Position numbers and translations under genes: made by a program. From positions 1 to 64,000 of the forward strand of contig CAMYKQ010000057.1 in the NCBI GenBank assembly GCA_947259075.1: a DNA stretch of 64,000 nucleotides, given 5' to 3'. Position 1 is the stretch's first letter. Each line of letters opens with the position of its first letter. Below, in pieces: positions 1-64,000 of the stretch. A model generated the notes under the pieces. The model had not been told where the DNA came from. It was given only the letters and a program-made list of their open reading frames with translations, and did not search any database. The stretch is from an uncultured Gammaproteobacteria bacterium (lineage in GTDB: Bacteria > Pseudomonadota > Gammaproteobacteria > DRLM01).

Positions 1-2072
1 CTGAGGCGGACGCGGCCCTGCTTGTCGATCTCCAGCACCTTGACCTTGACGATGTCGCCCTCGTTGAGCTTGTCGCTGACGTTCTGCACCCGCTCCTCGG
101 AGATTTGCGAGATGTGCACCAGGCCGTCCTTGCCCGGCAGGATGCTGACGAAGGCGCCGAAGTCCATGATCTTGGCGACGCGGCCTTCGTAGACCTTGCC
201 CACTTCGACGTCGGCGGTGATCTCTTCGATGCGGCGTTGCGCCTCCAGGCCCGCGGCCTTATCGACCGATGCGATCTTGATGGTGCCGTCGTCGGTGATG
301 TCGATCTCGGTGCCGGTCTCTTCGGTGAGGGCGCGAATGGTGGCGCCGCCCTTGCCGATGACGTCACGGATACGCTCGGGATTGATCTTCATGGTGATGT
401 AGCGCGGCGCGTATTCGGACAGCTCGCTGCGCGGCGTGGAGATGACCTTGGCCATTTCACCGAGGATGTGGATGCGGCCTTCTTTGGCTTGCTCCAGCGC
501 GGCGGACATGATCTCGCGGGTGATGCCGGTGATCTTGATGTCCATCTGCAGGGCGGTGACGCCGGCGGTGGTGCCGGCCACTTTGAAGTCCATGTCGCCG
601 AGGTGATCCTCGTCGCCGAGGATGTCGCTGAGCACCACGAAGCGCTCTTGCTCTTTGATCAAACCCATCGCGATACCGGCGACCGGCGCCTTCAGGGGCA
701 CGCCCGCGTCCATCATCGCTAGACTGGAGCCGCACACAGAAGCCATGGAACTGGAGCCGTTGGACTCGGTGATCTCCGACACCACGCGCACCGAGTAGGG
801 GTACTCGGTCATATCGGGCATGACCGCGAGCACGCCGCGCTTGGCGAGGCGGCCGTGACCGATCTCGCGGCGCTTGGGGCTGCCGACCATGCCGGTCTCG
901 CCCACGCAAGAAGGCGGGAAGTTGTAGTGCAGCATGAAGGGTTCGCGGTATTCGCCTTCGATGGCGTCGATCATTTGTGAATCACGCGCCGTGCCCAGGG
1001 TGGCGACGACCAGCGCTTGGGTTTCACCGCGAGTGAACAAGGCGGAACCGTGAGTGCGCGGCAGCACGCCGACGCGCACGAAGATGGGCCGCACGGAGCG
1101 GGTGTCACGGCCGTCGATACGGCGCTCACCGGCGATGATGCGCCCCCGCACCACTTCTTTTTCCAAGCTGCCGAAGGCATTGCGCACATCTTCGGCGCCG
1201 TGGGCGGGTTCGGCACCTTCGGCCGCCGTGGCCAGTTTAGCCACTACGTCTTGACGGATTTCCGCAACGCGGTCTTGGCGCGCCTGTTTCTCGGCGATGC
1301 TGTAGGCATCGGCAATGGCCGCGGCGGCCAAACCGCGCACCGCCTCTTTCGCGCCTTTATCGGTCTCCACCGCTTGCCAATCCCAGCGCGGCTTGCCCAC
1401 TTCGGCGGCCAGTTCCTTGATGGCGCGGATGGCGGCCTGCATTTGCTCATGGCCGAACATCACCGCGTCGAGCATCACCGCTTCGGGCAGCTCACGCGCT
1501 TCGGATTCGACCATCAACACCGCATCCGCGGTGCCGGCCACGACTAAATCCAACTGCGAGGCCTTGACGGCGCTCATGGAGGGGTTGAGCACGAATTTGC
1601 CGTCGGCATAACCTACGCGTGCCGCGCCGATCGGTCCTTCAAAGGGCAGGCCGGAGAGGGCCAGCGCCGCCGAGGCGCCCAGCAAAGCAGGGATATCGGC
1701 GTCGATCTCTTTATCCAGCGACACCACGGTGGCGATGACTTGCACTTCGTTGATGAAGCCTTTGGGAAACAGCGGGCGTATCGGCCGGTCGATGAGACGC
1801 GAGGTGAGGGTTTCCTTTTCCGAAGGCCGTCCTTCGCGCTTGAAGAAGCCGCCGGGAATCTTGCCCGCGGCATAGGTGCGTTCTTGGTAGTTGACGGTCA
1901 GCGGAAAGAAGTCGCGGCCCGGAACCGCCTCTTTTTTGCCCACCGCGGTCACCATCACCACGGTGCCGCCCATGCTGATCATCACCGCGCCGCTGGCTTG
2001 TCGCGCAACTTCGTTGGTCTCGATGGTGACCGTTTGATCACCGTACTGGAAGGTTTTTGTATAAGGTTTCAC
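1..2072 (-). CDS. pnp: Polyribonucleotide nucleotidyltransferase (PNPase), C-terminus cut by window edge
   Basis: PNPase degrades RNA 3'-to-5' by phosphorolysis and is part of the RNA degradosome in many bacteria. The frame is open from a GTG at 2072 to the window start, giving 690 residues. The family is about 700 long, so only the last few residues are missing. In order one reads two RNase PH-like domains (about residues 1-220 and 320-550, the second with the acidic [15 protein letters not shown] motif near 480-495), a KH domain near 560 (RDVIGKGG) and an S1 domain from about 620 ([13 protein letters not shown]). The GTG is chosen because AAGGA lies 7 nt upstream. That Shine-Dalgarno sits inside a small inverted repeat (GTAAG/CTTAC, 2073-2086) that could hide it. 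The gene follows rpsO, the usual order, where pnp is commonly controlled post-transcriptionally. Confidence 0.97.
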
Positions 2073-2133
2073 GTAAGCATCCTTACAATCAGGCAGGAAC
2101 AAATCAGCGCGGCGGCCCTTCAGAAGCGATAAA

Positions 2134-2153
2134 GGCCGAACATCCGTTCGGCC
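2134..2153 (-). terminator. rpsO-pnp intergenic hairpin
   Basis: A perfect 8-bp stem (GGCCGAAC / GTTCGGCC) with a 4-nt loop lies between rpsO and pnp and is followed on the minus strand by TTTATC. In Escherichia coli the same gap holds the rpsO terminator and processing sites that govern pnp mRNA, so this is probably a leaky terminator or 3'-end stabiliser of rpsO. The U-run is short, so readthrough into pnp is expected. Confidence 0.6.
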
Positions 2154-2194
2154 CTCGATCGCATGGCGCCAACACCCCAGCGGAAAAAATCATT

Positions 2195-2464
2195 TCAGCG
2201 ACGCAGACCCAGACGGGACACCAGCGTGCGATAACGCTCAGCGTCGCTGCGCTTCAAGTAGTCCAGCAGGCTGCGGCGCTGGCTCACCATGCGCAACAAA
2301 CCCTGGCGGGAATGATGGTCCTTGGCATGGTCTTTAAAATGACCGGACAATTGATCGATGCGTGCCGACAGGATCGCGACTTGTACTTCGGTGGATCCGG
2401 TGTCGTTAGCGCCCCGCTGATATTCTTTGATGATCTGCTGGGTGGCTTCAGTGTTCAGTGACAT
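2195..2464 (-). CDS. rpsO: 30S ribosomal protein S15
   Basis: S15 is a primary 16S rRNA-binding protein that nucleates assembly of the 30S platform and contacts 23S rRNA in an intersubunit bridge. At 89 residues it has the usual family length. It shows the family signature from the N-terminal acceptor helix ([10 protein letters not shown]) through [16 protein letters not shown] to the C-terminal [20 protein letters not shown]. It lies between truB and pnp, has its own candidate promoter upstream and is followed by a hairpin. That makes it a semi-independent unit within the large rimP-pnp cluster, as in other gammaproteobacteria. An autoregulatory leader structure is known for the E. coli gene; I could not identify an equivalent fold here. 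Confidence 0.97.
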
Positions 2465-2508
2465 GAAATAACTCCAAGTGTCTTTAACGCTCTCATGAGA
2501 AGGGCCGT

Positions 2509-2538
2509 ATTTTACCTAGTAAAGCTCAATACATACAA
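2509..2538 (-). promoter_or_regulatory. Candidate sigma70 promoter for rpsO
   Basis: On the minus strand TTGTAT (2533-2538) and TAAAAT (2509-2514) are separated by 18 bp, about 45 nt before the rpsO start. The truB-rpsO gap is visibly richer in A+T than the flanking genes. The -35 match is modest. The assignment rests on position and on the known internal rpsO promoter in relatives. Confidence 0.45.
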
Positions 2539-2552
2539 CATTTAAAACGGGT

Positions 2553-2570
2553 CCGGCACGCTATTGCCGG
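2553..2570 (-). terminator. Hairpin after truB
   Basis: CCGGCA/TGCCGG form a 6-bp stem with a 6-nt loop just after the truB stop. On the minus strand ACCCGTTTT follows. It could attenuate readthrough from truB into rpsO. The U-tract is weak and offset from the stem, so it is at best an inefficient terminator. Confidence 0.4.
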
Positions 2571-2581
2571 GACGATGGGGC

Positions 2582-3496
2582 TTAAACACCCCCCACCAAA
2601 CGCTTGGGGGCCACGCGGCCGTCCTCCAACACGCGGCCCACACCGAGAAAACGCCGATCCGCGGTGCGCAGCTTGACCCAGCCGCTGGTGGGCGCGCGCG
2701 GCACGAATACCGGCTGGCCCTGACGTAAAAAATAGGCCATATCTTCGGAAAGACAGACATCCGGCCAGCTTTCCAGCGCCGTGTCCATGGGCAGCAACAA
2801 GGCATCCAGCGCCGCAAAACCCTGCTCGGCCGCCGCCTGCAAGGTCTCCACGCTGAGCATTTGTTCTGCTTTAAAGGGGCCCGCCGCGGTGCGGCGCAGG
2901 GCGGCGACGTGGGCGCCCACCCCCAAGGCCTCACCGATGTCCTCGGCGAGGGTGCGGACGTAGGTGCCTTTGGAACAGCTCACGTACAAATCCAGCAAAT
3001 CGCCTTCACGCCCTAGCAAGCGCAGCGCGTACACGGTGACCTCCCGCGGCTGACGTTCCACCTCGATACCCTGGTGGGCGAGCTTGTACAAAGGCTGACC
3101 CTGGTGCTTGATGGCCGAGTGCATCGGCGGCACTTGCTGTATTGTCCCGGTGAAGCGCGGCAGGATGTCCATTATCGCCGCATCGGTGACATCGCGGGCA
3201 TCGCGGCTCGCGATCACTTCACCCTCGGCATCTCCGGTGGTGGTCTTCTCGCCCAGTTTGACGGTGACGCGGTATTCCTTGTCCGACTCCAATAAAAAGG
3301 CGGACACCTTGGTGGACGAGCCGAAACACAAGGGCAACAGGCCCGTTGCCAAGGGGTCAAGGCTGCCGGTGTGACCGGCCTTGCGCGCCTGAAACAGGCG
3401 TTTGACCTGTTGTAAAGCGCCGTTGGAGGTAATGCCGATGGGCTTGTCGAGCAAGATGATCCCATTCACATCCCGGAGTTTGCCGCGACGGTTCAC
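2582..3496 (-). CDS. truB: tRNA pseudouridine(55) synthase TruB
   Basis: TruB isomerises U55 to pseudouridine in the T-loop of elongator tRNAs and also acts as a tRNA folding chaperone. The 304-residue protein starts with the family core [15 protein letters not shown] and carries the catalytic-loop motif [12 protein letters not shown] with the catalytic aspartate at residue 47. The C-terminal segment resembles the PUA-like end of class I TruB ([20 protein letters not shown]). The start is a GTG that overlaps the rbfA stop by 4 nt (GTGA), implying translational coupling. It belongs to the rimP-nusA-infB-rbfA-truB-rpsO-pnp series. Confidence 0.96.
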
Positions 3497-3894
3497 TTTA
3501 AATCTTGCTCCTTATCATCATCCTCGGAATCCGAGTCTCTTTTTTGTTCGGCGGCCACTTGATGCAATAAGGCGTCGATGCGTGACCCCTCGTCCAAGGA
3601 CTTATCGAAGACAAAACGCAATTCCGGCAGGACGCGCATGACCATGCGCTGCCCCAGCAGGTGGCGCAAAAAACCAGCCGCTTTCTTTAAAGCGGTCAAG
3701 GTCTCGGCGACATCTTGCGCCGGATCCATCAGGGTGATGAACACCTTGGCATGGGACAGATCACGCGACAATTCCACGGCGGAAATGGTCACGAAACCCA
3801 CGCGCGGGTCACGCAGTTCTTGCTGAATGATTAGCGCCAGCTCGCGCTGGATTTGTCCGCCCAAGCGCTGGGTACGGTTAAATTCTTTGGGCAT
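3493..3894 (-). CDS. rbfA: 30S ribosome-binding factor RbfA
   Basis: RbfA binds immature 30S subunits near the 5' end of 16S rRNA and is needed for late maturation and cold adaptation. The 133-residue protein has the KH-like RbfA core ([22 protein letters not shown], then [10 protein letters not shown] and [20 protein letters not shown]). A short acidic/charged tail rich in D, E, K and S follows, as is common in the family. It lies between infB and truB, with its stop overlapping the truB GTG. The infB-rbfA gap of 70 nt contains a strong hairpin. Confidence 0.95.
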
Positions 3895-3910
3895 AATTCA
3901 GGGCCTATTA

Positions 3911-3943
3911 ACACGCGGCGCCGCGAAACCGCGGCGCACGTGT
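3911..3943 (-). other. infB-rbfA intergenic stem-loop
   Basis: A GC-rich stem GCGCCGCG/CGCGGCGC (3918-3937) with a 4-nt loop is flanked by a further ACACG/CGTGT pairing. No U-run follows, so an intrinsic terminator is unlikely. It may be an mRNA processing or stability element that sets the infB to rbfA ratio. Confidence 0.5.
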
Positions 3944-3964
3944 CTTCGCCGCGCGGGCCGCGCC

Positions 3965-6517
3965 TTAAAGCTGGCGCGCCACCTCGATGCGTTCGAACAC
4001 TTCAATCTGATCGCCGGGTTTGACGTCGTTGTAATCCTTCACCCCGATACCGCATTCGGTCCCGGCCCGCACTTCGTTGACATCATCTTTGAAGCGGCGC
4101 AGAGATTCCAACACACCTTCGTAGATCACCACATTATCGCGCAGCACGCGGATGGGACTGTTGCGCTTGACCGACCCTTCCATCACCAAACAACCGGCGA
4201 TGGCGCCGATCTTCGGCGAGCGGAACACGTCACGCACCTGCGCCAAGCCCACGATCTGCTCTTTGATCTCCGGCGACAACATGCCGGAGAGCGCCTTTTT
4301 CACGTCATCGATGACGTCGTAAATCACACTGTAATAACGCGGTTCAAGACCCCGCTCTTCGGCGGCGCGGCGCGCCGAGGCATCGGCGCGCACATTGAAG
4401 CCCACCACCACGGCATTCGACGCCACGGCCAGATTGACGTCGGATTCGTTGATGCCGCCGACGCCGCTGGCGATGAGTTTGACCTGCACTTCTTTGGTGG
4501 ACAATTTGGTGAGCGACTCGCGCAAGGCCTCCAAGGAACCCTGCACATCGGCCTTCACCACCATATTGAGGGTGCTGATCTCGCCCGCGCCCATTTGCGA
4601 GAACGCGTCTTCTAATTTCGCGCCACGCTGGCGGGCGAATTCGACATCACGGAACTTACCTTGACGGAACAAGGCGATTTCGCGGGCCTTGCGTTCATCG
4701 GTAAGCACTTGCGCGCTGTCGCCGGCATTGGGCGTACCGGACAAGCCCAGCACCACCACGGGTATCGACGGCCCGGCCTCATCGACGGCGCGGCCGCTCT
4801 CATCGAACATGGCGCGCACGCGGCCGTATTCATGTCCCGCGAGCAGGATGTCACCTTTGCGCACGGTACCGTTCTGCACCAAGATCGTCGCCATCGGACC
4901 GCGGCCTTTATCCAAGGTGGATTCGATGACCGCGCCGCTGCCCGGCGCGTCTTTCACCGCGGTGAGTTCCATCACTTCGGCTTGCGTCAGAATCGACGCC
5001 AGCAAGGCGTCGACGCCCTCGCCGGTCTTGGCGGAGACATGCACGAACATCGTATCGCCGCCCCATTCCTCAGGCACCACCTCGTGGCCCACCAGCTCCT
5101 GCTTGATCCGCTCCGGTTCCGCCCCGGGTTTGTCGATCTTATTGACCGCGACGATGATGGGCACGCCACCGGCCTTGGCATGCTGCACGGCCTCCAAGGT
5201 CTGCGGCATCACGCCGTCGTCGGCGGCCACCACCAGCACCACGATGTCGGTCACCTTGGCGCCGCGGGCGCGCATGGCGGTGAAGGCCTCGTGGCCGGGC
5301 GTATCCAAGAAGGTGATCATGCCCTTGTCGGTCTGCACATGGTAAGCGCCGACGTGCTGGGTGATACCGCCCGCCTCACCGGCCGCCACCTTAGTGCGGC
5401 GCACATAATCCAGCAAGGAGGTTTTGCCGTGATCGACATGACCCATGATGGTGACCACCGGGGCGCGCGCGACTTGCGTGCCCGTGGCTTTCGCCTGTTG
5501 CACCAAGGCGTCTTCCAGCGCGCTTTCCTGTAAAGGTTTCGCGATATGACCCATCTCTTCGACCACCAGGGTCGCGGTCTCTTGATCGAGCACCTGATTG
5601 ATGGTGGCCATGCTGCCCATGCTCATCATGAACTTGATCACCTCGGTGACCTTCACCGACATCTTCTGCGCCAGCTCGGCCACGGTGATGGTCTCGGGAA
5701 TCGTCACTTCACGCACGATGGGCGCGGTGGGCCGTTCAAAACCGTGTTTGCCGCTGACCGCCACGCCGCCGCGCTCGCGGGGCTGACGGCCCTTTTTACG
5801 CCGGCCGGCCTTGGCCTCGGCGAGATGGAGTTCCTGACGGCCGTATTTGCCGCTGGGATGGTCCTCGCGTCCACGCTCTTTGCCCGGACGCCGCTTCTCT
5901 TTCTTATCCTTATCTTTCGCGGCGTCGGGAGCGGCCTTGGCCACCTCCACGGCGGCTGGCGTCTCAACCTTGACCTTCGCGATCATCTCCGCGTTGCGTC
6001 GCGCCTCTTCCTCGGCGCGCCGCGCCTCTTCCTCGACTTGCAGGCGGCGCGCCTCGACGAGACGCGCTTCTTCTTCGATGCGGCGTTTTTCTTCTTCCTC
6101 GCGGCGCCGCGCCTCGGCGAGGCGAGCCTGTTCCGCTTCCTCCACCCGCGCGCGTTCCGCCAGCTGGGTTTCGAGCTGGGCCATCTCATCGGCCATGGCC
6201 ACGCTGCGTTTAACGTAGGTACGATGGCGCCGCACCTCGACGTTGACCGTCTTGGCCTTACCCTGCGGCCCGGACTGACGCAGCTCGCTGAGGGTGCGGC
6301 GCTTCAAGGTGATTTTTTTCGGCTCCGCCGCCCCGGGCTGTTCAGACGGCTGGCCGTGATTGCGCCGCAGATATTGCAGCAGGTCCACTTTCTCTTTATC
6401 CGTGATCGTCTGCTCAGCCGAGCGTATATTCGATCCGGCCTCTTCAAGCTGGACCAATAAACGGTCTACCGGTATCCCCACGACATCAGCGAATTGTTTT
6501 ACGGTTACTTCCGACAT
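3965..6517 (-). CDS. infB: Translation initiation factor IF-2
   Basis: IF-2 is the GTPase that delivers fMet-tRNA to the 30S subunit and promotes 50S joining. The 850-residue protein has an N-terminal IF2-N domain (about 1-50), a long charged E/R/A-rich linker (about 115-180, likely helical), a Lys/Arg-rich basic stretch (about 200-250) and a second IF2-N-like segment (about 270-330). The GTPase domain shows G1 GHVDHGKT (359-366), then DTPGHEAF and NKIDKPGAE. Beta-barrel domains and the C-terminal fMet-tRNA-binding domain follow. It lies 34 nt downstream of nusA and 70 nt upstream of rbfA, the canonical order. The start has the typical [10 protein letters not shown] opening. Confidence 0.98.
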
Positions 6518-6551
6518 GCGTAGCCTCTCGCTCCATTAAACCCAAGTGTGT

Positions 6552-8045
6552 TCACCCTTGCTGTTCATTGGCAAACCAGGGTTCGCGCGCCGTCATGATC
6601 AATTCACTGGCACGCTGTTCATCCATTCCTTCCACATCCAGCAATTCATCGACGGATTGCTCCGCCAAATCCTCGCGGGTCAGCACGCCGCGTTGCGCTA
6701 GACTGAAAGCCAGGCTGCGGTCCATGCCCTTGATCTCCAGTAAATCCTCCGCCGGTTCCGCGGCGCTTTCTTCCTTGACGATGGCGCGGGTCAGCAACAC
6801 GTCGCGGGCGCGGTTGCGCAATTCATCGACGATGGCCTCATCGAACTCCTCGATATTCATCAGCTCTTGCACCGGCACGTAGGCGATTTCCTCGACGCTG
6901 GAAAACCCTTCCTGCACCAGAATATTCGCCACTTCCTCATCGACGTCCAGCTGCTCCATGAACGCGGCCTTGAGCGCCAAGGTTTCCGATTCGCTCTTCT
7001 CCACCGCCTGCGATTCACTCATCACATTGAGTTCCCAACCGGTCAAATGGCTGGCGAGGCGCACGTTCTGCCCGCCACGGCCGATGGCCTGCGACAAACC
7101 TTCTTCCGCCACCGCCACGTCCATGCTGTGGGTCTCTTCATCGACCACGATGGACTGTACTTCCGCCGGCGACATGGCGTTGATGACGAATTGAGCGGGG
7201 TTTTCGTTCCACAGAATAATGTCGATGCGCTCGCCGGCCAACTCATTGGACACCGCTTGCACCCGCGAACCGCGCATGCCGACGCAGGCGCCAACGGGAT
7301 CGATGCGCTGATCATTGGTCTTCACCGCGATCTTGGCGCGCGAACCGGGATCGCGCGCGGCGCTGACGATTTCGATCACGCCCTCACCCGCCTCCGGCAC
7401 TTCCAGCTTGAACAGCGCGATCAGCAATTCCGGCGCGGTGCGCGAGACGAACAACTGTGGACCGCGCGCCTCGGAACGCACTTCGCGCAAATAGCCGCGC
7501 ACGCGATCGCCATTACGCACGTTCTCGCGGGGGATCATGTCCTCGCGGCTGATGATGGCCTCGGCATTGCCGCCCAAGTCCATAATCACGCTGCCGCGCT
7601 CGACGCGCTTGACCACGCCGGTCACCAATTCGCCGACGCGGTCTTTGTATGCATCCACCACCTGCGCGCGCTCGGCCTCACGCACCTTTTGGACTATCAC
7701 CTGTTTAGCGGTCTGCGCGGCGATGCGGCCGAAGGCCACCGATTCCATGGGCTGTTCGATGAACTCGCCCGCGGTGATGCCGGGATGGGTGTCCTGCACC
7801 TCGCTGACATACTCCTGGCGCTCGGGGAATTCCATGGGCTGCTCATCGGGGATGACTTCCCAGCGGCGGAAGGTGGCGTAATCGCCCGTATTGCGGTCGA
7901 TGCTCACCCGGACGTCGATTTCCTCGTCATGGCGTTTCTTGGTCGCCGTCGCCAAGGCCGCTTCGATGGCCTCGAAGATAATATTTTCATCGACGCCCTT
8001 CTCGTTTGAGACGGCCTCTACCACCAACAGAATTTCTTTACTCAT
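6552..8045 (-). CDS. nusA: Transcription termination/antitermination factor NusA
   Basis: NusA binds RNA polymerase and nascent RNA and modulates pausing, intrinsic termination and antitermination. From the ATG at 8045 ([17 protein letters not shown]) the protein is 497 residues. Its domains are an N-terminal RNAP-binding domain (about 1-130), S1 (about 135-200), KH1 and KH2 (about 230-345, with [20 protein letters not shown] and [12 protein letters not shown]), and two C-terminal helix-hairpin acidic repeats (about 365-490). An in-frame extension to 8084 is open, but MSKEIL matches the family start. It sits between rimP and infB. NusA is known to repress its own operon in E. coli by enhancing leader termination, which makes the hairpin before rimP relevant. 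Confidence 0.98.
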
Positions 8046-8130
8046 GCTTCTCGCCCCTACTTGAGTTTCCGGCCATCCCTGCACACGATCCTGGCCGCGA
8101 CCTTACCCAAATCCAACCGCCCAGCGCCTT

Positions 8131-8586
8131 TTATAGCTGCGGCACCAAACGCGCCTGCTCAATATTATCCAAGGCGATCCGCACTTCCTCGCCGTCTTGG
8201 ACCAGCACTATCTCCGTACCCTGCACACCTTGCAATAGACCGGCGAAATTGCGCCGTCCCGCCAAGGGCAAAGACAGCCGCAGCTTCACCTGATTCCCCG
8301 CGAAGCGGCTGAAATGATCCGCCGTAAACAGCGGCCGGTCCAGCCCCGGCGAGGATACCTCCAAAATGTAGTGGCCGCTGATCGGTTCTTCCACTTCCAA
8401 GGCGCCACTCACTTGATGGCTGACCCGTTCACAATCATCCACCGTAATCCCTTCGGGGCTGTCGATGTATATCCGCAGCAGGGAACGCCGGCCTTGGGGA
8501 AGATATTCCACCCCGACCAGTTCGTAACCCAGTCCGCGCACCGCCGCCTCGACGGGCCGGCGCACCTTCTCGGATGCCCGCGCCAC
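8131..8586 (-). CDS. rimP: Ribosome maturation factor RimP
   Basis: RimP assists early maturation of the 30S subunit. I choose the GTG at 8586 because a GGAGG Shine-Dalgarno (8592-8596) lies 5 nt before it and the resulting 151 residues match the usual length. A longer frame to an ATG at 8616 would start inside a terminator-like hairpin. Conserved segments include the N-terminal alpha/beta part (EAAVRGLGYELVGVEY, LRIYIDSPEGITVDDCERVS), LEVSSPGLDRPLFTADHF, and the C-terminal SH3-like region ending in NIEQARLVP. It is the first gene of the nusA-infB cluster. Confidence 0.95.
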   Translation of the reverse strand: MARASEKVRRPVEAAVRGLGYELVGVEYLPQGRRSLLRIYIDSPEGITVDDCERVSHQVSGALEVEEPISGHYILEVSSPGLDRPLFTADHFSRFAGNQVKLRLSLPLAGRRNFAGLLQGVQGTEIVLVQDGEEVRIALDNIEQARLVPQL

Positions 8587-8595
8587 ACACGCCTC

Positions 8596-8623
8596 CAAAA
8601 ACAAAAAATGGGCCAACGGCCCA
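8596..8623 (-). terminator. Intrinsic terminator/attenuator directly upstream of rimP
   Basis: On the minus strand TGGGCC-GTT-GGCCCA (8609-8623) is followed at once by TTTTTTGTTTTT, and the rimP Shine-Dalgarno GGAGG begins right after the U-run. There is no room for a promoter between this hairpin and rimP, so any transcript of the operon must read through it. An upstream segment (8706-8713, ACGGCCAA on the minus strand) can pair with the terminator arm and could act as an anti-terminator; that pairing is speculative. Confidence 0.75.
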
Positions 8624-8735
8624 CTGCATCACTACTTCAGAAATGGCAGCGACCAACCGGCTAGGCTCGCCGCTGCATGCCCGCTTGGGCACCATCACTT
8701 TCAACTTGGCCGTCCATCACCGCACGAGTGCAGTT

Positions 8736-8767
8736 AACAAAAAGCCCCGATTCCGGGGCTTTTTGTT
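8736..8767 (-). terminator. Intrinsic terminator of tRNA-fMet
   Basis: A perfect 14-bp inverted repeat (AACAAAAAGCCCCG and its complement) with a 4-nt loop lies 13 nt after the tRNA 3' end. The minus-strand RNA ends in CTTTTTGTT. Because the arms include both A and T runs, it could terminate in either direction. It separates the tRNA from rimP, much like the metY-rimP leader of E. coli. Confidence 0.9.
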
Positions 8768-8780
8768 GTTATATATCGGC

Positions 8781-8857
8781 TGGTAGCGGGGGCAGGATTT
8801 GAACCTGCGACCTTCGGGTTATGAGCCCGACGAGCTGCCAGACTGCTCCACCCCGCA
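8781..8857 (-). tRNA. Initiator tRNA-fMet (CAU), CCA encoded
   Basis: The 77-nt sequence folds as a cloverleaf with anticodon CAT in the loop CTCATAA. The anticodon stem has the three consecutive G-C pairs (GGG/CCC) diagnostic of initiator tRNA. The T-loop is TTCAAAT and the 3' CCA is encoded. Position 1 is U and position 72 is U, so the first acceptor pair is unpaired, as initiation requires, but by U-U rather than the C-A of E. coli. It lies upstream of rimP, like metY in E. coli, and has its own promoter and terminator. Confidence 0.97.
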
Positions 8858-8868
8858 GCAGAGCGCGT

Positions 8869-8897
8869 ATCTTAGCAAAGCGCTTGTCACGCATCAA
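8869..8897 (-). promoter_or_regulatory. sigma70 promoter of tRNA-fMet
   Basis: TTGATG (8892-8897) and TAAGAT (8869-8874) are separated by exactly 17 bp on the minus strand, and the tRNA begins 11 nt after the -10. The discriminator ACGCGCTC is GC-rich, typical of stringently controlled stable-RNA promoters. The -35 overlaps the stop codon of acpS. Confidence 0.75.
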
Positions 8898-9301
8898 GGG
8901 AATGCGTGAGATAACTTGGGTTCTTTCAACAATAAAATGACAAAGGCCACCGCATACTCCTGCTCATCGGCCAAACTGAGGTGGCTTTCGCCGATCCCGG
9001 CCGTCTCCATCAACGCCCGGGTATGGCCGCTGCAAGCCAGGCCGGGCTTGCCCGCGGCATTGTGGACCACCGCGATGTCGCTGAGTTTAACACCGTCGCG
9101 AAACCCCGTGCCCAAGGCCTTGACCATCGCCTCCTTAGCCGCGAAGCGCTTGGCGAGAAAGGCGGCGGGCCGTTTGTCGCCCGCGAAGCCAGCCAGCTCG
9201 GCGGGGGTTAAAATCTTGGTGGCGAAGCGCTGGCCGTAGCGCTCCCAGTTGGCTTGGATACGCGCCACGCGGACGATGTCGGTGCCGATACCGTAAATCA
9301 C
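8894..9301 (-). CDS. acpS: Holo-[acyl-carrier-protein] synthase
   Basis: AcpS transfers 4'-phosphopantetheine from coenzyme A to the serine of acyl carrier protein, activating it for fatty acid synthesis. The 135-residue protein has the N-terminal [14 protein letters not shown] with the metal-binding Asp at residue 8, and the second motif [15 protein letters not shown]. The start is GTG and overlaps the pdxJ stop by 4 nt (GTGA), so the two are probably translationally coupled. The pdxJ-acpS pair after recO and era is a standard gammaproteobacterial order. Its 3' end overlaps the tRNA-fMet promoter. Confidence 0.96.
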
Positions 9302-10041
9302 CGGACCCTCGCCGCCTGCATCAGCCCCTTCATCTCCCGCACCGCGGCCTGCAATCCCGTGAATAAAGCACGGGCGATGATGGCGTGACCGATGTTCAGC
9401 TCCCGTATCGCCGGGATGGCCGCCACCGCCGCCACATTGTGATAGTGCAAACCGTGGCCGGCGTTCACATGCAAACCGGCCGCCACCGCCCGCGTCACCG
9501 CCGCGTCAATTCTTTGCAGCTCGGCGCGGCGCGCCTCGGCGTCGCGCGCCTCGGCGTAATGGCCGGTGTGGATCTCGATCACCGGCGCGGCGCAACGCGC
9601 CGCGGCATCCACTTGAGCCGGGTCGGCATCCACGAACAAAGACACGCGGCAACCGGCGGCGGCCAAGCGCGCGCAAGCCTCACGAATGCGCGCCTCATTG
9701 CCCGCCACATCCAAACCGCCCTCGGTGGTCAGCTCCTCGCGCCGCTCGGGCACTAAGCAGCATTCCTCCGGCCGCACACGTTCGGCGATGGCCAGCATGT
9801 CTTCGGTGACGGCCATCTCCAGATTCATGCGCGTTTGCAGAATACCCTTGAGCAGTTCGACGTCGCGTTCCTGAATGTGGCGGCGGTCTTCGCGCAGATG
9901 CAGGGTAATGGCATCGGCGCCCGCCTGCTCGGCCTCGATAGCCGCCTGCACCGGATCGGGATAACGCGTGCCGCGCGCCTGGCGCAGGGTGGCGATGTGG
10001 TCAATATTGACGCCCAGTAAGATGGCGTTAGCAGCAGTCAA
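9298..10041 (-). CDS. pdxJ: Pyridoxine 5'-phosphate synthase
   Basis: PdxJ condenses 1-deoxy-D-xylulose 5-phosphate with 3-amino-2-oxopropyl phosphate to pyridoxine 5'-phosphate, the last ring-forming step of DXP-dependent vitamin B6 synthesis. The 247-residue TIM barrel shows [42 protein letters not shown], and the C-terminal [10 protein letters not shown] and [14 protein letters not shown]. The start appears to be TTG at 10041, with a GAGGA Shine-Dalgarno about 8 nt upstream and no better ATG nearby. It lies 28 nt after recO and overlaps acpS. Confidence 0.96.
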
Positions 10042-10069
10042 AATCGTGTCCTCGATTCAATCAATAGCT

Positions 10070-10831
10070 TCATGATGAAACAGCGCCGCCCGCCGTGGGG
10101 GTGAACAGGCGGCGGCTGGCCAGGGGTTTGGCGCCCAGCTGCACCGCCAGGGCGGCGCGCATCAAACGTTTGGCCTCGCGCAGACCATTGACCTCGTTAA
10201 AACGCTCGCGCGCCAGGGCCAACAGGCTGGCGCCGTGTATCAGCAAGGCATCCGCCGGCGCTGCCGCCGTCTCATCGTCCCAGCGTACCGGGCCTGCGCC
10301 CAAATGATACGCATAAAGCTGGCCGGCTTCGATGGGCCGGCCGCTGCCGGCCTCGTGCTCCAGCACTAAAGCGTAACCCAACCCGGCGAGCACGTGTTTT
10401 TCGAAGATGCGCAGCACCGGCTCCAGCGGCGCGCCCGCCGTGCCGCATGCCAGGGCGGCCACCGCGGTTTCATACGCCGTGTACAACTCAGGATGGGGGT
10501 CGAAACGATGCAGCAGGCGCGCCAGTAATTCATTCAAATACAGCCCGCTCATCAAGGCGGAGCCGCTGAGCCAGCGCGCTGGCCCGCCACTCTCGACCGC
10601 GGCCAGCGTAGCCAATTCGCCCGCGCCCGACCAACTCAGCAGCACCGGACAAAAGGCTTGCAGCAAACCTTGCGAGCGGGACTTGGCCTGCCGCGCGCCG
10701 CGCGCCACCAGTCCCACCCGGCCAAACTCCGGGGTAAAGACATCCAGCAGCAGACTGCTGTCGCGATAAGGCCGCCTGTGTAAAACATAAGCGGGTTGCA
10801 GCAGCACCCGGGCGCGCTGGTTCATGACCAT
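10070..10831 (-). CDS. recO: DNA repair protein RecO
   Basis: RecO works with RecR and RecF to load RecA on SSB-coated single-stranded DNA during gap repair. The 253-residue protein has an N-terminal OB-fold (QPAYVLHRRPYRDSSLLLDVFTPEFGRVGLVARGAR) and a helical C-terminal domain (SGLYLNELLARLLHRFDPHPELYTAYE, then LRIFEKHVLAGLGYALVLE). No CxxC zinc site is seen, as in other gammaproteobacterial RecO. Either of two close ATG codons (residues 1 and 3) may be the start. It lies between era and pdxJ, 36 and 28 nt away. Confidence 0.94.
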   Translation of the reverse strand: MVMNQRARVLLQPAYVLHRRPYRDSSLLLDVFTPEFGRVGLVARGARQAKSRSQGLLQAFCPVLLSWSGAGELATLAAVESGGPARWLSGSALMSGLYLNELLARLLHRFDPHPELYTAYETAVAALACGTAGAPLEPVLRIFEKHVLAGLGYALVLEHEAGSGRPIEAGQLYAYHLGAGPVRWDDETAAAPADALLIHGASLLALARERFNEVNGLREAKRLMRAALAVQLGAKPLASRRLFTPTAGGAVSS

Positions 10832-10867
10832 CGGGCTTCCTCTTGCCCGGCGGGTCTCGGGCCGGGC

Positions 10868-11779
10868 TTACAACTCCCGCTCATCATAGCCCAGCTGGCG
10901 CAGCAGCCGCTCGTCTTCCGACCAGCCTTCTTTCACCTTCACCCAGGTTTCCAAAAACACCTTGGCGTCGAAAATCTTTTCCATGTCTTCGCGGGCGCGC
11001 TGGCCGATCTCTTTGAGCATGGCGCCGCCCTTGCCGATGACGATGGCCTTTTGGCTGGCCTTCTCCACCCAGATCACCGCGTGAATGCGGAAGAGGTTGC
11101 CTTCGACCGCGAATTTTTCTATCTCCACGGTCAAGGCATAGGGCAATTCCTCACCCAAACGGCGCATGAGTTTTTCGCGGATGAGTTCGGCGGCGATAAA
11201 ACGCTGGCTGCGGTCGGTGACTTGATCCTCGGGAAACATCGCCTCGCCTTCGGGCATGCGCGCCAGCACCTCGGCCTCCAAACCCTCGACATTATCGCCC
11301 TTGCGCGCCGACAAGGGCACGATGGCGGCAAAGTTAAATTTCTCCGCCAGCTTTTTCAAATAAGGCAGCAAGACATCCTTGTCCGCTAGCTTATCCACTT
11401 TATTCACCACGGCGATCACCGGCGCCTCTTGTGCGGTCAAGCCTTGCAGAATACTTTCATCCTCCTCGGTCCAGCGGGTGGCATCCAGCACCAGCACCAC
11501 CACATCCACATCCGCAACGGACGAACGCGCCGCCTTATTCATATAACGATTGATGGCGCGTTTGCCGCCGCGATGAATACCCGGGGTGTCCACGTACACC
11601 ACCTGCCCCGCCGCATCGGTTTTAATGCCGATAATTTTGTGCCGCGTGGTCTGCGGCCGCGGCGAGGTGATGGCGATCTTCTGGCCGAGGATTCGATTGA
11701 GCAAGGTGGATTTGCCGACGTTGGGACGGCCGATGATGGCGGCATAACCGCAGCGGAATGAGGTGATCTGTTCAGGCAT
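10868..11779 (-). CDS. era: GTPase Era
   Basis: Era binds the 3' end of 16S rRNA and couples GTP hydrolysis to 30S maturation and cell-cycle progression. The 303-residue protein has G1 GRPNVGKS (residues 17-24), effector region TSPRPQTTRH, G3 DTPGIH (64-69), G4 NKVDK (126-130), G5-like PLSARKG, and a C-terminal KH domain (KAIVIGKGGAMLKEIGQRARE, then WVKVKEGWSEDERLLRQLGY). It follows rnc by 58 nt, the conserved rnc-era-recO order. RNase III and Era both act in rRNA maturation. Confidence 0.97.
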   Translation of the reverse strand: MPEQITSFRCGYAAIIGRPNVGKSTLLNRILGQKIAITSPRPQTTRHKIIGIKTDAAGQVVYVDTPGIHRGGKRAINRYMNKAARSSVADVDVVVLVLDATRWTEEDESILQGLTAQEAPVIAVVNKVDKLADKDVLLPYLKKLAEKFNFAAIVPLSARKGDNVEGLEAEVLARMPEGEAMFPEDQVTDRSQRFIAAELIREKLMRRLGEELPYALTVEIEKFAVEGNLFRIHAVIWVEKASQKAIVIGKGGAMLKEIGQRAREDMEKIFDAKVFLETWVKVKEGWSEDERLLRQLGYDEREL

Positions 11780-11837
11780 GGTAAATGACTCGATTAATCG
11801 CGCCGCGCGGACAGCGGCGCGGCAAAAAAAGAAAAGA

Positions 11838-12515
11838 CTATTTTTCCGTCAACAGGACCAAAGCCGCGCCCGCCGCCGCCTGCTCCGCTTTACGGCGGCT
11901 ATTGCCCTCGCCCTCGGTAGTCAGCGCCGGCTCGCTGATGATGCAGGCCAGCTTGAAAACCTGGGCATGGGCATCGCCTTCGGCGCTCAACACACGATAC
12001 TCCGGCAAGGGCCAGCCGCGCGATTGCAAGTATTCCTGCAAACGGGTCTTGGGATCTTTCAAGCCTTGGTCCAGCGACAAATCCGCCAAGACATCGTGAT
12101 ACAAGGCCAGCACCATGTCCCGCGCCGCATCAAATCCACCGTCCAAATAAACCGCGCCAATCACGGCCTCGACGGCGCCGGCGAGAATGGATTCGCGGCG
12201 GAAACCCCCGCTTTTCAGCTCGCCCGGCCCCAGCCGCAGATACTGGCCTAATTGATGTTGACGCGCCAGCGCGGCCAAGGTGACGCCGCGGACCAGGTAG
12301 GCGCGCAAGCGGCTCAGCTCACCTTCGCTGGCGGCGGGAAACCGCTCGAATAGATAATGGGCGATGATAAAGTTGAGTACCCCGTCACCGAGAAACTCCA
12401 TCCGCTCATTATTATCCTTGCCGACACTGCGGTGAGTGAGGGCGCTCTCCAGCAAAGCGCGCTGGGAAAACTGATAACAAAATGCCTTTTCGACGCGGGC
12501 CAGTTGATCTATCAA
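11838..12515 (-). CDS. rnc: Ribonuclease III
   Basis: RNase III cleaves double-stranded RNA in rRNA precursors and regulatory RNAs. The 225-residue protein has the catalytic domain with signature NNERMEFLGDGVLNF (metal ligands E40 and D44), LRLGPGELKSGGFRRESIL, a second acidic site in VEAVIGAVYLDGGF, and a C-terminal dsRNA-binding domain (DPKTRLQEYLQSRGWPLPEY, SRRKAEQAAAGAALVLL). The start is TTG at 12515 overlapping the preceding gene's stop (TTGA), so translation is probably coupled. The residue after the catalytic GD is Gly rather than the usual Ser. Confidence 0.96.
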   Translation of the reverse strand: MIDQLARVEKAFCYQFSQRALLESALTHRSVGKDNNERMEFLGDGVLNFIIAHYLFERFPAASEGELSRLRAYLVRGVTLAALARQHQLGQYLRLGPGELKSGGFRRESILAGAVEAVIGAVYLDGGFDAARDMVLALYHDVLADLSLDQGLKDPKTRLQEYLQSRGWPLPEYRVLSAEGDAHAQVFKLACIISEPALTTEGEGNSRRKAEQAAAGAALVLLTEK

Positions 12516-12898
12516 GGCGCCAGCAACTCCACCCGGTTCGCATCGAACTTCGCCACCACATCCAAATTCAGGAATAAGGGCACGCGGGACTCGTAATTCA
12601 CCGTAATCACCAGCTTGCCCGATTCGCGGGAAATCTTGATGTGCTCTTTCGTTACATTATCGACGTCATCGATGCTTAGACGGGCAAGGATGCGTTTTTC
12701 AATTTCACCCGGTGTCGAACCGGCCGTTTCTTTTTCCTCCGCCAAACTCTTGAGAATAGACTGCACTTTGAAGTTTCCCAGATACAACGGAACGACCTTG
12801 ACGAGCACCACCGCGAACATGGCGATAATGATGAGCAGAAACAACATACCCATATATGTCATGCCGGACTGCCCATTTTTATTACCAAGCGTATTCAT
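12512..12898 (-). CDS. DUF4845 membrane protein
   Basis: The 128-residue protein starts at an ATG with a GGGAG Shine-Dalgarno. It has one N-terminal hydrophobic segment (about residues 14-36, GMTYMGMLFLLIIIAMFAVVLVKV) that resembles a type IV pilin-like or inner-membrane anchor. A small soluble domain follows, ending in VPLFLNLDVVAKFDANRV. A protein of this kind commonly sits between lepB and rnc in gammaproteobacteria and is classed as DUF4845. Its function is unknown to me. Position suggests co-expression with signal peptidase I and RNase III; its stop overlaps the rnc TTG start. Confidence 0.85.
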   Translation of the reverse strand: MNTLGNKNGQSGMTYMGMLFLLIIIAMFAVVLVKVVPLYLGNFKVQSILKSLAEEKETAGSTPGEIEKRILARLSIDDVDNVTKEHIKISRESGKLVITVNYESRVPLFLNLDVVAKFDANRVELLAP

Positions 12899-12924
12899 AC
12901 ACTGTCTCCCATCGCCGCGCCTTG

Positions 12925-13752
12925 TTAGTGAATGCTGTCGCCTATCCGGCCCCATGTAATCCCATTCGACCAATTCATCCAAATCATAAAGGCCTTGCCC
13001 ACCAAGTTCTTCTCGGGTACGAAACCCCAAGCCCGGCTATCATTGCTGTTATCACGATTATCACCCATGGTGAAATAGCTGCCCTCGGGCACGCGCCAGT
13101 CCCCCGAATCGAGACGGCCGAAGTAATCAGGATGCACCACCATCTGGTGCTCAACGCCGTCAACCGACTCCAGTTGCAATTTCGCGGGCAACGGTATCCC
13201 GGTGTCCACCTCCGTGTACGGCCCCGCCGGCTGTTGCACCGCGGGCTGGCCATTGATGAACAGGGTTTTGCTGTGATAGGTGATGCGATCGCCCGGCAGG
13301 CCGACCACGCGCTTGATGTAATCGGTGGAGGGATCATCGGGGTAACGGAACACCACCACGTCACCCCGCTTGGGCTCGCCGATATCGATGATCTTCATAT
13401 TAACCACCGGCAGACGGATACCGTAGGCGAACTTGTTCACTAAAATGAAATCGCCTATCCACAGAGTGGGGATCATCGAGCCGGAGGGGATGCGAAAGGG
13501 TTCGACCAGAAACGAGCGCAACAACAGCACGATCAAAATTACGGGAAAGAACGAGCGGGCGTATTCAACCAGCACGGGCTCCTTGGCGATGCGCTGCTGC
13601 TCTTCTTCTTTGAGTTCAACGCCCGTCCCCTTAGCGGATTCGGCCGCCGCCGCCAGCGCCGCGCGCCGGCCCGGCGCCCACAGACGCGCGTCCACGGCCC
13701 AGATGACACCGCACACCGCCAAGGCGATCACCATGATCGTCGCAAAGTCCAT
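12925..13752 (-). CDS. lepB: Signal peptidase I
   Basis: LepB cleaves signal peptides of exported proteins at the periplasmic face. The 275-residue protein has an N-terminal membrane segment (about 3-20), a basic cytoplasmic loop and a second hydrophobic segment (about 69-83). The catalytic box FRIPSGSMIPTL has nucleophile Ser92, the general-base region DYIKRVVGLPGD has Lys147, and the C-terminal boxes are GSYFTMGDNRDNSNDSR and GFVPEKNLVGKA. Its ATG overlaps the lepA stop by one base (TAATG). The lepA-lepB-rnc order is widespread. Confidence 0.97.
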   Translation of the reverse strand: MDFATIMVIALAVCGVIWAVDARLWAPGRRAALAAAAESAKGTGVELKEEEQQRIAKEPVLVEYARSFFPVILIVLLLRSFLVEPFRIPSGSMIPTLWIGDFILVNKFAYGIRLPVVNMKIIDIGEPKRGDVVVFRYPDDPSTDYIKRVVGLPGDRITYHSKTLFINGQPAVQQPAGPYTEVDTGIPLPAKLQLESVDGVEHQMVVHPDYFGRLDSGDWRVPEGSYFTMGDNRDNSNDSRAWGFVPEKNLVGKAFMIWMNWSNGITWGRIGDSIH

Positions 13753-15545
13753 TATTTTTTCCCCACTTGTAGCACCGCCATAAAGGCCTCTTGCGGTATC
13801 TCCACCGAACCGACTTGTTTCATGCGTTTTTTACCCGCTTTTTGTTTCTCCAGCAATTTGCGCTTGCGGCTGGCGTCGCCGCCGTAACACTTGGCGGTGA
13901 CGTTCTTGCGCAAGGCCTTCACCGTCTCGCGGGCGATGATCTTGACGCCGATCGAGGCCTGGATCGCCACATCGTACATCTGCCGCGGAATGACTTCCTT
14001 GAGTTTTTCGGTCAACTCGCGCCCGCGCTGAAAACTATTGGAACGATGCACGATCACTGACAGGGCATCGACCCGTTCGTTGTTAATCATCACGTCCAGC
14101 TTGACCAGATCCGCCGGTTCAAAGCGTTCGAAGGCGTAATCCATGGAGGCAAAGCCACGGCTGACCGATTTGAGGCGGTCGAAGAAGTCCATCACCACTT
14201 CCGCCATCGGCATTTCATAGGTCAGCGCCACGTGGTTGCCGTGGAACTGCATCTTCTTCTGCTTGCCGCGGCGCTCCTCGCACAGGCCGATCACCGAACC
14301 CAAATGGGTTTGCGGCACTAAGATATGCGTGCTGATAATGGGTTCACGCAACTCGGCGATGTCGCCGGTGGGCGGCAATTTGGCCGGATTGTCCACCGGC
14401 AGAATCTCGCCCTGCCGGGTCAGCACTTCATAGACCACGGTGGGCGCGGTGATGATGAGGTCGAGATCGTATTCCCGCTCCAGGCGCTCCTGCACGATCT
14501 CCATATGCAGCATGCCGAGAAAACCGCAGCGGAAACCGAAACCCAAGGCTTGCGAGGACTCCGGTTCATAAAATAGAGATGAATCGTTGAGCCGCAATTT
14601 AGCCAAAGCGTCGCGCAATTCTTCGTAATCTTCCGCGGTCACGGGGAACAGGCCGGCGAAGACTTGCGGCTGCACCTTTTTAAAACCGCCCAAGGCCGTG
14701 GCGGCGGGCCGCTGCGTGTGAGTGAGGGTGTCACCCACCGGCGCGCCATCCACTTCTTTGATGCCGGCGATGACGTATCCCACTTCGCCGGCCTTCAAAC
14801 AGGCTTGGTCTTTTTGCTTAGGCGTGAAAATGCCGACTTTATCGGCGTAATAATTACGGCCGGTGGACATCACGGTGATACGGTCCTTGGCCGTGATCGT
14901 ACCCTGCATCACCCGCACCAAAGACACGACACCGAGATAATTATCGAACCACGAATCGACGATCAGTGCCTGCAAAGGGGCGTCATCATCGCCCAGCGGC
15001 GGCGGGATGCGTTTGACCAATTCATCGAGCAGTTCGCGCACACCCAAGCCGGTCTTGGCGCTCACCGACACCGCGTTCTCCGCCTCGATGCCGATGATCT
15101 CCTCGATCTCGCTAATCACTCGCGGGGCGTCGGCGGTGGGCAGATCGACTTTATTGAGCACGGGAACGACTTCCAATCCCTGCTCAAGCGCGGTGTAACA
15201 ATTGGCGACGGTCTGCGCCTCCACCCCTTGCGAGGCGTCCACCACCAGCAAAGCGCCCTCGCAGGCGGCGAGTGAGCGGGAAACCTCGTAGGAAAAATCC
15301 ACATGACCGGGAGTGTCGATGAAATTGAGCAGATAGCTCTGCCCGTCCTGTGCGGTGTGACGCAAGCTCACCGCATGCGCTTTGATGGTGATGCCGCGCT
15401 CGCGCTCCAGGTCCATGGAATCCAGCACCTGCGCGGCCATCTCACGGTCCTGCAAACCGCCGCAAATCTGGATAAAGCGGTCAGCCAGTGTCGACTTGCC
15501 GTGATCGATGTGAGCGATAATGGAAAAATTTCGAATGTGCTTCAT
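13752..15545 (-). CDS. lepA: Elongation factor 4 (LepA)
   Basis: LepA is a ribosome-dependent GTPase that can back-translocate ribosomes and affects 30S biogenesis or initiation under stress. The 597-residue protein has G1 AHIDHGKS (11-18), [62 protein letters not shown]-like domains III and V ([26 protein letters not shown]), and the LepA-specific C-terminal domain ([26 protein letters not shown], then [16 protein letters not shown]). It is the first gene of the lepA-lepB series, with a 110-nt gap to mucD upstream. Confidence 0.98.
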
Positions 15546-15655
15546 TGTTTAGAAACCGGAAAACCCGGGTACCCCTGACGCCCAAAGGCGGCAAGTGTAC
15601 CGGATTTTTCCGGTTCCCAGTATCTCCACGGAAAACCAAACGCGGCGGCGGCGCC

Positions 15656-17104
15656 TCAGCCAGCCTTGTCAGCGAGCTTTAGCGCCAAGAACAACGGCCC
15701 CGAACCTCGCTGCACCAGCAACGGCACCGATTTACCCACGGGCAAGTCTTTCACCAGCTGGATGAAATGTTTGGCATCCTTCACATTGACATTGTTGATC
15801 ATCAATATGATGTCGCCGCGGCGCACGCCCGCGGCCCGCGCCGGACCCGCTTTGAGCTCCTCGACGAAGACCCCGGTCTTTTTACCTTCCAGACTTTGGC
15901 GCTGTTCTTCGGTTAAATCAGAGACCATCGCACCCAAGCGATTGTCGGTTTTTTTGCTTTCCGCCGGACCTTCCGCCAGTTTGATGTCTTCATCGGCGGG
16001 CAATTCACCGATCTTCACCTTGATGATACGGGTCTTGCCGTCGCGCATGATTTTAACCGGCACCTCGTCACCCACATGGGTGCGGCCGACGATGTGCGGC
16101 AAGGACGCCGAATCACTGATGGCGCGGTTATTAAATTCCAGCACCACGTCACCCACTTGAAGTCCGGCCTTTTGCGCCGGGCTGTCCGGCAGCACCTGCG
16201 CCACCAAGGCCCCGCCCGGGCGGTCCATGCCGAAGGATTCCGCCAGCTCGCGGGTGATGTCTTGAATTAAAATACCCAGCCAGCCGCGGCTCACGCTGCC
16301 CTTGGTTTTAATCTGCTCCACCACATCCATGGCCATATCAATGGGAATGGCGAAGGACAGACCCATGAAACCGCCGGTACGGCTATAGATTTGCGCGTTG
16401 ACGCCCACGACCTCGCCATCCAGATTGAACAGCGGACCGCCGGAATTACCGGGGTTGATCGCTACGTCAGTCTGGATGAAGGGCACGTAATTCTCGTTGG
16501 GCAGGCTGCGCCCCACCGCGCTGACGATGCCCGCGGTGACGGTGTGATCGAAATCGAAGGGCGAACCGATGGCCAGCACCCATTCGCCGACTTTGATCTC
16601 CGAGGAGCGGCCGACCTTCACCACCGGCAGGTTTTTCGCATCGATCTTCAGCAACGCCACGTCGCTGCGCGGATCGCTGCCCACCACCTCGGCCACATAC
16701 TCCTGGCGCGTGCTGAGCCGCACCACGATCTCCTTGGCGTCTTTGATGACGTGAAAATTCGTCAGCACATAGCCGTCGGGCGAGATCACGAAACCCGAAC
16801 CCAAGGACTGAGTGTCGTATTCCTCCATGCCTTCGCCGCGCTCACCGAAGAAACGGCGGAAGAAATCATCGAAGGGCGTGCCTTCAGGCATCTGCGGCAT
16901 CTCGCCGTGGGGAAATCCCGGCATGCGCTGCTTCACGGTTTGGGTGGTACTGATGTTCACCACCGCGGGACTGGCTTTCTCCACGATGCCGGTAAATTCC
17001 GGCAAACCGGCCTGGGCTTGCGCCAGCTCGGCGGGACCCGCCATCGCCAAAAAAACACCAAGCAACATCGCCGTCACAAAGCGCGTCTGATTCCATTTCA
17101 ACAT
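15656..17104 (-). CDS. mucD: Periplasmic serine protease/chaperone DegP family (MucD-like)
   Basis: DegP-family proteases degrade or refold misfolded envelope proteins. The 482-residue protein has a signal peptide (cleavage near ALAQAQA, about residue 30) and a trypsin-like domain with catalytic triad His118 (LTNFHVIKD), Asp148 (RSDVALLKID) and Ser221 (NPGNSGGPLF). Two PDZ domains follow (about 265-360 and 390-475). Its place directly after rseC (52 nt), in the rpoE-rseABC operon, matches the algU-mucABCD layout of Pseudomonas, hence MucD. No separate promoter is evident, so sigmaE control through the operon is likely. Confidence 0.95.
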   Translation of the reverse strand: MLKWNQTRFVTAMLLGVFLAMAGPAELAQAQAGLPEFTGIVEKASPAVVNISTTQTVKQRMPGFPHGEMPQMPEGTPFDDFFRRFFGERGEGMEEYDTQSLGSGFVISPDGYVLTNFHVIKDAKEIVVRLSTRQEYVAEVVGSDPRSDVALLKIDAKNLPVVKVGRSSEIKVGEWVLAIGSPFDFDHTVTAGIVSAVGRSLPNENYVPFIQTDVAINPGNSGGPLFNLDGEVVGVNAQIYSRTGGFMGLSFAIPIDMAMDVVEQIKTKGSVSRGWLGILIQDITRELAESFGMDRPGGALVAQVLPDSPAQKAGLQVGDVVLEFNNRAISDSASLPHIVGRTHVGDEVPVKIMRDGKTRIIKVKIGELPADEDIKLAEGPAESKKTDNRLGAMVSDLTEEQRQSLEGKKTGVFVEELKAGPARAAGVRRGDIILMINNVNVKDAKHFIQLVKDLPVGKSVPLLVQRGSGPLFLALKLADKAG

Positions 17105-17156
17105 AGGACACTCTTTCCCCTGTTCAACCGGATTAAAAAGTCATAACGGACAAGCA

Positions 17157-17648
17157 TCATCGCCGAGTAAACGCCTTTTCCCAGTTACACGGCGCCGCAA
17201 GATCGGCACGGCGAAGAATAACCGGTTGATAACGCGCATCGACACGGATGCGTTGCGAGTGATGCCTCAACCAGATAAAACCAATCACCAAACCTATCAC
17301 CCCCGCAAGCACGGTGAATGCCTCGCCGGTGGCGGGCGCCCATGCCTCTGACAGCGCCTCCGCCCCCAAAGCGAACAGCAACATACTCAACAACGGCGCC
17401 AGATAAGCCGCGAGCGAGCCTCGCACCAAGGCCTGCTCGTCGATGCCCAGCACCACCTGTTCGCCCACCTCGGCTTGCGGTGTGTTCAGCACCCGTAACA
17501 CGGGGGAACGAAACCCGAAGGCCTTGGCCAGTACGCCCGCGCCGCAACCTTTATTCACGGCACAAGCGCCACAGATGCTTTGACGCGAGGTTTCGACCCA
17601 GGCCGTCGCGCCGTCAAGCTCTATTACGATGGCGTTTTGCTCGATCAT
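17157..17648 (-). CDS. rseC: SoxR-reducing/RseC family protein (MucC-like)
   Basis: RseC/MucC proteins are inner-membrane proteins linked to sigmaE regulation and, in E. coli, to the SoxR-reducing complex. The 163-residue protein has an N-terminal soluble part with a Cys cluster (C26, C29 and C35 in SICGACAVNKGCG) that could bind an iron-sulfur cluster. Two membrane segments follow (about 80-98 and 106-126). Its ATG overlaps the rseB stop by 4 nt. It sits between rseB and mucD in the rpoE operon. Confidence 0.9.
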   Translation of the reverse strand: MIEQNAIVIELDGATAWVETSRQSICGACAVNKGCGAGVLAKAFGFRSPVLRVLNTPQAEVGEQVVLGIDEQALVRGSLAAYLAPLLSMLLFALGAEALSEAWAPATGEAFTVLAGVIGLVIGFIWLRHHSQRIRVDARYQPVILRRADLAAPCNWEKAFTRR

Positions 17649-18739
17649 TGCTCACCTTGATTTTGAAAGGTAATGCCTTTGCCGATCATTTGCACCGTGG
17701 CGATGGGGACTTCGCCCACCACGGTGAGCTGACGGTTATTGACCACCGCGCCGAAGGCGCTGACCGCCCCCATATGCGACACGCCAACGAAGGGCTGCGC
17801 CGAACCCAAGGGCTCGACGAAAACCGACACCGTGGCCATGCCGTCGGACAAGACGCCGTGTTCGACGGCTATACCCGCCTCGGCGCTGTGGGCATAACGC
17901 TCGGCCAAGACAAAACCGCTGGGACCCTGCGTGATGCTCCAGGAAAGATCGGCATTCGATTGCGCCTGTGTTTTGGGCGCCGTGCTCTTCATTTGCTTGC
18001 GCATCTCCTCGGTAATTACCACCGAGGCCGCCATCGCGGGCGGCACTTTAGTCACGAGATTGAGCGAAGTAAACATCACCTGCTCCACCGCATCACCCTC
18101 TTCATCGACCAAATCGGATTGCAATAACAAACCGGTTTCTTCGTCCACCCAAATGCGATAACCGTAGCGCAGGGCGTCGCGCGGCTCGATCACGATCATA
18201 CGCCCGAGCCGGCCGGCGATGCGGTCCGAGTCACCCAAGGAAAAGCGGTAATTTTTTTCCAGCCCGGCGAGATTCTCAAGAAACTTAGGCGAAAAATGCT
18301 TACCCACGCCCGCCCGGTTGAGGGTGACTTGTGTCTGCTCGGGTAAAATGCAAACCACGCCATCGCTGTCACGGATGATTTCGCGCTGACGGCCGTTCAA
18401 GGCAGTCAAGCGCTCACGTTCGCTTTCGCCATCGGCCACATGCACGATGCGCATCGCCACTAACTGATCGTCACGGCGATAGACAAACGTGCCTTCATAA
18501 CTGCGATTCATCGCGGCGGAGACGATCTTGTTCAACCAAGCCTTCGCATCCAAGTCAGCGGCGCGCGCCGCGCTGGTGACGCTCAAACCCAGCAACAACG
18601 CGAGCAGCCAAACAGACCGTCCATAGAGGGGAAATCGCGCACCACCGTGAAACTGCCACACCCTTAGCACAGAACCGCCTTCATGTTGTTCAACAGATTT
18701 CCTCACCGTATCCATGCCCTGCCAGGGCTTAACCATCAT
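17645..18739 (-). CDS. rseB: Sigma-E factor regulatory protein RseB (MucB-like)
   Basis: RseB/MucB is a periplasmic protein that binds the anti-sigma factor RseA and shields it from proteolysis until envelope stress is sensed. The 364-residue frame has a basic N-terminal stretch of about 38 residues and then a signal sequence (VWLLALLLGLSVTSAARA, cleavage near residue 60), so the true start may be internal. The mature part shows MucB/RseB features: AMNRSYEGTFVYRRDDQLVAMRIVH and RYGYRIWVDEETGLLLQSDL in the lipoprotein-like domain, then a C-terminal domain (GVLSDGMATVSVFVEPL). It begins 5 nt after rseA. Confidence 0.92.
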   Translation of the reverse strand: MMVKPWQGMDTVRKSVEQHEGGSVLRVWQFHGGARFPLYGRSVWLLALLLGLSVTSAARAADLDAKAWLNKIVSAAMNRSYEGTFVYRRDDQLVAMRIVHVADGESERERLTALNGRQREIIRDSDGVVCILPEQTQVTLNRAGVGKHFSPKFLENLAGLEKNYRFSLGDSDRIAGRLGRMIVIEPRDALRYGYRIWVDEETGLLLQSDLVDEEGDAVEQVMFTSLNLVTKVPPAMAASVVITEEMRKQMKSTAPKTQAQSNADLSWSITQGPSGFVLAERYAHSAEAGIAVEHGVLSDGMATVSVFVEPLGSAQPFVGVSHMGAVSAFGAVVNNRQLTVVGEVPIATVQMIGKGITFQNQGEQ

Positions 18740-18744
18740 CGACT

Positions 18745-19356
18745 TCAGCGTTCGTCCGCTCTAATGAGGGGGACGGCTTCATGGCGCTCATAACCGACGA
18801 TTCTCACCTGCGGCATCACGCCGCGCTGCATGCCCGCCACCGCCGAATACTCACCGTGGCTCAATAAATAATCGTTGAGACGGGACGCAACGGCGGGTTG
18901 CTCCACATCCCATTGCCGCCCACGCACCTTACTCACTTGACTAATTTGTTGAGACGGGGCTGACGCCACCGGCGCATTGGAGGCGAGTTGTGGTGCCGGC
19001 ATAAGGTCAGGCGCGATCTCATTCCCGCTAAAACCCAGATAGGCGACCGCGGCCACCGAAGCGGCCATGGCGAAACCAATAACAGGCCGGCTAACGTTAT
19101 TGGAGGCGGGACGGCGTGCCGGCGCGCAGATAATGGGAGGTTCGGAGTCGAGGGCTTTGGAGACACAGGCGGCGAAATCGGTGGAGAGTTTATCAGGCAA
19201 GTTATTCTTCAGTGCATCGCTGATCAGGTGGTAATGACACCAACACGACTCGGCGTTCGCGTCACTTCGCATGCCATCCACCAAGCGTTTACATTCTTCC
19301 ACGGATAATTCGCCGTCTACCAGCGCCGAAATTTGCTCGTTGAGATGGTCTGCCAT
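18745..19356 (-). CDS. rseA: Anti-sigma-E factor RseA (MucA-like)
   Basis: RseA/MucA is a single-pass inner-membrane anti-sigma factor that sequesters sigmaE until regulated proteolysis. The 203-residue protein begins with the RseA N-terminal domain (LNEQISALVDGELSVEEC, then CWCHYHLISDAL), which contacts the sigma factor. One membrane segment lies near residues 91-110 (PVIGFAMAASVAAVAYLGFS) and a periplasmic tail follows, ending with a segment like the RseB-binding part (LNDYLLSHGEYSAVAGMQRGVMPQVR). It is 43 nt downstream of rpoE and 5 nt upstream of rseB. Confidence 0.94.
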   Translation of the reverse strand: MADHLNEQISALVDGELSVEECKRLVDGMRSDANAESCWCHYHLISDALKNNLPDKLSTDFAACVSKALDSEPPIICAPARRPASNNVSRPVIGFAMAASVAAVAYLGFSGNEIAPDLMPAPQLASNAPVASAPSQQISQVSKVRGRQWDVEQPAVASRLNDYLLSHGEYSAVAGMQRGVMPQVRIVGYERHEAVPLIRADER

Positions 19357-19399
19357 GCGCGTTCCCCACTCTTTAAATAATTACCTTCAACCTAACGGA

Positions 19400-19975
19400 T
19401 CATGATAGCAAAGGCTTGAGTCTGCTATGGATCGCCTCGCGGGCGCGGAAAATCCGTGATCTCACCGTGCCAATCGGACAGGCCATCGCCTCGGCGATTT
19501 CCTCGTAACTTAAACCTTCCAATTCCCGCAGTGTAATGGCGGTGCGTAAATCCTCGGGTAACTGCTCGATCACCTCGAACACCGTCCTCTCGATTTCGTC
19601 CTTCAAGAGCAAGCGTTCCGGCGTGGCGTAATCCCGCAGATCCGACGCCGACTCGAATTGCTCGGCCTCTTGGATATCGACATCAATGTCTAACGGCCTG
19701 CGTCCTTGAGCAATCAAATAATTCTTGGCCGTGTTGATCGCGATGCGGTATAGCCAAGTATAAAACGCGCTATCCCCGCGAAATTTGGGGAGAGCGCGGT
19801 AGGCCTTAATAAAGGTGTCCTGCGCTACGTCCCACACCTCGGCCTGATCGCGGATATAACGCGAGATAAGTTTGACAATCTTATGCTGGTATTTAACCAC
19901 CAGAATATCGAATGCCTTTTTATCACCTCGCTGAACACGCTCAACAAGAAGCTGGTCAACGTTCTGCTCGCCCAT
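19400..19975 (-). CDS. rpoE: RNA polymerase sigma-E factor (RpoE/AlgU)
   Basis: This ECF sigma factor directs the envelope-stress regulon. The 191-residue protein has region 2 (GDKKAFDILVVKYQHKIVKLISRYI, then EVWDVAQDTFIKAYRALPKFRGDSAFYTWLYRIAINTAKNYL) and region 4 (LPEDLRTAITLRELEGLSYEEIAEAMACPIGTVRSRIFRARE), both very close to E. coli RpoE and Pseudomonas AlgU. The ATG has an AAGGGGAAGG ribosome-binding region. A sigmaE-like promoter lies about 50-75 nt upstream, pointing to autoregulation. It is divergent from nadB, the same neighbour as in E. coli. Confidence 0.98.
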   Translation of the reverse strand: MGEQNVDQLLVERVQRGDKKAFDILVVKYQHKIVKLISRYIRDQAEVWDVAQDTFIKAYRALPKFRGDSAFYTWLYRIAINTAKNYLIAQGRRPLDIDVDIQEAEQFESASDLRDYATPERLLLKDEIERTVFEVIEQLPEDLRTAITLRELEGLSYEEIAEAMACPIGTVRSRIFRAREAIHSRLKPLLS

Positions 19976-19999
19976 CCGGGCCTTCCCCTTCGTGCTGAG

Positions 20000-20017
20000 G
20001 AGTAAATCCCTTTACTC
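20000..20017 (-). other. rpoE 5'-UTR hairpin
   Basis: A perfect inverted repeat GAGTAAA-N4-TTTACTC lies in the leader between the candidate sigmaE promoter and the rpoE ribosome-binding site. It may form a 7-bp hairpin about 25 nt before the start codon. A role in mRNA stability or translation control is possible; nothing in the sequence proves it. Confidence 0.45.
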
Positions 20018-20023
20018 ATTCCC

Positions 20024-20050
20024 CTAGACAGTACCGGTCTACATTAGTTC
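20024..20050 (-). promoter_or_regulatory. Candidate sigmaE-dependent autoregulatory promoter of rpoE
   Basis: On the minus strand GCGAACTA (core GAACTA, 20045-20050) and TCTAG (20024-20028) are separated by 16 bp. AlgU/RpoE promoters have GAACTT and TCTGA or TCAAA at this spacing. The site lies upstream of rpoE where autoregulation is known in relatives. Confidence 0.6.
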
Positions 20051-20167
20051 GCTGGACGCAATAGCTTTGCGGCGATATGCTGCGCTAGCCTTGTGCCACC
20101 CATTTTGCGGCGAACGACAAAGGGCTCATTATGACTTTAAAATTCCCCTGAGCCAACACACTTTTTT

Positions 20168-21766
20168 ATGACTGACAAGCACTTTGACGTACTACTGATC
20201 GGCGGCGGCGCCGCTGGACTGAGTCTAGCTTTGCGCCTCGCGCCGCACGCGCGCATCGCCCTCGCCACCAAAGGACCGCTGCCCGAAGGCGCCACGCTCT
20301 ACGCCCAGGGGGGCATCTCCGCGGTCTGGGATCGCGACGACTCCATCGAATCACACATCACCGACACCCTCAGCACCGGCGCCGGTCTGTGCGACGAAGG
20401 CGTGGTGCGTTTCACCGTGGAGCACGGCCGCGAGGCCATCCAATGGCTGATCGACCAAGGCGTGCCCTTCACCCGCGAGACCCGCCCCGACGGCACGCTT
20501 GATTACCACCTCACCCGTGAAGGCGGCCACAGTCATCGCCGCGTCTTACACGCCGCCGACGCCACCGGCCGCGCCATCGAGATGACCCTGGAACAGCAGG
20601 CGCGCCGCCATCCCAATATTCATCTCTTTGAAAACCACATCGCCATCGACCTCATCACCGCGGCAAAGCTAGGGTTGCCGGACCATCGCTGTCTCGGCGC
20701 CTATCTCTTCGATCGCGAGCGCGGCCAAGTCAAAGCCCTGCGCGCTAAATTCGTGGTATTGGCCACGGGCGGCGCGGGCAAGGTGTATTTATATTCCAGC
20801 AACCCGGATGTCTCCACCGGCGACGGCATCGCCATGGCCTGGCGCGCCGGCTGCCGCGTGGCCAATCTGGAGTTCATTCAATTTCATCCAACCTGCCTCT
20901 ATCACCCTAAGGCCAAATCCTTCCTCATCACCGAGGCCATACGCGGTGAAGGCGGGCGTTTATTGCTGCCGGACGGCAGCCCGTTCTTGGAAAAATTCGA
21001 CCCGCGCGCCGAACTCGCGCCGCGCGACATCGTCGCCCGCGCCATCGACTACGAAATGAAACGGCTGGGCGCGGAGTGCGTCTATCTGGACATCAGCCAC
21101 AAACCCGCCGAGTTCATCCAAACCCACTTCCCCGGTGTCTACGCCCGCTGCTTGGAATACGGTTTCGATATCACGAAAGAAGCCATCCCCGTCGTGCCCG
21201 CCGCCCATTACACCTGCGGCGGGGTGATGACCGATCTGCACGGCCGCAGCGACCTCGCGGGGCTGTATGCCATCGGCGAAACCGCCCACACCGGCCTGCA
21301 CGGCGCCAACCGCATGGCGAGCAATTCCCTGCTCGAATGCCTGGTCTTCGGCCAGGCCGCCGCCGAGGATATTCAGGCGCAACTCCTCGACACACCCGCG
21401 CCGCCGCCAGTGCCGGAATGGGACGAGAGCCGCGTCACCGATTCCGACGAAGAGGTGGTGGTGGCGCACAACTGGGACGAGCTGCGGCGCTTCATGTGGG
21501 ACTACGTCGGCATCGTGCGCACCGACAAACGCCTGCAACGAGCTAAGCATCGCGCGGAATTATTACTGGGCGAGATCGACGAATACTACGGTAATTTCCG
21601 CGTCACCAACGACCTCATCGAACTGCGCAATCTCGCGCTGGTGGCGCAGCTCATCATCCGCTGCGCGATGCTGCGTAAGGAAAGCCGCGGCCTGCATTAC
21701 ACGCTCAATTATCCCGAGCCAGATAAAAGCCAGCCGCCGCGCTACACCATCCTCACCCCGCCATAA
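20168..21766 (+). CDS. nadB: L-aspartate oxidase
   Basis: NadB oxidises L-aspartate to iminoaspartate, the first step of de novo NAD synthesis, and can use fumarate or oxygen as acceptor. The 532-residue flavoprotein has the FAD-binding Rossmann motif near the start ([19 protein letters not shown]), [13 protein letters not shown], the active-site region [10 protein letters not shown] with [17 protein letters not shown], and the C-terminal [44 protein letters not shown]. It is divergent from rpoE (about 190 nt) and converges on ygfX with 15 nt between. The upstream ribosome-binding site is weak. Confidence 0.97.
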
Positions 21767-21781
21767 AACCCGGCGCGCGCA

Positions 21782-22228
21782 CTAAACCAGCTCCGCCTGC
21801 AAACGCAAGCCCACGCGTAAGCGCCGGTGCAGCTCCGCGTCCATCGCATCGGCAGGCAACAGCACGGCATGACGCGCACCGTCATCGGCCACGAAACGCA
21901 AAATCACCAAGGCGGGGTGAACGAAACTGGCGCGGCGCAAACGCGCGGTAAACGCGCGTCCGTCCCTCCGCGTCAACTCCCATTGCCCATCGGCCTGCCA
22001 CGATAAAGCGTGGATTGCGCCGGGCGCGCGCGGTAGCACCTGCCCGCGCCACGTCAGCACGGCCTGCAGTGACACCGCCGCCGCGGCCAAGAGCTTCGAC
22101 CACCACGGCACATCGAGGAGAGGCAATACGGCGAGGCTAATCCCGCATATCAACAACAACGCGCAGGCTAAAACGCGCGAGAAACGCCGCTCAATCCGCA
22201 GGGGCAGCGCGTAGGCGGGTGACGACAT
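21782..22228 (-). CDS. ygfX: YgfX/CptA-like inner-membrane protein
   Basis: YgfX family proteins are small inner-membrane proteins encoded with SdhE. E. coli YgfX was proposed as a toxin acting on MreB/FtsZ with SdhE (CptB) as antitoxin, an assignment that is disputed. From the ATG at 22228 the protein has 148 residues: a short N-terminus (LPLRIERRF), two membrane segments (about 17-37 and 42-57), and a soluble C-terminal part with the family-like end VLLPADAMDAELHRRLRVGLRLQ. The start lies inside sdhE (38-nt overlap), as is usual for this pair. It converges with nadB. Confidence 0.75.
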   Translation of the reverse strand: MSSPAYALPLRIERRFSRVLACALLLICGISLAVLPLLDVPWWSKLLAAAAVSLQAVLTWRGQVLPRAPGAIHALSWQADGQWELTRRDGRAFTARLRRASFVHPALVILRFVADDGARHAVLLPADAMDAELHRRLRVGLRLQAELV

Positions 22229-22460
22229 GGGCGAGCATGGGATCCGCGGGCAAGCTGCGGCCCAAGGCGTAGTCAAAGAGCAATTGATCCGGATAGGTCA
22301 GCAGCAATTCAAACGCCTGCTGTTGCGCCGGCGGCGAACCATCGTAATGATGATCGAGAAAATCTTGCAGCAATAGATCCAGCTCCAGCATGCCGCGCCG
22401 GCACTGCCAGCCCAAACGGGCGCGCTGCGCCGAATTCAGAATGGAGGGCGCGCCGCTCAT
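22191..22460 (-). CDS. sdhE: FAD assembly factor SdhE
   Basis: SdhE promotes covalent attachment of FAD to SdhA. The 89-residue protein has the RGM-type motif (GWQCRRGMLELDLLLQDFLDHHYD), the segment QQQAFELLLTYPDQLLFDYALGR, and usual length. Its ATG overlaps the sdhB stop (ATGA), so it is translated as part of the sdhCDAB unit, a neat functional placement. E. coli has sdhE away from sdhCDAB. The downstream ygfX starts inside it. Confidence 0.95.
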   Translation of the reverse strand: MSGAPSILNSAQRARLGWQCRRGMLELDLLLQDFLDHHYDGSPPAQQQAFELLLTYPDQLLFDYALGRSLPADPMLAHVVTRLRAAPAD

Positions 22461-23152
22461 ACCATGTGCTTGAGCATCAGCTCTTTGATGTGGCCGATGG
22501 CCTTGGTGGGGTTGAGGCCCTTGGGGCAAACCTCGGCGCAATTCATGATGGTGTGGCAGCGGAACAAACGGTACGGCCCTTCCAGCGCTTGCAAACGCTC
22601 GGCGGTGGCTTGATCGCGGCTGTCGGCGAGAAAACGATAGGCCTGCAGCAACGCGGCGGGGCCGCGGAATTTGTCCGGGTTCCACCAAAACGAGGGGCAG
22701 GCCGTGGAACAGCAGGCGCAGAGTATGCATTCGTACAAGCCGTCCAATTTGTCGCGCTCAGCCGGACTTTGGCGGTACTCCACCTCCGTTTCCGGTTCAT
22801 GCACCGTGAGCCAGGGTTTCACCGAACGGTATTGGTGATAGAACTGACTCAAGTCCACCACCAGGTCGCGGATCACCGGCATGCCGGGCAACGGCCGGAT
22901 CTCCACCGGCTCCTTCAACCCATTCAGCGGCGTGATGCACGACAGGCCATTGCGGCCATTGATGTTCATGCCATCGGAACCGCACACGCCCTCGCCGCAG
23001 GAATGGCGGAAGCTCAAGGTCTCGTCTTGCTGTTTGAGCCGCAGCAAGCCATCGAGCAGCATCATGCCGGGCTCGACGTTCTTCAACTCGAAGTCCTGCA
23101 TGCGCGGTTCGCGATCAGTCTCCGGATTGTAACGATAAATGGAAAAGCGCAT
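22457..23152 (-). CDS. sdhB: Succinate dehydrogenase iron-sulfur subunit
   Basis: SdhB carries electrons from the SdhA flavin to ubiquinone through three Fe-S clusters. From the ATG at 23152 (MRFSIYRYNPETD, AGGAA upstream) the protein is 231 residues. The [2Fe-2S] ligands are in SCGEGVCGSDG ... GLSC (C52, C57, D60 and C72). The [4Fe-4S]/[3Fe-4S] ligands are in CILCACCSTACP (about 142-152) and CHTIMNCAEVCPKGLNP (about 199-215). It follows sdhA after 136 nt, a gap holding a candidate small ORF. A longer in-frame start at 23188 lacks support from family alignment. Confidence 0.97.
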   Translation of the reverse strand: MRFSIYRYNPETDREPRMQDFELKNVEPGMMLLDGLLRLKQQDETLSFRHSCGEGVCGSDGMNINGRNGLSCITPLNGLKEPVEIRPLPGMPVIRDLVVDLSQFYHQYRSVKPWLTVHEPETEVEYRQSPAERDKLDGLYECILCACCSTACPSFWWNPDKFRGPAALLQAYRFLADSRDQATAERLQALEGPYRLFRCHTIMNCAEVCPKGLNPTKAIGHIKELMLKHMV

Positions 23153-23162
23153 GACTGAGTTC

Positions 23163-23267
23163 CTACTGTTTGAAGACGCCGCCGCCAAGATCAGCCTGAC
23201 TGGTAGCGGCGCGCCCGCTCGCGGCGGGAGAAGCTAAATCCAAGTACAGCGGCATCGCGCCCATCAT
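23163..23267 (-). CDS. Candidate 34-residue small ORF between sdhA and sdhB
   Basis: The ATG at 23267 is preceded by GGAG (TGGAGTGG directly upstream, 5-nt spacing class) and reads 34 codons to a TAG at 23163, ten nt before the sdhB start. The predicted peptide begins MMGAMPLYLDLASPAA, is Ala/Gly/Ser-rich, and has no clear membrane helix. It starts 21 nt after the sdhA stop. It could be a small subunit or leader peptide coupled to sdhB, or a chance frame. I do not recognise a family. Confidence 0.35.
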   Translation of the reverse strand: MMGAMPLYLDLASPAASGRAATSQADLGGGVFKQ

Positions 23268-23288
23268 CCACTCCAGCAAAAAATATTT

Positions 23289-25064
23289 TTAATACACCCG
23301 CGGCTTCGGCGGAAACGGCTCTACGGTTAACGGCTGAGTCCGCACCGGTTTATAGGTCAAACGGCCGCCCTCTTTGTAATACAGCGAATGCTTCATCCAG
23401 TTTTGATCGTCACGCTCCGGATAGTCGATGCGCGAATGGGCGCCGCGGCTTTCTTGCCGCGCCAGCGCGGCGGTCACGGTGGCCAAACCGGCATCCACTA
23501 AATTCTCCAGCTCAAAGGCCTCGATGCGCGCGGTGTTGAACACCTTGCTGTGGTCACGCAAACGCGCGTCGGCGAGACGCCGCTCGATCTCCTTGACCTT
23601 TTCCAAGCCCTCGCGCAACACGTCCTCGGTACGAAATACGCCGCAGTAATGTTCCATGGCCTTCTGCAGCTCATTGCGCAACTGCGCCACTGACTCGCCT
23701 TCGCCGCGCTGGTCCCACCGCGCCAGCCGCGCCAAGGCGCCGTCCACCCCCGGCCAGCTCATATGACGGTGATAGCGATGGTCGCGCAGATACTCGATGA
23801 TACGATTACCCGCGGCGCGGCCGAACACCACGATGTCGAGCAGGGAGTTGCCGCCGAGACGATTGGCGCCGTGTACCGAGACGCAGGCGCACTCGCCCAC
23901 CGCGTACAAACCCGGCACCGGTTCTTCGCCGCCGTCCGCGCCGGATTGCACTACTTCGCCGAAACGATTAGTGGGGATGCCGCCCATGGTGTAGTGGGCC
24001 GTGGGAAAAACCGGGATGGGTTGCTTCGACGGGTCGATGTGCAAGAAGGTCTTCACCATATCGCGAATGCCGGGCAGACGTTTATTGACGACCTCTTCGC
24101 CGAGATGATCGACCTTGAGCAAGACGTAATCACCCTCCGGGCCGCAGCCGCGGCCTTCACGCACCTCGGTGGCGATGGCGCGGCTCACCACGTCGCGGCT
24201 CGCCAAATCCTTCGCGTGCGGCGCGTAGCGTTCCATGAAACGCTCGCCGTCTTTATTGAGCAAATAACCGCCCTCGCCCCGCGCGCCCTCGGTAATCAAC
24301 ATGCCCTTGCCGGCGATGCCGGTGGGGTGAAACTGAAAGAATTCCATATCCTCGATGGGTATGCCGGCGCGCAGCACCATGCCCATGCCATCACCAGTGT
24401 TGATGCGCGCGTTGGTGTTGTTGCGGAACAAACGCCCCACGCCGCCGGTGGCCAACAAAGTGGTCTTGGCCTCGATGATTAAGGGCTCGCCGGTTTCGAT
24501 CTCCAGCACCACCGCGCCGAGGATGGCACCCTCCGCGTCTTTAATCAGATCGATGGCGTAGTACTCGTCGAAGAAATGGGTCTTGGCGCGGATGTTCTGT
24601 TGATACAGCGAATGGAGGATGGCATGGCCGGTGCGGTCCGCCGCGGCGCAGGTGCGTGAGGCCTGGTCGCCACCGAAATTCTGACTCTGGCCGCCGAAGG
24701 CGCGTTGATAGATCTTGCCGTTATCCAAGCGTGAAAAAGGCACGCCGGCGTGCTCCAGCTCCACCACCAGCCGCGAGGCCGCGCGGCACATGTATTCAAT
24801 CGCGTCTTGGTCGCCGAGAAAATCGCTGCCCTTGACCGTGTCGTACATATGCCAGTGCCAGTTGTCCGGCGTGACATTCCCCAGCGCGGCATTGACGCCG
24901 CCCTGCGCCGCCACGGTGTGCGAGCGCGTGGGAAACACCTTCGACACCACCGCGACCGTGGCCTCGGCTTGCGACAATTGCAGCGCGGCGCGCAGACCGC
25001 CGCCACCCGCGCCTATCACCAAGGTATCGAATCGCCTTATCGGCACCGCGCTCTTGACCAGCAT
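23289..25064 (-). CDS. sdhA: Succinate dehydrogenase flavoprotein subunit
   Basis: SdhA oxidises succinate to fumarate with a covalently bound FAD, in complex II of the citric acid cycle. From the ATG at 25064 the protein has 591 residues. It has the FAD-binding motif TLVIGAGGGGLRAALQLSQ, the FAD-attachment His49 in RSHTVAAQGG, EFFQFHPTGIAGKGMLITEGARGEGGYL with active-site residues, and HYTMGGIPTN ... GLYAVGECACVSVHGANRLGGNSLLD. The ATG shares one base with the sdhD stop (TGATG). A GTG at 25097 would extend it into sdhD and is not preferred. Neighbouring sdhE supplies the flavinylation factor. Confidence 0.97.
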   Translation of the reverse strand: MLVKSAVPIRRFDTLVIGAGGGGLRAALQLSQAEATVAVVSKVFPTRSHTVAAQGGVNAALGNVTPDNWHWHMYDTVKGSDFLGDQDAIEYMCRAASRLVVELEHAGVPFSRLDNGKIYQRAFGGQSQNFGGDQASRTCAAADRTGHAILHSLYQQNIRAKTHFFDEYYAIDLIKDAEGAILGAVVLEIETGEPLIIEAKTTLLATGGVGRLFRNNTNARINTGDGMGMVLRAGIPIEDMEFFQFHPTGIAGKGMLITEGARGEGGYLLNKDGERFMERYAPHAKDLASRDVVSRAIATEVREGRGCGPEGDYVLLKVDHLGEEVVNKRLPGIRDMVKTFLHIDPSKQPIPVFPTAHYTMGGIPTNRFGEVVQSGADGGEEPVPGLYAVGECACVSVHGANRLGGNSLLDIVVFGRAAGNRIIEYLRDHRYHRHMSWPGVDGALARLARWDQRGEGESVAQLRNELQKAMEHYCGVFRTEDVLREGLEKVKEIERRLADARLRDHSKVFNTARIEAFELENLVDAGLATVTAALARQESRGAHSRIDYPERDDQNWMKHSLYYKEGGRLTYKPVRTQPLTVEPFPPKPRVY

Positions 25065-25399
25065 CACCAAGTCCCCGCTATCACTTGCAGCGCCCACGCG
25101 GCCATGGCCACCAAACCGCCCGCGACCAGCACCAGTATCGCCAAACGCTGGGCATAGGGATGCACATAGTCCATCACGATGTCACGCATGCCCACCCACG
25201 CATGCAGCAGCAGCATGCCGAAGAAGAGCAGGCTCGCCACGCTCATGGCGGGGGCGGCGATGAAGTCTTTCCAATGCGGATAATCCTGCGGGGGCGCGGC
25301 GGCGAGCCATACGAAGACGATGATTAGATAGGTCGCCATGTAAACGGCGCTGAGCCGCTGGATTAACCAAGCCTTCAATCCGTGAGAACGCGCGATCAC
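25064..25399 (-). CDS. sdhD: Succinate dehydrogenase membrane anchor subunit SdhD
   Basis: SdhD with SdhC anchors complex II and helps form the heme b and ubiquinone sites. The GTG at 25399 overlaps the sdhC stop (GTGA) and gives 111 residues, close to the family's ~115. Three membrane segments are visible (about 17-36, 49-70 and 86-107). The heme-ligand region is LLLHAWVGMRDIVMDYVHPYAQRL. A frame open to 25459 would run into sdhC and is rejected as start. Tight overlaps on both sides imply coupled translation of sdhC, sdhD and sdhA. Confidence 0.92.
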   Translation of the reverse strand: MIARSHGLKAWLIQRLSAVYMATYLIIVFVWLAAAPPQDYPHWKDFIAAPAMSVASLLFFGMLLLHAWVGMRDIVMDYVHPYAQRLAILVLVAGGLVAMAAWALQVIAGTW

Positions 25400-25779
25400 A
25401 ATAACAACAGGCCTCCCGCCAAGAGCAGCGCGATGACGCTGGCGATATTGACCACCCAAGACGTGCGCCGTGACGATTCACGGTCGATGCCCAGACCCAG
25501 GTCGATGAGCAGAAAACGCAGACCGGCGAACAGGTGATGCGCCAGCGCCCAAAGTATTAACACCCCCGCTAGCCGCGCCACGCCACTATTGAGCAGCGCC
25601 GCCACCTCGGCGTAGCCTTGCTCGTCGCGCAAGGACAGGCCCAACAGGTAAATCACCAGGGGAATGGACAGGAACAAGAGAACGCCGGAGAGTCGATGGC
25701 CGATGGACACCACCGCATTGACGGGCATGTGGATGCGCGTCAGATCGAGGAATACTGGTCGGTCCTTCTTATTAGGCAT
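25396..25779 (-). CDS. sdhC: Succinate dehydrogenase cytochrome b556 subunit SdhC
   Basis: SdhC is the other membrane anchor of complex II and supplies a heme b ligand. From the ATG at 25779 (MPNKKDRPVFLDLTRIHMP) it has 127 residues. The motif NAVVSIGHRLSGVLLFLSIPLVIYLL contains the conserved SIxHRxSG signature, and ALAHHLFAGLRFLLIDLG contains the heme-ligand His. Three membrane helices are apparent. It is the first gene of sdhCDAB-sdhE-ygfX and is divergent from ygfZ. Confidence 0.95.
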   Translation of the reverse strand: MPNKKDRPVFLDLTRIHMPVNAVVSIGHRLSGVLLFLSIPLVIYLLGLSLRDEQGYAEVAALLNSGVARLAGVLILWALAHHLFAGLRFLLIDLGLGIDRESSRRTSWVVNIASVIALLLAGGLLLL

Positions 25780-25816
25780 ACAAATCGTGGTGTAGCCATC
25801 TCCTGCCGTTGGTCTA

Positions 25817-25844
25817 GTATTATGTCCCACGTTTCCGATTGCAA
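25817..25844 (-). promoter_or_regulatory. Candidate sigma70 promoter of the sdh operon
   Basis: TTGCAA (25839-25844) and TAATAC (25817-25822) are separated by 16 bp on the minus strand, about 40 nt before the sdhC ATG in the 85-nt divergent gap with ygfZ. Matches are partial. The assignment is based on position and spacing only. Confidence 0.4.
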
Positions 25845-25864
25845 TGGTCAAGGTGAATTTTCTT

Positions 25865-26938
25865 ATGGATCAATCTCCACAAAACACGATGCCGCTGGCA
25901 TGGAGTCAATTTCTAAGTGAAGCCGGCGCGGTCATCAGTGACGGCCGGGTACAAGGCTTTGGCAATCCGGCGCAGGAAATCCAAGTCGTCACTACCGGCG
26001 AGGTCTTCGCCGATCTCTCGCATTACAGCCTGGCCTGCGCCCACGGCGCCGATGCGGCGAAATTTCTGCAAGGCCAATTCACCAACGATATCGCGGCGGT
26101 GAATGACGGCCACAGTCAACTCAGCGCCTATTGCAGTCCCAAAGGCCGGGCATTGGCGCTCACCCGTTTCTTTCGCCGGGATGAACGCTATTACTTCGTC
26201 TTGCCCGCGGCCTTGCTGGAAGCCACCCTCAGCCGTCTGCGCAAATATGTCTTGATGAGCAAGGTCACGCTCGAAGCGGTCGCGGACTGGGCCCATATCG
26301 GTTACGCCGACCCGCGCGGCGGCGCGCACCTGCGCGACGCCCTCGGCGTGGCATTACCCGCGGCGGTGAACGGCGTAGTGCATGCGGGTGGCATCAGCGT
26401 GATCCGCGTGCCGGGCGCGCATGCGCGCTTCGAACTCTTCGGGGAATACGCCGCGATGAAAACCCTTTGGCAAAAACTCGACGCGCACGCCGCGCCCGTG
26501 GGCGCCGGACCCTGGGACTATCTGGAGATCCAAGCGGGCCTGCCCTGCGTCTACCCCGAGACCGCCGACGCCTTTGTGCCGCAGATGCTCAATCTCGACC
26601 TGCTGGATGGCATCAGCTTCAAAAAAGGGTGTTACACCGGCCAAGAGGTGGTCGCGCGCACCCATTATCTCGGCAAAATCAAACGCCGCCTGCAGCGCCT
26701 GCACTGTGACGGCGACACGCCGCCCGCGCCCGGCACCCCGCTGTTCCACTCCGGCATGCGCACGGATGAAAGCGCGGGCAGCGTTGTCCGCGCCCAAGCC
26801 GCGCCCGGCGGCGGCTGCGAACTCCTGGCCGTGCTGCCCCTCGAAGCGGGCAGTGGCGGCGAACTGCGCCTGGGCCAACACGCGGGTCCCCTCTGCCGCC
26901 CGCTGCCCCTGCCTTATGCCTTCGAGAGCGGCGGTTAA
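25865..26938 (+). CDS. ygfZ: Folate-dependent Fe-S cluster maintenance protein YgfZ
   Basis: YgfZ is a tetrahydrofolate-binding relative of the glycine-cleavage T protein that helps assemble or maintain certain Fe-S enzymes. I start at the ATG at 25865 with AAGGTG about 10 nt upstream, giving 357 residues; an ATG at 25844 adds seven residues. It has the N-terminal GcvT-like part (LACAHGADAAKFLQGQFTNDI, LSAYCSPKGRALALTRFF) and the family signature SFKKGCYTGQEVVARTHYLGK with the essential Cys at residue 256. It is divergent from sdhCDAB, whose product needs Fe-S clusters. Confidence 0.94.
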   Translation: MDQSPQNTMPLAWSQFLSEAGAVISDGRVQGFGNPAQEIQVVTTGEVFADLSHYSLACAHGADAAKFLQGQFTNDIAAVNDGHSQLSAYCSPKGRALALTRFFRRDERYYFVLPAALLEATLSRLRKYVLMSKVTLEAVADWAHIGYADPRGGAHLRDALGVALPAAVNGVVHAGGISVIRVPGAHARFELFGEYAAMKTLWQKLDAHAAPVGAGPWDYLEIQAGLPCVYPETADAFVPQMLNLDLLDGISFKKGCYTGQEVVARTHYLGKIKRRLQRLHCDGDTPPAPGTPLFHSGMRTDESAGSVVRAQAAPGGGCELLAVLPLEAGSGGELRLGQHAGPLCRPLPLPYAFESGG

Positions 26939-27007
26939 ACCATTCTGAAGAAATTCCGCCGCCCGCCGATACCCAAGGTCGTATGGGCGTAATAGGAATG
27001 AGCTGAC

Positions 27008-27853
27008 ATGGAACTGGAAAAGCGCTTTCTCTCGGGATTTCTCGAAGACCTCAATGCCAACCGCATCAGCCTGCCGACCTTGCCGGAGGTGGCGATGCGG
27101 GTGCGCAAACAGGTGCAAGACCCCAACGTCACCGCCGCGCAAGTGGAAAAACTCATCAATATGGATATGGCCTTGTCGGCGCGGCTGCTCAAAGTGGTCA
27201 ATAGCCCCGCCTACCGGGGCACCTCGCCCATCGACAATCTGCGCGTCGCCATTACCCGTCTCGGCACCGACATGATCCGCAATTTGGTCACCAGCTTGGT
27301 CATGGAGCAGCTCTACCAATCCAAAAACACCCACCCGGCGATCAAAAATTACATGAAGAACCTGTGGCAGCACAGCACCAAGGTCGCGACCTTGAGCCAA
27401 GTCATCTGCAAACACTTCACCGACCTCCGCCCCGACCACGCCCTGCTCGCCGGTCTGGTGCATGACATCGGCATGCTGCCCGTGCTCAGCCGCGCCGAAC
27501 TCGAACCGGAATTGCTTAAAGACACCGCCACCCTCGAAACCCTCATGCGCCGCCTGCACACCTTGGTCGGCCCCACCGTGCTCGAGGAATGGAGCTTCCC
27601 TCATGAAATCATCACCGTCGCCGCCGAGCACGAAGACATCACCGTCAACCGCGAAGGACCGGTGGAGTACGTGGACGTGGTGATCGTCGCCAATCTCCAC
27701 AGCCACATCGGCACCCAGCACCGTCTCGCCAAAATCGACTGGGACACCATCCCCGCCTTCGGCCGCCTGGGCATGACGCCGGAAGAAAGCATGAAGGCAA
27801 TGGAAGAGGCGCAAGGTGAATTGCGGGAGGCGCAAGCCTTGTTGCGGGGATAA
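27008..27853 (+). CDS. HDOD domain protein
   Basis: The 281-residue protein is essentially one HDOD domain, an HD-like fold found in bacterial signalling and regulatory proteins that usually lacks phosphohydrolase activity. It opens with ANRISLPTLPEVAMRVRKQVQDPNVTAAQVEKLINMDMALSARLLKVVNSPAYRG. A helical region with the HD-like LLAGLVHDIGMLPVL and the segment FPHEIITVAAEHE follows. No receiver, GGDEF or kinase domain is attached, so the partner and output are unknown. An AGGA site precedes the ATG by about 10 nt. It follows ygfZ on the same strand (69 nt), possibly co-transcribed. Confidence 0.88.
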   Translation: MELEKRFLSGFLEDLNANRISLPTLPEVAMRVRKQVQDPNVTAAQVEKLINMDMALSARLLKVVNSPAYRGTSPIDNLRVAITRLGTDMIRNLVTSLVMEQLYQSKNTHPAIKNYMKNLWQHSTKVATLSQVICKHFTDLRPDHALLAGLVHDIGMLPVLSRAELEPELLKDTATLETLMRRLHTLVGPTVLEEWSFPHEIITVAAEHEDITVNREGPVEYVDVVIVANLHSHIGTQHRLAKIDWDTIPAFGRLGMTPEESMKAMEEAQGELREAQALLRG

Positions 27854-28206
27854 GACCGGCACCACCGCGATACAGCGCGGACAACTTACGCGTATCAGCG
27901 GCCGCGGCCACTGCGCTAAGGCGTGACGATGCACCGCTTAACCCCCGAAAATGCGCCTAACGGCGCAAGCCTGGCAATGACACCCGGCCAGTTTGAACAC
28001 GGCCGCCGCGGGAACACCGGCGGGCGCCCAGCCAGCGGCAACTACCGGCTCACGCCTCCATCCCGCCTGTAGACGATGGAACCTGGATGCAAACGCCTCC
28101 CCCTCCCAGACGTAGTGCGAGCACAGAGAAGCGCTTATACGCCTTACCGCGCCAAGGCAAGCGCGGGCAATGGCCGTTTACGGCGGTCTCGTGTATAAGG
28201 GCGGCC
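27854..28206. other. 353-nt gap before the RIO kinase; no gene recognised
   Basis: No convincing reading frame, tRNA or structured RNA family is recognised on either strand. The only clear local structure is a 6-bp stem TGCGCC-TAAC-GGCGCA at 27952-27967, without a U-run. A frame upstream of the RIO kinase is open back to an ATG at 28087, but its peptide is low-complexity and unlike the family. A promoter for the kinase is expected here but is not distinct. Confidence 0.5.
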
Positions 28207-29061
28207 ATGAAGACACCTAAAAGCATTCAAGCCCTGGTTGACGACGGCCTGGTCGACGAGGTCCTCCGCCAGCTTAAAAGCGGCAAAGAGGCCTCGGTCT
28301 TCGTCGTCCGCAGCGGCGACCAGATTCGTTGCGCCAAGGTCTATAAAGAAGCCAATCAACGCGGCTTCCGCACCCATGCGCAATACCAAGAAGGGCGCAG
28401 GGTGCGCAATAGCCGCCAGGCGCGCGCCATGGAAAAGAGCAGCCGCTACGGCCGCAAAGAGGCCGAAGAGGCCTGGCAGAACGCCGAGGTCGACGCCTTA
28501 TACCGGCTGGCCGCCGCGGAGGTGCGCGTCCCGCGGCCTTATGGTTATTTCGACGGTGTATTGCTGATGGAATTGGTGACTGACGCGGATGGCCAAGCCG
28601 CGCCGCGTCTCAACGACTTGGAGCTCACCCCCGAGCTCGCCCAGGAATACCACCGCAAACTCATCATGGACGTCGTGCGCATGCTCTGCGCCGGTATCAT
28701 TCACGGCGATCTGTCGGAATATAACGTGCTGGTTGATGAGAACGGGCCGGTGATCATCGACCTGCCCCAAGCGGTGAATGCCTCGGGCAACAACAACGCC
28801 TGCCGCATGCTCTTGCGCGACGTTGAAAATCTGGCCGCGTATTTCGGCCGCTACGCCCCGCAAATCCGCGCCACGGATTACGGCAGGGAGATCTGGGAAA
28901 TTTACGAAGATGGCCTGCTCCATCCCGCCGTGGAGTTGACCGGCCGCTTCGAGCGCGATGAAGCGGCGGCCGACATCGACAGCGTCTTGAAGGAAATCGA
29001 GGCGGCGCGCGAAGAGGCGGAACAGCGGCGTCTGGCGGCGAAAAATGATGCGCCGGAATAA
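28207..29061 (+). CDS. RIO-type serine/threonine protein kinase
   Basis: RIO kinases are atypical protein kinases; bacterial members are widespread but poorly defined. From the ATG at 28207 (AAGGG upstream) the protein is 284 residues. It has the RIO ATP-binding features SGKEASVFVV and RCAKVYK (Lys44), the hinge-like LLMELVTD, the catalytic loop HGDLSEYN (Asp168, Asn173), the metal-binding IIDLPQAV (Asp185), and a long charged C-terminal helix (IEAAREEAEQRRLAAK). All key residues are present, so activity is likely. An upstream in-frame ATG at 28087 is possible. It converges with lysS. Substrates are unknown. Confidence 0.9.
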   Translation: MKTPKSIQALVDDGLVDEVLRQLKSGKEASVFVVRSGDQIRCAKVYKEANQRGFRTHAQYQEGRRVRNSRQARAMEKSSRYGRKEAEEAWQNAEVDALYRLAAAEVRVPRPYGYFDGVLLMELVTDADGQAAPRLNDLELTPELAQEYHRKLIMDVVRMLCAGIIHGDLSEYNVLVDENGPVIIDLPQAVNASGNNNACRMLLRDVENLAAYFGRYAPQIRATDYGREIWEIYEDGLLHPAVELTGRFERDEAAADIDSVLKEIEAAREEAEQRRLAAKNDAPE

Positions 29062-29197
29062 CTCCGGAGTAAGCCAGTGGCAACGGCCCACTTAAATCAA
29101 TGCCGCAGACCGCTTAAACGTCTAGCGTAATCCAGTGAACTCCGCGGCACGACGCATCAAACATATCCGCCATCGTAAAATATAACTGCGGCGTAAT

Positions 29198-29224
29198 CGC
29201 CGGCCTGCGCCACGCCTGCCGGCG
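29198..29224 (-). other. Stem-loop in the RIO kinase-lysS convergent gap
   Basis: CGCCGGC and GCCGGCG form a 7-bp stem around a 13-nt loop just after the lysS stop. No U-run follows on the minus strand. It may mark the 3' end of lysS mRNA or act as a weak bidirectional terminator. Confidence 0.35.
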
Positions 29225-29237
29225 CGGCATGCTGAAT

Positions 29238-30743
<1,506 letters not shown>

Positions 30744-30985
30744 GCATCACCTTTTAGGCGGATCAGGCGGTCACCGGAGGCGCCACGCCGATCACTAAAC
30801 TAACAAATCACTCCATGACACGGAAATCAAAAATCCATTCGGCGATAAGACCCTGGTTTCACCGCGTCTGGTGCCGCAACGCAAGCACCCCGCCACCGCG
30901 CGGCTCCCTTCCTTAAAAATGGAGAAGATTCAGTCCATGATTTCCGCCGCCACACTTTAAATTTTTGCTTCACCCAAAACGGATG

Positions 30986-32084
30986 TCACAGCCCCGACTT
31001 CAAGCTGGCCTCGATGAACTGATCGAGATCTCCATCCAGCACCGCCTGGGTGTTGCCGGTCTCCACGCCGGTGCGTAAATCTTTGATGCGCGATTGGTCC
31101 AACACATAAGAACGAATCTGGCTGCCCCAGCCGATATCGGCCTTGCTGTCTTCCAGCTTCTGTTGCTCTGATTGCCGTTTGTGCATCTCCAGCTCATACA
31201 GCTTGGCCTTAAGCTGCTTCATCGCGGTGGAACGGTTCTTGTGCTGCGAGCGGTCGCTTTGACAGGCCACCACGATACCGCTGGGCGCGTGGGTGATGCG
31301 GATCGCCGACTCCGTCTTATTGACGTGCTGACCGCCGGCGCCGCTGGCGCGATAGGTATCGATCTTCAAGTCCGCGGGGTTGATCTCAATGTCGATATCG
31401 TCGTCCACTTCGGGCGAGACGAACACCGAGGCGAACGAGGTGTGGCGGCGGTTGCCCGAGTCGAAGGGGGATTTGCGTACCAAGCGATGGACACCGCTCT
31501 CGGTGCGCAACCAGCCGTAGGCGTATTCGCCCTCGAAGCTCACCGTGGCGCTCTTGATGCCGGCCACCTCGCCCTCGGACAGTTCGATGATCTCGGTCTT
31601 GAAGCCGCGGCGCTCACCCCAGCGCAGATACATGCGCAGCAGAATATTGGCCCAGTCTTGCGCCTCGGTGCCACCGGAACCGGACTGGATATCGACGAAG
31701 GCGTTATTGGGGTCCATCTTCCCGGAGAACATGCGGCGGAATTCGAGGGCGGCGAGACGCTCCTCCAGTCTTTCCAAATCCGCCGCCACTTCCAGCGCGG
31801 TAGGCTCGTCACCCTCTTCCTCGGCCATGCCCAGCAGCTCGCCGGCATCGTTGAGTCCGCCTTCCAAGCCGTCGATGGTGTCCACCACCTCCTCCAGCTT
31901 GGCGCGCTCACGGCCTAATTCCTGCGCGCGCTCCGGCTTATCCCAAACCCCGGGGTCTTCCAGTTCGCGCTTGACCTCGATCAGACGCTCACGCTTGTGA
32001 TCGTAGTCAAAGATACCCCCTCAGGGACGCGGCGCGCCCCCTCATATCCTCAATCTGGCGGTGCAGCGGGTTAGTTTCCAACAT
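30986..32084 (-). CDS. prfB: Peptide chain release factor 2, expressed through a +1 programmed frameshift
   Basis: RF2 reads UGA and UAA stop codons and triggers peptide release. The first 25 codons run from the ATG at 32084 ([16 protein letters not shown] ... LRGYL) to an in-frame TGA at 32009-32007. Skipping one base joins a second frame that continues [22 protein letters not shown] to the stop at 30986. The total is 365 residues, the same length as E. coli RF2. The stop-recognition SPF motif ([16 protein letters not shown]) and catalytic GGQ ([20 protein letters not shown]) are present. This is the classical RF2 autoregulation, not a broken gene. lysS follows. Confidence 0.98.
32006..32021 (-). 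promoter_or_regulatory. prfB +1 frameshift site
   Basis: The minus strand reads AGGGGGTATCTTTGAC: an internal Shine-Dalgarno-like AGGGGG, the slippery CTT codon, the UGA stop and the stimulatory C after it. As far as I recall this is identical to the E. coli prfB site. Low RF2 lets the ribosome pause at UGA and shift +1, closing a feedback loop. Confidence 0.98.
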
Positions 32085-32362
32085 GAATGGTTCCAAGCCA
32101 AAGTGCTTATAAAGGTGGCGGATTCTATCATAGCGGGCGCGGCGGTGCAGGGAGAAACACCCGCGAGGCGGCCACCGCCGCACCAAAAAGGCCCGCACGG
32201 CAAACCGGCTGCTTCGTTCGCGGGATCATCCGCCGCCGCCTGCCGCGGACACCGTCCACGATCGGGCAAAAAAACCTGTATTCAGGCCAATAATGCGCCG
32301 CGGCAATACTGGCAAGCCTTGTGCTACAGGGTTACGGAGAGCCGCAAAGGAATACGCGCACC

Positions 32363-33313
32363 ATGAGTACCGCCAGTTACATCAGCGTCATTGAACGTTA
32401 TCACGACCACCGCGATGCGGTGCATGAGTTAATGTCGTCCATCCTCTCCAGCATCGGCGAAGATCATCTCTTCGAGGACAAGGCCATACAATGCCAGGCC
32501 ATGGAACGCCTCGGCGAAACCTATCCCTTTCTCGACTTACTCTACATGCTTGACGCCGATGGCACGCAGGTCAGCGATAACATCGCGGTAAACAGCAAAC
32601 ATCAGGCTGCGTATAGCGGCAAAGGCAAAGACCGCAGTCAGCGCCCTTATTTCCGCCTAGTTCAAGAAACCGACGGTGTCATCCTCACCGACCCTTACCT
32701 GTCCTCCGCCAGCCGCAAGTTGTGCATCACCACCGCCAGCCGCTGGACGGTTAAAGGTGAAAAGACCCAAGGCTATTTATTGCTCGACATCGACTTGGTG
32801 AAGACCATCGAATTTCTCATGGGCGATACCGCGCGGCGCCGCTTTCAACCCTTCTTCAAAGGCGTATACAGCACCATCGTCGTCGGTCTGTTGATCGTGG
32901 TATCCGCCCTGCTCTACTCCGCGTTCCACGAAATAGGCCTGTTATTTTTCGGCGGCGGCAACGAAGAGGAACGCCACCTCAGACCCTTCGGCGCCATCAT
33001 CTTCCTCACCTTGGCGCTGGCGGTCTTCGACCTGGGCAAAACCACCTTGGAGGAAGAGGTGCTGATGCACAAAGACATCTTCCGCCACAGCTCGACCCGC
33101 CGCACCATCACGCGTTTCATCGCCGCCATTCTCATCGCGGTCTCCATCGAAGCCTTATTGCTTATGTTCAAAGCCGCGTTAGGCAATAGCGAACACTTGC
33201 TTGAAGCGGTGTGGATGATGCTGGCCGCCGTGGGCTTGTTGACGGGTCTGGGACTCTACGTTTTTCTCGGCGCCAAGGCTGAGGCGTTATTGTTGCACAA
33301 CAGGAAAAAATAG
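32363..33313 (+). CDS. Membrane protein with N-terminal PDC/Cache-like sensor region
   Basis: From the ATG at 32363 the protein is 316 residues. The first ~165 residues resemble a PDC/Cache ligand-sensing domain: a leading helix (YISVIERYHDHRDAVHELMSSIL), LDLLYMLDADGTQVSDNI, then KGKDRSQRPYFRLVQETDGVILTDPYLSSASRKLCITTAS and GYLLLDIDLVKTIEFL. No membrane segment precedes this domain. Four hydrophobic segments follow (about 173-195, 214-232, 252-272 and 281-302), and the protein ends in a short Lys-rich tail with no HAMP, kinase, GGDEF or methyl-accepting domain. That order is the reverse of ordinary Cache receptors. It is divergent from prfB and converges with egtD. An in-frame ATG at 32321 would add 14 residues. 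Confidence 0.7.
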   Translation: MSTASYISVIERYHDHRDAVHELMSSILSSIGEDHLFEDKAIQCQAMERLGETYPFLDLLYMLDADGTQVSDNIAVNSKHQAAYSGKGKDRSQRPYFRLVQETDGVILTDPYLSSASRKLCITTASRWTVKGEKTQGYLLLDIDLVKTIEFLMGDTARRRFQPFFKGVYSTIVVGLLIVVSALLYSAFHEIGLLFFGGGNEEERHLRPFGAIIFLTLALAVFDLGKTTLEEEVLMHKDIFRHSSTRRTITRFIAAILIAVSIEALLLMFKAALGNSEHLLEAVWMMLAAVGLLTGLGLYVFLGAKAEALLLHNRKK

Positions 33314-33362
33314 CGTTCGCGGGCACGGCCGGTTAAAGACGCGGGGGTGCCAAGCATATTTT

Positions 33363-34343
33363 TCAAGAAGGTCCCGTTACCCCGTGACCGGCACACGGGG
33401 CGAGCCGCAAATAATGCACGCTGAACAGCTTCCGCGCGTCCAGCCACAGCTGTTCACAGTAATAGCCCGCGCGCGCCGCCAGCGCATGGAACTCCTCGAC
33501 GGTGTATTTATAGGAATACTCGGTGCGAATTCCGTCGCCCTCTTCGAAGGAAAAGCGGTCGCCGTTAATCACGATTTCTTGTTCACGGCGGCTGACCAAG
33601 TGCATCTCCACCCGGCCCGCCGCTTCGTTGTAAAACGCCTCGTGACGAAACCACTCCAGCGCCACTTCGGCGCCCAATTCGTTTTGCACGCGCGCCAGCA
33701 AATTGAGATTGAAGGCCGCCGTCACGCCTTGAGCATCGTTATACGCGGCGTGCAGCACGCGGCGATCCTTCTTCAAATCAATGCCTATCAACAAGCCGCC
33801 GTCTTCGCGCACCAGCGCGCGCAAGCGGCGTAAAAATATCTCCGCCTCCGCGGGCTCGAAATTCCCCAGGGTGGAGCCGGGGAAAAACACCAGGCGCGGC
33901 GCGGCGGGCACCGAGCTGGGCACGACGACATCCTTGGCGTAATCGGCGCAGATGGCGTGCAATTCCATCTCTGGAAAATCGGCCTTAAGCCGTTCCGTGG
34001 ACGTCAGCAACGGGCCTTGAGCGATATCAATGGGCACATAGGCCACTGGCCGCAGAGCCTGCAAGAGTATCCGCACCTTGTCACTGCCGCCGCTGCCCAA
34101 TTCGATAATCACATGCCGCGGCGGAATCAGATATACCAAACTGGCGGCGCACTCGCGGAGAATGCTCATCTCCACCCGGGTTAAATAATATTCTGGCAAA
34201 CGGCAAATTTCACCGAAGAGAAAGGAGCCGCGCTCGTCGTAGAAAAACTTGGGAGGGATCGATTTAGGTTCGCCGCGCAAACCTTGTATCACTTCAGAGT
34301 AGAGCTGTGCCGCGGCGGGATGTTGATCGTAAAACCGCATCAT
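33363..34343 (-). CDS. egtD: L-histidine N-alpha-methyltransferase EgtD
   Basis: EgtD trimethylates histidine to hercynine with S-adenosylmethionine, the first step of ergothioneine biosynthesis. The 326-residue protein has the family start region IPPKFFYDERGSFLFGEICRLPEYYLTRVEMSIL, the SAM-binding motif ELGSGGSDKVR (81-91), LVFFPGSTLGNFEPAEAEIFLRR, and the C-terminal EYSYKYTVEEFHALAARAGY. It starts 9 nt after egtB and forms an egtB-egtD operon. No egtA, egtC or egtE homologue is in the window. EgtC is not needed where EgtB uses cysteine directly, or the later genes may lie elsewhere. Confidence 0.95.
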   Translation of the reverse strand: MMRFYDQHPAAAQLYSEVIQGLRGEPKSIPPKFFYDERGSFLFGEICRLPEYYLTRVEMSILRECAASLVYLIPPRHVIIELGSGGSDKVRILLQALRPVAYVPIDIAQGPLLTSTERLKADFPEMELHAICADYAKDVVVPSSVPAAPRLVFFPGSTLGNFEPAEAEIFLRRLRALVREDGGLLIGIDLKKDRRVLHAAYNDAQGVTAAFNLNLLARVQNELGAEVALEWFRHEAFYNEAAGRVEMHLVSRREQEIVINGDRFSFEEGDGIRTEYSYKYTVEEFHALAARAGYYCEQLWLDARKLFSVHYLRLAPCAGHGVTGPS

Positions 34344-34352
34344 GCATTCCCC

Positions 34353-35657
34353 TTATAAATCGTCCGCGAGACGGATGCCGCTGAATTGCCAGCGATCGGC
34401 GGGGTAGAAAAAATTGCGGTAACTCGCGCGCAAATGCGTGCGCGGGGTAACGCAGGAACCGCCGCGCAGCACCATTTGATTGCACATAAATTTTCCGTTG
34501 TACTCGCCGATGGCGCCCATGGGCGGGCGATAACCCGGATAAGGGGTGTAAGGACTTTGCGTCCACTCCCACACATCGCCGAATATTTGTTTGAGCTCAT
34601 CACTACCTTCAGCCACTAGTGCCGGTTGATAGATGCCGGACTCGAGTAAATTACCGGCAATGGGCTGTTCACGCGCCGCCAGTTCCCATTCGGTTTCACT
34701 CGGCAAGCGCTTGCCCGCCCAGCGGGCGTAAGCATCCGCCTCGTAAAAACTCACGTGGCATACCGGCTCAGTCTCTTCAACCGGCCGCATCCCCGCCAGC
34801 GTCATCTGCCACCACCGCCCCTCGATATGTTCCCAGTATAAGGGGGCCTGCCAGTCATTTTCCCGCAGCACGCGCCAAGCGTCGGCCAGCCAATAATGGG
34901 CGCGTTCATAGCCGCCGGATTTAATGAATTCCATGTATTCGCCGTTGGTGACCAAATGCGAAGCCAGGCGGTAAGGCGGCACGAACGCCGAGTGGCGCGG
35001 CCGTTCATTGTCGAAGCAAAAATCTTCGCCGCCATGGCCGATGCTGGCCAAACCGCCGGGATAGGTTAACCAGCGTAACGCGGCGGCCTCGCCCGCCCGC
35101 GATGGCGCGGCGGGGTGATACGCGGGCCGCAACGGATTCATCGCGAAATTGTGTTTGATGTCGGTCATCAATAATTCTTGATGTTGCTGCTCGTGATGCA
35201 GGCCCAACTCAATACGGGCGATGGCTTGCTGATCCCGCATCAAATTCAATCCGGCACACAAACGCCGCATCGCCTCATCGACATGCGCCCGGTAATCACG
35301 CACCTCGGCGGCGGCGGGCCGCGATAGCCAGCCGCGTTGCGCGCGAGGATAAAACGCCCCCATCTGTTCATAGTAGGAATTAAACAGATAAGAATAATGC
35401 GGGTGAAAGACCGTATACCCCGGCGAGAAAGGCTCCAGCACGAAGCGCTCGAAAAACCAGCTGGTGTGGGCCAAGTGCCATTTGGGCGGACTGACGAATT
35501 CCGCCGTCTGCACGCCGTAATCTTCTTCCAATAGCGGCGCGCATAATTCCAGGGTTTGGGAACGCAATTGTGGATAGCGTTCCACCACGAACGCCAGACA
35601 TCGAGACAGCGCTTTGCGCTTAGGCGGTTTTAAACTAGCCGTGCTCACCGTTTCCAT
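34353..35657 (-). CDS. egtB: Hercynine oxygenase EgtB (sulfoxide synthase)
   Basis: EgtB is a non-heme iron enzyme that forms the C-S bond between hercynine and a thiol donor (gamma-glutamylcysteine or cysteine). From the ATG at 35657 the protein has 434 residues. An N-terminal DinB-like domain has iron ligands in KWHLAHTSWFFERF and the HX3HXE motif in LGLHHEQQHQE (H155, H159 and E161). A C-terminal formylglycine-generating-enzyme-like domain follows (CHVSFYEADAYARWAGKRLPSETEWELAAR, FGDVWEWTQSPYTPYPGYRP, VLRGGSCVTPRTHLRASYRNFF). An open extension to 35822 lacks family features. Pairing with egtD makes EgtB more likely than OvoA or SenA, which share this fold. Confidence 0.93.
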   Translation of the reverse strand: METVSTASLKPPKRKALSRCLAFVVERYPQLRSQTLELCAPLLEEDYGVQTAEFVSPPKWHLAHTSWFFERFVLEPFSPGYTVFHPHYSYLFNSYYEQMGAFYPRAQRGWLSRPAAAEVRDYRAHVDEAMRRLCAGLNLMRDQQAIARIELGLHHEQQHQELLMTDIKHNFAMNPLRPAYHPAAPSRAGEAAALRWLTYPGGLASIGHGGEDFCFDNERPRHSAFVPPYRLASHLVTNGEYMEFIKSGGYERAHYWLADAWRVLRENDWQAPLYWEHIEGRWWQMTLAGMRPVEETEPVCHVSFYEADAYARWAGKRLPSETEWELAAREQPIAGNLLESGIYQPALVAEGSDELKQIFGDVWEWTQSPYTPYPGYRPPMGAIGEYNGKFMCNQMVLRGGSCVTPRTHLRASYRNFFYPADRWQFSGIRLADDL

Positions 35658-35992
35658 CGCGTGATTCCTTAGCTGGCGCATTCCAGTAAAGGATAGCCGG
35701 TATTTGCATCTCCCCCAAGCCTGCATGGGCAAGGCCGCGGACACCGGCCTCAGCGGCGAAATCACCCGCAGACATAACCTGACCGGCCATACCGCCTTGC
35801 CAAGGCGCTGCACCACGGCCAATTCACGGATTTAACATAAGTTAATTAACCGCCACTGCGTCCGATTACCTCCGTATACTTTGGCCCAGTCAGCGTCAGT
35901 CCGCCCGCTGGAACCACCTTGAATATCGTCGGCCTTTGCGACTTACTGATTGGTGCATAGTCGAGCCAATATTCACCTCGTGAGCATCAAAG
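35658..35992. other. 335-nt divergent control region between egtB and an unknown gene
   Basis: No gene is recognised. The middle becomes AT-rich and holds a 10-bp palindrome GTTAATTAAC at 35841-35850, which could be an operator for either divergent gene. Promoters for both directions are expected, but none matches consensus well enough to call. Confidence 0.4.
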
Positions 35993-36673
35993 ATGAACGT
36001 AGAATATCGCATTCAACAGGGAGAGGGGCCGGTGCAGGTCTTTTCCCTCAACCTGAACTCACGCAGCTTGGATGTGGCGCAGCCAGCGCTGCCGTCACTA
36101 CCCAAGTGGACCGCGCTGGATTTTCATAAATGCCCCAATTGCCCTTTGCACAGCGGCAGCCATCCCCGCTGTCCCCTGGCGACGCAACTCGTGCCCCTGG
36201 TCAATTACGGCAATCGCATTGCCTCACATGCGGCCGTGCATGTCGAGGTCCGCACCGAGGCGCGCACCATCACCAAAGACACCACCGCGCAAGTGGCACT
36301 GAGCTCATTGATGGGCTTGATTACCGCCACCAGCGGTTGCCCGCACGCGCGCTTTCTTCGTCCGATGGCACGCTTTCATCTGCCATTTTCCGACGGCAGT
36401 GAAACACTTTACCGGGTGGTATCAATGTATCTGCTCGCGCAATATTTCCACGCGCAGTCCGGCGGCGCGCCCGACTTGGAGTTGAAGGGGCTGGAGGAGC
36501 GCTATAAAGACATTCACAGCGTCAATCTATATTTGGCAAGACGCCTGCGCGCCATCAGCGAGGAAGATTCGGCGGTGAATGCCTTGACCAAACTCGATAG
36601 TTATTCCGTGCTGCTGCCGCGCAAGATCAAGGCCTCGCTGCAAGACATCGCCCACCTCTTCCGCTCCAATTGA
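35993..36673 (+). CDS. Unrecognised soluble Cys-rich protein
   Basis: I do not recognise a family with confidence. The 226-residue protein has no signal peptide or membrane segment. Two Cys/His segments stand out: CPNCPLHSGSHPRCPL (C47, C50 and C60, with H45, H53 and H57 nearby) and TSGCPHARFLRPMARFHLPF (C116, H118). Together they could form a four-Cys metal or Fe-S site. The C-terminal ~80 residues are predicted largely helical. Strong codon bias like the neighbours and well-formed motifs suggest a real conserved protein. It is divergent from egtBD and converges on the RND pump gene with 21 nt between. Confidence 0.75.
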   Translation: MNVEYRIQQGEGPVQVFSLNLNSRSLDVAQPALPSLPKWTALDFHKCPNCPLHSGSHPRCPLATQLVPLVNYGNRIASHAAVHVEVRTEARTITKDTTAQVALSSLMGLITATSGCPHARFLRPMARFHLPFSDGSETLYRVVSMYLLAQYFHAQSGGAPDLELKGLEERYKDIHSVNLYLARRLRAISEEDSAVNALTKLDSYSVLLPRKIKASLQDIAHLFRSN

Positions 36674-36694
36674 TAATGCGCGTACAGCCCATGC

Positions 36695-39600
36695 TCACGC
36701 CGCGGCCTGAGCCCCCATCCGTTTCACCATCAGCGCGTAGTACAACACGGGGATCACCACCAGCGTCAAAAGAGTGGATACCAGCACGCCGAAGATCAGC
36801 GCCATCGCCAAACCGCTGAAGATAGGGTCATCAAGAATGAAGAACGCGCCGAGCATCGCCGCTAATCCGGTCAGCACAATGGGTTTGGCGCGCACCGCGC
36901 CGGCGCGGATCACCGCCTCGGCGAAGGGCGTGCCGCGCCGCGTCTCCTGATTGATGAAATCCACCAGCAAGATCGAGTTGCGCACGATGATGCCCGCGAG
37001 GGCGATCATGCCTATCATCGATGTCGCGGTGAATTTCGCGTCCATGAACAGGCTCATCAAGGCATGGCCGGGCATCACCCCGATAATCGTCAGCGGAATC
37101 GGCGCCATGATGACCAGCGGCACCAAATACGAGCGAAACTGCGCGACCACGAGCAGGTAAATCAAAATCAAACCCACCGAGTAAGCGATGCCCATGTCGC
37201 GGAAGGTATCGTAGGTCACTTGCCATTCCCCGTCCCACTTGATGCTGTACTGGTAGGGGTTGTCCGGTTGCGACAGCAAGAATTGCCGCAGCGGTTCCCC
37301 GTGTTCCCGGAGGGTCCGCGGCAGATCGGCATAGATGGAGAACATGCCGTACAAGGGGCTGTCCAACTTCCCGGCTATGTCGCCGGTAACGAACACCACC
37401 GGTAATAAATCCTTGTGATAAATCGCCTGCTCGCGCACATCCTCGCGCAGCGTCACCACTTCGGACAAAGGCACCAGCGCACCACTGGTGGCGCGCACTT
37501 TGAGATTCAACAAAAACGCCGGGGCGCTCTTTTGCTCGGCGGGCAATTCGATGCGAATCGGCACGGGATATTTGACATGGGCGCCGTGGAGATAACTCGC
37601 GTCCTCCCCCTTCAAGGCGCTGGCGATGGTGGCCGTCACCTCGGCTTGGGTCACGCCCAGCAGCGCCGCCTTTTGCCGGTCGACCTGCACATACCAGCGC
37701 CGCTGCGCCGCTTCCACGCTGTCATCGACATCGACGACATCGGGGGTCGCCTCAAACACTTCGCGCAAACGCTGAGCCACTCGCAACTGACCCGCATAAT
37801 CGAGACCGTAGACCTCGGCCACCAGCGGCGCCTGCACCGGCGGCCCCGGCGGCACTTCCACGATTTTCACATTGGCGGCGTATTTTTTGGCGATATCTTG
37901 CAACGGCGCGCGCAGCGCCAAGGCGATCTCGTGACTTTGACGCGAGCGTTTGTGCTTATCCACCAAGTTCACTTGAATATCGCCGAAATGCGGGCCGCTG
38001 CGCAGATAATATTGCCGCACCAGCCCGTTAAAATTGATGGGCGCGGCGCCGCCGGCGTAGACCTGGTAATCGCTGACCTCGGGCACCGTGGACAGGTACG
38101 CGCCCAAGTCCCGCATCACGCGCGCGGTGTGCTCCAGCGCCGTGCCCTCCGGCATATCGACGACGACTTGAAACTCCGACTTATTATCGAAGGGCAGCAT
38201 CTTCAGCACCACCAATTTAAACACCGCGAGGCTGACCGAAAGCAGGATCAACGCCACGATAGCGGCGAATAATCCCCAGCGGCGGCGGCGGCCGCGGGTC
38301 TCGTGCAAGAAGGGGCCGACTATTTTTTGAAACAGACTATAAAGCCGTCCACCCTGCGCGGCATGCTCCGTGGCGGCATGCTGCGGCGCGGTGCGCATCA
38401 CTTTGTAACTCAACCACGGCGTGAGCACGAAGGCGACTAGCAGTGAGATCAACATGCCGGTACTGGCGTTGATGGGGATGGGACTCATATACGGCCCCAT
38501 CAAACCGCTGACGAAGGCCATGGGCAGCAAGGCGGCAATGACGGTGAAGGTGGCGAGAATCGTGGGACCGCCGACCTCATCGACGGCCAAGGGAATCGCT
38601 TCCGCCAAACTTTTTCCACCCAGCTGGCGGTGACGATGAATGTTCTCCACCACCACGATGGCATCGTCCACCAAGATGCCGATGGAAAAAATTAAGGCGA
38701 ACAGCGAAACGCGATTGATGGTGAAGCCCCAGGCCCAGGAAGCGAACAAGGTGAAGGCCAGCGTTACAATCACGGCGGTGCCGACGATCAAGGCCTCGCG
38801 ATAACCCAGCGCCCACCACACCAGCAACACCACCGAGAGGGTCGCGAATACTAATTTGGTGATGAGCTTGATGGCTTTATCATTGGCGGTCTCACCATAA
38901 TTGCGGGTGACCGTCACGTGCACGCCGTCGGGAATCAGCGTGCCCTTCAGCGCCTCGACGCGGTCTATCAGGGCATCGGCGATATCGACCGCGTTACTGC
39001 CCGGCTTCTTGGCGATAGCGAGGGTGACGGCGGGAAACTCGCCGCGCGCGCCGATATTTTTTTGCGCCGCGGCGGCGCCGCTGCCGAACCACACATACTG
39101 CTCCGGCTGATCCGCGCCCCGGCTCACCGCCGCGACATCGCGCAGATACACCGGCGCGCCTTGATGCAGACCCACGACCAAACCCGCCACGTCCTCCACG
39201 CTGCTTAAGAGACTGCCCGCGCGCACCAGCACCTCTTGATTGTCCGAGGTCAGCGCGCCGGCCTCATGCGCGACATTGAAGACTTGCAGCGCCGCGCGCA
39301 AATCCGCGACGGTAATGTGATGCCCCGCCATGCGCTGGCTGTCCAGCAACACATGCACCACTTGATCGGTGCCGCCGAGGGTATATATATCCCGCGTGTC
39401 CGGCACCCGTTTCAGGTCCACCTCCATGGCGTGGGCCACCTGTTGCAGATCGAAGGCGCCGCGCTGCGCGTCATCGGTCCACAAGGTGAAGGTGACGATG
39501 GGCACATCGTCGATGCCCTTGGGTTTGACGATGGGCTGGCCCACGCCGAGATTTTGCGGCAGCCAATCCTGATTGGAAAACACCGCATTATAGAGTCGAA

Positions 39601-39937
39601 CGATGGCCTCGGTGCGCGGCTCGCCGACATCGAACTGCAGCGTCAACACCGCCAAGCCCGGTTGCGACACCGAGTAAACATGCTTCACGCCTTCGAGTTC
39701 CGACAAGACCTGCTCCGCCGGCGTGCTGACAACCTGCTCCACTTCCTGCGCCGTCGCGCCGGGGAAGGGCACGAAGACGTTGGCGAAGGTGACATCAATC
39801 TGCGGCTCTTCCTCGCGCGGCGTCACCAGCACCGCGAATACGCCCATGAGCAAACCCACCAGCGCCAGCAGCGGCGTGATTTCAGAATGAAGAAATTTTT
39901 TGGCGATAACGCCGGAGATGCCCAGCCGTTCACTCAT
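36695..39937 (-). CDS. RND efflux transporter permease (AcrB/TriC-like)
   Basis: RND permeases use the proton gradient to pump substrates across the inner membrane to a periplasmic adaptor and outer-membrane channel. The 1080-residue protein has the N-terminal helix (ITPLLALVGLLMGVFAVLVTPREEEPQIDV), two large periplasmic loops, and twelve expected membrane helices. The TM4 proton-relay motif GILVDDAIVVVENIHRH includes D424/D425. The REEEPQIDV opening is typical of TriC-like hydrophobe/amphiphile pumps rather than CusA metal pumps; no Met-rich copper path was noticed. Its ATG overlaps the adaptor gene's stop by 8 nt. No outer-membrane channel gene lies nearby, so a TolC encoded elsewhere is presumed. 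Confidence 0.93.
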   Translation of the reverse strand: MSERLGISGVIAKKFLHSEITPLLALVGLLMGVFAVLVTPREEEPQIDVTFANVFVPFPGATAQEVEQVVSTPAEQVLSELEGVKHVYSVSQPGLAVLTLQFDVGEPRTEAIVRLYNAVFSNQDWLPQNLGVGQPIVKPKGIDDVPIVTFTLWTDDAQRGAFDLQQVAHAMEVDLKRVPDTRDIYTLGGTDQVVHVLLDSQRMAGHHITVADLRAALQVFNVAHEAGALTSDNQEVLVRAGSLLSSVEDVAGLVVGLHQGAPVYLRDVAAVSRGADQPEQYVWFGSGAAAAQKNIGARGEFPAVTLAIAKKPGSNAVDIADALIDRVEALKGTLIPDGVHVTVTRNYGETANDKAIKLITKLVFATLSVVLLVWWALGYREALIVGTAVIVTLAFTLFASWAWGFTINRVSLFALIFSIGILVDDAIVVVENIHRHRQLGGKSLAEAIPLAVDEVGGPTILATFTVIAALLPMAFVSGLMGPYMSPIPINASTGMLISLLVAFVLTPWLSYKVMRTAPQHAATEHAAQGGRLYSLFQKIVGPFLHETRGRRRRWGLFAAIVALILLSVSLAVFKLVVLKMLPFDNKSEFQVVVDMPEGTALEHTARVMRDLGAYLSTVPEVSDYQVYAGGAAPINFNGLVRQYYLRSGPHFGDIQVNLVDKHKRSRQSHEIALALRAPLQDIAKKYAANVKIVEVPPGPPVQAPLVAEVYGLDYAGQLRVAQRLREVFEATPDVVDVDDSVEAAQRRWYVQVDRQKAALLGVTQAEVTATIASALKGEDASYLHGAHVKYPVPIRIELPAEQKSAPAFLLNLKVRATSGALVPLSEVVTLREDVREQAIYHKDLLPVVFVTGDIAGKLDSPLYGMFSIYADLPRTLREHGEPLRQFLLSQPDNPYQYSIKWDGEWQVTYDTFRDMGIAYSVGLILIYLLVVAQFRSYLVPLVIMAPIPLTIIGVMPGHALMSLFMDAKFTATSMIGMIALAGIIVRNSILLVDFINQETRRGTPFAEAVIRAGAVRAKPIVLTGLAAMLGAFFILDDPIFSGLAMALIFGVLVSTLLTLVVIPVLYYALMVKRMGAQAAA

Positions 39938-41000
39938 GGCGTGCCGCCTGCTGCTTCAACAACAAGGCCGCCTGCACCGGATCGAGCGCGACGCGTTCAC
40001 CCTCACTAATACCGGCCAGCACTTCCATCACATCGTCAAAACGGGCGCCGGGGCGGATCTGGCGCATACTAATCCGCCCTGAGTCATCCACCACGTAGAC
40101 CGCGGTCACCTCGCTGCGCTGCGCCACCGCCTGCCGCGGCACGACTAAGCGGCGCTGCTCACCCAATGCAAAGGCCGCTTTGACGAAGGCGCCGGGATAA
40201 ATGCCGCCGGTTCCATCAGGCAGACCCAGCCGCACCTTGACGCTGTGGCTTTGGACATCGGCATAGGGAAACACCGTCACCGAGCTGGCCGCGACACTGC
40301 GCGGCGTCTCAGTGCCGAGCAGCACGCGCGCCCGCGCCGTGCCGCGTACGCTGTCGGCAATACTTTGCGGCAACTGCACCAGCACCCGTAATTGATCCAA
40401 GGACAGCCCCGTCATCAAAGGCTGACCGGCTTGCACCGTCTCCCCCACCTCCACATGCCGCGCGACGACGATGCCGCCATAGGGCGCGCGCACCACCGTG
40501 TTGGCTAAGGTCTCTTGCATGGTTTGAATTTGCGCCTCCGTCGCATTCATCCGCGCCTGCGCCGCCGCGTAGGCCGCCGCGGCGCGATCGCGATCCGCCG
40601 CGGAAACCAGCTTACGTTCGTAAAGATTTTTCATACGGCGGAATTCGGTCTCGGCCTCATCGAAGCGCGCCTTGGCCTCTTCCCGTGCCGCCTTAGCCTC
40701 GGCCAAACGCGCCTTTTGCTCCTTATCGCGAAACCGGATCAATACAGCGCCCTTGGGTACCACGTCATCCACATCAAAATGGATTTCGTCGATACGGGCC
40801 GACACCTGCGCGGCCACGGTGGATTGCTTGACCGCTTCCACCACCCCGTCGAACACCCGTTCCTCGGCGATGAGGTGGTACGCGGCTGCCGTGACGGGCA
40901 AAGGCTCATCCGCCGCGCCCAAGGCGGGAAATCCCAGCGTCAGCCCCAGCACCGCCGCCAACAGGGCCGGGGTGAATTCGCGATATGAGCGATATGACAT
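39930..41000 (-). CDS. RND efflux periplasmic adaptor (membrane fusion protein)
   Basis: Adaptor subunits link the RND pump to an outer-membrane channel. The 356-residue protein has a signal peptide (ALLAAVLGLTLGFPALGAA, cleavage near residue 30), a lipoyl/barrel-sandwich segment (VFDGVVEAVKQSTVAAQVSARIDEIHFDVDDVVPKGAVLIRF, with its partner APYGGIVVARHVEVGETVQAGQPLMT), and a helical hairpin with Ala/Glu/Lys-rich coiled coil (about 110-175). Beta-barrel and membrane-proximal domains follow. It is the first gene of the two-gene efflux operon. The control region upstream holds a palindrome over the likely promoter. Confidence 0.92.
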   Translation of the reverse strand: MSYRSYREFTPALLAAVLGLTLGFPALGAADEPLPVTAAAYHLIAEERVFDGVVEAVKQSTVAAQVSARIDEIHFDVDDVVPKGAVLIRFRDKEQKARLAEAKAAREEAKARFDEAETEFRRMKNLYERKLVSAADRDRAAAAYAAAQARMNATEAQIQTMQETLANTVVRAPYGGIVVARHVEVGETVQAGQPLMTGLSLDQLRVLVQLPQSIADSVRGTARARVLLGTETPRSVAASSVTVFPYADVQSHSVKVRLGLPDGTGGIYPGAFVKAAFALGEQRRLVVPRQAVAQRSEVTAVYVVDDSGRISMRQIRPGARFDDVMEVLAGISEGERVALDPVQAALLLKQQAARHE

Positions 41001-41017
41001 GGCCTTACTATCCTTGC

Positions 41018-41062
41018 TAACTAATTATGATATTAGAATATCATTATATTTCTGCAAGTCAA
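41018..41062 (-). promoter_or_regulatory. Promoter/operator region of the efflux operon with a perfect 18-bp palindrome
   Basis: The palindrome ATGATATTAGAATATCAT (41027-41044) lies between a TTGACT -35-like box (41057-41062) and the adaptor start at 41000, over the expected -10. A 14-bp element TAACTAATTATGAT (41018-41031, forward strand) overlaps it and recurs at 41793-41806 at nearly the same distance from the DsrE-like gene start. The layout is typical of a repressor operator. The regulator is not in the window. Confidence 0.6.
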
Positions 41063-41236
41063 ACCTTCTCCACTAGCTCTTCCATATAGCTGCCACATAG
41101 ATAGCTGGGTGGGTTGCACAGAACACCTAACCCAGCGCCACGACAACACAAAAGAGATATGTATTAGCTTGTTATCAAGGAGTAAGTGGAAAATTTCTCC
41201 GTCGGCGGCAAGCACGCTGACCGGTAAGATCCCTGC

Positions 41237-41298
41237 TTCTCCGTAGCAACACGGAGAAATCCATATCGGTGGCCAAACCCCACATCGGCGGCCAAACC
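41237..41298. repeat. Hairpin and tandem 18-bp repeat downstream of the DsrE-like gene
   Basis: Two near-identical units (CATATCGGTGGCCAAACC at 41262-41279 and CACATCGGCGGCCAAACC at 41281-41298, 16 of 18 identical, period 19) lie just after the DsrE-like gene stop. An 8-bp stem TTCTCCGT/ACGGAGAA (41237-41258) follows further downstream on the minus strand. No U-run is present. The rest of the 305-nt gap 41001-41305 is AT-rich with no gene seen. Confidence 0.55.
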
Positions 41299-41305
41299 TA
41301 TGGTT

Positions 41306-41773
41306 TTATATGAATAGACTCACATCGGATTCGCCAGCAAACTCGAAATAGGTCGCGGCGCCGCCATAGTCGATACCGTCGATAAAATCCTCCCGGCTAA
41401 AATCGAAAAGGTCTATCGTCATCTGGCAACCAATCATCTTCACCCCCGCCTCGATACATAAACCCCGCAGCTCTTCCACGCTGGCCACGCCTTTGGTCTG
41501 GATTTTTTTCTTCATCATCGTGGTCATAAGAGCCTGCATGCCGGGCAAGGCCTGCAACAACACCGGCATGGGCAAGGGCATGGGCATGGCCGGATTCCCC
41601 AAGGAGCTCACTTGCAAATTCAAATTTTTTCGCAGCAATTCCAAGCCGTAAAAGGTGAAAAACATTTTGGTCTCGTAACCCAGCGCCGCAGCGGTGGACG
41701 CGAGAATAAACGGGGGATAGGCCCAATCCAGGCTGCCCTTGGTGGCGATAATCGCGAGTTTCTTGCTAGGCAT
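41306..41773 (-). CDS. DsrE/DsrF/DrsH-like (DsrE2-type) sulfur-trafficking family protein
   Basis: The 155-residue protein opens with KLAIIATKGSLDWAYPPFILASTAAALGYETKMFFTFYGLELL, the DsrE-like Rossmann-type start. Its second half has Cys106 (ELRGLCIEAGVKMIGC) and Cys116 (GCQMTIDLF); the latter is the position used for persulfide carriage in DsrE2-type proteins. A Met/Pro-rich stretch lies at about 63-70 and a Met-rich helix at about 79-88. DsrE2 proteins are found with rhodanese and TusA in sulfur oxidisers. Here it stands alone beside an efflux operon and shares an upstream 14-bp element with it. Substrate and partner are unknown. Confidence 0.82.
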   Translation of the reverse strand: MPSKKLAIIATKGSLDWAYPPFILASTAAALGYETKMFFTFYGLELLRKNLNLQVSSLGNPAMPMPLPMPVLLQALPGMQALMTTMMKKKIQTKGVASVEELRGLCIEAGVKMIGCQMTIDLFDFSREDFIDGIDYGGAATYFEFAGESDVSLFI

Positions 41774-41792
41774 AATGCTTTGTTCCCGCCGT

Positions 41793-41806
41793 TAACTAAT
41801 TATGAT
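41793..41806 (-). promoter_or_regulatory. Second copy of the 14-bp element upstream of the DsrE-like gene
   Basis: TAACTAATTATGAT (forward strand) lies 20 bp from the gene start at 41773, against 18 bp for the copy before the efflux adaptor gene. The neighbourhood is AT-rich. An imperfect inverted partner (TTAATTATT, 41815-41823) follows. Co-regulation of the two transcription units is the simple reading. Confidence 0.5.
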
Positions 41807-41938
41807 GAATTGCCTTAATTATTGCGGCAGTCAGCCACTACCGCATAAGCCATATACGATGACACAGCCCGCGCGCGCGCAACAAGCCGCTAGCCGCGCG
41901 GATGGAAACACGGCCGCTGATAGATTATGGTGGTAACA

Positions 41939-43426
41939 ATGAACTCCAGAAAACTAGAACAAGCCCAAGCACTTCACCGTCCGCGGGCGCGCTGGCTTAC
42001 CCTCTTCCTATTTTTAGCCGTGCCGGCCTGGGCCGCGGAGCCCATGCCCAACATCGTGCTCCCCGACTTCGGCGACGCCGCCACCACGGTCATCTCGCCC
42101 TTGGAGGAACAGCGTCTGGGCCAGGAGTTCATGCGCGCCCTGCGCCAATCGGTGAAGATCACCGACGACCCCGAAGCCAGCGAATACATCCAAAACCTCG
42201 GTTACCGTCTGGTGGCCCATGCCGATCAACAGGCTTATCCCTACACTTTTTTCCTAGTGGAGAATCCCAGCGTCAACGCCTTCGCCGGACCGGGGGGCTA
42301 CATTGGCGTACACAGCGGCTTGATCCTCGCCAGCGAAAATGAAAGTGAATTGGCCTCGGTGCTGGCGCATGAAATCGCCCACGTCACCCAACATCACCTC
42401 TTGCGCGCCTACGACAAATCCAACCGTCTGGCCCTGCCCGCCACCGCGGCCTTGATGGCGGCGCTGATCCTCGCCGGTCAAAACGCGCAAATAGGCACCG
42501 CGGCGGTGGCGGCCACCCTGGCCGGCAGTCAGCAGGCGGCGATCAATTTCACCCGCGCCCACGAGTTGGAGGCGGACCGGGTCGGCCTGCAAATCCTCGC
42601 CGGCGCCGGTTATGACCCGCGCAGCATGCCCGCCTTTTTCGAGGAACTGCAACAGGCCAATCGCTTCTACGCCAGCGGCGCGCCCGAACTGCTGCTTACC
42701 CACCCGGTAACCACCTCGCGCATCGCCGACACCCGCAACCGCGCCGAACAATACCCAAAGATAAACACCGCCAACCCCCTCAGCTTTCAATTGATACGCG
42801 CCAAACTGCGGGTGCTCACCAGCAAAGACCCGCAAACCTTGCTGACGTATTTTGAAAACAAATTAGAAGAGGCCAAACCCGCGCAAGCCGGCGCCGAGCG
42901 TTACGGTTATGCCTTGGCCCTGCTCGCCGCGGGTCAAGCCGACAAGGCGGACGAACAGATAAATCTGCTGCTTAAAAACGATCCGGACCGCATTCAATAC
43001 CGCTTGGCGCAAGGCCAGATCGCCGCGGCGCGGGGCGGCTCGGACGCGGCCTTGAAGATCTACGCCGAGGCATTGAAACTTTATCCGCGTGACTACCCGC
43101 TCACCGCGGCCTATACCCGCGAACTGCTGCAGACCAAACAAGCCGTGCCGGCGCGGCTGCTATTACAAGATTATCTGCGCACCCGCGAGCCGCGCCCGCT
43201 GGTGTACAAACTGCTGGCACAGGCGGAAAACGACGCCGGCGCGCCCATCGAATCACAACAAGCCTTGGCGGAATTCGCCTATTTGAACGGCCAGACCCAA
43301 GCGGCCATCGACCACCTCAACCAGGCGCTGAGTTTGACCAAGAAAGATGATTTTTACCGCGCCTCACGCATCGAAGCACGCTTAAAAGAATTCAAACAAG
43401 AGGCCGCGCTGGCGCTCAAACCCTAA
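41939..43426 (+). CDS. bepA: BepA-type periplasmic M48 metalloprotease with TPR domain
   Basis: BepA (YfgC) acts in the periplasm as a chaperone and zinc protease that promotes outer-membrane protein assembly by BAM and LPS transport, and degrades stalled substrates. From the ATG at 41939 the protein has 495 residues. It has a signal peptide (LTLFLFLAVPAWAAEP, cleavage near 33), the M48 domain with zinc motif HEIAH (H144, E145, H148) and RAHELEADRVGL, and the loop motif THPVTTSRI, equivalent to the regulatory His loop. A C-terminal TPR region (about 280-490) follows. An ATG four codons upstream is possible. It is divergent from the DsrE-like gene and converges on the TerB gene. Confidence 0.92.
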   Translation: MNSRKLEQAQALHRPRARWLTLFLFLAVPAWAAEPMPNIVLPDFGDAATTVISPLEEQRLGQEFMRALRQSVKITDDPEASEYIQNLGYRLVAHADQQAYPYTFFLVENPSVNAFAGPGGYIGVHSGLILASENESELASVLAHEIAHVTQHHLLRAYDKSNRLALPATAALMAALILAGQNAQIGTAAVAATLAGSQQAAINFTRAHELEADRVGLQILAGAGYDPRSMPAFFEELQQANRFYASGAPELLLTHPVTTSRIADTRNRAEQYPKINTANPLSFQLIRAKLRVLTSKDPQTLLTYFENKLEEAKPAQAGAERYGYALALLAAGQADKADEQINLLLKNDPDRIQYRLAQGQIAAARGGSDAALKIYAEALKLYPRDYPLTAAYTRELLQTKQAVPARLLLQDYLRTREPRPLVYKLLAQAENDAGAPIESQQALAEFAYLNGQTQAAIDHLNQALSLTKKDDFYRASRIEARLKEFKQEAALALKP

Positions 43427-43458
43427 AGCGGGGCGCCCGACACCACCACACTGATTTT

Positions 43459-43923
43459 TTATTTTCCCGTTTCAGTTTCCACCACGTGCCGGGTACGCAC
43501 GAAGGCGCTGTGCGGCACGTGCAGCAAATCGGCTACCTTACGCACCAAATGCTCCTCGTGCATCTCATTGTCCCGGTCGGCGTAGGCCACGCGCCACATC
43601 AACTCCACGATCTGGATTTTCTCTCCGGCTGAAAATTGCTTATCCACCAATTCGGTGAATTGAAATAGTGACACCGATTGCTTGGCCTCCTCTTCGGCCA
43701 AAGCGATCAGCTCAGCCGTCTCTTGTTCACTCAAGTTGAAAAAACCGCGCACCGCGCGTGCCACCGCCCGCCGCTCGCTTGCCTCCACTTTGAAATCGGC
43801 GTAGGTCACCTCGATGAGCAAGGCCGCGGTGGCCAATTGCAAGGCCTGTTGCGAGGCCTGCGCACCGCTGCCAGCCCGGGTTTGTATCTGGCTGCTGAAA
43901 AAATCTTGGATACGTTTAAGCAT
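43459..43923 (-). CDS. TerB-domain protein
   Basis: The 154-residue helical protein matches the TerB/TerB-like fold: ATAALLIEVTYADFKVEASERRAVARAVRGFFNLSEQE, then EKIQIVELMWRVAYADRDNEMHEEHLVRKVADLLHVPHSAF. The acidic positions of the two repeats (EVTYADF and RVAYADRDNEMHEEH) are conserved and resemble a metal-binding arrangement. No other tellurite-resistance (ter) genes are present, so a tellurite role should not be assumed. Single TerB proteins are common in proteobacteria with unclear roles. It follows the ankyrin protein gene by 36 nt and may share its transcript. Confidence 0.85.
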   Translation of the reverse strand: MLKRIQDFFSSQIQTRAGSGAQASQQALQLATAALLIEVTYADFKVEASERRAVARAVRGFFNLSEQETAELIALAEEEAKQSVSLFQFTELVDKQFSAGEKIQIVELMWRVAYADRDNEMHEEHLVRKVADLLHVPHSAFVRTRHVVETETGK

Positions 43924-43959
43924 ATTGCACTACACCGGCTCGATTGAAATACATTGTCA

Positions 43960-45822
43960 TCACTTGCCCGCCAGACCGCCACCGCGCAACAGCCGCGCGA
44001 TATCCTCATGACCGCTTTTTTCCGCTTCATCGATCACGGTCTGGCCGTTGCGGTTACGCAGCGAGACATCGGCGCCGGCGTCCAACAAGGCGCTCACCAC
44101 ATCCGCATGACCGCCCATCGCGGCGAACATCAATGCGGTCATACTCGCGCCGCCGGAGGTATCCAAGGTGCCGGGCAAGACATCGCCGCCCTCGCGCGCA
44201 TCGACGTCGGCGTTTTTAGCGATCAAAGGCCGCACGATATCGATGCGGCCGCTTTTCGCCGCTTCCATTAGAGGGGTGAAACCCGCATCGGTTTTAATAT
44301 CGGCGGCGGCGCCCTGCTCCAGCAATGCATTCACCACATCGCCGTATCCGCGCTCCACCGCCCAATACAGCGCGGTTTTTCCCGCTAAACCGCGGATGTT
44401 CGGATCGGACTTCGCATCGAGCAACACCCGCACCGCGTTAATATGGCCCCCTTGCGCCGCCTTCATCAGCGGCGTGTTATGTTCCTCGGCTTTCATTCCC
44501 ACCAAGGCGCTGCCCGTGAAAGACGGCGTGCTTTGCCGGCCTTCGTCAGGATCGACGCCTTTGGCGAGTATCAGGCTAACGATCTTGGCGTGGCCCTGCT
44601 CCGCCGCCACCGCCAACGGCGAATCACCGTGGGGATTGGCGAGCGCGGGATCGGCGCCGTGTTCGAGCAAATAGGCCACCACATCTTGATGACCGAGACG
44701 CGCCGCGATGATTAATGCCGTGTCACCGATGGAAGCGGACTGCGCCAAGGCCTGCTGACGCTGCGGCAGTTTGGCGCCGGTCCAAGTCCAAGCGCGGAAA
44801 CCGTTGGGCACATGGTTAACGCGGGCGCCACGTTCCACCAAGGTGCGCACCGCGTCCACGTTGCCGCCATAGGCCGCCGCCATCAGCGGCGTGACGCCCG
44901 CGCGCGAGGAGGCGTGCGGATCGGCGCCCGCGTTCAAGGATTCGATCACCTTTACCGCGTCACCATTGCTGGCCGAGACCTGTAAGGCGTCATTCAAATT
45001 CATGCCCGCGTAGGTGAACACTTCCTTGGCGCCGCCCGCCAGCAATAGTTTCACCGCGTCTTGATAACCGGCATCTTGCGCGATACCCAGAGACGTCGCG
45101 CCGCGGCTGTTACGCGCATTGGGATCAGCGCCCTTCTCCAGCAACGCCGTGATGACATCGTTCCAATTCTGCACCGAGGCGGTATTACCCGCGACGCCGC
45201 GGCGCGCCGCGTACATCAACGGCGTGTAGCCATTGTCCGGCGCCTTGGCTGTACGTTGATTGTGAATATTCGGCTCGGCGCCCGCCTCCAACAGTAACTT
45301 GACGGTACCCACGTGGCCGTAACGCACCGCGTCGAACAGCGCCGTCTCGCCCTGCTGGTCCTTCACCTTCACATCGGCGCCGCTGTCCAGCAGTATTTTA
45401 ATGATGGCCTCATCACCGCGCAGCGCCGCCGCCATCAAGGCCGAGCGGCCTTCGATATTGAGTTTTTTTACATCGGCGCCCGCGGCGAGCAAGGTTTTCA
45501 CGATATCTATATGCCCGCCACCGGCGGCGGCGATCAGCGCGGTATCACCGCGATCACCGGTCACGTTCACCGGTAACTCGCGATCGAGATAGGCTTTCAC
45601 CGTCTGTTCCTGACCGAAGCGCGCGCCCTTGACGAAACTGAGCACCAGCTCCGGGTCCACCGCGGTTTGCGTGCCGGGCTGAGAGTTGTTCGCCGCGGGC
45701 GCGCTGGCCGCATCGGCCGCGAGGGCGGGCAAGGACGCGGCGCAGCTTAGGGCGAGTAAGCTCGCACACAGGCCGCGGCGCACGGCGATCTCTAGCTGGG
45801 CATTGCGATGGCTGATTTTCAT
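43960..45822 (-). CDS. Exported ankyrin-repeat protein, about 14 repeats
   Basis: The 620-residue protein has an N-terminal signal peptide (GLCASLLALSCAASLPALA, cleavage near residue 35). Nearly the whole remainder is ankyrin repeats, from about residue 85 to 612 (units such as GDTALIAAAGGGHIDIVKTLL and NTPLMKAAQGGHINAVRVLL). Most repeats carry the TPLMxAA core and GADxN turns. No catalytic domain or C-terminal anchor is seen. It probably forms a long periplasmic solenoid for protein binding. The partner is unknown. The gene lies upstream of the TerB-domain gene and opposite the BepA-type protease. Confidence 0.9.
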   Translation of the reverse strand: MKISHRNAQLEIAVRRGLCASLLALSCAASLPALAADAASAPAANNSQPGTQTAVDPELVLSFVKGARFGQEQTVKAYLDRELPVNVTGDRGDTALIAAAGGGHIDIVKTLLAAGADVKKLNIEGRSALMAAALRGDEAIIKILLDSGADVKVKDQQGETALFDAVRYGHVGTVKLLLEAGAEPNIHNQRTAKAPDNGYTPLMYAARRGVAGNTASVQNWNDVITALLEKGADPNARNSRGATSLGIAQDAGYQDAVKLLLAGGAKEVFTYAGMNLNDALQVSASNGDAVKVIESLNAGADPHASSRAGVTPLMAAAYGGNVDAVRTLVERGARVNHVPNGFRAWTWTGAKLPQRQQALAQSASIGDTALIIAARLGHQDVVAYLLEHGADPALANPHGDSPLAVAAEQGHAKIVSLILAKGVDPDEGRQSTPSFTGSALVGMKAEEHNTPLMKAAQGGHINAVRVLLDAKSDPNIRGLAGKTALYWAVERGYGDVVNALLEQGAAADIKTDAGFTPLMEAAKSGRIDIVRPLIAKNADVDAREGGDVLPGTLDTSGGASMTALMFAAMGGHADVVSALLDAGADVSLRNRNGQTVIDEAEKSGHEDIARLLRGGGLAGK

Positions 45823-45996
45823 GATAGGCGTCCCCCCGTTTTTGATCCGGCAACTTGGTCAGCGAATTTATTGAGTAAAACCCGGAGCAGCGCCCTCCCG
45901 CCGGAAGAGCTGCGTAAAATCGACCCGTGTTTTCTCTTCTTTTTTAACCTTCTCTAAACCGATAGCGCGCAGCGCCGCCCAGCCTCACGCCCGCGC

Positions 45997-46731
45997 TTAA
46001 TTGGTGAGCGCGGCAACGTCCGGCTCCAGCTGTTCCCACACGCTGGGGCCGCCGTGCTTGGCGGCGATGAAGCGCAAATACGCCGCATGCGCCGCCTGTT
46101 CATCCGCGTTCGCGCGCGGCACTCGCAGCGGCGCCCGCTCACCGTCCAGCCGGCGGATGTCGGTGCCATGCGCCGCGGCCGCCTCGCGGCTGGCATCCAG
46201 TGATAACGCCACCTGGCCGCCGGTCATGGCCAGATACACCTCGGCGAGAATCTCCGCGTCGAGCAAGGCGCCGTGCAATTCGCGCTGGGTGTTATCGATG
46301 CCGTAGCGTTTGCACAAGGCGTCCAAATTATTGCGTTGACCGGGGTGGCGCTGCCGCGCTTGGACCAAGGTGTCGAGCACGCTGCAATACGCGCTCAAGT
46401 CGCCGTAGTGCGCGCCCGCCTGTTTGAATTCGGCGTTGATGAAGCCGACGTCGAAGGGGGCATTGTGGATGATGAGTTCGGCGTCGCGGATGAAGGCCAG
46501 AAATTCGCCGGCCACCTCGGCGAAACGCGGCTTACCCTCGAGAAAATCGTTGGTGATGCCGTGCACTTCCACCGCACCGGCGTCGATCTCGCGGTCCGGT
46601 TGCAGGTATTGGTGAAAACGTTTGCCGGTCAAACGCCGGTTAATCATCTCGACGCAGCCGATTTCGATGATGCGGTGACCCTGAGCCGGTTCCAGCCCGG
46701 TCGTCTCCGTATCCAATACCACCTGCCTCAT
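45997..46731 (-). CDS. dnaQ: DNA polymerase III epsilon subunit (proofreading 3'-5' exonuclease)
   Basis: DnaQ removes misincorporated bases during replication. The 244-residue protein has exonuclease motif I VLDTETTGLEP (D7, E9), motif II HNAPFDVGFINAEF and motif III-like LHGALLDAEILAEVYLAM. A C-terminal segment that binds the polymerase alpha subunit follows. The ExoI signature GHRIIEIGCVE is near residue 20. It follows rnhA by 51 nt; in E. coli the two are adjacent and divergent, whereas here they are co-directional as in Pseudomonas. Confidence 0.97.
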   Translation of the reverse strand: MRQVVLDTETTGLEPAQGHRIIEIGCVEMINRRLTGKRFHQYLQPDREIDAGAVEVHGITNDFLEGKPRFAEVAGEFLAFIRDAELIIHNAPFDVGFINAEFKQAGAHYGDLSAYCSVLDTLVQARQRHPGQRNNLDALCKRYGIDNTQRELHGALLDAEILAEVYLAMTGGQVALSLDASREAAAAHGTDIRRLDGERAPLRVPRANADEQAAHAAYLRFIAAKHGGPSVWEQLEPDVAALTN

Positions 46732-46782
46732 CCCATCCCCTTTGCTGTGACCCGCCCCGCCGCTGATGCGGTGGCGAATAGT

Positions 46783-47226
46783 TTAGCGCTTTTGTAACTC
46801 ATCTATGGCCTGGTTGGCTAGAGCATCGGCCTGTTCATTCTCGGGATGGCCGGTGTGGCCGCGCACCCAATGCCAGCTCACCCGGTGACGCGCGGCGGCG
46901 GCGTCCAGCCGTTGCCATAGATCGACGTTCTTGACTGGCTTGCGGTCGGCGGTCTTCCAATCCCGGCTTTTCCAGCTGGGCAGCCACTCGGTGATGCCGC
47001 GCTTTACATATTGCGAATCAGTGGTAAGCGTGACGTCGCAAGACCGGGTGAGGGCCTCGAGTCCGGCGATGGCCGCCATCAGTTCCATGCGATTATTGGT
47101 GGTGTGCGCCTCGGCGCCGTAAAGAGTTTTTTCCGAACCCTTAAAGCGCAGCAGCACGCCCCAGCCGCCGGGACCGGGGTTACCGCGGCAGGCCCCGTCG
47201 GTGAACATCTCCACCGCTTCAGCCAT
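46783..47226 (-). CDS. rnhA: Ribonuclease HI
   Basis: RNase HI hydrolyses the RNA strand of RNA-DNA hybrids. From the ATG at 47226 the protein has 147 residues, with the catalytic carboxylates D10 ([18 protein letters not shown]), E48 ([13 protein letters not shown]), D70 (LTTDSQYV) and D134 (NEQADALA) at the same numbers as E. coli. The basic handle region ([20 protein letters not shown]) is present. The start overlaps the stop of the upstream methyltransferase gene by 8 nt. An open extension upstream has no family match. Confidence 0.97.
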
Positions 47227-47983
47227 TAATGACGCGGCCGCTGCTGGGTTCCGCAACCAAGGCAGGCCGTTTGGCCCGCCATTTGGTCTTGATGGGCGTG
47301 AGGGTCGCCACCCGCTTCTTCGCCACCACGACATGCACCCCGGCGAGGACAGGCCACCAGCGCCTGCCCGCGCGGTCGAGAAAACGCATGCGCCGCATCA
47401 TGCCTTCATGGCGCAGCGGCGGACGAAAGAACAGCGGCCGCACCTCCACGGTGTCGAAACCCAGCAAGCCCATCCAGTCCTTGATACGCGTCACCCCTAA
47501 AAAATGGCCGCACCACGGCGGGCGGCCCTTGCGGTGGCGCAACAAGCGCCACGCGCCCCAAAAACTCCAAGGATTGAAGGCCACGATCACCACATGGCCC
47601 TCGGGGATCAAGATGCGCTCGACTTCACGCAGGATGGCATGGGGGTCGGCGGCGAATTCCAAGGTGTGATGCAACAGCACCACGTCCACGCTATCGGTGG
47701 CCACCGGCACCGCGTCCGGCGCGCCGCGCACCGGCGTGGACGCAAGCCCCGGCGGCAAATCACCGTCCATCATCACCCGCGCGCGGATGCGGCTCTCGCT
47801 GAGCAGGTCGACGGGCGTCACCACCCCCAATTGCAAAAGGTAGTAACCGAACAAGTCTTGCAACACACCCTTTAGGGCGGCTTGTTCCTGCTCCAGCAAA
47901 TTGGCGCCCAAGCCGCTCGCGAACCAGGCCCGCAGCGCGTACCGCTCGCCATTGTTATCGATGCAGGCGTCTTGCGTCTCCAT
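47219..47983 (-). CDS. Class I SAM-dependent methyltransferase-like protein
   Basis: From the ATG at 47983 the protein has 254 residues. The core resembles Methyltransf_11 proteins from strand 4 on ([46 protein letters not shown]). The expected glycine-rich SAM loop after strand 1 is absent: the corresponding segment reads [19 protein letters not shown]. Such a protein sits between gloB and rnhA in Pseudomonas too, so it is conserved but uncharacterised. The C-terminus is basic ([19 protein letters not shown]). It is divergent from gloB (114 nt). A much longer open frame to 48601 overlaps gloB and is not preferred. Confidence 0.85.
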
Positions 47984-48097
47984 ACCTCGGCGTCCAACTG
48001 AAAAACGTGATACAGCATACCGGCCTAGCGCCGCCGGCACCACCCCATGTACCGCGTCCGCGTTGACCGCCGGGACGCGGACTGTCAGCATGGGCGC

Positions 48098-48874
48098 ATG
48101 GTTCAGGTACAGGCAATCCCCGCCTTCCGCGACAATTACATCTGGCTGCTCGTGGGGGAAGGCGCCCCGCCCGCGGTAGCCATCGTCGATCCCGGCGATG
48201 CCGTGCCCGTCGTGCAAACGCTGCGGCAGCGCGGCTTGACTCCCAGCGTCCTGCTCATCACCCACCATCACGCCGATCACATCGGCGGCGTCGAGGCGCT
48301 GTGCGCCCATTACCCCCTCAGCGTCTACGGTCCGGCCGCCGAAACCATCCCCTGCATGACGCATCCGCTGCGGGAGGGTGATGAGGTCGCCCTCCCCGGC
48401 CTGCCGCGTTTCAGCGTCATCGAGGTGCCCGGCCACACCGCCGGCCACATCGCCTATTACGGCGGCGGCCTGCTGTTTTGCGGCGACACCCTCTTCGCCG
48501 GCGGCTGCGGCCGGCTGTTCGAAGGCACGGCCGCGCAGCTGCACCACTCCCTGCAACAACTCGCGGCCCTGCCCGCGGCGACGCAAATCTATTGCGCTCA
48601 CGAATACACCTTGAGTAACCTACGCTTCGCCCTGACGGTGGAACCGGACAACCCGGCGTTACGAACACGCTATCAAGAGGCAGAGGATTTACGCCGCCGC
48701 GGCCTCGCCACCGTGCCGAGCTTGCTGGGTGTGGAGAGAGACACCAACCCCTTTCTCCGCAGCCACATCCCAGCCGTTACCGCCGCCGCGTCCCGCCATG
48801 CCGGTCAGTCCCGCCAGCCCGGGGCCGACACCTTCGCCACCGTGCGCAACTGGAAGGACCATTGGAGCGGCTAA
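48098..48874 (+). CDS. gloB: Hydroxyacylglutathione hydrolase (glyoxalase II)
   Basis: GloB hydrolyses S-D-lactoylglutathione to D-lactate and glutathione, completing methylglyoxal detoxification. From the ATG at 48098 (MVQVQAIPAFRDNYIWLL) the protein has 258 residues. It has the metallo-beta-lactamase motif THHHADH (55-61), the metal-ligand motifs VPGHTAGHIAYY and FCGDTLFAGGCGRLFEGTA, YCAHEYTLSNLRFAL, and the glyoxalase II C-terminal domain (TVPSLLGVERDTNPFLR). An upstream in-frame ATG at 48047 lacks family sequence. It implies a glutathione-based cell. mltD follows by 32 nt. Confidence 0.96.
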   Translation: MVQVQAIPAFRDNYIWLLVGEGAPPAVAIVDPGDAVPVVQTLRQRGLTPSVLLITHHHADHIGGVEALCAHYPLSVYGPAAETIPCMTHPLREGDEVALPGLPRFSVIEVPGHTAGHIAYYGGGLLFCGDTLFAGGCGRLFEGTAAQLHHSLQQLAALPAATQIYCAHEYTLSNLRFALTVEPDNPALRTRYQEAEDLRRRGLATVPSLLGVERDTNPFLRSHIPAVTAAASRHAGQSRQPGADTFATVRNWKDHWSG

Positions 48875-48906
48875 ACTAGCCACCACCCCGCGCCGACTTA
48901 CTCTAG

Positions 48907-50676
48907 ATGACAAGGCGCGCGAGAAGACTAAGAGTGCTGAAAAAACAAAATAACAAACAGTTAGCGATGACGGTGGCGGCGAGCGTGCTCATCCTGGGCC
49001 TGTTGTCCGCGTGCGCCGTCACCCCCGCGCCGCACGCCACGCCCGGCACCGGGGACACGGCCGCCAGCGAAATCCCGGATGACACCCGCCTCCTCGACCC
49101 GGCGGCACTGGCGTTTACCAGCGAAGCCAGCGGCCCGCGGCTCAAGCGCGCCAGCAAACCCGGCCTCCGCGACAAGCTGCCGCCCGCGGCCGAGGACACG
49201 ATTGAGGACGACCCCGAGCTTAGCGACGGCACGGACCTGGTTGCGGACGACAACACCCCCGGCCTAGACGACGGCAATGACGAACCCGGCGATTTGTGGG
49301 TCCGCATCCGCGACGGCTTCGCCCTAAACCAGCCCGATAACAAACGAGTGAAAAACGCCACCACCTGGTACACCCGCCACCCCAGCTACGTGGCGCGGGT
49401 CACGGAACAGGCCGAGCCCTATCTGCACTACATCGTCAACGAAGTGGAACAGCGCGGCATGCCCGCCGAGATCGCCCTGCTGCCGGTTGTCGAGAGCGCC
49501 TATCAACCCTTCGCCTATTCGCCGGGTCGCGCCGCCGGCCTGTGGCAATTCATCCCCGCCACCGGCAAACGCTTCGGCCTCAAACTCAATTGGTGGTACG
49601 ACGGCCGCCGCGACGTGGTCGCCTCCACCCAAGCCGCCCTCGACTATCTGCAATACTTGCACGATATGTTCGACGGCGACTGGCTGCTGGCCCTCGCCGC
49701 CTACAACTCCGGCGAGGGCACCGTGCAGCGCGCGATCCGCGAAAACAAAAAGAAGGGTAAACCCACCGACTACTGGTCGCTGCGCCTGCCGCGCGAAACC
49801 CAGGAATACGTGCCGCGCCTGCTCGCCATCAGCGCCATCGTCGCCCGCCCGGAAGAAGAAGGCGTCGCGCTCCAGCCCATCGCCGATCAGCCCTACCTCA
49901 CCAGCGTTGACATGGACGGGCAATTGGATCTAAGCGTGGCCGCCGGACTGGCCGATATGAGCGTCGAAGAGCTCCAACGCCTCAACCCCGGCTTCAACCG
50001 CTGGGCCACCGACCCCGACGGCCCGCACCGCTTATTACTGCCCGCCGACAAGGCCGAGATCTTCAACCAAGGCTTGGCCAGCCTGCCGCCGGAACAACGG
50101 GTGCAATGGGTGCGTCATCGCATCCGCAACGGTGAAACCCTCGGCCACATCGCCGCACGCTACGGCACCACGGTGGACGTGCTGCGCCGCATCAACCAGA
50201 TCAAGGGCAATAATATCCGCGCAGGAAAATATTTGATGATCCCCGTGGCAGGCCACGAATTAGCCGGTGACATGCTCACCGCCCGCGCCAGCAGCGGCGC
50301 CACGCGGCAATACAAGCACAAGGTCGAATCCGGCGACAGCCTCTGGCAGCTGGCCCGCCGTTATGACGTCTCGGTAAAACAACTGGCGGATTGGAACGAC
50401 ATCGACGCGAAGAAGCCACTGCGCCCCGGCCAAAATCTTATCGTCAAATCCGGCACGCGCGGCGACAACGCCACCGCCCTGGGCAAGGCCGCAACCCAAC
50501 GCAAAATCGTCTACACCGTGCGCTCCGGCGATTCACTCGCGCGCATCTCGCAACGCTTCAATGTCTCGGTCAAGCAACTGCTCAATTGGAATCAACTCTC
50601 GAAAAACCGCATCATCAAACCCGGGCAACAGCTCACCGTCTTCATCGACGTCACCGCGGATTCAAGCGCGGGTTAA
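48907..50676 (+). CDS. mltD: Membrane-bound lytic murein transglycosylase D with three LysM domains
   Basis: MltD cleaves peptidoglycan glycan strands to 1,6-anhydro products during wall remodelling. The 589-residue protein has a lipoprotein signal with lipobox LLSAC (Cys36). A low-complexity acidic linker (about 45-130) leads to an SLT domain with catalytic Glu196 in LLPVVESAYQPFAYS, the motifs AAGLWQFIPATGKRFGL, and ALAAYNSGEGTVQRAI. Three LysM domains lie at about 401-445, 462-506 and 536-580 (repeated GDSLWQLARRYDVSVKQL-type units). An internal Met at residue 21 is an alternative start. The gloB-mltD pair is also neighbouring in other gammaproteobacteria. Confidence 0.96.
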   Translation: MTRRARRLRVLKKQNNKQLAMTVAASVLILGLLSACAVTPAPHATPGTGDTAASEIPDDTRLLDPAALAFTSEASGPRLKRASKPGLRDKLPPAAEDTIEDDPELSDGTDLVADDNTPGLDDGNDEPGDLWVRIRDGFALNQPDNKRVKNATTWYTRHPSYVARVTEQAEPYLHYIVNEVEQRGMPAEIALLPVVESAYQPFAYSPGRAAGLWQFIPATGKRFGLKLNWWYDGRRDVVASTQAALDYLQYLHDMFDGDWLLALAAYNSGEGTVQRAIRENKKKGKPTDYWSLRLPRETQEYVPRLLAISAIVARPEEEGVALQPIADQPYLTSVDMDGQLDLSVAAGLADMSVEELQRLNPGFNRWATDPDGPHRLLLPADKAEIFNQGLASLPPEQRVQWVRHRIRNGETLGHIAARYGTTVDVLRRINQIKGNNIRAGKYLMIPVAGHELAGDMLTARASSGATRQYKHKVESGDSLWQLARRYDVSVKQLADWNDIDAKKPLRPGQNLIVKSGTRGDNATALGKAATQRKIVYTVRSGDSLARISQRFNVSVKQLLNWNQLSKNRIIKPGQQLTVFIDVTADSSAG

Positions 50677-50865
50677 ACATGTGCGGTTATGGTTCAGCGT
50701 CTTGGCGCGCGGTGAAATCAGGGGCCGCAATACGCCTTCAAATCGCCGACCGCATGCCATTTCCTTCCAGCCGGCTGCGCGCCCCGCCGCGCACTTCAAA
50801 TCCAGAGCCTTGTGCTGAAGGATATTTTCGAAAACCAACGCCACTACAATAAGTGCCGCGACAGC

Positions 50866-52893
<2,028 letters not shown>

Positions 52894-52899
52894 GGGAAA

Positions 52900-54321
52900 T
52901 TATTGTTTCCTCAATCTCGGATCAAAGGCGTCGCGCACCGCGTCGGAAAACAGATTGGCGGACAACACCAGGGTAAACATAAATATGAAGGCGGCGGTGA
53001 GCGACCACCACACGATGGGCTCGCGTGCCATCTCTAGGCGCGCGGCATTGATCATATTGCCCCAGCTATTCATGGTAGGGTCCACGCCCACGCCCACATA
53101 CGAGAGCACGGCCTCGGCCAGCACCAGGCCGCTGAAATCGAGCACCACGCTGATGAGGACGATGTGCATCACATTGGGCAGCAGGTGGCGGCCGATGATC
53201 TTGAAATGACCGACGCCGAAGGCAGTGGCGGATTGAATGTAGTCCACCTCCCGCAATTTCATCACTTCGCCGCGCAATAAACGGCACAGCCCGGTCCAAC
53301 TGGTGATGCCGAGGATGATGCATAAAAACAGCAGGCGCATATCGGCGCGATGGGCGATGGTATCGAACAGTTCGGGGTGGGTCTCCACATAGACTTGCAA
53401 GGTGAGCACCATCGCGGCGATGAGCAGAACGCCGGGGATGGAGCTTAAAGTGGTGTAGGTATATTGAATCACATCGTCCACCCAGCCGCGGAAATAGCCG
53501 GCCATGATGCCCAGCAGCACCGCGAAGGGCAGCATCACCAAGGTGGTGAGCGTGCCGATGACCAAACCGGTGCGGATACTTTTCAGCACTTGATAGAGCA
53601 CATCCTGCCCCACCTTGTCGGTGCCGAACACGTGGTATTTCACGCCAAGATGGGCCGCGAGCATGCCCAGGATCAGCAGGACGCCAAAGGTGAGCAGCAT
53701 GATATGCCAAGGTAATTCGGTGCGTCCGCGCAGCACGCGGCCCATGCTGGTGGCAAAGCCTAGTTTATTTTTTCGCGCGAGCACGCCGCTCACCAGCATG
53801 AATAACACTAGCAGCATCGCCGCGGCTTGCAGTGCGGCTTGCGTCGCGGTAGCGAGGATATCGGCCCCGCGGTCCGCGGCCGGATTAACCAGATGCGCGC
53901 CGCCGTAGTCCAGCCGCGGATAATCGCGCACGCTAGAACCATCGGGCAGTTCCATCATCTCTTTGGCGTAGAGATGCGTGGCAAAGGGCGCGGAGTAGGT
54001 TTTTTCCACGCGCTCACGCAGCGGCGTCAGCACGACGTCGAGCACGCTCAAGACCTCCGCCGAATAATGCACCTCAGCATTGTCACCATTGCGCTCTACC
54101 GCTTCGCGAAAATGCACCGAATCCAACAAGCCGACGGCGACGTAGACCAGCAACACCACCAAGGACGCCATACCCATGCGGCTGCGCGCCACTTGCCGCC
54201 ACTGCGAGCGCAGATGCTCGCGCTTACGCGCGTATAAGACGAACGCGACGATCACCGCCACCAGCAGGTAGATCAGCACATCGGTCCACAGAGGCACAAA
54301 TTTGATCGCCGTCATGCTCAT
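52900..54321 (-). CDS. yejE: Peptide ABC transporter permease (YejE-like) with N-terminal extension
   Basis: This permease forms one half of the membrane channel of the peptide importer. The C-terminal ~280 residues are a typical DppC/YejE domain: YHVFGTDKVGQDVLYQVLKSIRTGLVIGTL, then the EAA-like loop LREVDYIQSATAFGVGHFKIIGRHLLPNVM. The protein is 473 residues, against roughly 340 for E. coli YejE. The extra N-terminal part has one membrane segment at 15-33, another at 50-66, a ~90-residue periplasmic-type insert and a further helix near 165-183. Its ATG overlaps the yejB-like stop (ATGA; alternative ATG two codons later). Confidence 0.92.
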   Translation of the reverse strand: MSMTAIKFVPLWTDVLIYLLVAVIVAFVLYARKREHLRSQWRQVARSRMGMASLVVLLVYVAVGLLDSVHFREAVERNGDNAEVHYSAEVLSVLDVVLTPLRERVEKTYSAPFATHLYAKEMMELPDGSSVRDYPRLDYGGAHLVNPAADRGADILATATQAALQAAAMLLVLFMLVSGVLARKNKLGFATSMGRVLRGRTELPWHIMLLTFGVLLILGMLAAHLGVKYHVFGTDKVGQDVLYQVLKSIRTGLVIGTLTTLVMLPFAVLLGIMAGYFRGWVDDVIQYTYTTLSSIPGVLLIAAMVLTLQVYVETHPELFDTIAHRADMRLLFLCIILGITSWTGLCRLLRGEVMKLREVDYIQSATAFGVGHFKIIGRHLLPNVMHIVLISVVLDFSGLVLAEAVLSYVGVGVDPTMNSWGNMINAARLEMAREPIVWWSLTAAFIFMFTLVLSANLFSDAVRDAFDPRLRKQ

Positions 54322-55295
54322 GCCAACCTCACCCGTGGATCGACCAAGGTGTAGGAGATGTCGGTGAGGATCAGGCCAATGATGTAAAGCACCGAACCGA
54401 GAAACACCATGGCGCGCACGATGGCGAAGTCCTGTGAGTTGATGGCGTCGATGGTGTAACTGCCCAGGCCGGGGATACCGAAGAAGGATTCAATGACCAG
54501 ACTGCCCATAAACAGCAGGGGCAACACCACCACGACCCCGGTCAGAATCGGAATCATGGCGTTCTTAAGCACGTGCTTGAAGAGTACCTTGCGCTCCGTC
54601 AGCCCCTTGGCCCAGGCGGTACGCACGTAATCCTTGCCGATCTCTTCGAGAAAAATGGTGCGGTACCAGCGCGTGCCGCTGCCGATGCCGCCGATCACGC
54701 CGATGATGACCGGCAGTATCACGAATTTAAAGGCATCTATCCCGCCGTCGTAGCCCGAGATGGGAACCAATTGCAAGACTTTGCCGATGAGATATTGACC
54801 GCCGATGATATAGAACAAGCTAGAGATGGACATGAGGATGACGCAGAGTATCACGCCCCAGAGATCGACATAGGTGGCACGGAAAACGGCCACCAGCATG
54901 GCGAAGGTGATGTTGACCAGCAGGCCGATGAGCAGCACCGGCACGGCTAGGGCCAAACTGGGCAGCATGCGTTGCTTGATGTCATAGGCGATGTCACGGC
55001 CATCGTCCGCTTGGCCGAATTCGAAGGCGAAGAGGGCCAGGGATTTCTCGACGAAGATGGTGTCGCTGAATTTTTCGACGCCGGGCGCGGCGCTATTGAA
55101 CAGCAGCGGCTTGTCGTAGCCGCGTTCGCGTTTCCAATTCGCTATCGCCTCGGGGGTGACATGCTTCATGCCCAACTGCATGCGCGCCATATTGTCGGGG
55201 GTGTTGACCACGAAGAACAAAAGGAAGGTAAGCAGATTGACGCCGATCAGAATCGGGATGGCGTACAACATACGCCTGACGATATAGGCCAGCAT
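54318..55295 (-). CDS. yejB: Peptide ABC transporter permease (YejB-like)
   Basis: This is the second permease of the importer. From the ATG at 55295 (MLAYIVRRMLYAIPILIGVNLLTFLLFF) the protein has 325 residues with about six membrane helices. It has the DppB-type N-terminal helix and the EAA-like loop EEIGKDYVRTAWAKGLTERKVLFKHVLKNAMIPI, and ends LGSVLYIIGLILTDISYTLVDPRVRL. The start lies 5 nt after the substrate-binding protein's stop. An open 11-residue extension is rejected because the MLAYI start fits the family. Confidence 0.94.
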   Translation of the reverse strand: MLAYIVRRMLYAIPILIGVNLLTFLLFFVVNTPDNMARMQLGMKHVTPEAIANWKRERGYDKPLLFNSAAPGVEKFSDTIFVEKSLALFAFEFGQADDGRDIAYDIKQRMLPSLALAVPVLLIGLLVNITFAMLVAVFRATYVDLWGVILCVILMSISSLFYIIGGQYLIGKVLQLVPISGYDGGIDAFKFVILPVIIGVIGGIGSGTRWYRTIFLEEIGKDYVRTAWAKGLTERKVLFKHVLKNAMIPILTGVVVVLPLLFMGSLVIESFFGIPGLGSYTIDAINSQDFAIVRAMVFLGSVLYIIGLILTDISYTLVDPRVRLA

Positions 55296-55299
55296 CGTC

Positions 55300-57513
55300 T
55301 CAGGCCCCGCTCGCCGCGGCCGCGGCACGTTTTTTCACCGGCGTATGCAGGCGGCGGCGGTAGAGCGCAAGCGCCGGCAACACACTCAGCAGCAAGACAC
55401 CGGCGACGAGACCCAAGGGCCAGAGCACGGGCTGATTCCACTCATTTTGTTTTTCGGCGCGCAGAACCGGGTCAATGCGCAAATATTTAAGCGTGTTATT
55501 GGCCATTAGATTGGGCTGGGCGTTTTTGTACCAGGCATGGTAGAGACGAAAATCCTTGGGATTAAAACCCCAGATCCACGGCGCATCGTACCGCGCGATC
55601 TCCACCATCTCGTCAATGACGGCCTGGCGCGCCGGGCCATTGGGCATGTTCTTCATGCGATTGAATAGACGATTGAACGCGGGATTGTCGTAATTGGCGG
55701 CGTTTTCCCCTTGGCTCTTGGCCTTGGCGTTGGGGCCGTATAGCAGAAACAGGAAATTTTCCGGGTCGGGATAATCGGCGTTCCAGCCCCACATGAAGAT
55801 TTGCGCGTTACCCTTGAGCATCTTGTCTTGAAAACGGTTGTAGTCGGTGTTGCGTATATTGAGTTCGACATTGATCTTCTGCAACTGCTTGCGAAACCAA
55901 TTGAGCCGCGCCTTATCATCGGGCCCCCCAGCGGTGATATCGAGATTCAACAGCAAGGGCGCGCCGGTCTGGGCATCCGCGCCGTTGGGATATCCGGCCT
56001 CGGCGAGCAAACGCCGCGCGGTGTCGATCGACTTGCGCCGCGCCGCGTCGCCTACCCAGTCATAGACATAGGGATTGATACCGGCGCGGCCACTCACATT
56101 GCCGAAGATGCCCGGCGGCAGCGGCCCCTGCGCGGGCAGGCCGCGGCCGTTGGCGAAGATGGAAATGTATTCTTCATAGTCGATGGCGATGGACACGGCC
56201 TGACGCAGTTTGCGCGCGCGTTCATTCAGGCCGCCCACGACTGAGTCGAGCATATTGAAGCCCATGTAAAAGGTGGACGCGGCCACCGTCGTCTTCAAGG
56301 CAATGCCTTTTTTCCGCATATCATCCGTCAAGCTGGCTTCGCCTTGGGCGCCAACGCGCACGGCTTGATCGAAGCTGTCGGAACTCACGCCGGAGGCGTC
56401 GTAATAACCCTGAAGAAATTTATTCCAATAGGGAATGCTCTCCTTCTCCAGGCTGTACACCGCCTTGTCGATCAAGGGCAGCGCTTTACCGGCATCGGCG
56501 AGTAAGCCGTTCTTCGCATCTTGCTCCTCGCCCTCGCTGGGATAAAGCTCACCGTGGAATCGCGGATTTTTTTCCAGCACCATTTCGCGGTTGGGATTAT
56601 TGACCGTCAGCATATACGGCCCGCTGCCCAGCGGATACCAATCGAGCGTGAGGTTCTTCTCCGCCATGCCGGGCTGGCCGTAAAAGCGGTCGGCCTCCGG
56701 CGGCATGGGCGAGAAGAAGGGCATGGACAGCCAGTAGACGAATTGAGGATAAACGCCGCGGATCTTGATGCGGTAAGTATAATCGTCCACCACCTCCACG
56801 CCTTCTAAAGGATAACGGCTGAGGTCGATGAAGGCATTTTTACCATCCCGCGCCACCGCGTCCTCGTAGGCCTTTTGCACGCTGGCTTGATAGGCCTGCA
56901 TACCGGTGATGTACTCGCTCATCAAACCGACGATGGGCGAATGCAGTTTGGGATGAACGAGGCGCTTTATCTGATGGACGAAATCCGCCGCGGTAACCTC
57001 GCGGCTGCCGTGTTCGGGAAAATCCGCCAGGGTGTTCGCCGCCGCGACTTGTTCGCGCGACAGCTTGAAATAGACGCCCTCGCCCGCCGCGTTGACGGCC
57101 AAGGCCGGATGCGGCTGGTAGTGCATGCCGGGGCGGATATGAACCTCGTACACCGTGTACGCCACCGCTTCCGCCGCCGCGTCAGCGGGCAGCGGCTGGT
57201 CCGCGGCATCATAGTAGCGCGCCTCGGGCAGGCTTGCCGCGGAGAGCGGGATGAGTTCGTAGGGGCGTTTCAGGTAATGGTATTGCAGCGGCGGCTCGTA
57301 GATCTGGCCGATGAAGGCATACTCGTTGGAACTATAGGAACGCGCCGGGTCAAGGTGTTTGGGCCGCTCCGAAAAAGAGGAAAACAACACATTACCCCGC
57401 TCTTCGGCGGCGGAGTGCGGATTATTCCAAGGCCCCTCGCCACAGGCGCCGAGCGCGATGATAAGCAGACCGGCCACAGCGGCCCGGCCCCATCGAAATA
57501 TGCGATTAGTCAT
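55300..57513 (-). CDS. yejA: Peptide ABC transporter substrate-binding protein (YejA-like) with lipobox and C-terminal membrane helix
   Basis: The 737-residue SBP_bac_5 protein should capture peptides for the YejBEF-like permease. It begins with a lipoprotein signal (VAGLLIIALGAC, lipid-modified Cys24). The binding domain includes VLFSSFSERPKHLDPARSYSSNEYAFIGQIYEPPL, the lobe motif YPLGSGPYML, and a C-terminal lobe with RNTDYNRFQDKMLKGNAQIFMWGWNADYPDPENFL. It ends, unusually, with a hydrophobic helix (about 697-718, VLWPLGLVAGVLLLSVLPALAL) and a Lys/Arg-rich tail. E. coli YejA is about 604 residues and lacks this. It is the first gene of the operon and is divergent from fabI. Confidence 0.93.
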   Translation of the reverse strand: MTNRIFRWGRAAVAGLLIIALGACGEGPWNNPHSAAEERGNVLFSSFSERPKHLDPARSYSSNEYAFIGQIYEPPLQYHYLKRPYELIPLSAASLPEARYYDAADQPLPADAAAEAVAYTVYEVHIRPGMHYQPHPALAVNAAGEGVYFKLSREQVAAANTLADFPEHGSREVTAADFVHQIKRLVHPKLHSPIVGLMSEYITGMQAYQASVQKAYEDAVARDGKNAFIDLSRYPLEGVEVVDDYTYRIKIRGVYPQFVYWLSMPFFSPMPPEADRFYGQPGMAEKNLTLDWYPLGSGPYMLTVNNPNREMVLEKNPRFHGELYPSEGEEQDAKNGLLADAGKALPLIDKAVYSLEKESIPYWNKFLQGYYDASGVSSDSFDQAVRVGAQGEASLTDDMRKKGIALKTTVAASTFYMGFNMLDSVVGGLNERARKLRQAVSIAIDYEEYISIFANGRGLPAQGPLPPGIFGNVSGRAGINPYVYDWVGDAARRKSIDTARRLLAEAGYPNGADAQTGAPLLLNLDITAGGPDDKARLNWFRKQLQKINVELNIRNTDYNRFQDKMLKGNAQIFMWGWNADYPDPENFLFLLYGPNAKAKSQGENAANYDNPAFNRLFNRMKNMPNGPARQAVIDEMVEIARYDAPWIWGFNPKDFRLYHAWYKNAQPNLMANNTLKYLRIDPVLRAEKQNEWNQPVLWPLGLVAGVLLLSVLPALALYRRRLHTPVKKRAAAAASGA

Positions 57514-57739
57514 TCCATTCCGCCGCCAGCACTCCCCAACTCACGGCGTTCAGTATAAACATAATCCCGCGCACTAATCACCGGGCCGGTGCATACATCT
57601 CCCCTTCACGCGCCGCCGGATTTTCGGTACTGTTAGCCGTAGTCACGGCCCGGCTCGCTTAGCGCCGAGAAAAGGGCGAAAATAGCCGCAGGATTCTGGG
57701 TGCTCCACGCGCCACCTACCACAACAAAGGACCCATGTT

Positions 57740-58522
57740 ATGGCATTTCTACAAGGCAAACGCGCGCTGATCGTCGGCGTCGCCAGCAACCGTTCCATCG
57801 CCTGGGGCATCGCCCAAGCGATGCACCGTGAAGGCGCCGAACTGGCCTTCACCTATCAAAACGAAAAACTGCTGTCGCGGGTGGAAAACGCCGCGGCGGA
57901 ATGCGGCTCGCAGATCGTGCTGCCCTGCGACGTCGCCGAGGACAGTCAGATCGAGGCGATGTTCGAGAAGCTCGACGACTACTGGGACCACCTCGACATC
58001 ATCGTCCACTCCGTCGCCTTCGCGCCGCGCGCCGAGCTGGAAGGCGATTACGTCGACTGCACCACGCGCCAAGGCTTCATCACCGCGCACGAGATCAGCT
58101 CCTACAGCTTCACCGCCCTGGCCAAGGCCGGACGTAAAATGATGGCGGGCCGTAACGGCGCCTTGCTCACCTTGAGTTATCTCGGCGCCGAACGCGCCAT
58201 CCCCAACTACAATGTCATGGGCCTGGCCAAGGCCAGTCTCGAGGCCAATGTGCGTTATATGGCGCAAAGCCTGGGGCCGGAAGGCATACGCGTCAACGCC
58301 GTCTCGGCCGGCCCCATCAAAACCCTCGCCGCCGCGGGCATCAGCGATTTCCGCAAGGTGCTCGAGCAAGTAGCCCAGCATTCACCCATGCGCCGCAACG
58401 TCACTATCGACGAAGTCGGCAACGCCGGCGCCTTTCTGTGCTCCGACCTCGCCTCGGGCATCAGCGGCGAAATCCTCTACGTGGACGGCGGCTACAACAC
58501 CGTCGGCATGAGCATCGGCTAA
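57740..58522 (+). CDS. fabI: Enoyl-[acyl-carrier-protein] reductase FabI (NADH)
   Basis: FabI catalyses the last reduction of each fatty-acid elongation cycle and is the triclosan target. The 260-residue SDR protein has the NADH-binding start [35 protein letters not shown], and the active site with Tyr147, Tyr157 and Lys164 in [37 protein letters not shown] carries the substrate-loop Phe. Position 93, Gly in the E. coli enzyme (HSIGFAP), is Ala here (HSVAFAP). AAAGGA precedes the ATG. It is divergent from the yej-like operon and followed by a symporter gene. Confidence 0.97.
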
Positions 58523-58584
58523 ATCCCGCTCACTCCGCGCGGCAAGACGCCTTGCCGCGCGGCCTCACCAACGAAAGGCCCACC

Positions 58585-59799
58585 ATGCCGCACAAGCATG
58601 CCGTCATTCTCCTCGGGCTCATCATCATCGGCGTCATCGCCGGTGTGCTATCGGGCTGGTTCTTCGGTCCCGCGATGCAAAGCGTGGGCTGGCTCGGCAC
58701 CCTGTTTCTCAATGCCCTCAAAATGATGATCATCCCGCTGATCCTCGCGGCGGTCATCAGCGGCGTCGCCTCGCTCGGCGACGTGCGCAAGCTGGGACGC
58801 ATCGGCGGGGTCACGCTGATTTATTACACCAGCACCACCGCCATCGCGGTCTTGATCGGCCTGATCGTGGTCAACATCATCCAGCCCGGCGCGGGGCTGG
58901 ACTTACAGGGCGGCGTCATCCCCGAAAAGGTGCAGGGCAAGGAAGACACGGGCGTCAGTGACATTCTACTGTCCATGGTCTCACCCAATCTCATCGCCTC
59001 CGCCGCCGACACCCAATTATTACCGATCATTCTCTTCGCCATTTTGTTTTCCGCCGCGCTCACTACGATAGGCGCGAAGGGCCAACACGTCATCAGCTTC
59101 TTCGACGGCGTCAACGAGGCGATGATGAAGATCGTGATCTGGGTGATGTACTTCGCGCCCATCGGCATCTTCGCGCTGGTGGCGGCGCGGCTGGGTCAAG
59201 CCGGCGGCGGCGAGGCCTTTCTCGCGCAATTGCAGGCCGTAGGTTTGCACGTGGTGACGGTATTGAGCGGACTGGCGCTCCACTTTCTCGTGCTCATGGC
59301 CATTTTGATCTTCATCGCGCGGCGCGGCGTGGATTATTTAGTGACCATGTTGCGCGCGCTGCTCACCGCCTTCGGCACCGCAAGCTCCTCCGCCACCCTG
59401 CCGCTCACCATGGAATGCGCGCGTGAGAACAAGGTAGACGAGCGCGCCGTGCGTTTCGTGATTCCCTTGGGCAGCACGGTGAACATGGACGGCACGGCAT
59501 TATATGAAGCGGCGGCGGTGATGTTCATCGCCCAGGCTTACGGTTTTGATTTGAGCATGGGGCAACAGGCCATCGTCTTCGTCACCGCCACCCTCGCCGC
59601 CATCGGCGCGGCGGGTATTCCCGAAGCGGGCTTGGTCACCATGGTGATCGTGCTCAGCGCGGTGGGTCTGCCGCTGGAAGGCATCGGCTTGTTGCTGGCG
59701 GTGGATTGGTTCTTGGACCGCTTCCGCACCAGCATCAATGTCTGGGGCGACGCGGTGGGCGCGGCGGTGGTCCACCGTTTTTTACCCAAGGGAAATTAA
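58585..59799 (+). CDS. Dicarboxylate/glutamate:cation symporter (DAACS family)
   Basis: DAACS carriers import C4-dicarboxylates or glutamate/aspartate with Na+ or H+. From the ATG at 58585 (GAAAGG upstream) the protein has 404 residues with a hydrophobic pattern of about eight helices. It has the HP1 serine motif GTASSSATLPLTMECARE, TM7 signature GSTVNMDGTALYEAAAVMFIAQAYG, and the HP2 region AAIGAAGIPEAGLVTMVIVLSAVGLPLEG ending LDRFRTSINVWGDAVGA. GltP, GltT and DctA cannot be separated by eye. It follows fabI by 62 nt and converges on ppiD across a 40-bp palindrome. Confidence 0.94.
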   Translation: MPHKHAVILLGLIIIGVIAGVLSGWFFGPAMQSVGWLGTLFLNALKMMIIPLILAAVISGVASLGDVRKLGRIGGVTLIYYTSTTAIAVLIGLIVVNIIQPGAGLDLQGGVIPEKVQGKEDTGVSDILLSMVSPNLIASAADTQLLPIILFAILFSAALTTIGAKGQHVISFFDGVNEAMMKIVIWVMYFAPIGIFALVAARLGQAGGGEAFLAQLQAVGLHVVTVLSGLALHFLVLMAILIFIARRGVDYLVTMLRALLTAFGTASSSATLPLTMECARENKVDERAVRFVIPLGSTVNMDGTALYEAAAVMFIAQAYGFDLSMGQQAIVFVTATLAAIGAAGIPEAGLVTMVIVLSAVGLPLEGIGLLLAVDWFLDRFRTSINVWGDAVGAAVVHRFLPKGN

Positions 59800-59814
59800 A
59801 CGCGGCCTATCCGG

Positions 59815-59854
59815 CTTGCTTGCGCCGCACCCGGCCGGGTGCGGCGCAAGCAAG
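59815..59854. terminator. 40-bp perfect palindrome between convergent genes
   Basis: Twenty bases from 59815 (starting CTTGCTTGCGCCGCACCCGG) are followed without spacer by their exact reverse complement. In RNA from either direction this makes a very stable hairpin (18 bp with a 4-nt loop). It lies between the symporter stop and the ppiD stop. There is no U-run, so it probably works as a bidirectional 3'-end stabiliser, a factor-assisted terminator, or a barrier to convergent transcription. Confidence 0.75.
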
Positions 59855-59889
59855 TGAAGTCCCGCGGAGAAGACCCGCGCGGACCATGA

Positions 59890-61800
59890 TCACATCTTAT
59901 CGGGATAACGCTTGATCGTGGTCTTGGCTTCCAGCGCCTTGGCATAAGCCTGAAACTCATTGCCGCCTCGGCTGCGCACCAGCGTCTCGGTGGCGCTTTT
60001 TTTGGCCGCGTCATCGGCCAAAGCCGGATCACCGTCCTTCACCTCGTACACCGCGATCACCGCGAAATCACCCGAGACTAAGACCTTGCCACCAAAGACG
60101 GGCTTACCGGGCAAGGGGCGCGGCAAGCGGAAGGCCTCGCCGGTAATTTCCGGATTCACCTCGGCCGCTACCCGGCCCACGGCGGCCGGACGCTCCCACG
60201 TAAGTTTGGCGGACTTGGCCAGCTCAGCGATGTCTTCGCCTTTTTCCAAGCGGCCGATCAGGGCTTGGCCGGTCTCTTGCGCCTTTTTCATCGCGGCGCT
60301 ATGGCGCAGCGTTTGACGGATGTCTTCACGCACCTCGTCCAATGAACGCACGCCCTCGGCTTTACGTTCCTTGACTCGCAGCACCACTTCGTGGTCGGCG
60401 CTCAACTCAATAGGCTCACTGTTGTTACCGCGCTGCAGCACATCCTCGGCGAAGGCGGCGGTACGCACCTTGGGATTGGCGGCGATACCTAAACCGCGCT
60501 CGCGGCTGAAGGGCTCGGTAGTGCGCAGCTGCAAACCCAAGGCTTTCGCCGCCACGCTCAGATTATCGGGATTTTCAAACGTCAGGTTGTAAAGCTGCTC
60601 GGCCTGGGCGAAGTACTGCTCCTCGGCACGCTGACGCTTGAGCTCACGCTCCAATTGCGCGCGGACTTCTTCAAACGGCTTGGACTCGCCGCCTCGCAGC
60701 GCTTCCAGTTTGATAATGTGAAAACCGAAGGCACTGCGCACCGGCTCGCTCACATCCCCCACGGCTAAGGCGAAGCTCGCATCCTCGAAAGCCTTGTCCA
60801 TAATGCCGCGGCCAAAGAAACCCAAGTCACCGCCATTCTGCGCCGAACCGGGATCTTGCGAAACCTCACGGGCCAGATCGGCGAAAGATCCACCTTGACG
60901 CACGCGCGCGAGAACATCCTGCGCCTTGGTCCGCGCCGCATCGACTTCCGCCTGCGGCGCATCACTGCCCACTTGAATCAAGATATGCCGCGCCTGCCGT
61001 TCTTCCGGGACGGAAAAGTCGCGTTTACGCTCTTGGTAAAACTGCTGCAAATTTTCTTCAGTCACTTGCACGCCGCCGGCCAAGCTGGCCACCGATAATT
61101 CGAGATACTCGACGCTCACTTGTTCGGGCGTGCGGTACTGGTCGCGATTGTCATTGTAATATTTCTCGATGGTGGCATCGTCAATCGCCGCCGTCTGCGC
61201 GAATTGAGCGGCCGGCACGATCATATAACCAAGCTCGCGCCGCTGCTCGCGCAAACGAATCAAGGCTTCTATTTCGGCGCGGGTAGCAAAAGCGCTGTCC
61301 ATCACGCCCTGACGTAATTGCTGCAAGAGCAAATCGCCGCGCACCGATTGTTCAAAACCCTTCACCGACAGGCCCTGTGAGCGCAGGAGGCGATTGTAGA
61401 GCTCCTTGTCGAATTGACCGGCGTTCTGCAACTCGGGAATGGTGCGGATATAATTCGCCAAACGAACATCGCTGATTCGCATACCGCTTTGCGCGGCATT
61501 TAGCACCAGGACTTCGCGCCCGATCATGCCGTCGAGCACATCGGCCTTCATGGTTTTTTCGTCGAATAAATCAGGGTCGAAATTCTGGCCCAGCATCTGT
61601 TGCAGGCGCGCGCGCTGCTGCTGATAGGCTTGTTGAAATTGGTCAGCGGAAATTTCCGTCCCATCAACCTCGGCGACATTCACCGATACCTCGGGACTGG
61701 TATATTCCTGGATTCCCCAAAGGGCGAAGGTGGCGATAAGTAAACTTACGATAACCCATGCAATCCAACCTTGAGCGCGTTCACGAATGAATTCAAGCAT
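59890..61800 (-). CDS. ppiD: Periplasmic folding chaperone PpiD
   Basis: PpiD is an inner-membrane-anchored periplasmic chaperone near the Sec translocon. The 636-residue protein has a short cytoplasmic start and one membrane helix (about 12-34, GWIAWVIVSLLIATFALWGI). An N-terminal SurA-like chaperone region (about 36-260) and a parvulin domain (about 265-362, ARHILIQVGSDAPQAEVDAA ... GGDLGFFGRGIMDKAFEDASFAL ... SAFGFHIIKLE) follow. A second, degenerate parvulin-like C-terminal part completes it. It is downstream of hupB with two tRNA genes between, so the lon-hupB-ppiD order of E. coli is kept. Confidence 0.96.
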   Translation of the reverse strand: MLEFIRERAQGWIAWVIVSLLIATFALWGIQEYTSPEVSVNVAEVDGTEISADQFQQAYQQQRARLQQMLGQNFDPDLFDEKTMKADVLDGMIGREVLVLNAAQSGMRISDVRLANYIRTIPELQNAGQFDKELYNRLLRSQGLSVKGFEQSVRGDLLLQQLRQGVMDSAFATRAEIEALIRLREQRRELGYMIVPAAQFAQTAAIDDATIEKYYNDNRDQYRTPEQVSVEYLELSVASLAGGVQVTEENLQQFYQERKRDFSVPEERQARHILIQVGSDAPQAEVDAARTKAQDVLARVRQGGSFADLAREVSQDPGSAQNGGDLGFFGRGIMDKAFEDASFALAVGDVSEPVRSAFGFHIIKLEALRGGESKPFEEVRAQLERELKRQRAEEQYFAQAEQLYNLTFENPDNLSVAAKALGLQLRTTEPFSRERGLGIAANPKVRTAAFAEDVLQRGNNSEPIELSADHEVVLRVKERKAEGVRSLDEVREDIRQTLRHSAAMKKAQETGQALIGRLEKGEDIAELAKSAKLTWERPAAVGRVAAEVNPEITGEAFRLPRPLPGKPVFGGKVLVSGDFAVIAVYEVKDGDPALADDAAKKSATETLVRSRGGNEFQAYAKALEAKTTIKRYPDKM

Positions 61801-61869
61801 GCCCGAGTGTGTCCCCGCGTCGTTGTGAGTCTGGAATGCGCTGAACTGCCGCGCCCGTTAAAGGCCGTT

Positions 61870-61875
61870 ATTGTA
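61870..61875 (-). promoter_or_regulatory. Candidate -10 box of ppiD
   Basis: TACAAT on the minus strand lies about 70 nt before the ppiD start, in the AT-rich part of the gap after the tRNA terminator. The -35 region is a poor match (T-rich, inside the terminator), so the call rests on the -10 and its position. Confidence 0.35.
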
Positions 61876-61890
61876 TACGCATTACGCTAT

Positions 61891-61926
61891 AAATAAAAAA
61901 GGGCACACTGACCAGTGCGCCCTTTT
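61891..61926 (-). terminator. Intrinsic terminator after tRNA-Asp
   Basis: AAAAGGGCGCACTG pairs with CAGTGTGCCCTTTT (one G-U pair, arms 61897-61910 and 61913-61926) and is followed by TTTATTT on the minus strand. It lies 12 nt after the tRNA-Asp CCA and probably ends the hupB-tRNA-Val-tRNA-Asp transcript. Confidence 0.88.
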
Positions 61927-61938
61927 AGTTTTGCAATA

Positions 61939-62015
61939 TGGCGGAGTGGACGGGACTTGAACCCGCGACCCCCGGCGTGACAGGCCGGTATTCTAACCAG
62001 CTGAACTACCACTCC
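61939..62015 (-). tRNA. tRNA-Asp (GUC), CCA encoded
   Basis: The 77-nt cloverleaf starts GGAGTGG and ends CCACTCC-G-CCA. The anticodon loop CTGTCAC carries GTC and the T-loop is TTCAAGT. G73 as discriminator is an aspartate identity element. It is 18 nt after tRNA-Val. Confidence 0.98.
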
Positions 62016-62033
62016 TAAATCGTAAAACTTTTT

Positions 62034-62109
62034 TGGTGGGTGCTGAGGGGATCGAACCCCCGACATTCGCCGTGTAAAGGCGACGCTCTCCCAGCTGAGC
62101 TAAGCACCC
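62034..62109 (-). tRNA. tRNA-Val (UAC), CCA encoded
   Basis: The 76-nt cloverleaf starts GGGTGCT and ends AGCACCC-A-CCA. The anticodon loop TTTACAC carries TAC, the D-arm is GCTCAGCTGGGAGAGC and the T-loop is TTCGATC. It begins 29 nt after the hupB stop. Confidence 0.98.
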
Positions 62110-62138
62110 CAGCTAAGCCGCACCCCAAGGGCGGGCCG

Positions 62139-62411
62139 CTATTGTACGGCGTCCTTGAGCCCTTTGCCAGCCTTAAATGCAGGGATCTTGGCTGCCTTAA
62201 TCTTGATGGTCTCACCGGTCTGGGGATTGCGACCGTCGCGGGCTTCACGCTGACGCACACTGAAGGTACCAAAACCCACCAAGGTGACTTGATCGTTGTT
62301 CTGCAGTGCCTTGGTGATAGAGTCAACCAGCGCATCCACAGCGCGGCCAGCGGCCGCTTTTGAAATATCAGCCGATTCCGCTACGGCGTCGATCAATTCT
62401 GATTTATTCAC
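62139..62411 (-). CDS. hupB: Nucleoid-associated protein HU-beta
   Basis: HU is an abundant dimeric DNA-bending protein of the nucleoid. The 90-residue protein has [60 protein letters not shown] with the DNA-inserting RNPQTG arm, and ends [13 protein letters not shown]. The start codon is GTG at 62411, with GAGGAGAAATAAAGG upstream. It follows lon, as in E. coli, but has its own strong promoter and no terminator before tRNA-Val. Confidence 0.97.
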
Positions 62412-62504
62412 CCTTTATTTCTCCTCGTTAACATTATCTACGCTGCCGCCCAATCATCAGAGCGCGTCTTCTTCGGATTAGGCACTTCCGCGCTAGAGGC
62501 GCAA

Positions 62505-62533
62505 TTTATACATACCGTCTCGATGACTGTCAA
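62505..62533 (-). promoter_or_regulatory. Strong sigma70 promoter of hupB
   Basis: TTGACA (62528-62533) and TATAAA (62505-62510) are separated by exactly 17 bp on the minus strand, about 95 nt before the hupB GTG. This is the closest match to consensus in the window. The ~95-nt leader before the start is AT/GC-mixed without a clear fold. Confidence 0.85.
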
Positions 62534-62649
62534 GCGAAGCGCGCCGTATTCGCGCATTAATATGCGGTCGAATTAATTAGAAATATTTATTACGGGCATT
62601 GCACTCGCCACCGCTTTTATGCTCCAGGTCGGCGCGCATCGATGTCCGC

Positions 62650-62677
62650 AAAAAAATGGGCGCCTCACGGCGCCCAT
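62650..62677 (-). terminator. Intrinsic terminator of lon
   Basis: ATGGGCGCC-GTGA-GGCGCCCAT (62656-62677) forms a 9-bp stem followed by TTTTTT on the minus strand, 23 nt after the lon stop. It separates lon from the hupB promoter. Confidence 0.92.
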
Positions 62678-62699
62678 TAGTTATTTATATAAACAAATT

Positions 62700-64000
62700 T
62701 CAATGTGCGCGAATATCGCCACCCTTCTTCGCCTTCGCTACCTTTTTCTCGCGCCTTTCAACCTCTGGCGCGGCTTTGGCGGCGGGCTCGACCACCAAGG
62801 GCTGCGGCATATGTTGCAGCGCGATTTGGAAAACCTCATCTATCCATTTGACTGGTTTGATATCCAAATCTTGCTTGATGTTGCCGGGAATCTCACTGAG
62901 CTCACGCTGGTTTTCCACCGGTATCAACACCGTGCGAATACCACCGCGGCGCGCCGCCAATAATTTCTCCTTTAAGCCGCCGATGGGCAAAACCTCGCCT
63001 CGCAGCGTAATCTCACCGGTCATCGCCACGTCGGCACGCACCGGAATGCCGCACAAGGCCGATACCAAAGCGGTGCACATACCAATGCCCGCACTGGGAC
63101 CGTCCTTGGGGATCGCACCCTCCGGCACATGGATATGCACGTCGTTCTTCTGATAAAACTCCGGATCAATGCCAAGCATGAGCGAACGGCTGCGCACCAC
63201 GGTCATCGCCGCTTGCACTGATTCTTGCATCACCTCACCCAATTGTCCGGTGGTGGTGAACTTGCCCTTACCGGGCACCACGGCGGCCTCGATGGTGAGC
63301 AGCTCGCCCCCCACCTCGGTCCAGGCCAGACCCGTAACTTGACCGACGGCGTCATGCTCTTCGGCACGCCCGTAGCGGAAACGTTTCACGCCAAGGTATT
63401 TTTCAAGGTCTTTGCCCTTGATGGTGATTTTCTTGGCCGTGGGCTTGAGCAGAATCTCCTTCACCACTTTGCGGCAAATCTTGGCGCATTCGCGCTCGAG
63501 ATTACGCACACCCGCCTCGCGAGTGTAATAGCGCACGATGTCGAGGATGGCGTTCTCGGTGAGATTGATCTCGGTCTCCTTCAAACCATTGGCCTTGACC
63601 TGTTTGGGTACCAGATAACGCATGGCGATATTCACTTTCTCGTCTTCGGTGTAACCCGAGATGCGAATGACCTCCATGCGGTCGAGCAAAGGCGCCGGGA
63701 TGTTCAAGCTGTTCGCGGTACAGACGAACATCACGTCGGACAAGTCATAGTCCACTTCCAAATAATGGTCGTTGAAGGTGCTGTTCTGTTCGGGGTCCAA
63801 CACTTCCAACAGGGCGGAAGCCGGATCGCCCCGGAAATCCTGCGACATCTTATCCACCTCGTCGAGGAGGAAGAGCGGATTACGCGCACCCACCTTCGAC
63901 AGGTTTTGAATGATTTTGCCGGGCAAGGCGCCGATGTAAGTGCGCCGATGCCCACGGATCTCCGCCTCGTCACGCACCCCGCCCAACGCCATGCGCACGA
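62700..64000 (-). CDS. lon: ATP-dependent protease Lon, N-terminal part beyond window edge
   Basis: Lon degrades damaged and regulatory proteins in the cytoplasm. About 433 C-terminal residues are visible; the frame is open to the window end. They include the end of the AAA+ module ([59 protein letters not shown] with Walker B, sensor regions [17 protein letters not shown] and [11 protein letters not shown]) and the proteolytic domain ([20 protein letters not shown]). Catalytic Ser lies in [14 protein letters not shown] and catalytic Lys in [19 protein letters not shown] short basic tail follows ([10 protein letters not shown]). hupB is downstream. Confidence 0.98.

Follow-up and report, generated by a model that had tools for sequence, protein, structure and literature searches.

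A conserved candidate operator may connect an RND efflux operon with a distant two-cysteine ArsR regulator in an uncultured gammaproteobacterium

The closest described systems are the persulfide sensors BigR, SqrR, YgaV, HlyU, and SoxR, which combine an ArsR fold with a pair of cysteines. In YgaV, this pair (C31 and C98) forms a tetrasulfide bridge, and the site of SqrR reads ATTC-N8-GAAT (PMC9774250). Sites of the BigR/SqrR type are AT-rich and lie over the core promoter, and the operon of the Xylella BigR regulator itself encodes a persulfide-dioxygenase-like enzyme and TauE. A gene-neighbourhood survey has already reported RND genes near sulfane-sulfur ArsR genes (PMC12423496). Two other papers describe repressors of multidrug resistance genes, MexR and MarR, that are relieved by reactive sulfur (PMC11211675, PMC8614764); these belong to the MarR family, whereas the binder predicted here is an ArsR protein.

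The regulator considered here, an ArsR protein encoded on contig C26 of the same genome, has two conserved cysteines (in ILC and YC) that align with YgaV C31/C98 and, like the Xylella BigR, shares its operon with a persulfide-dioxygenase-like enzyme and a TauE-like exporter. Unlike the known persulfide sensors, it has a distant RND operon as a predicted target. The survey worked from gene neighbourhoods, whereas the link proposed here runs through an operator that is conserved and belongs to a pump whose genes lie far from the regulator; no site consensus was found in the accessible text of the survey. The consensus that we describe, ATATTAG-N6-CTAATAT, was likewise not found in the accessible literature on two-cysteine ArsR sensors, and a literal text search for its half-sites returned unrelated papers only. 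The novelty lies in an operator that is conserved, that would connect a distant RND operon with the sensor, and that recurs across one RND subfamily.

The window is the whole stretch of DNA that was analysed (64 kb). Within it, positions 41001-41830 hold the intergenic DNA before the adaptor-RND operon, the DsrE2 gene, and part of the space before an M48 gene. The features are as follows:

36695..39937, minus strand: RND permease gene (1080 aa, PF00873), overlapping the adaptor gene
39930..41000, minus strand: RND periplasmic adaptor gene (356 aa, TIGR01730)
41018..41031, plus strand: 14-mer TAACTAATTATGAT, copy 1, ending about 18 bp from the adaptor start codon
41027..41044, no strand: palindrome ATGATATT-AG-AATATCAT, two 8-bp arms with an unpaired 2-bp centre (AG)
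41030..41049, no strand: predicted operator ATATTAG-AATATC-ATTATAT, two mismatches to ATATTAG-N6-CTAATAT, top-scoring position of the window for a matrix derived from other genomes
41035..41062, minus strand: promoter-like match TTGACT-16-TATTCT for the efflux operon (consensus match only), with its -10 inside the operator
41306..41773, minus strand: gene for the sulfur carrier protein DsrE2 (155 aa, NF047629 and PF13686), directly upstream of the adaptor-RND operon
41793..41806, plus strand: 14-mer TAACTAATTATGAT, copy 2, ending about 20 bp from the DsrE2 start codon, with no operator around it
41942..43426, plus strand: M48 metalloprotease gene, divergent from DsrE2, a neighbour with conserved order

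The initial annotation had described this region as AT-rich, with a 14-mer close to the adaptor and DsrE starts and a perfect 18-bp palindrome overlapping the likely efflux promoter. Both copies of the 14-mer are where it placed them, and the GC content is 48-53%, against about 60% elsewhere. The palindrome does overlap the TTGACT-16-TATTCT match and has two 8-bp arms; its centre is unpaired, so the symmetry does not extend over all 18 bp. The DsrE2 protein scores 283.5 bits against NF047629 (cut-off 210), which makes it a member of the rhd-tusA-dsrE2 cluster, although, unlike in that cluster, rhd and tusA are not adjacent. A terminator scan of the gap between DsrE2 and the adaptor gene found no intrinsic terminator, so read-through from DsrE2 is possible. 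The same gap contains a tandem 19-bp repeat (CCAYATCGGYGGCCAAACC, 41261-41298) and a hairpin with 8-bp arms (TTCTCCGTAGCAACACGGAGAA, 41237-41258). A contig scan of genomes with the adaptor as query returned distant RND adaptors only, which were left out of the analysis.

The fuller form of the motif, ATATTAG-N6-CTAATAT, was first met in other families, ahead of related adaptor genes, and it is from relatives that the register of the predicted operator, shifted by about 4 bp from the palindrome, is taken. We counted as operators sites with at most 2 of 14 mismatches to this consensus. The efflux promoter has 2/14, both in the right half, and its site, 29 bp before the adaptor start, ranks first among all positions of the window (26.1 bits, next 14.2) with a matrix built from 33 sites outside this genome. 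The predicted operator is AT-rich and lies over the core promoter, as BigR/SqrR-type sites do, and it has the same ATT-N10-AAT spacing as the SqrR site.

Pattern searches of the whole genome place the palindrome ATGATATT-AG-AATATCAT at this position only, even when up to 2 mismatches are allowed. Its core, ATATTAGAATA, has exactly two exact occurrences, one in the adaptor promoter and one in the promoter of the C26 ArsR gene. The latter promoter reads TTGACA-ATATTAGAATAAGATAA-TATAAC; the site occupies the spacer and extends into the -10, and it is identical to the adaptor operator at 17/20 positions. At up to 2 mismatches, ATATTAG-N6-CTAATAT has four sites in this genome (control, 0)—i.e. the ArsR promoter, the adaptor promoter, a site 20 bp before a gene for an exported protein, and one other. 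The earlier proposal of a repressor encoded elsewhere, possibly of the ArsR type and responsive to reactive sulfur, is supported for the efflux promoter by the C26 gene, with its near-identical site in its own promoter. The exported protein (194 aa) is outer-membrane-protein-like and has no Pfam or NCBIfam match; the site about 20 bp before its gene is a perfect ATATTAG-N6-CTAATAT (L278 4243-4262; C28:22242 in this genome).

Ahead of orthologous adaptor genes, the operator is conserved at distances of 24-53 bp. In a first set, which includes the adaptor promoter of this genome and from which the consensus was read, 11/20 adaptor promoters carry the motif at up to 2 mismatches (0.04 in shuffles). 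Because this set had shaped the consensus, we took 40 fresh genomes, and 23 of these 40 adaptor promoters have the motif, compared with 0.08 in shuffles and 0/40 for the reversed motif. With no more than 1 mismatch allowed, the sum over 56 genomes is 126 sites for the motif and 21 for the reversed pattern. A fully syntenic relative, G132 (ANK-TerB-M48-DsrE2-adaptor-RND), has a perfect operator 28 bp before the adaptor gene, and G003, the closest of the relatives that share the gene order of the window, has a degenerate site only (13.6 bits).

In some relatives, regulator and pump are neighbors. In G022, a BigR-type gene is divergent from the adaptor gene with a site between them, and in G027, a BigR-type gene follows an RND gene that itself has a perfect site in its promoter. 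G254 (L402 9012-10717) has an ArsR-adaptor-RND operon in one direction, led by the BigR-type ArsR gene and divergent from a protein that resembles sulfide:quinone reductases, below the cut-off. No motif was found at this operon at up to 3 mismatches, and another operator may therefore be used in G254.

The C26 ArsR gene heads an operon that also encodes a small membrane protein, the persulfide-dioxygenase-like enzyme (an MBL-fold protein whose matches to Blh- and GloB-type models stay below cut-off), and the TauE-like protein, recognised by sequence. The regulator has an ArsR/SmtB winged helix (PF01022, 47.6 bits; NF033788, 76.1 bits, cut-off 55), and its best match among solved structures is an ArsR-family regulator, followed by YgaV and BigR. 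Its score against the BigR equivalog NF040642 is 63 bits, below the cut-off of 155, and we therefore call it BigR-type rather than BigR. When the ArsR genes of relatives are sorted into types by identity to the two proteins of this genome (C26 and the rhodanese-linked C19 paralogue), the motif is found in the promoters of 8/10 BigR-type genes with the cysteine pair, 3/25 rhodanese-linked two-cysteine paralogues, and 0/5 ArsR genes without the cysteines. The two remaining BigR-type genes comprise one with 3 mismatches and one behind an RND gene with a perfect promoter copy. Among characterised promoters, that of E. coli ygaV, which has been studied by experiment, resembles the motif only to the degree expected by chance (4 mismatches, P = 0.31), and that of hlyO fits only marginally (P = 0.065).

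We consider it likely that the operator at 41030-41049 is bound by the two-cysteine C26 ArsR repressor and that reactive sulfur derepresses the adaptor-RND operon; judged from sequence, persulfides acting through this protein are the most likely inducers. In such a scheme, the repressor would, when reactive sulfur is absent, sit over the -10 regions of two promoters, its own and that of the adaptor-RND operon. A persulfide or polysulfide would then bridge the two cysteines and release the DNA, and the dioxygenase, the TauE exporter, and the RND pump would be induced together for detoxification and export. The cargo of the pump may be sulfur compounds, or compounds that these make toxic. Some of the observations above weigh against this scheme: the two mismatches in the right half of the window site, the degenerate site of G003, the poor fit of the ygaV and hlyO promoters, and the G254 operon without the motif.

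A less probable reading, which we nevertheless take seriously, is that the rhodanese-linked C19 protein binds the site, or that C19 and C26 share it, as SoxR and sHdrR of Hyphomicrobium have common binding regions (PMC12423496). C19 has the same cysteine pair as C26 and a similar recognition helix, and in G085 the adaptor has a C19-type gene a few genes upstream. Furthermore, for several genomes that carry the motif before the adaptor, a homology search found no BigR-type gene and the C19 orthologue as the sole two-cysteine ArsR, so this second ArsR could bind there, and perhaps here. However, the C19 promoter lacks the motif, both here and in 22/25 loci of its type, and we favor C26 as the binder because its promoter has the site. 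A far weaker contender is a LysR-type regulator whose gene, in many relatives, comes after that of the RND permease. The motif also fits T-N11-A, and 7 loci of the first set and 14 of the second have, behind the RND gene, a LysR gene that shares more than 60% identity with one reference; yet 13/23 motif-bearing fresh loci have no LysR gene within the stretch fetched, and no orthologue is present in G026, G041, G022, or G027, all four with the motif at the adaptor. The gene is also absent from the genome studied here, for which we reject it as the binder.

Two other readings concern the local sequence. The palindrome could be nothing but an AT-rich promoter region with accidental symmetry, given that 8-bp arms arise in 9/500 shuffles of the local 100 bp; conservation in the independent set (23/40 fresh promoters) contradicts this, and we regard it as highly improbable. 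Somewhat less remote, though still improbable, is the initial proposal that the 14-mer is the working element through which one regulator co-controls the efflux operon and DsrE2. The two exact copies are the only ones in the 3.1-Mb genome, they stand at near-identical distances from the adjacent starts, and a 14-mer common to two 100-bp promoters appears in 1/3000 shuffles. At up to 2 mismatches, its total number of matches in the genome equals that of the reversed-pattern control. One such match near the C19 ArsR gene (2 mismatches) was dismissed since it lies inside the coding region of that gene. Copy 1 overlaps the conserved operator by 2 bases only, so the 14-mer is not the operator itself, and copy 2 stands without a palindrome, with an imperfect 8-bp inverted repeat alone. 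Relatives that share the gene order lack the 14-mer, and its best match has at least 4 mismatches at every adaptor or DsrE2 promoter examined in relatives, and 5 in the fully syntenic G132. The 14-mer that the two promoters have in common is thus a genuine local repeat.

Regulation of DsrE2 through the predicted operator, with C26 as its probable binder, is not supported by the sequence of this genome. The best candidate in the DsrE2 promoter has 7 mismatches, outside the threshold, and its score of -4.1 bits places it 62nd in the window, and in G132 the operator lies solely between DsrE2 and the adaptor, the DsrE2 promoter being without one. This differs from rhd-tusA-dsrE2 operons elsewhere in the class, where the motif is found upstream in 5/18 genomes examined (0.07 in shuffles), with one mismatch in G040 and G014. 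The proposed pairing of export with sulfur handling therefore exists in the class, and is not demonstrable in this genome.

The motif also precedes a rhodanese gene in relatives, and in G039, G053, and G048 it stands before genes for sulfur globule proteins (L297 3055 and L304 3060, PF17228; L303 261 and L319 5146 and 6110, similar Gly/Tyr-rich proteins), which suggests a wider sulfur regulon. It is quite possible, and we propose tentatively, that one RND subfamily, widespread in the class, serves specifically for export when cells respond to reactive sulfur, and that a single conserved operator places it under common control with persulfide dioxygenase, sulfur carriers, and sulfur globule proteins. 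The main reading offers an uncharacterised RND efflux subfamily a signal that is probable and a regulator that can be tested. It also makes the regulons of sulfur oxidisers searchable, as the motif stands in relatives before genes for sulfur globule proteins, a rhodanese, and persulfide sensors. RND export would be tied to sulfide tolerance, a link known so far from neighborhood surveys and MarR-type examples.

Other genes near these loci deserve mention. A conserved LysR-type gene follows the RND gene at L202 (12347-13255), with similar genes in L203, L207, L208, L209, L210, and L212, and in G020 a LysR-type gene adjoins dsrE2. Just past the RND operon of the window (33363-35822) are two EgtD-/EgtB-like genes of ergothioneine synthesis, recognised by eye only, which may represent another link to sulfur.
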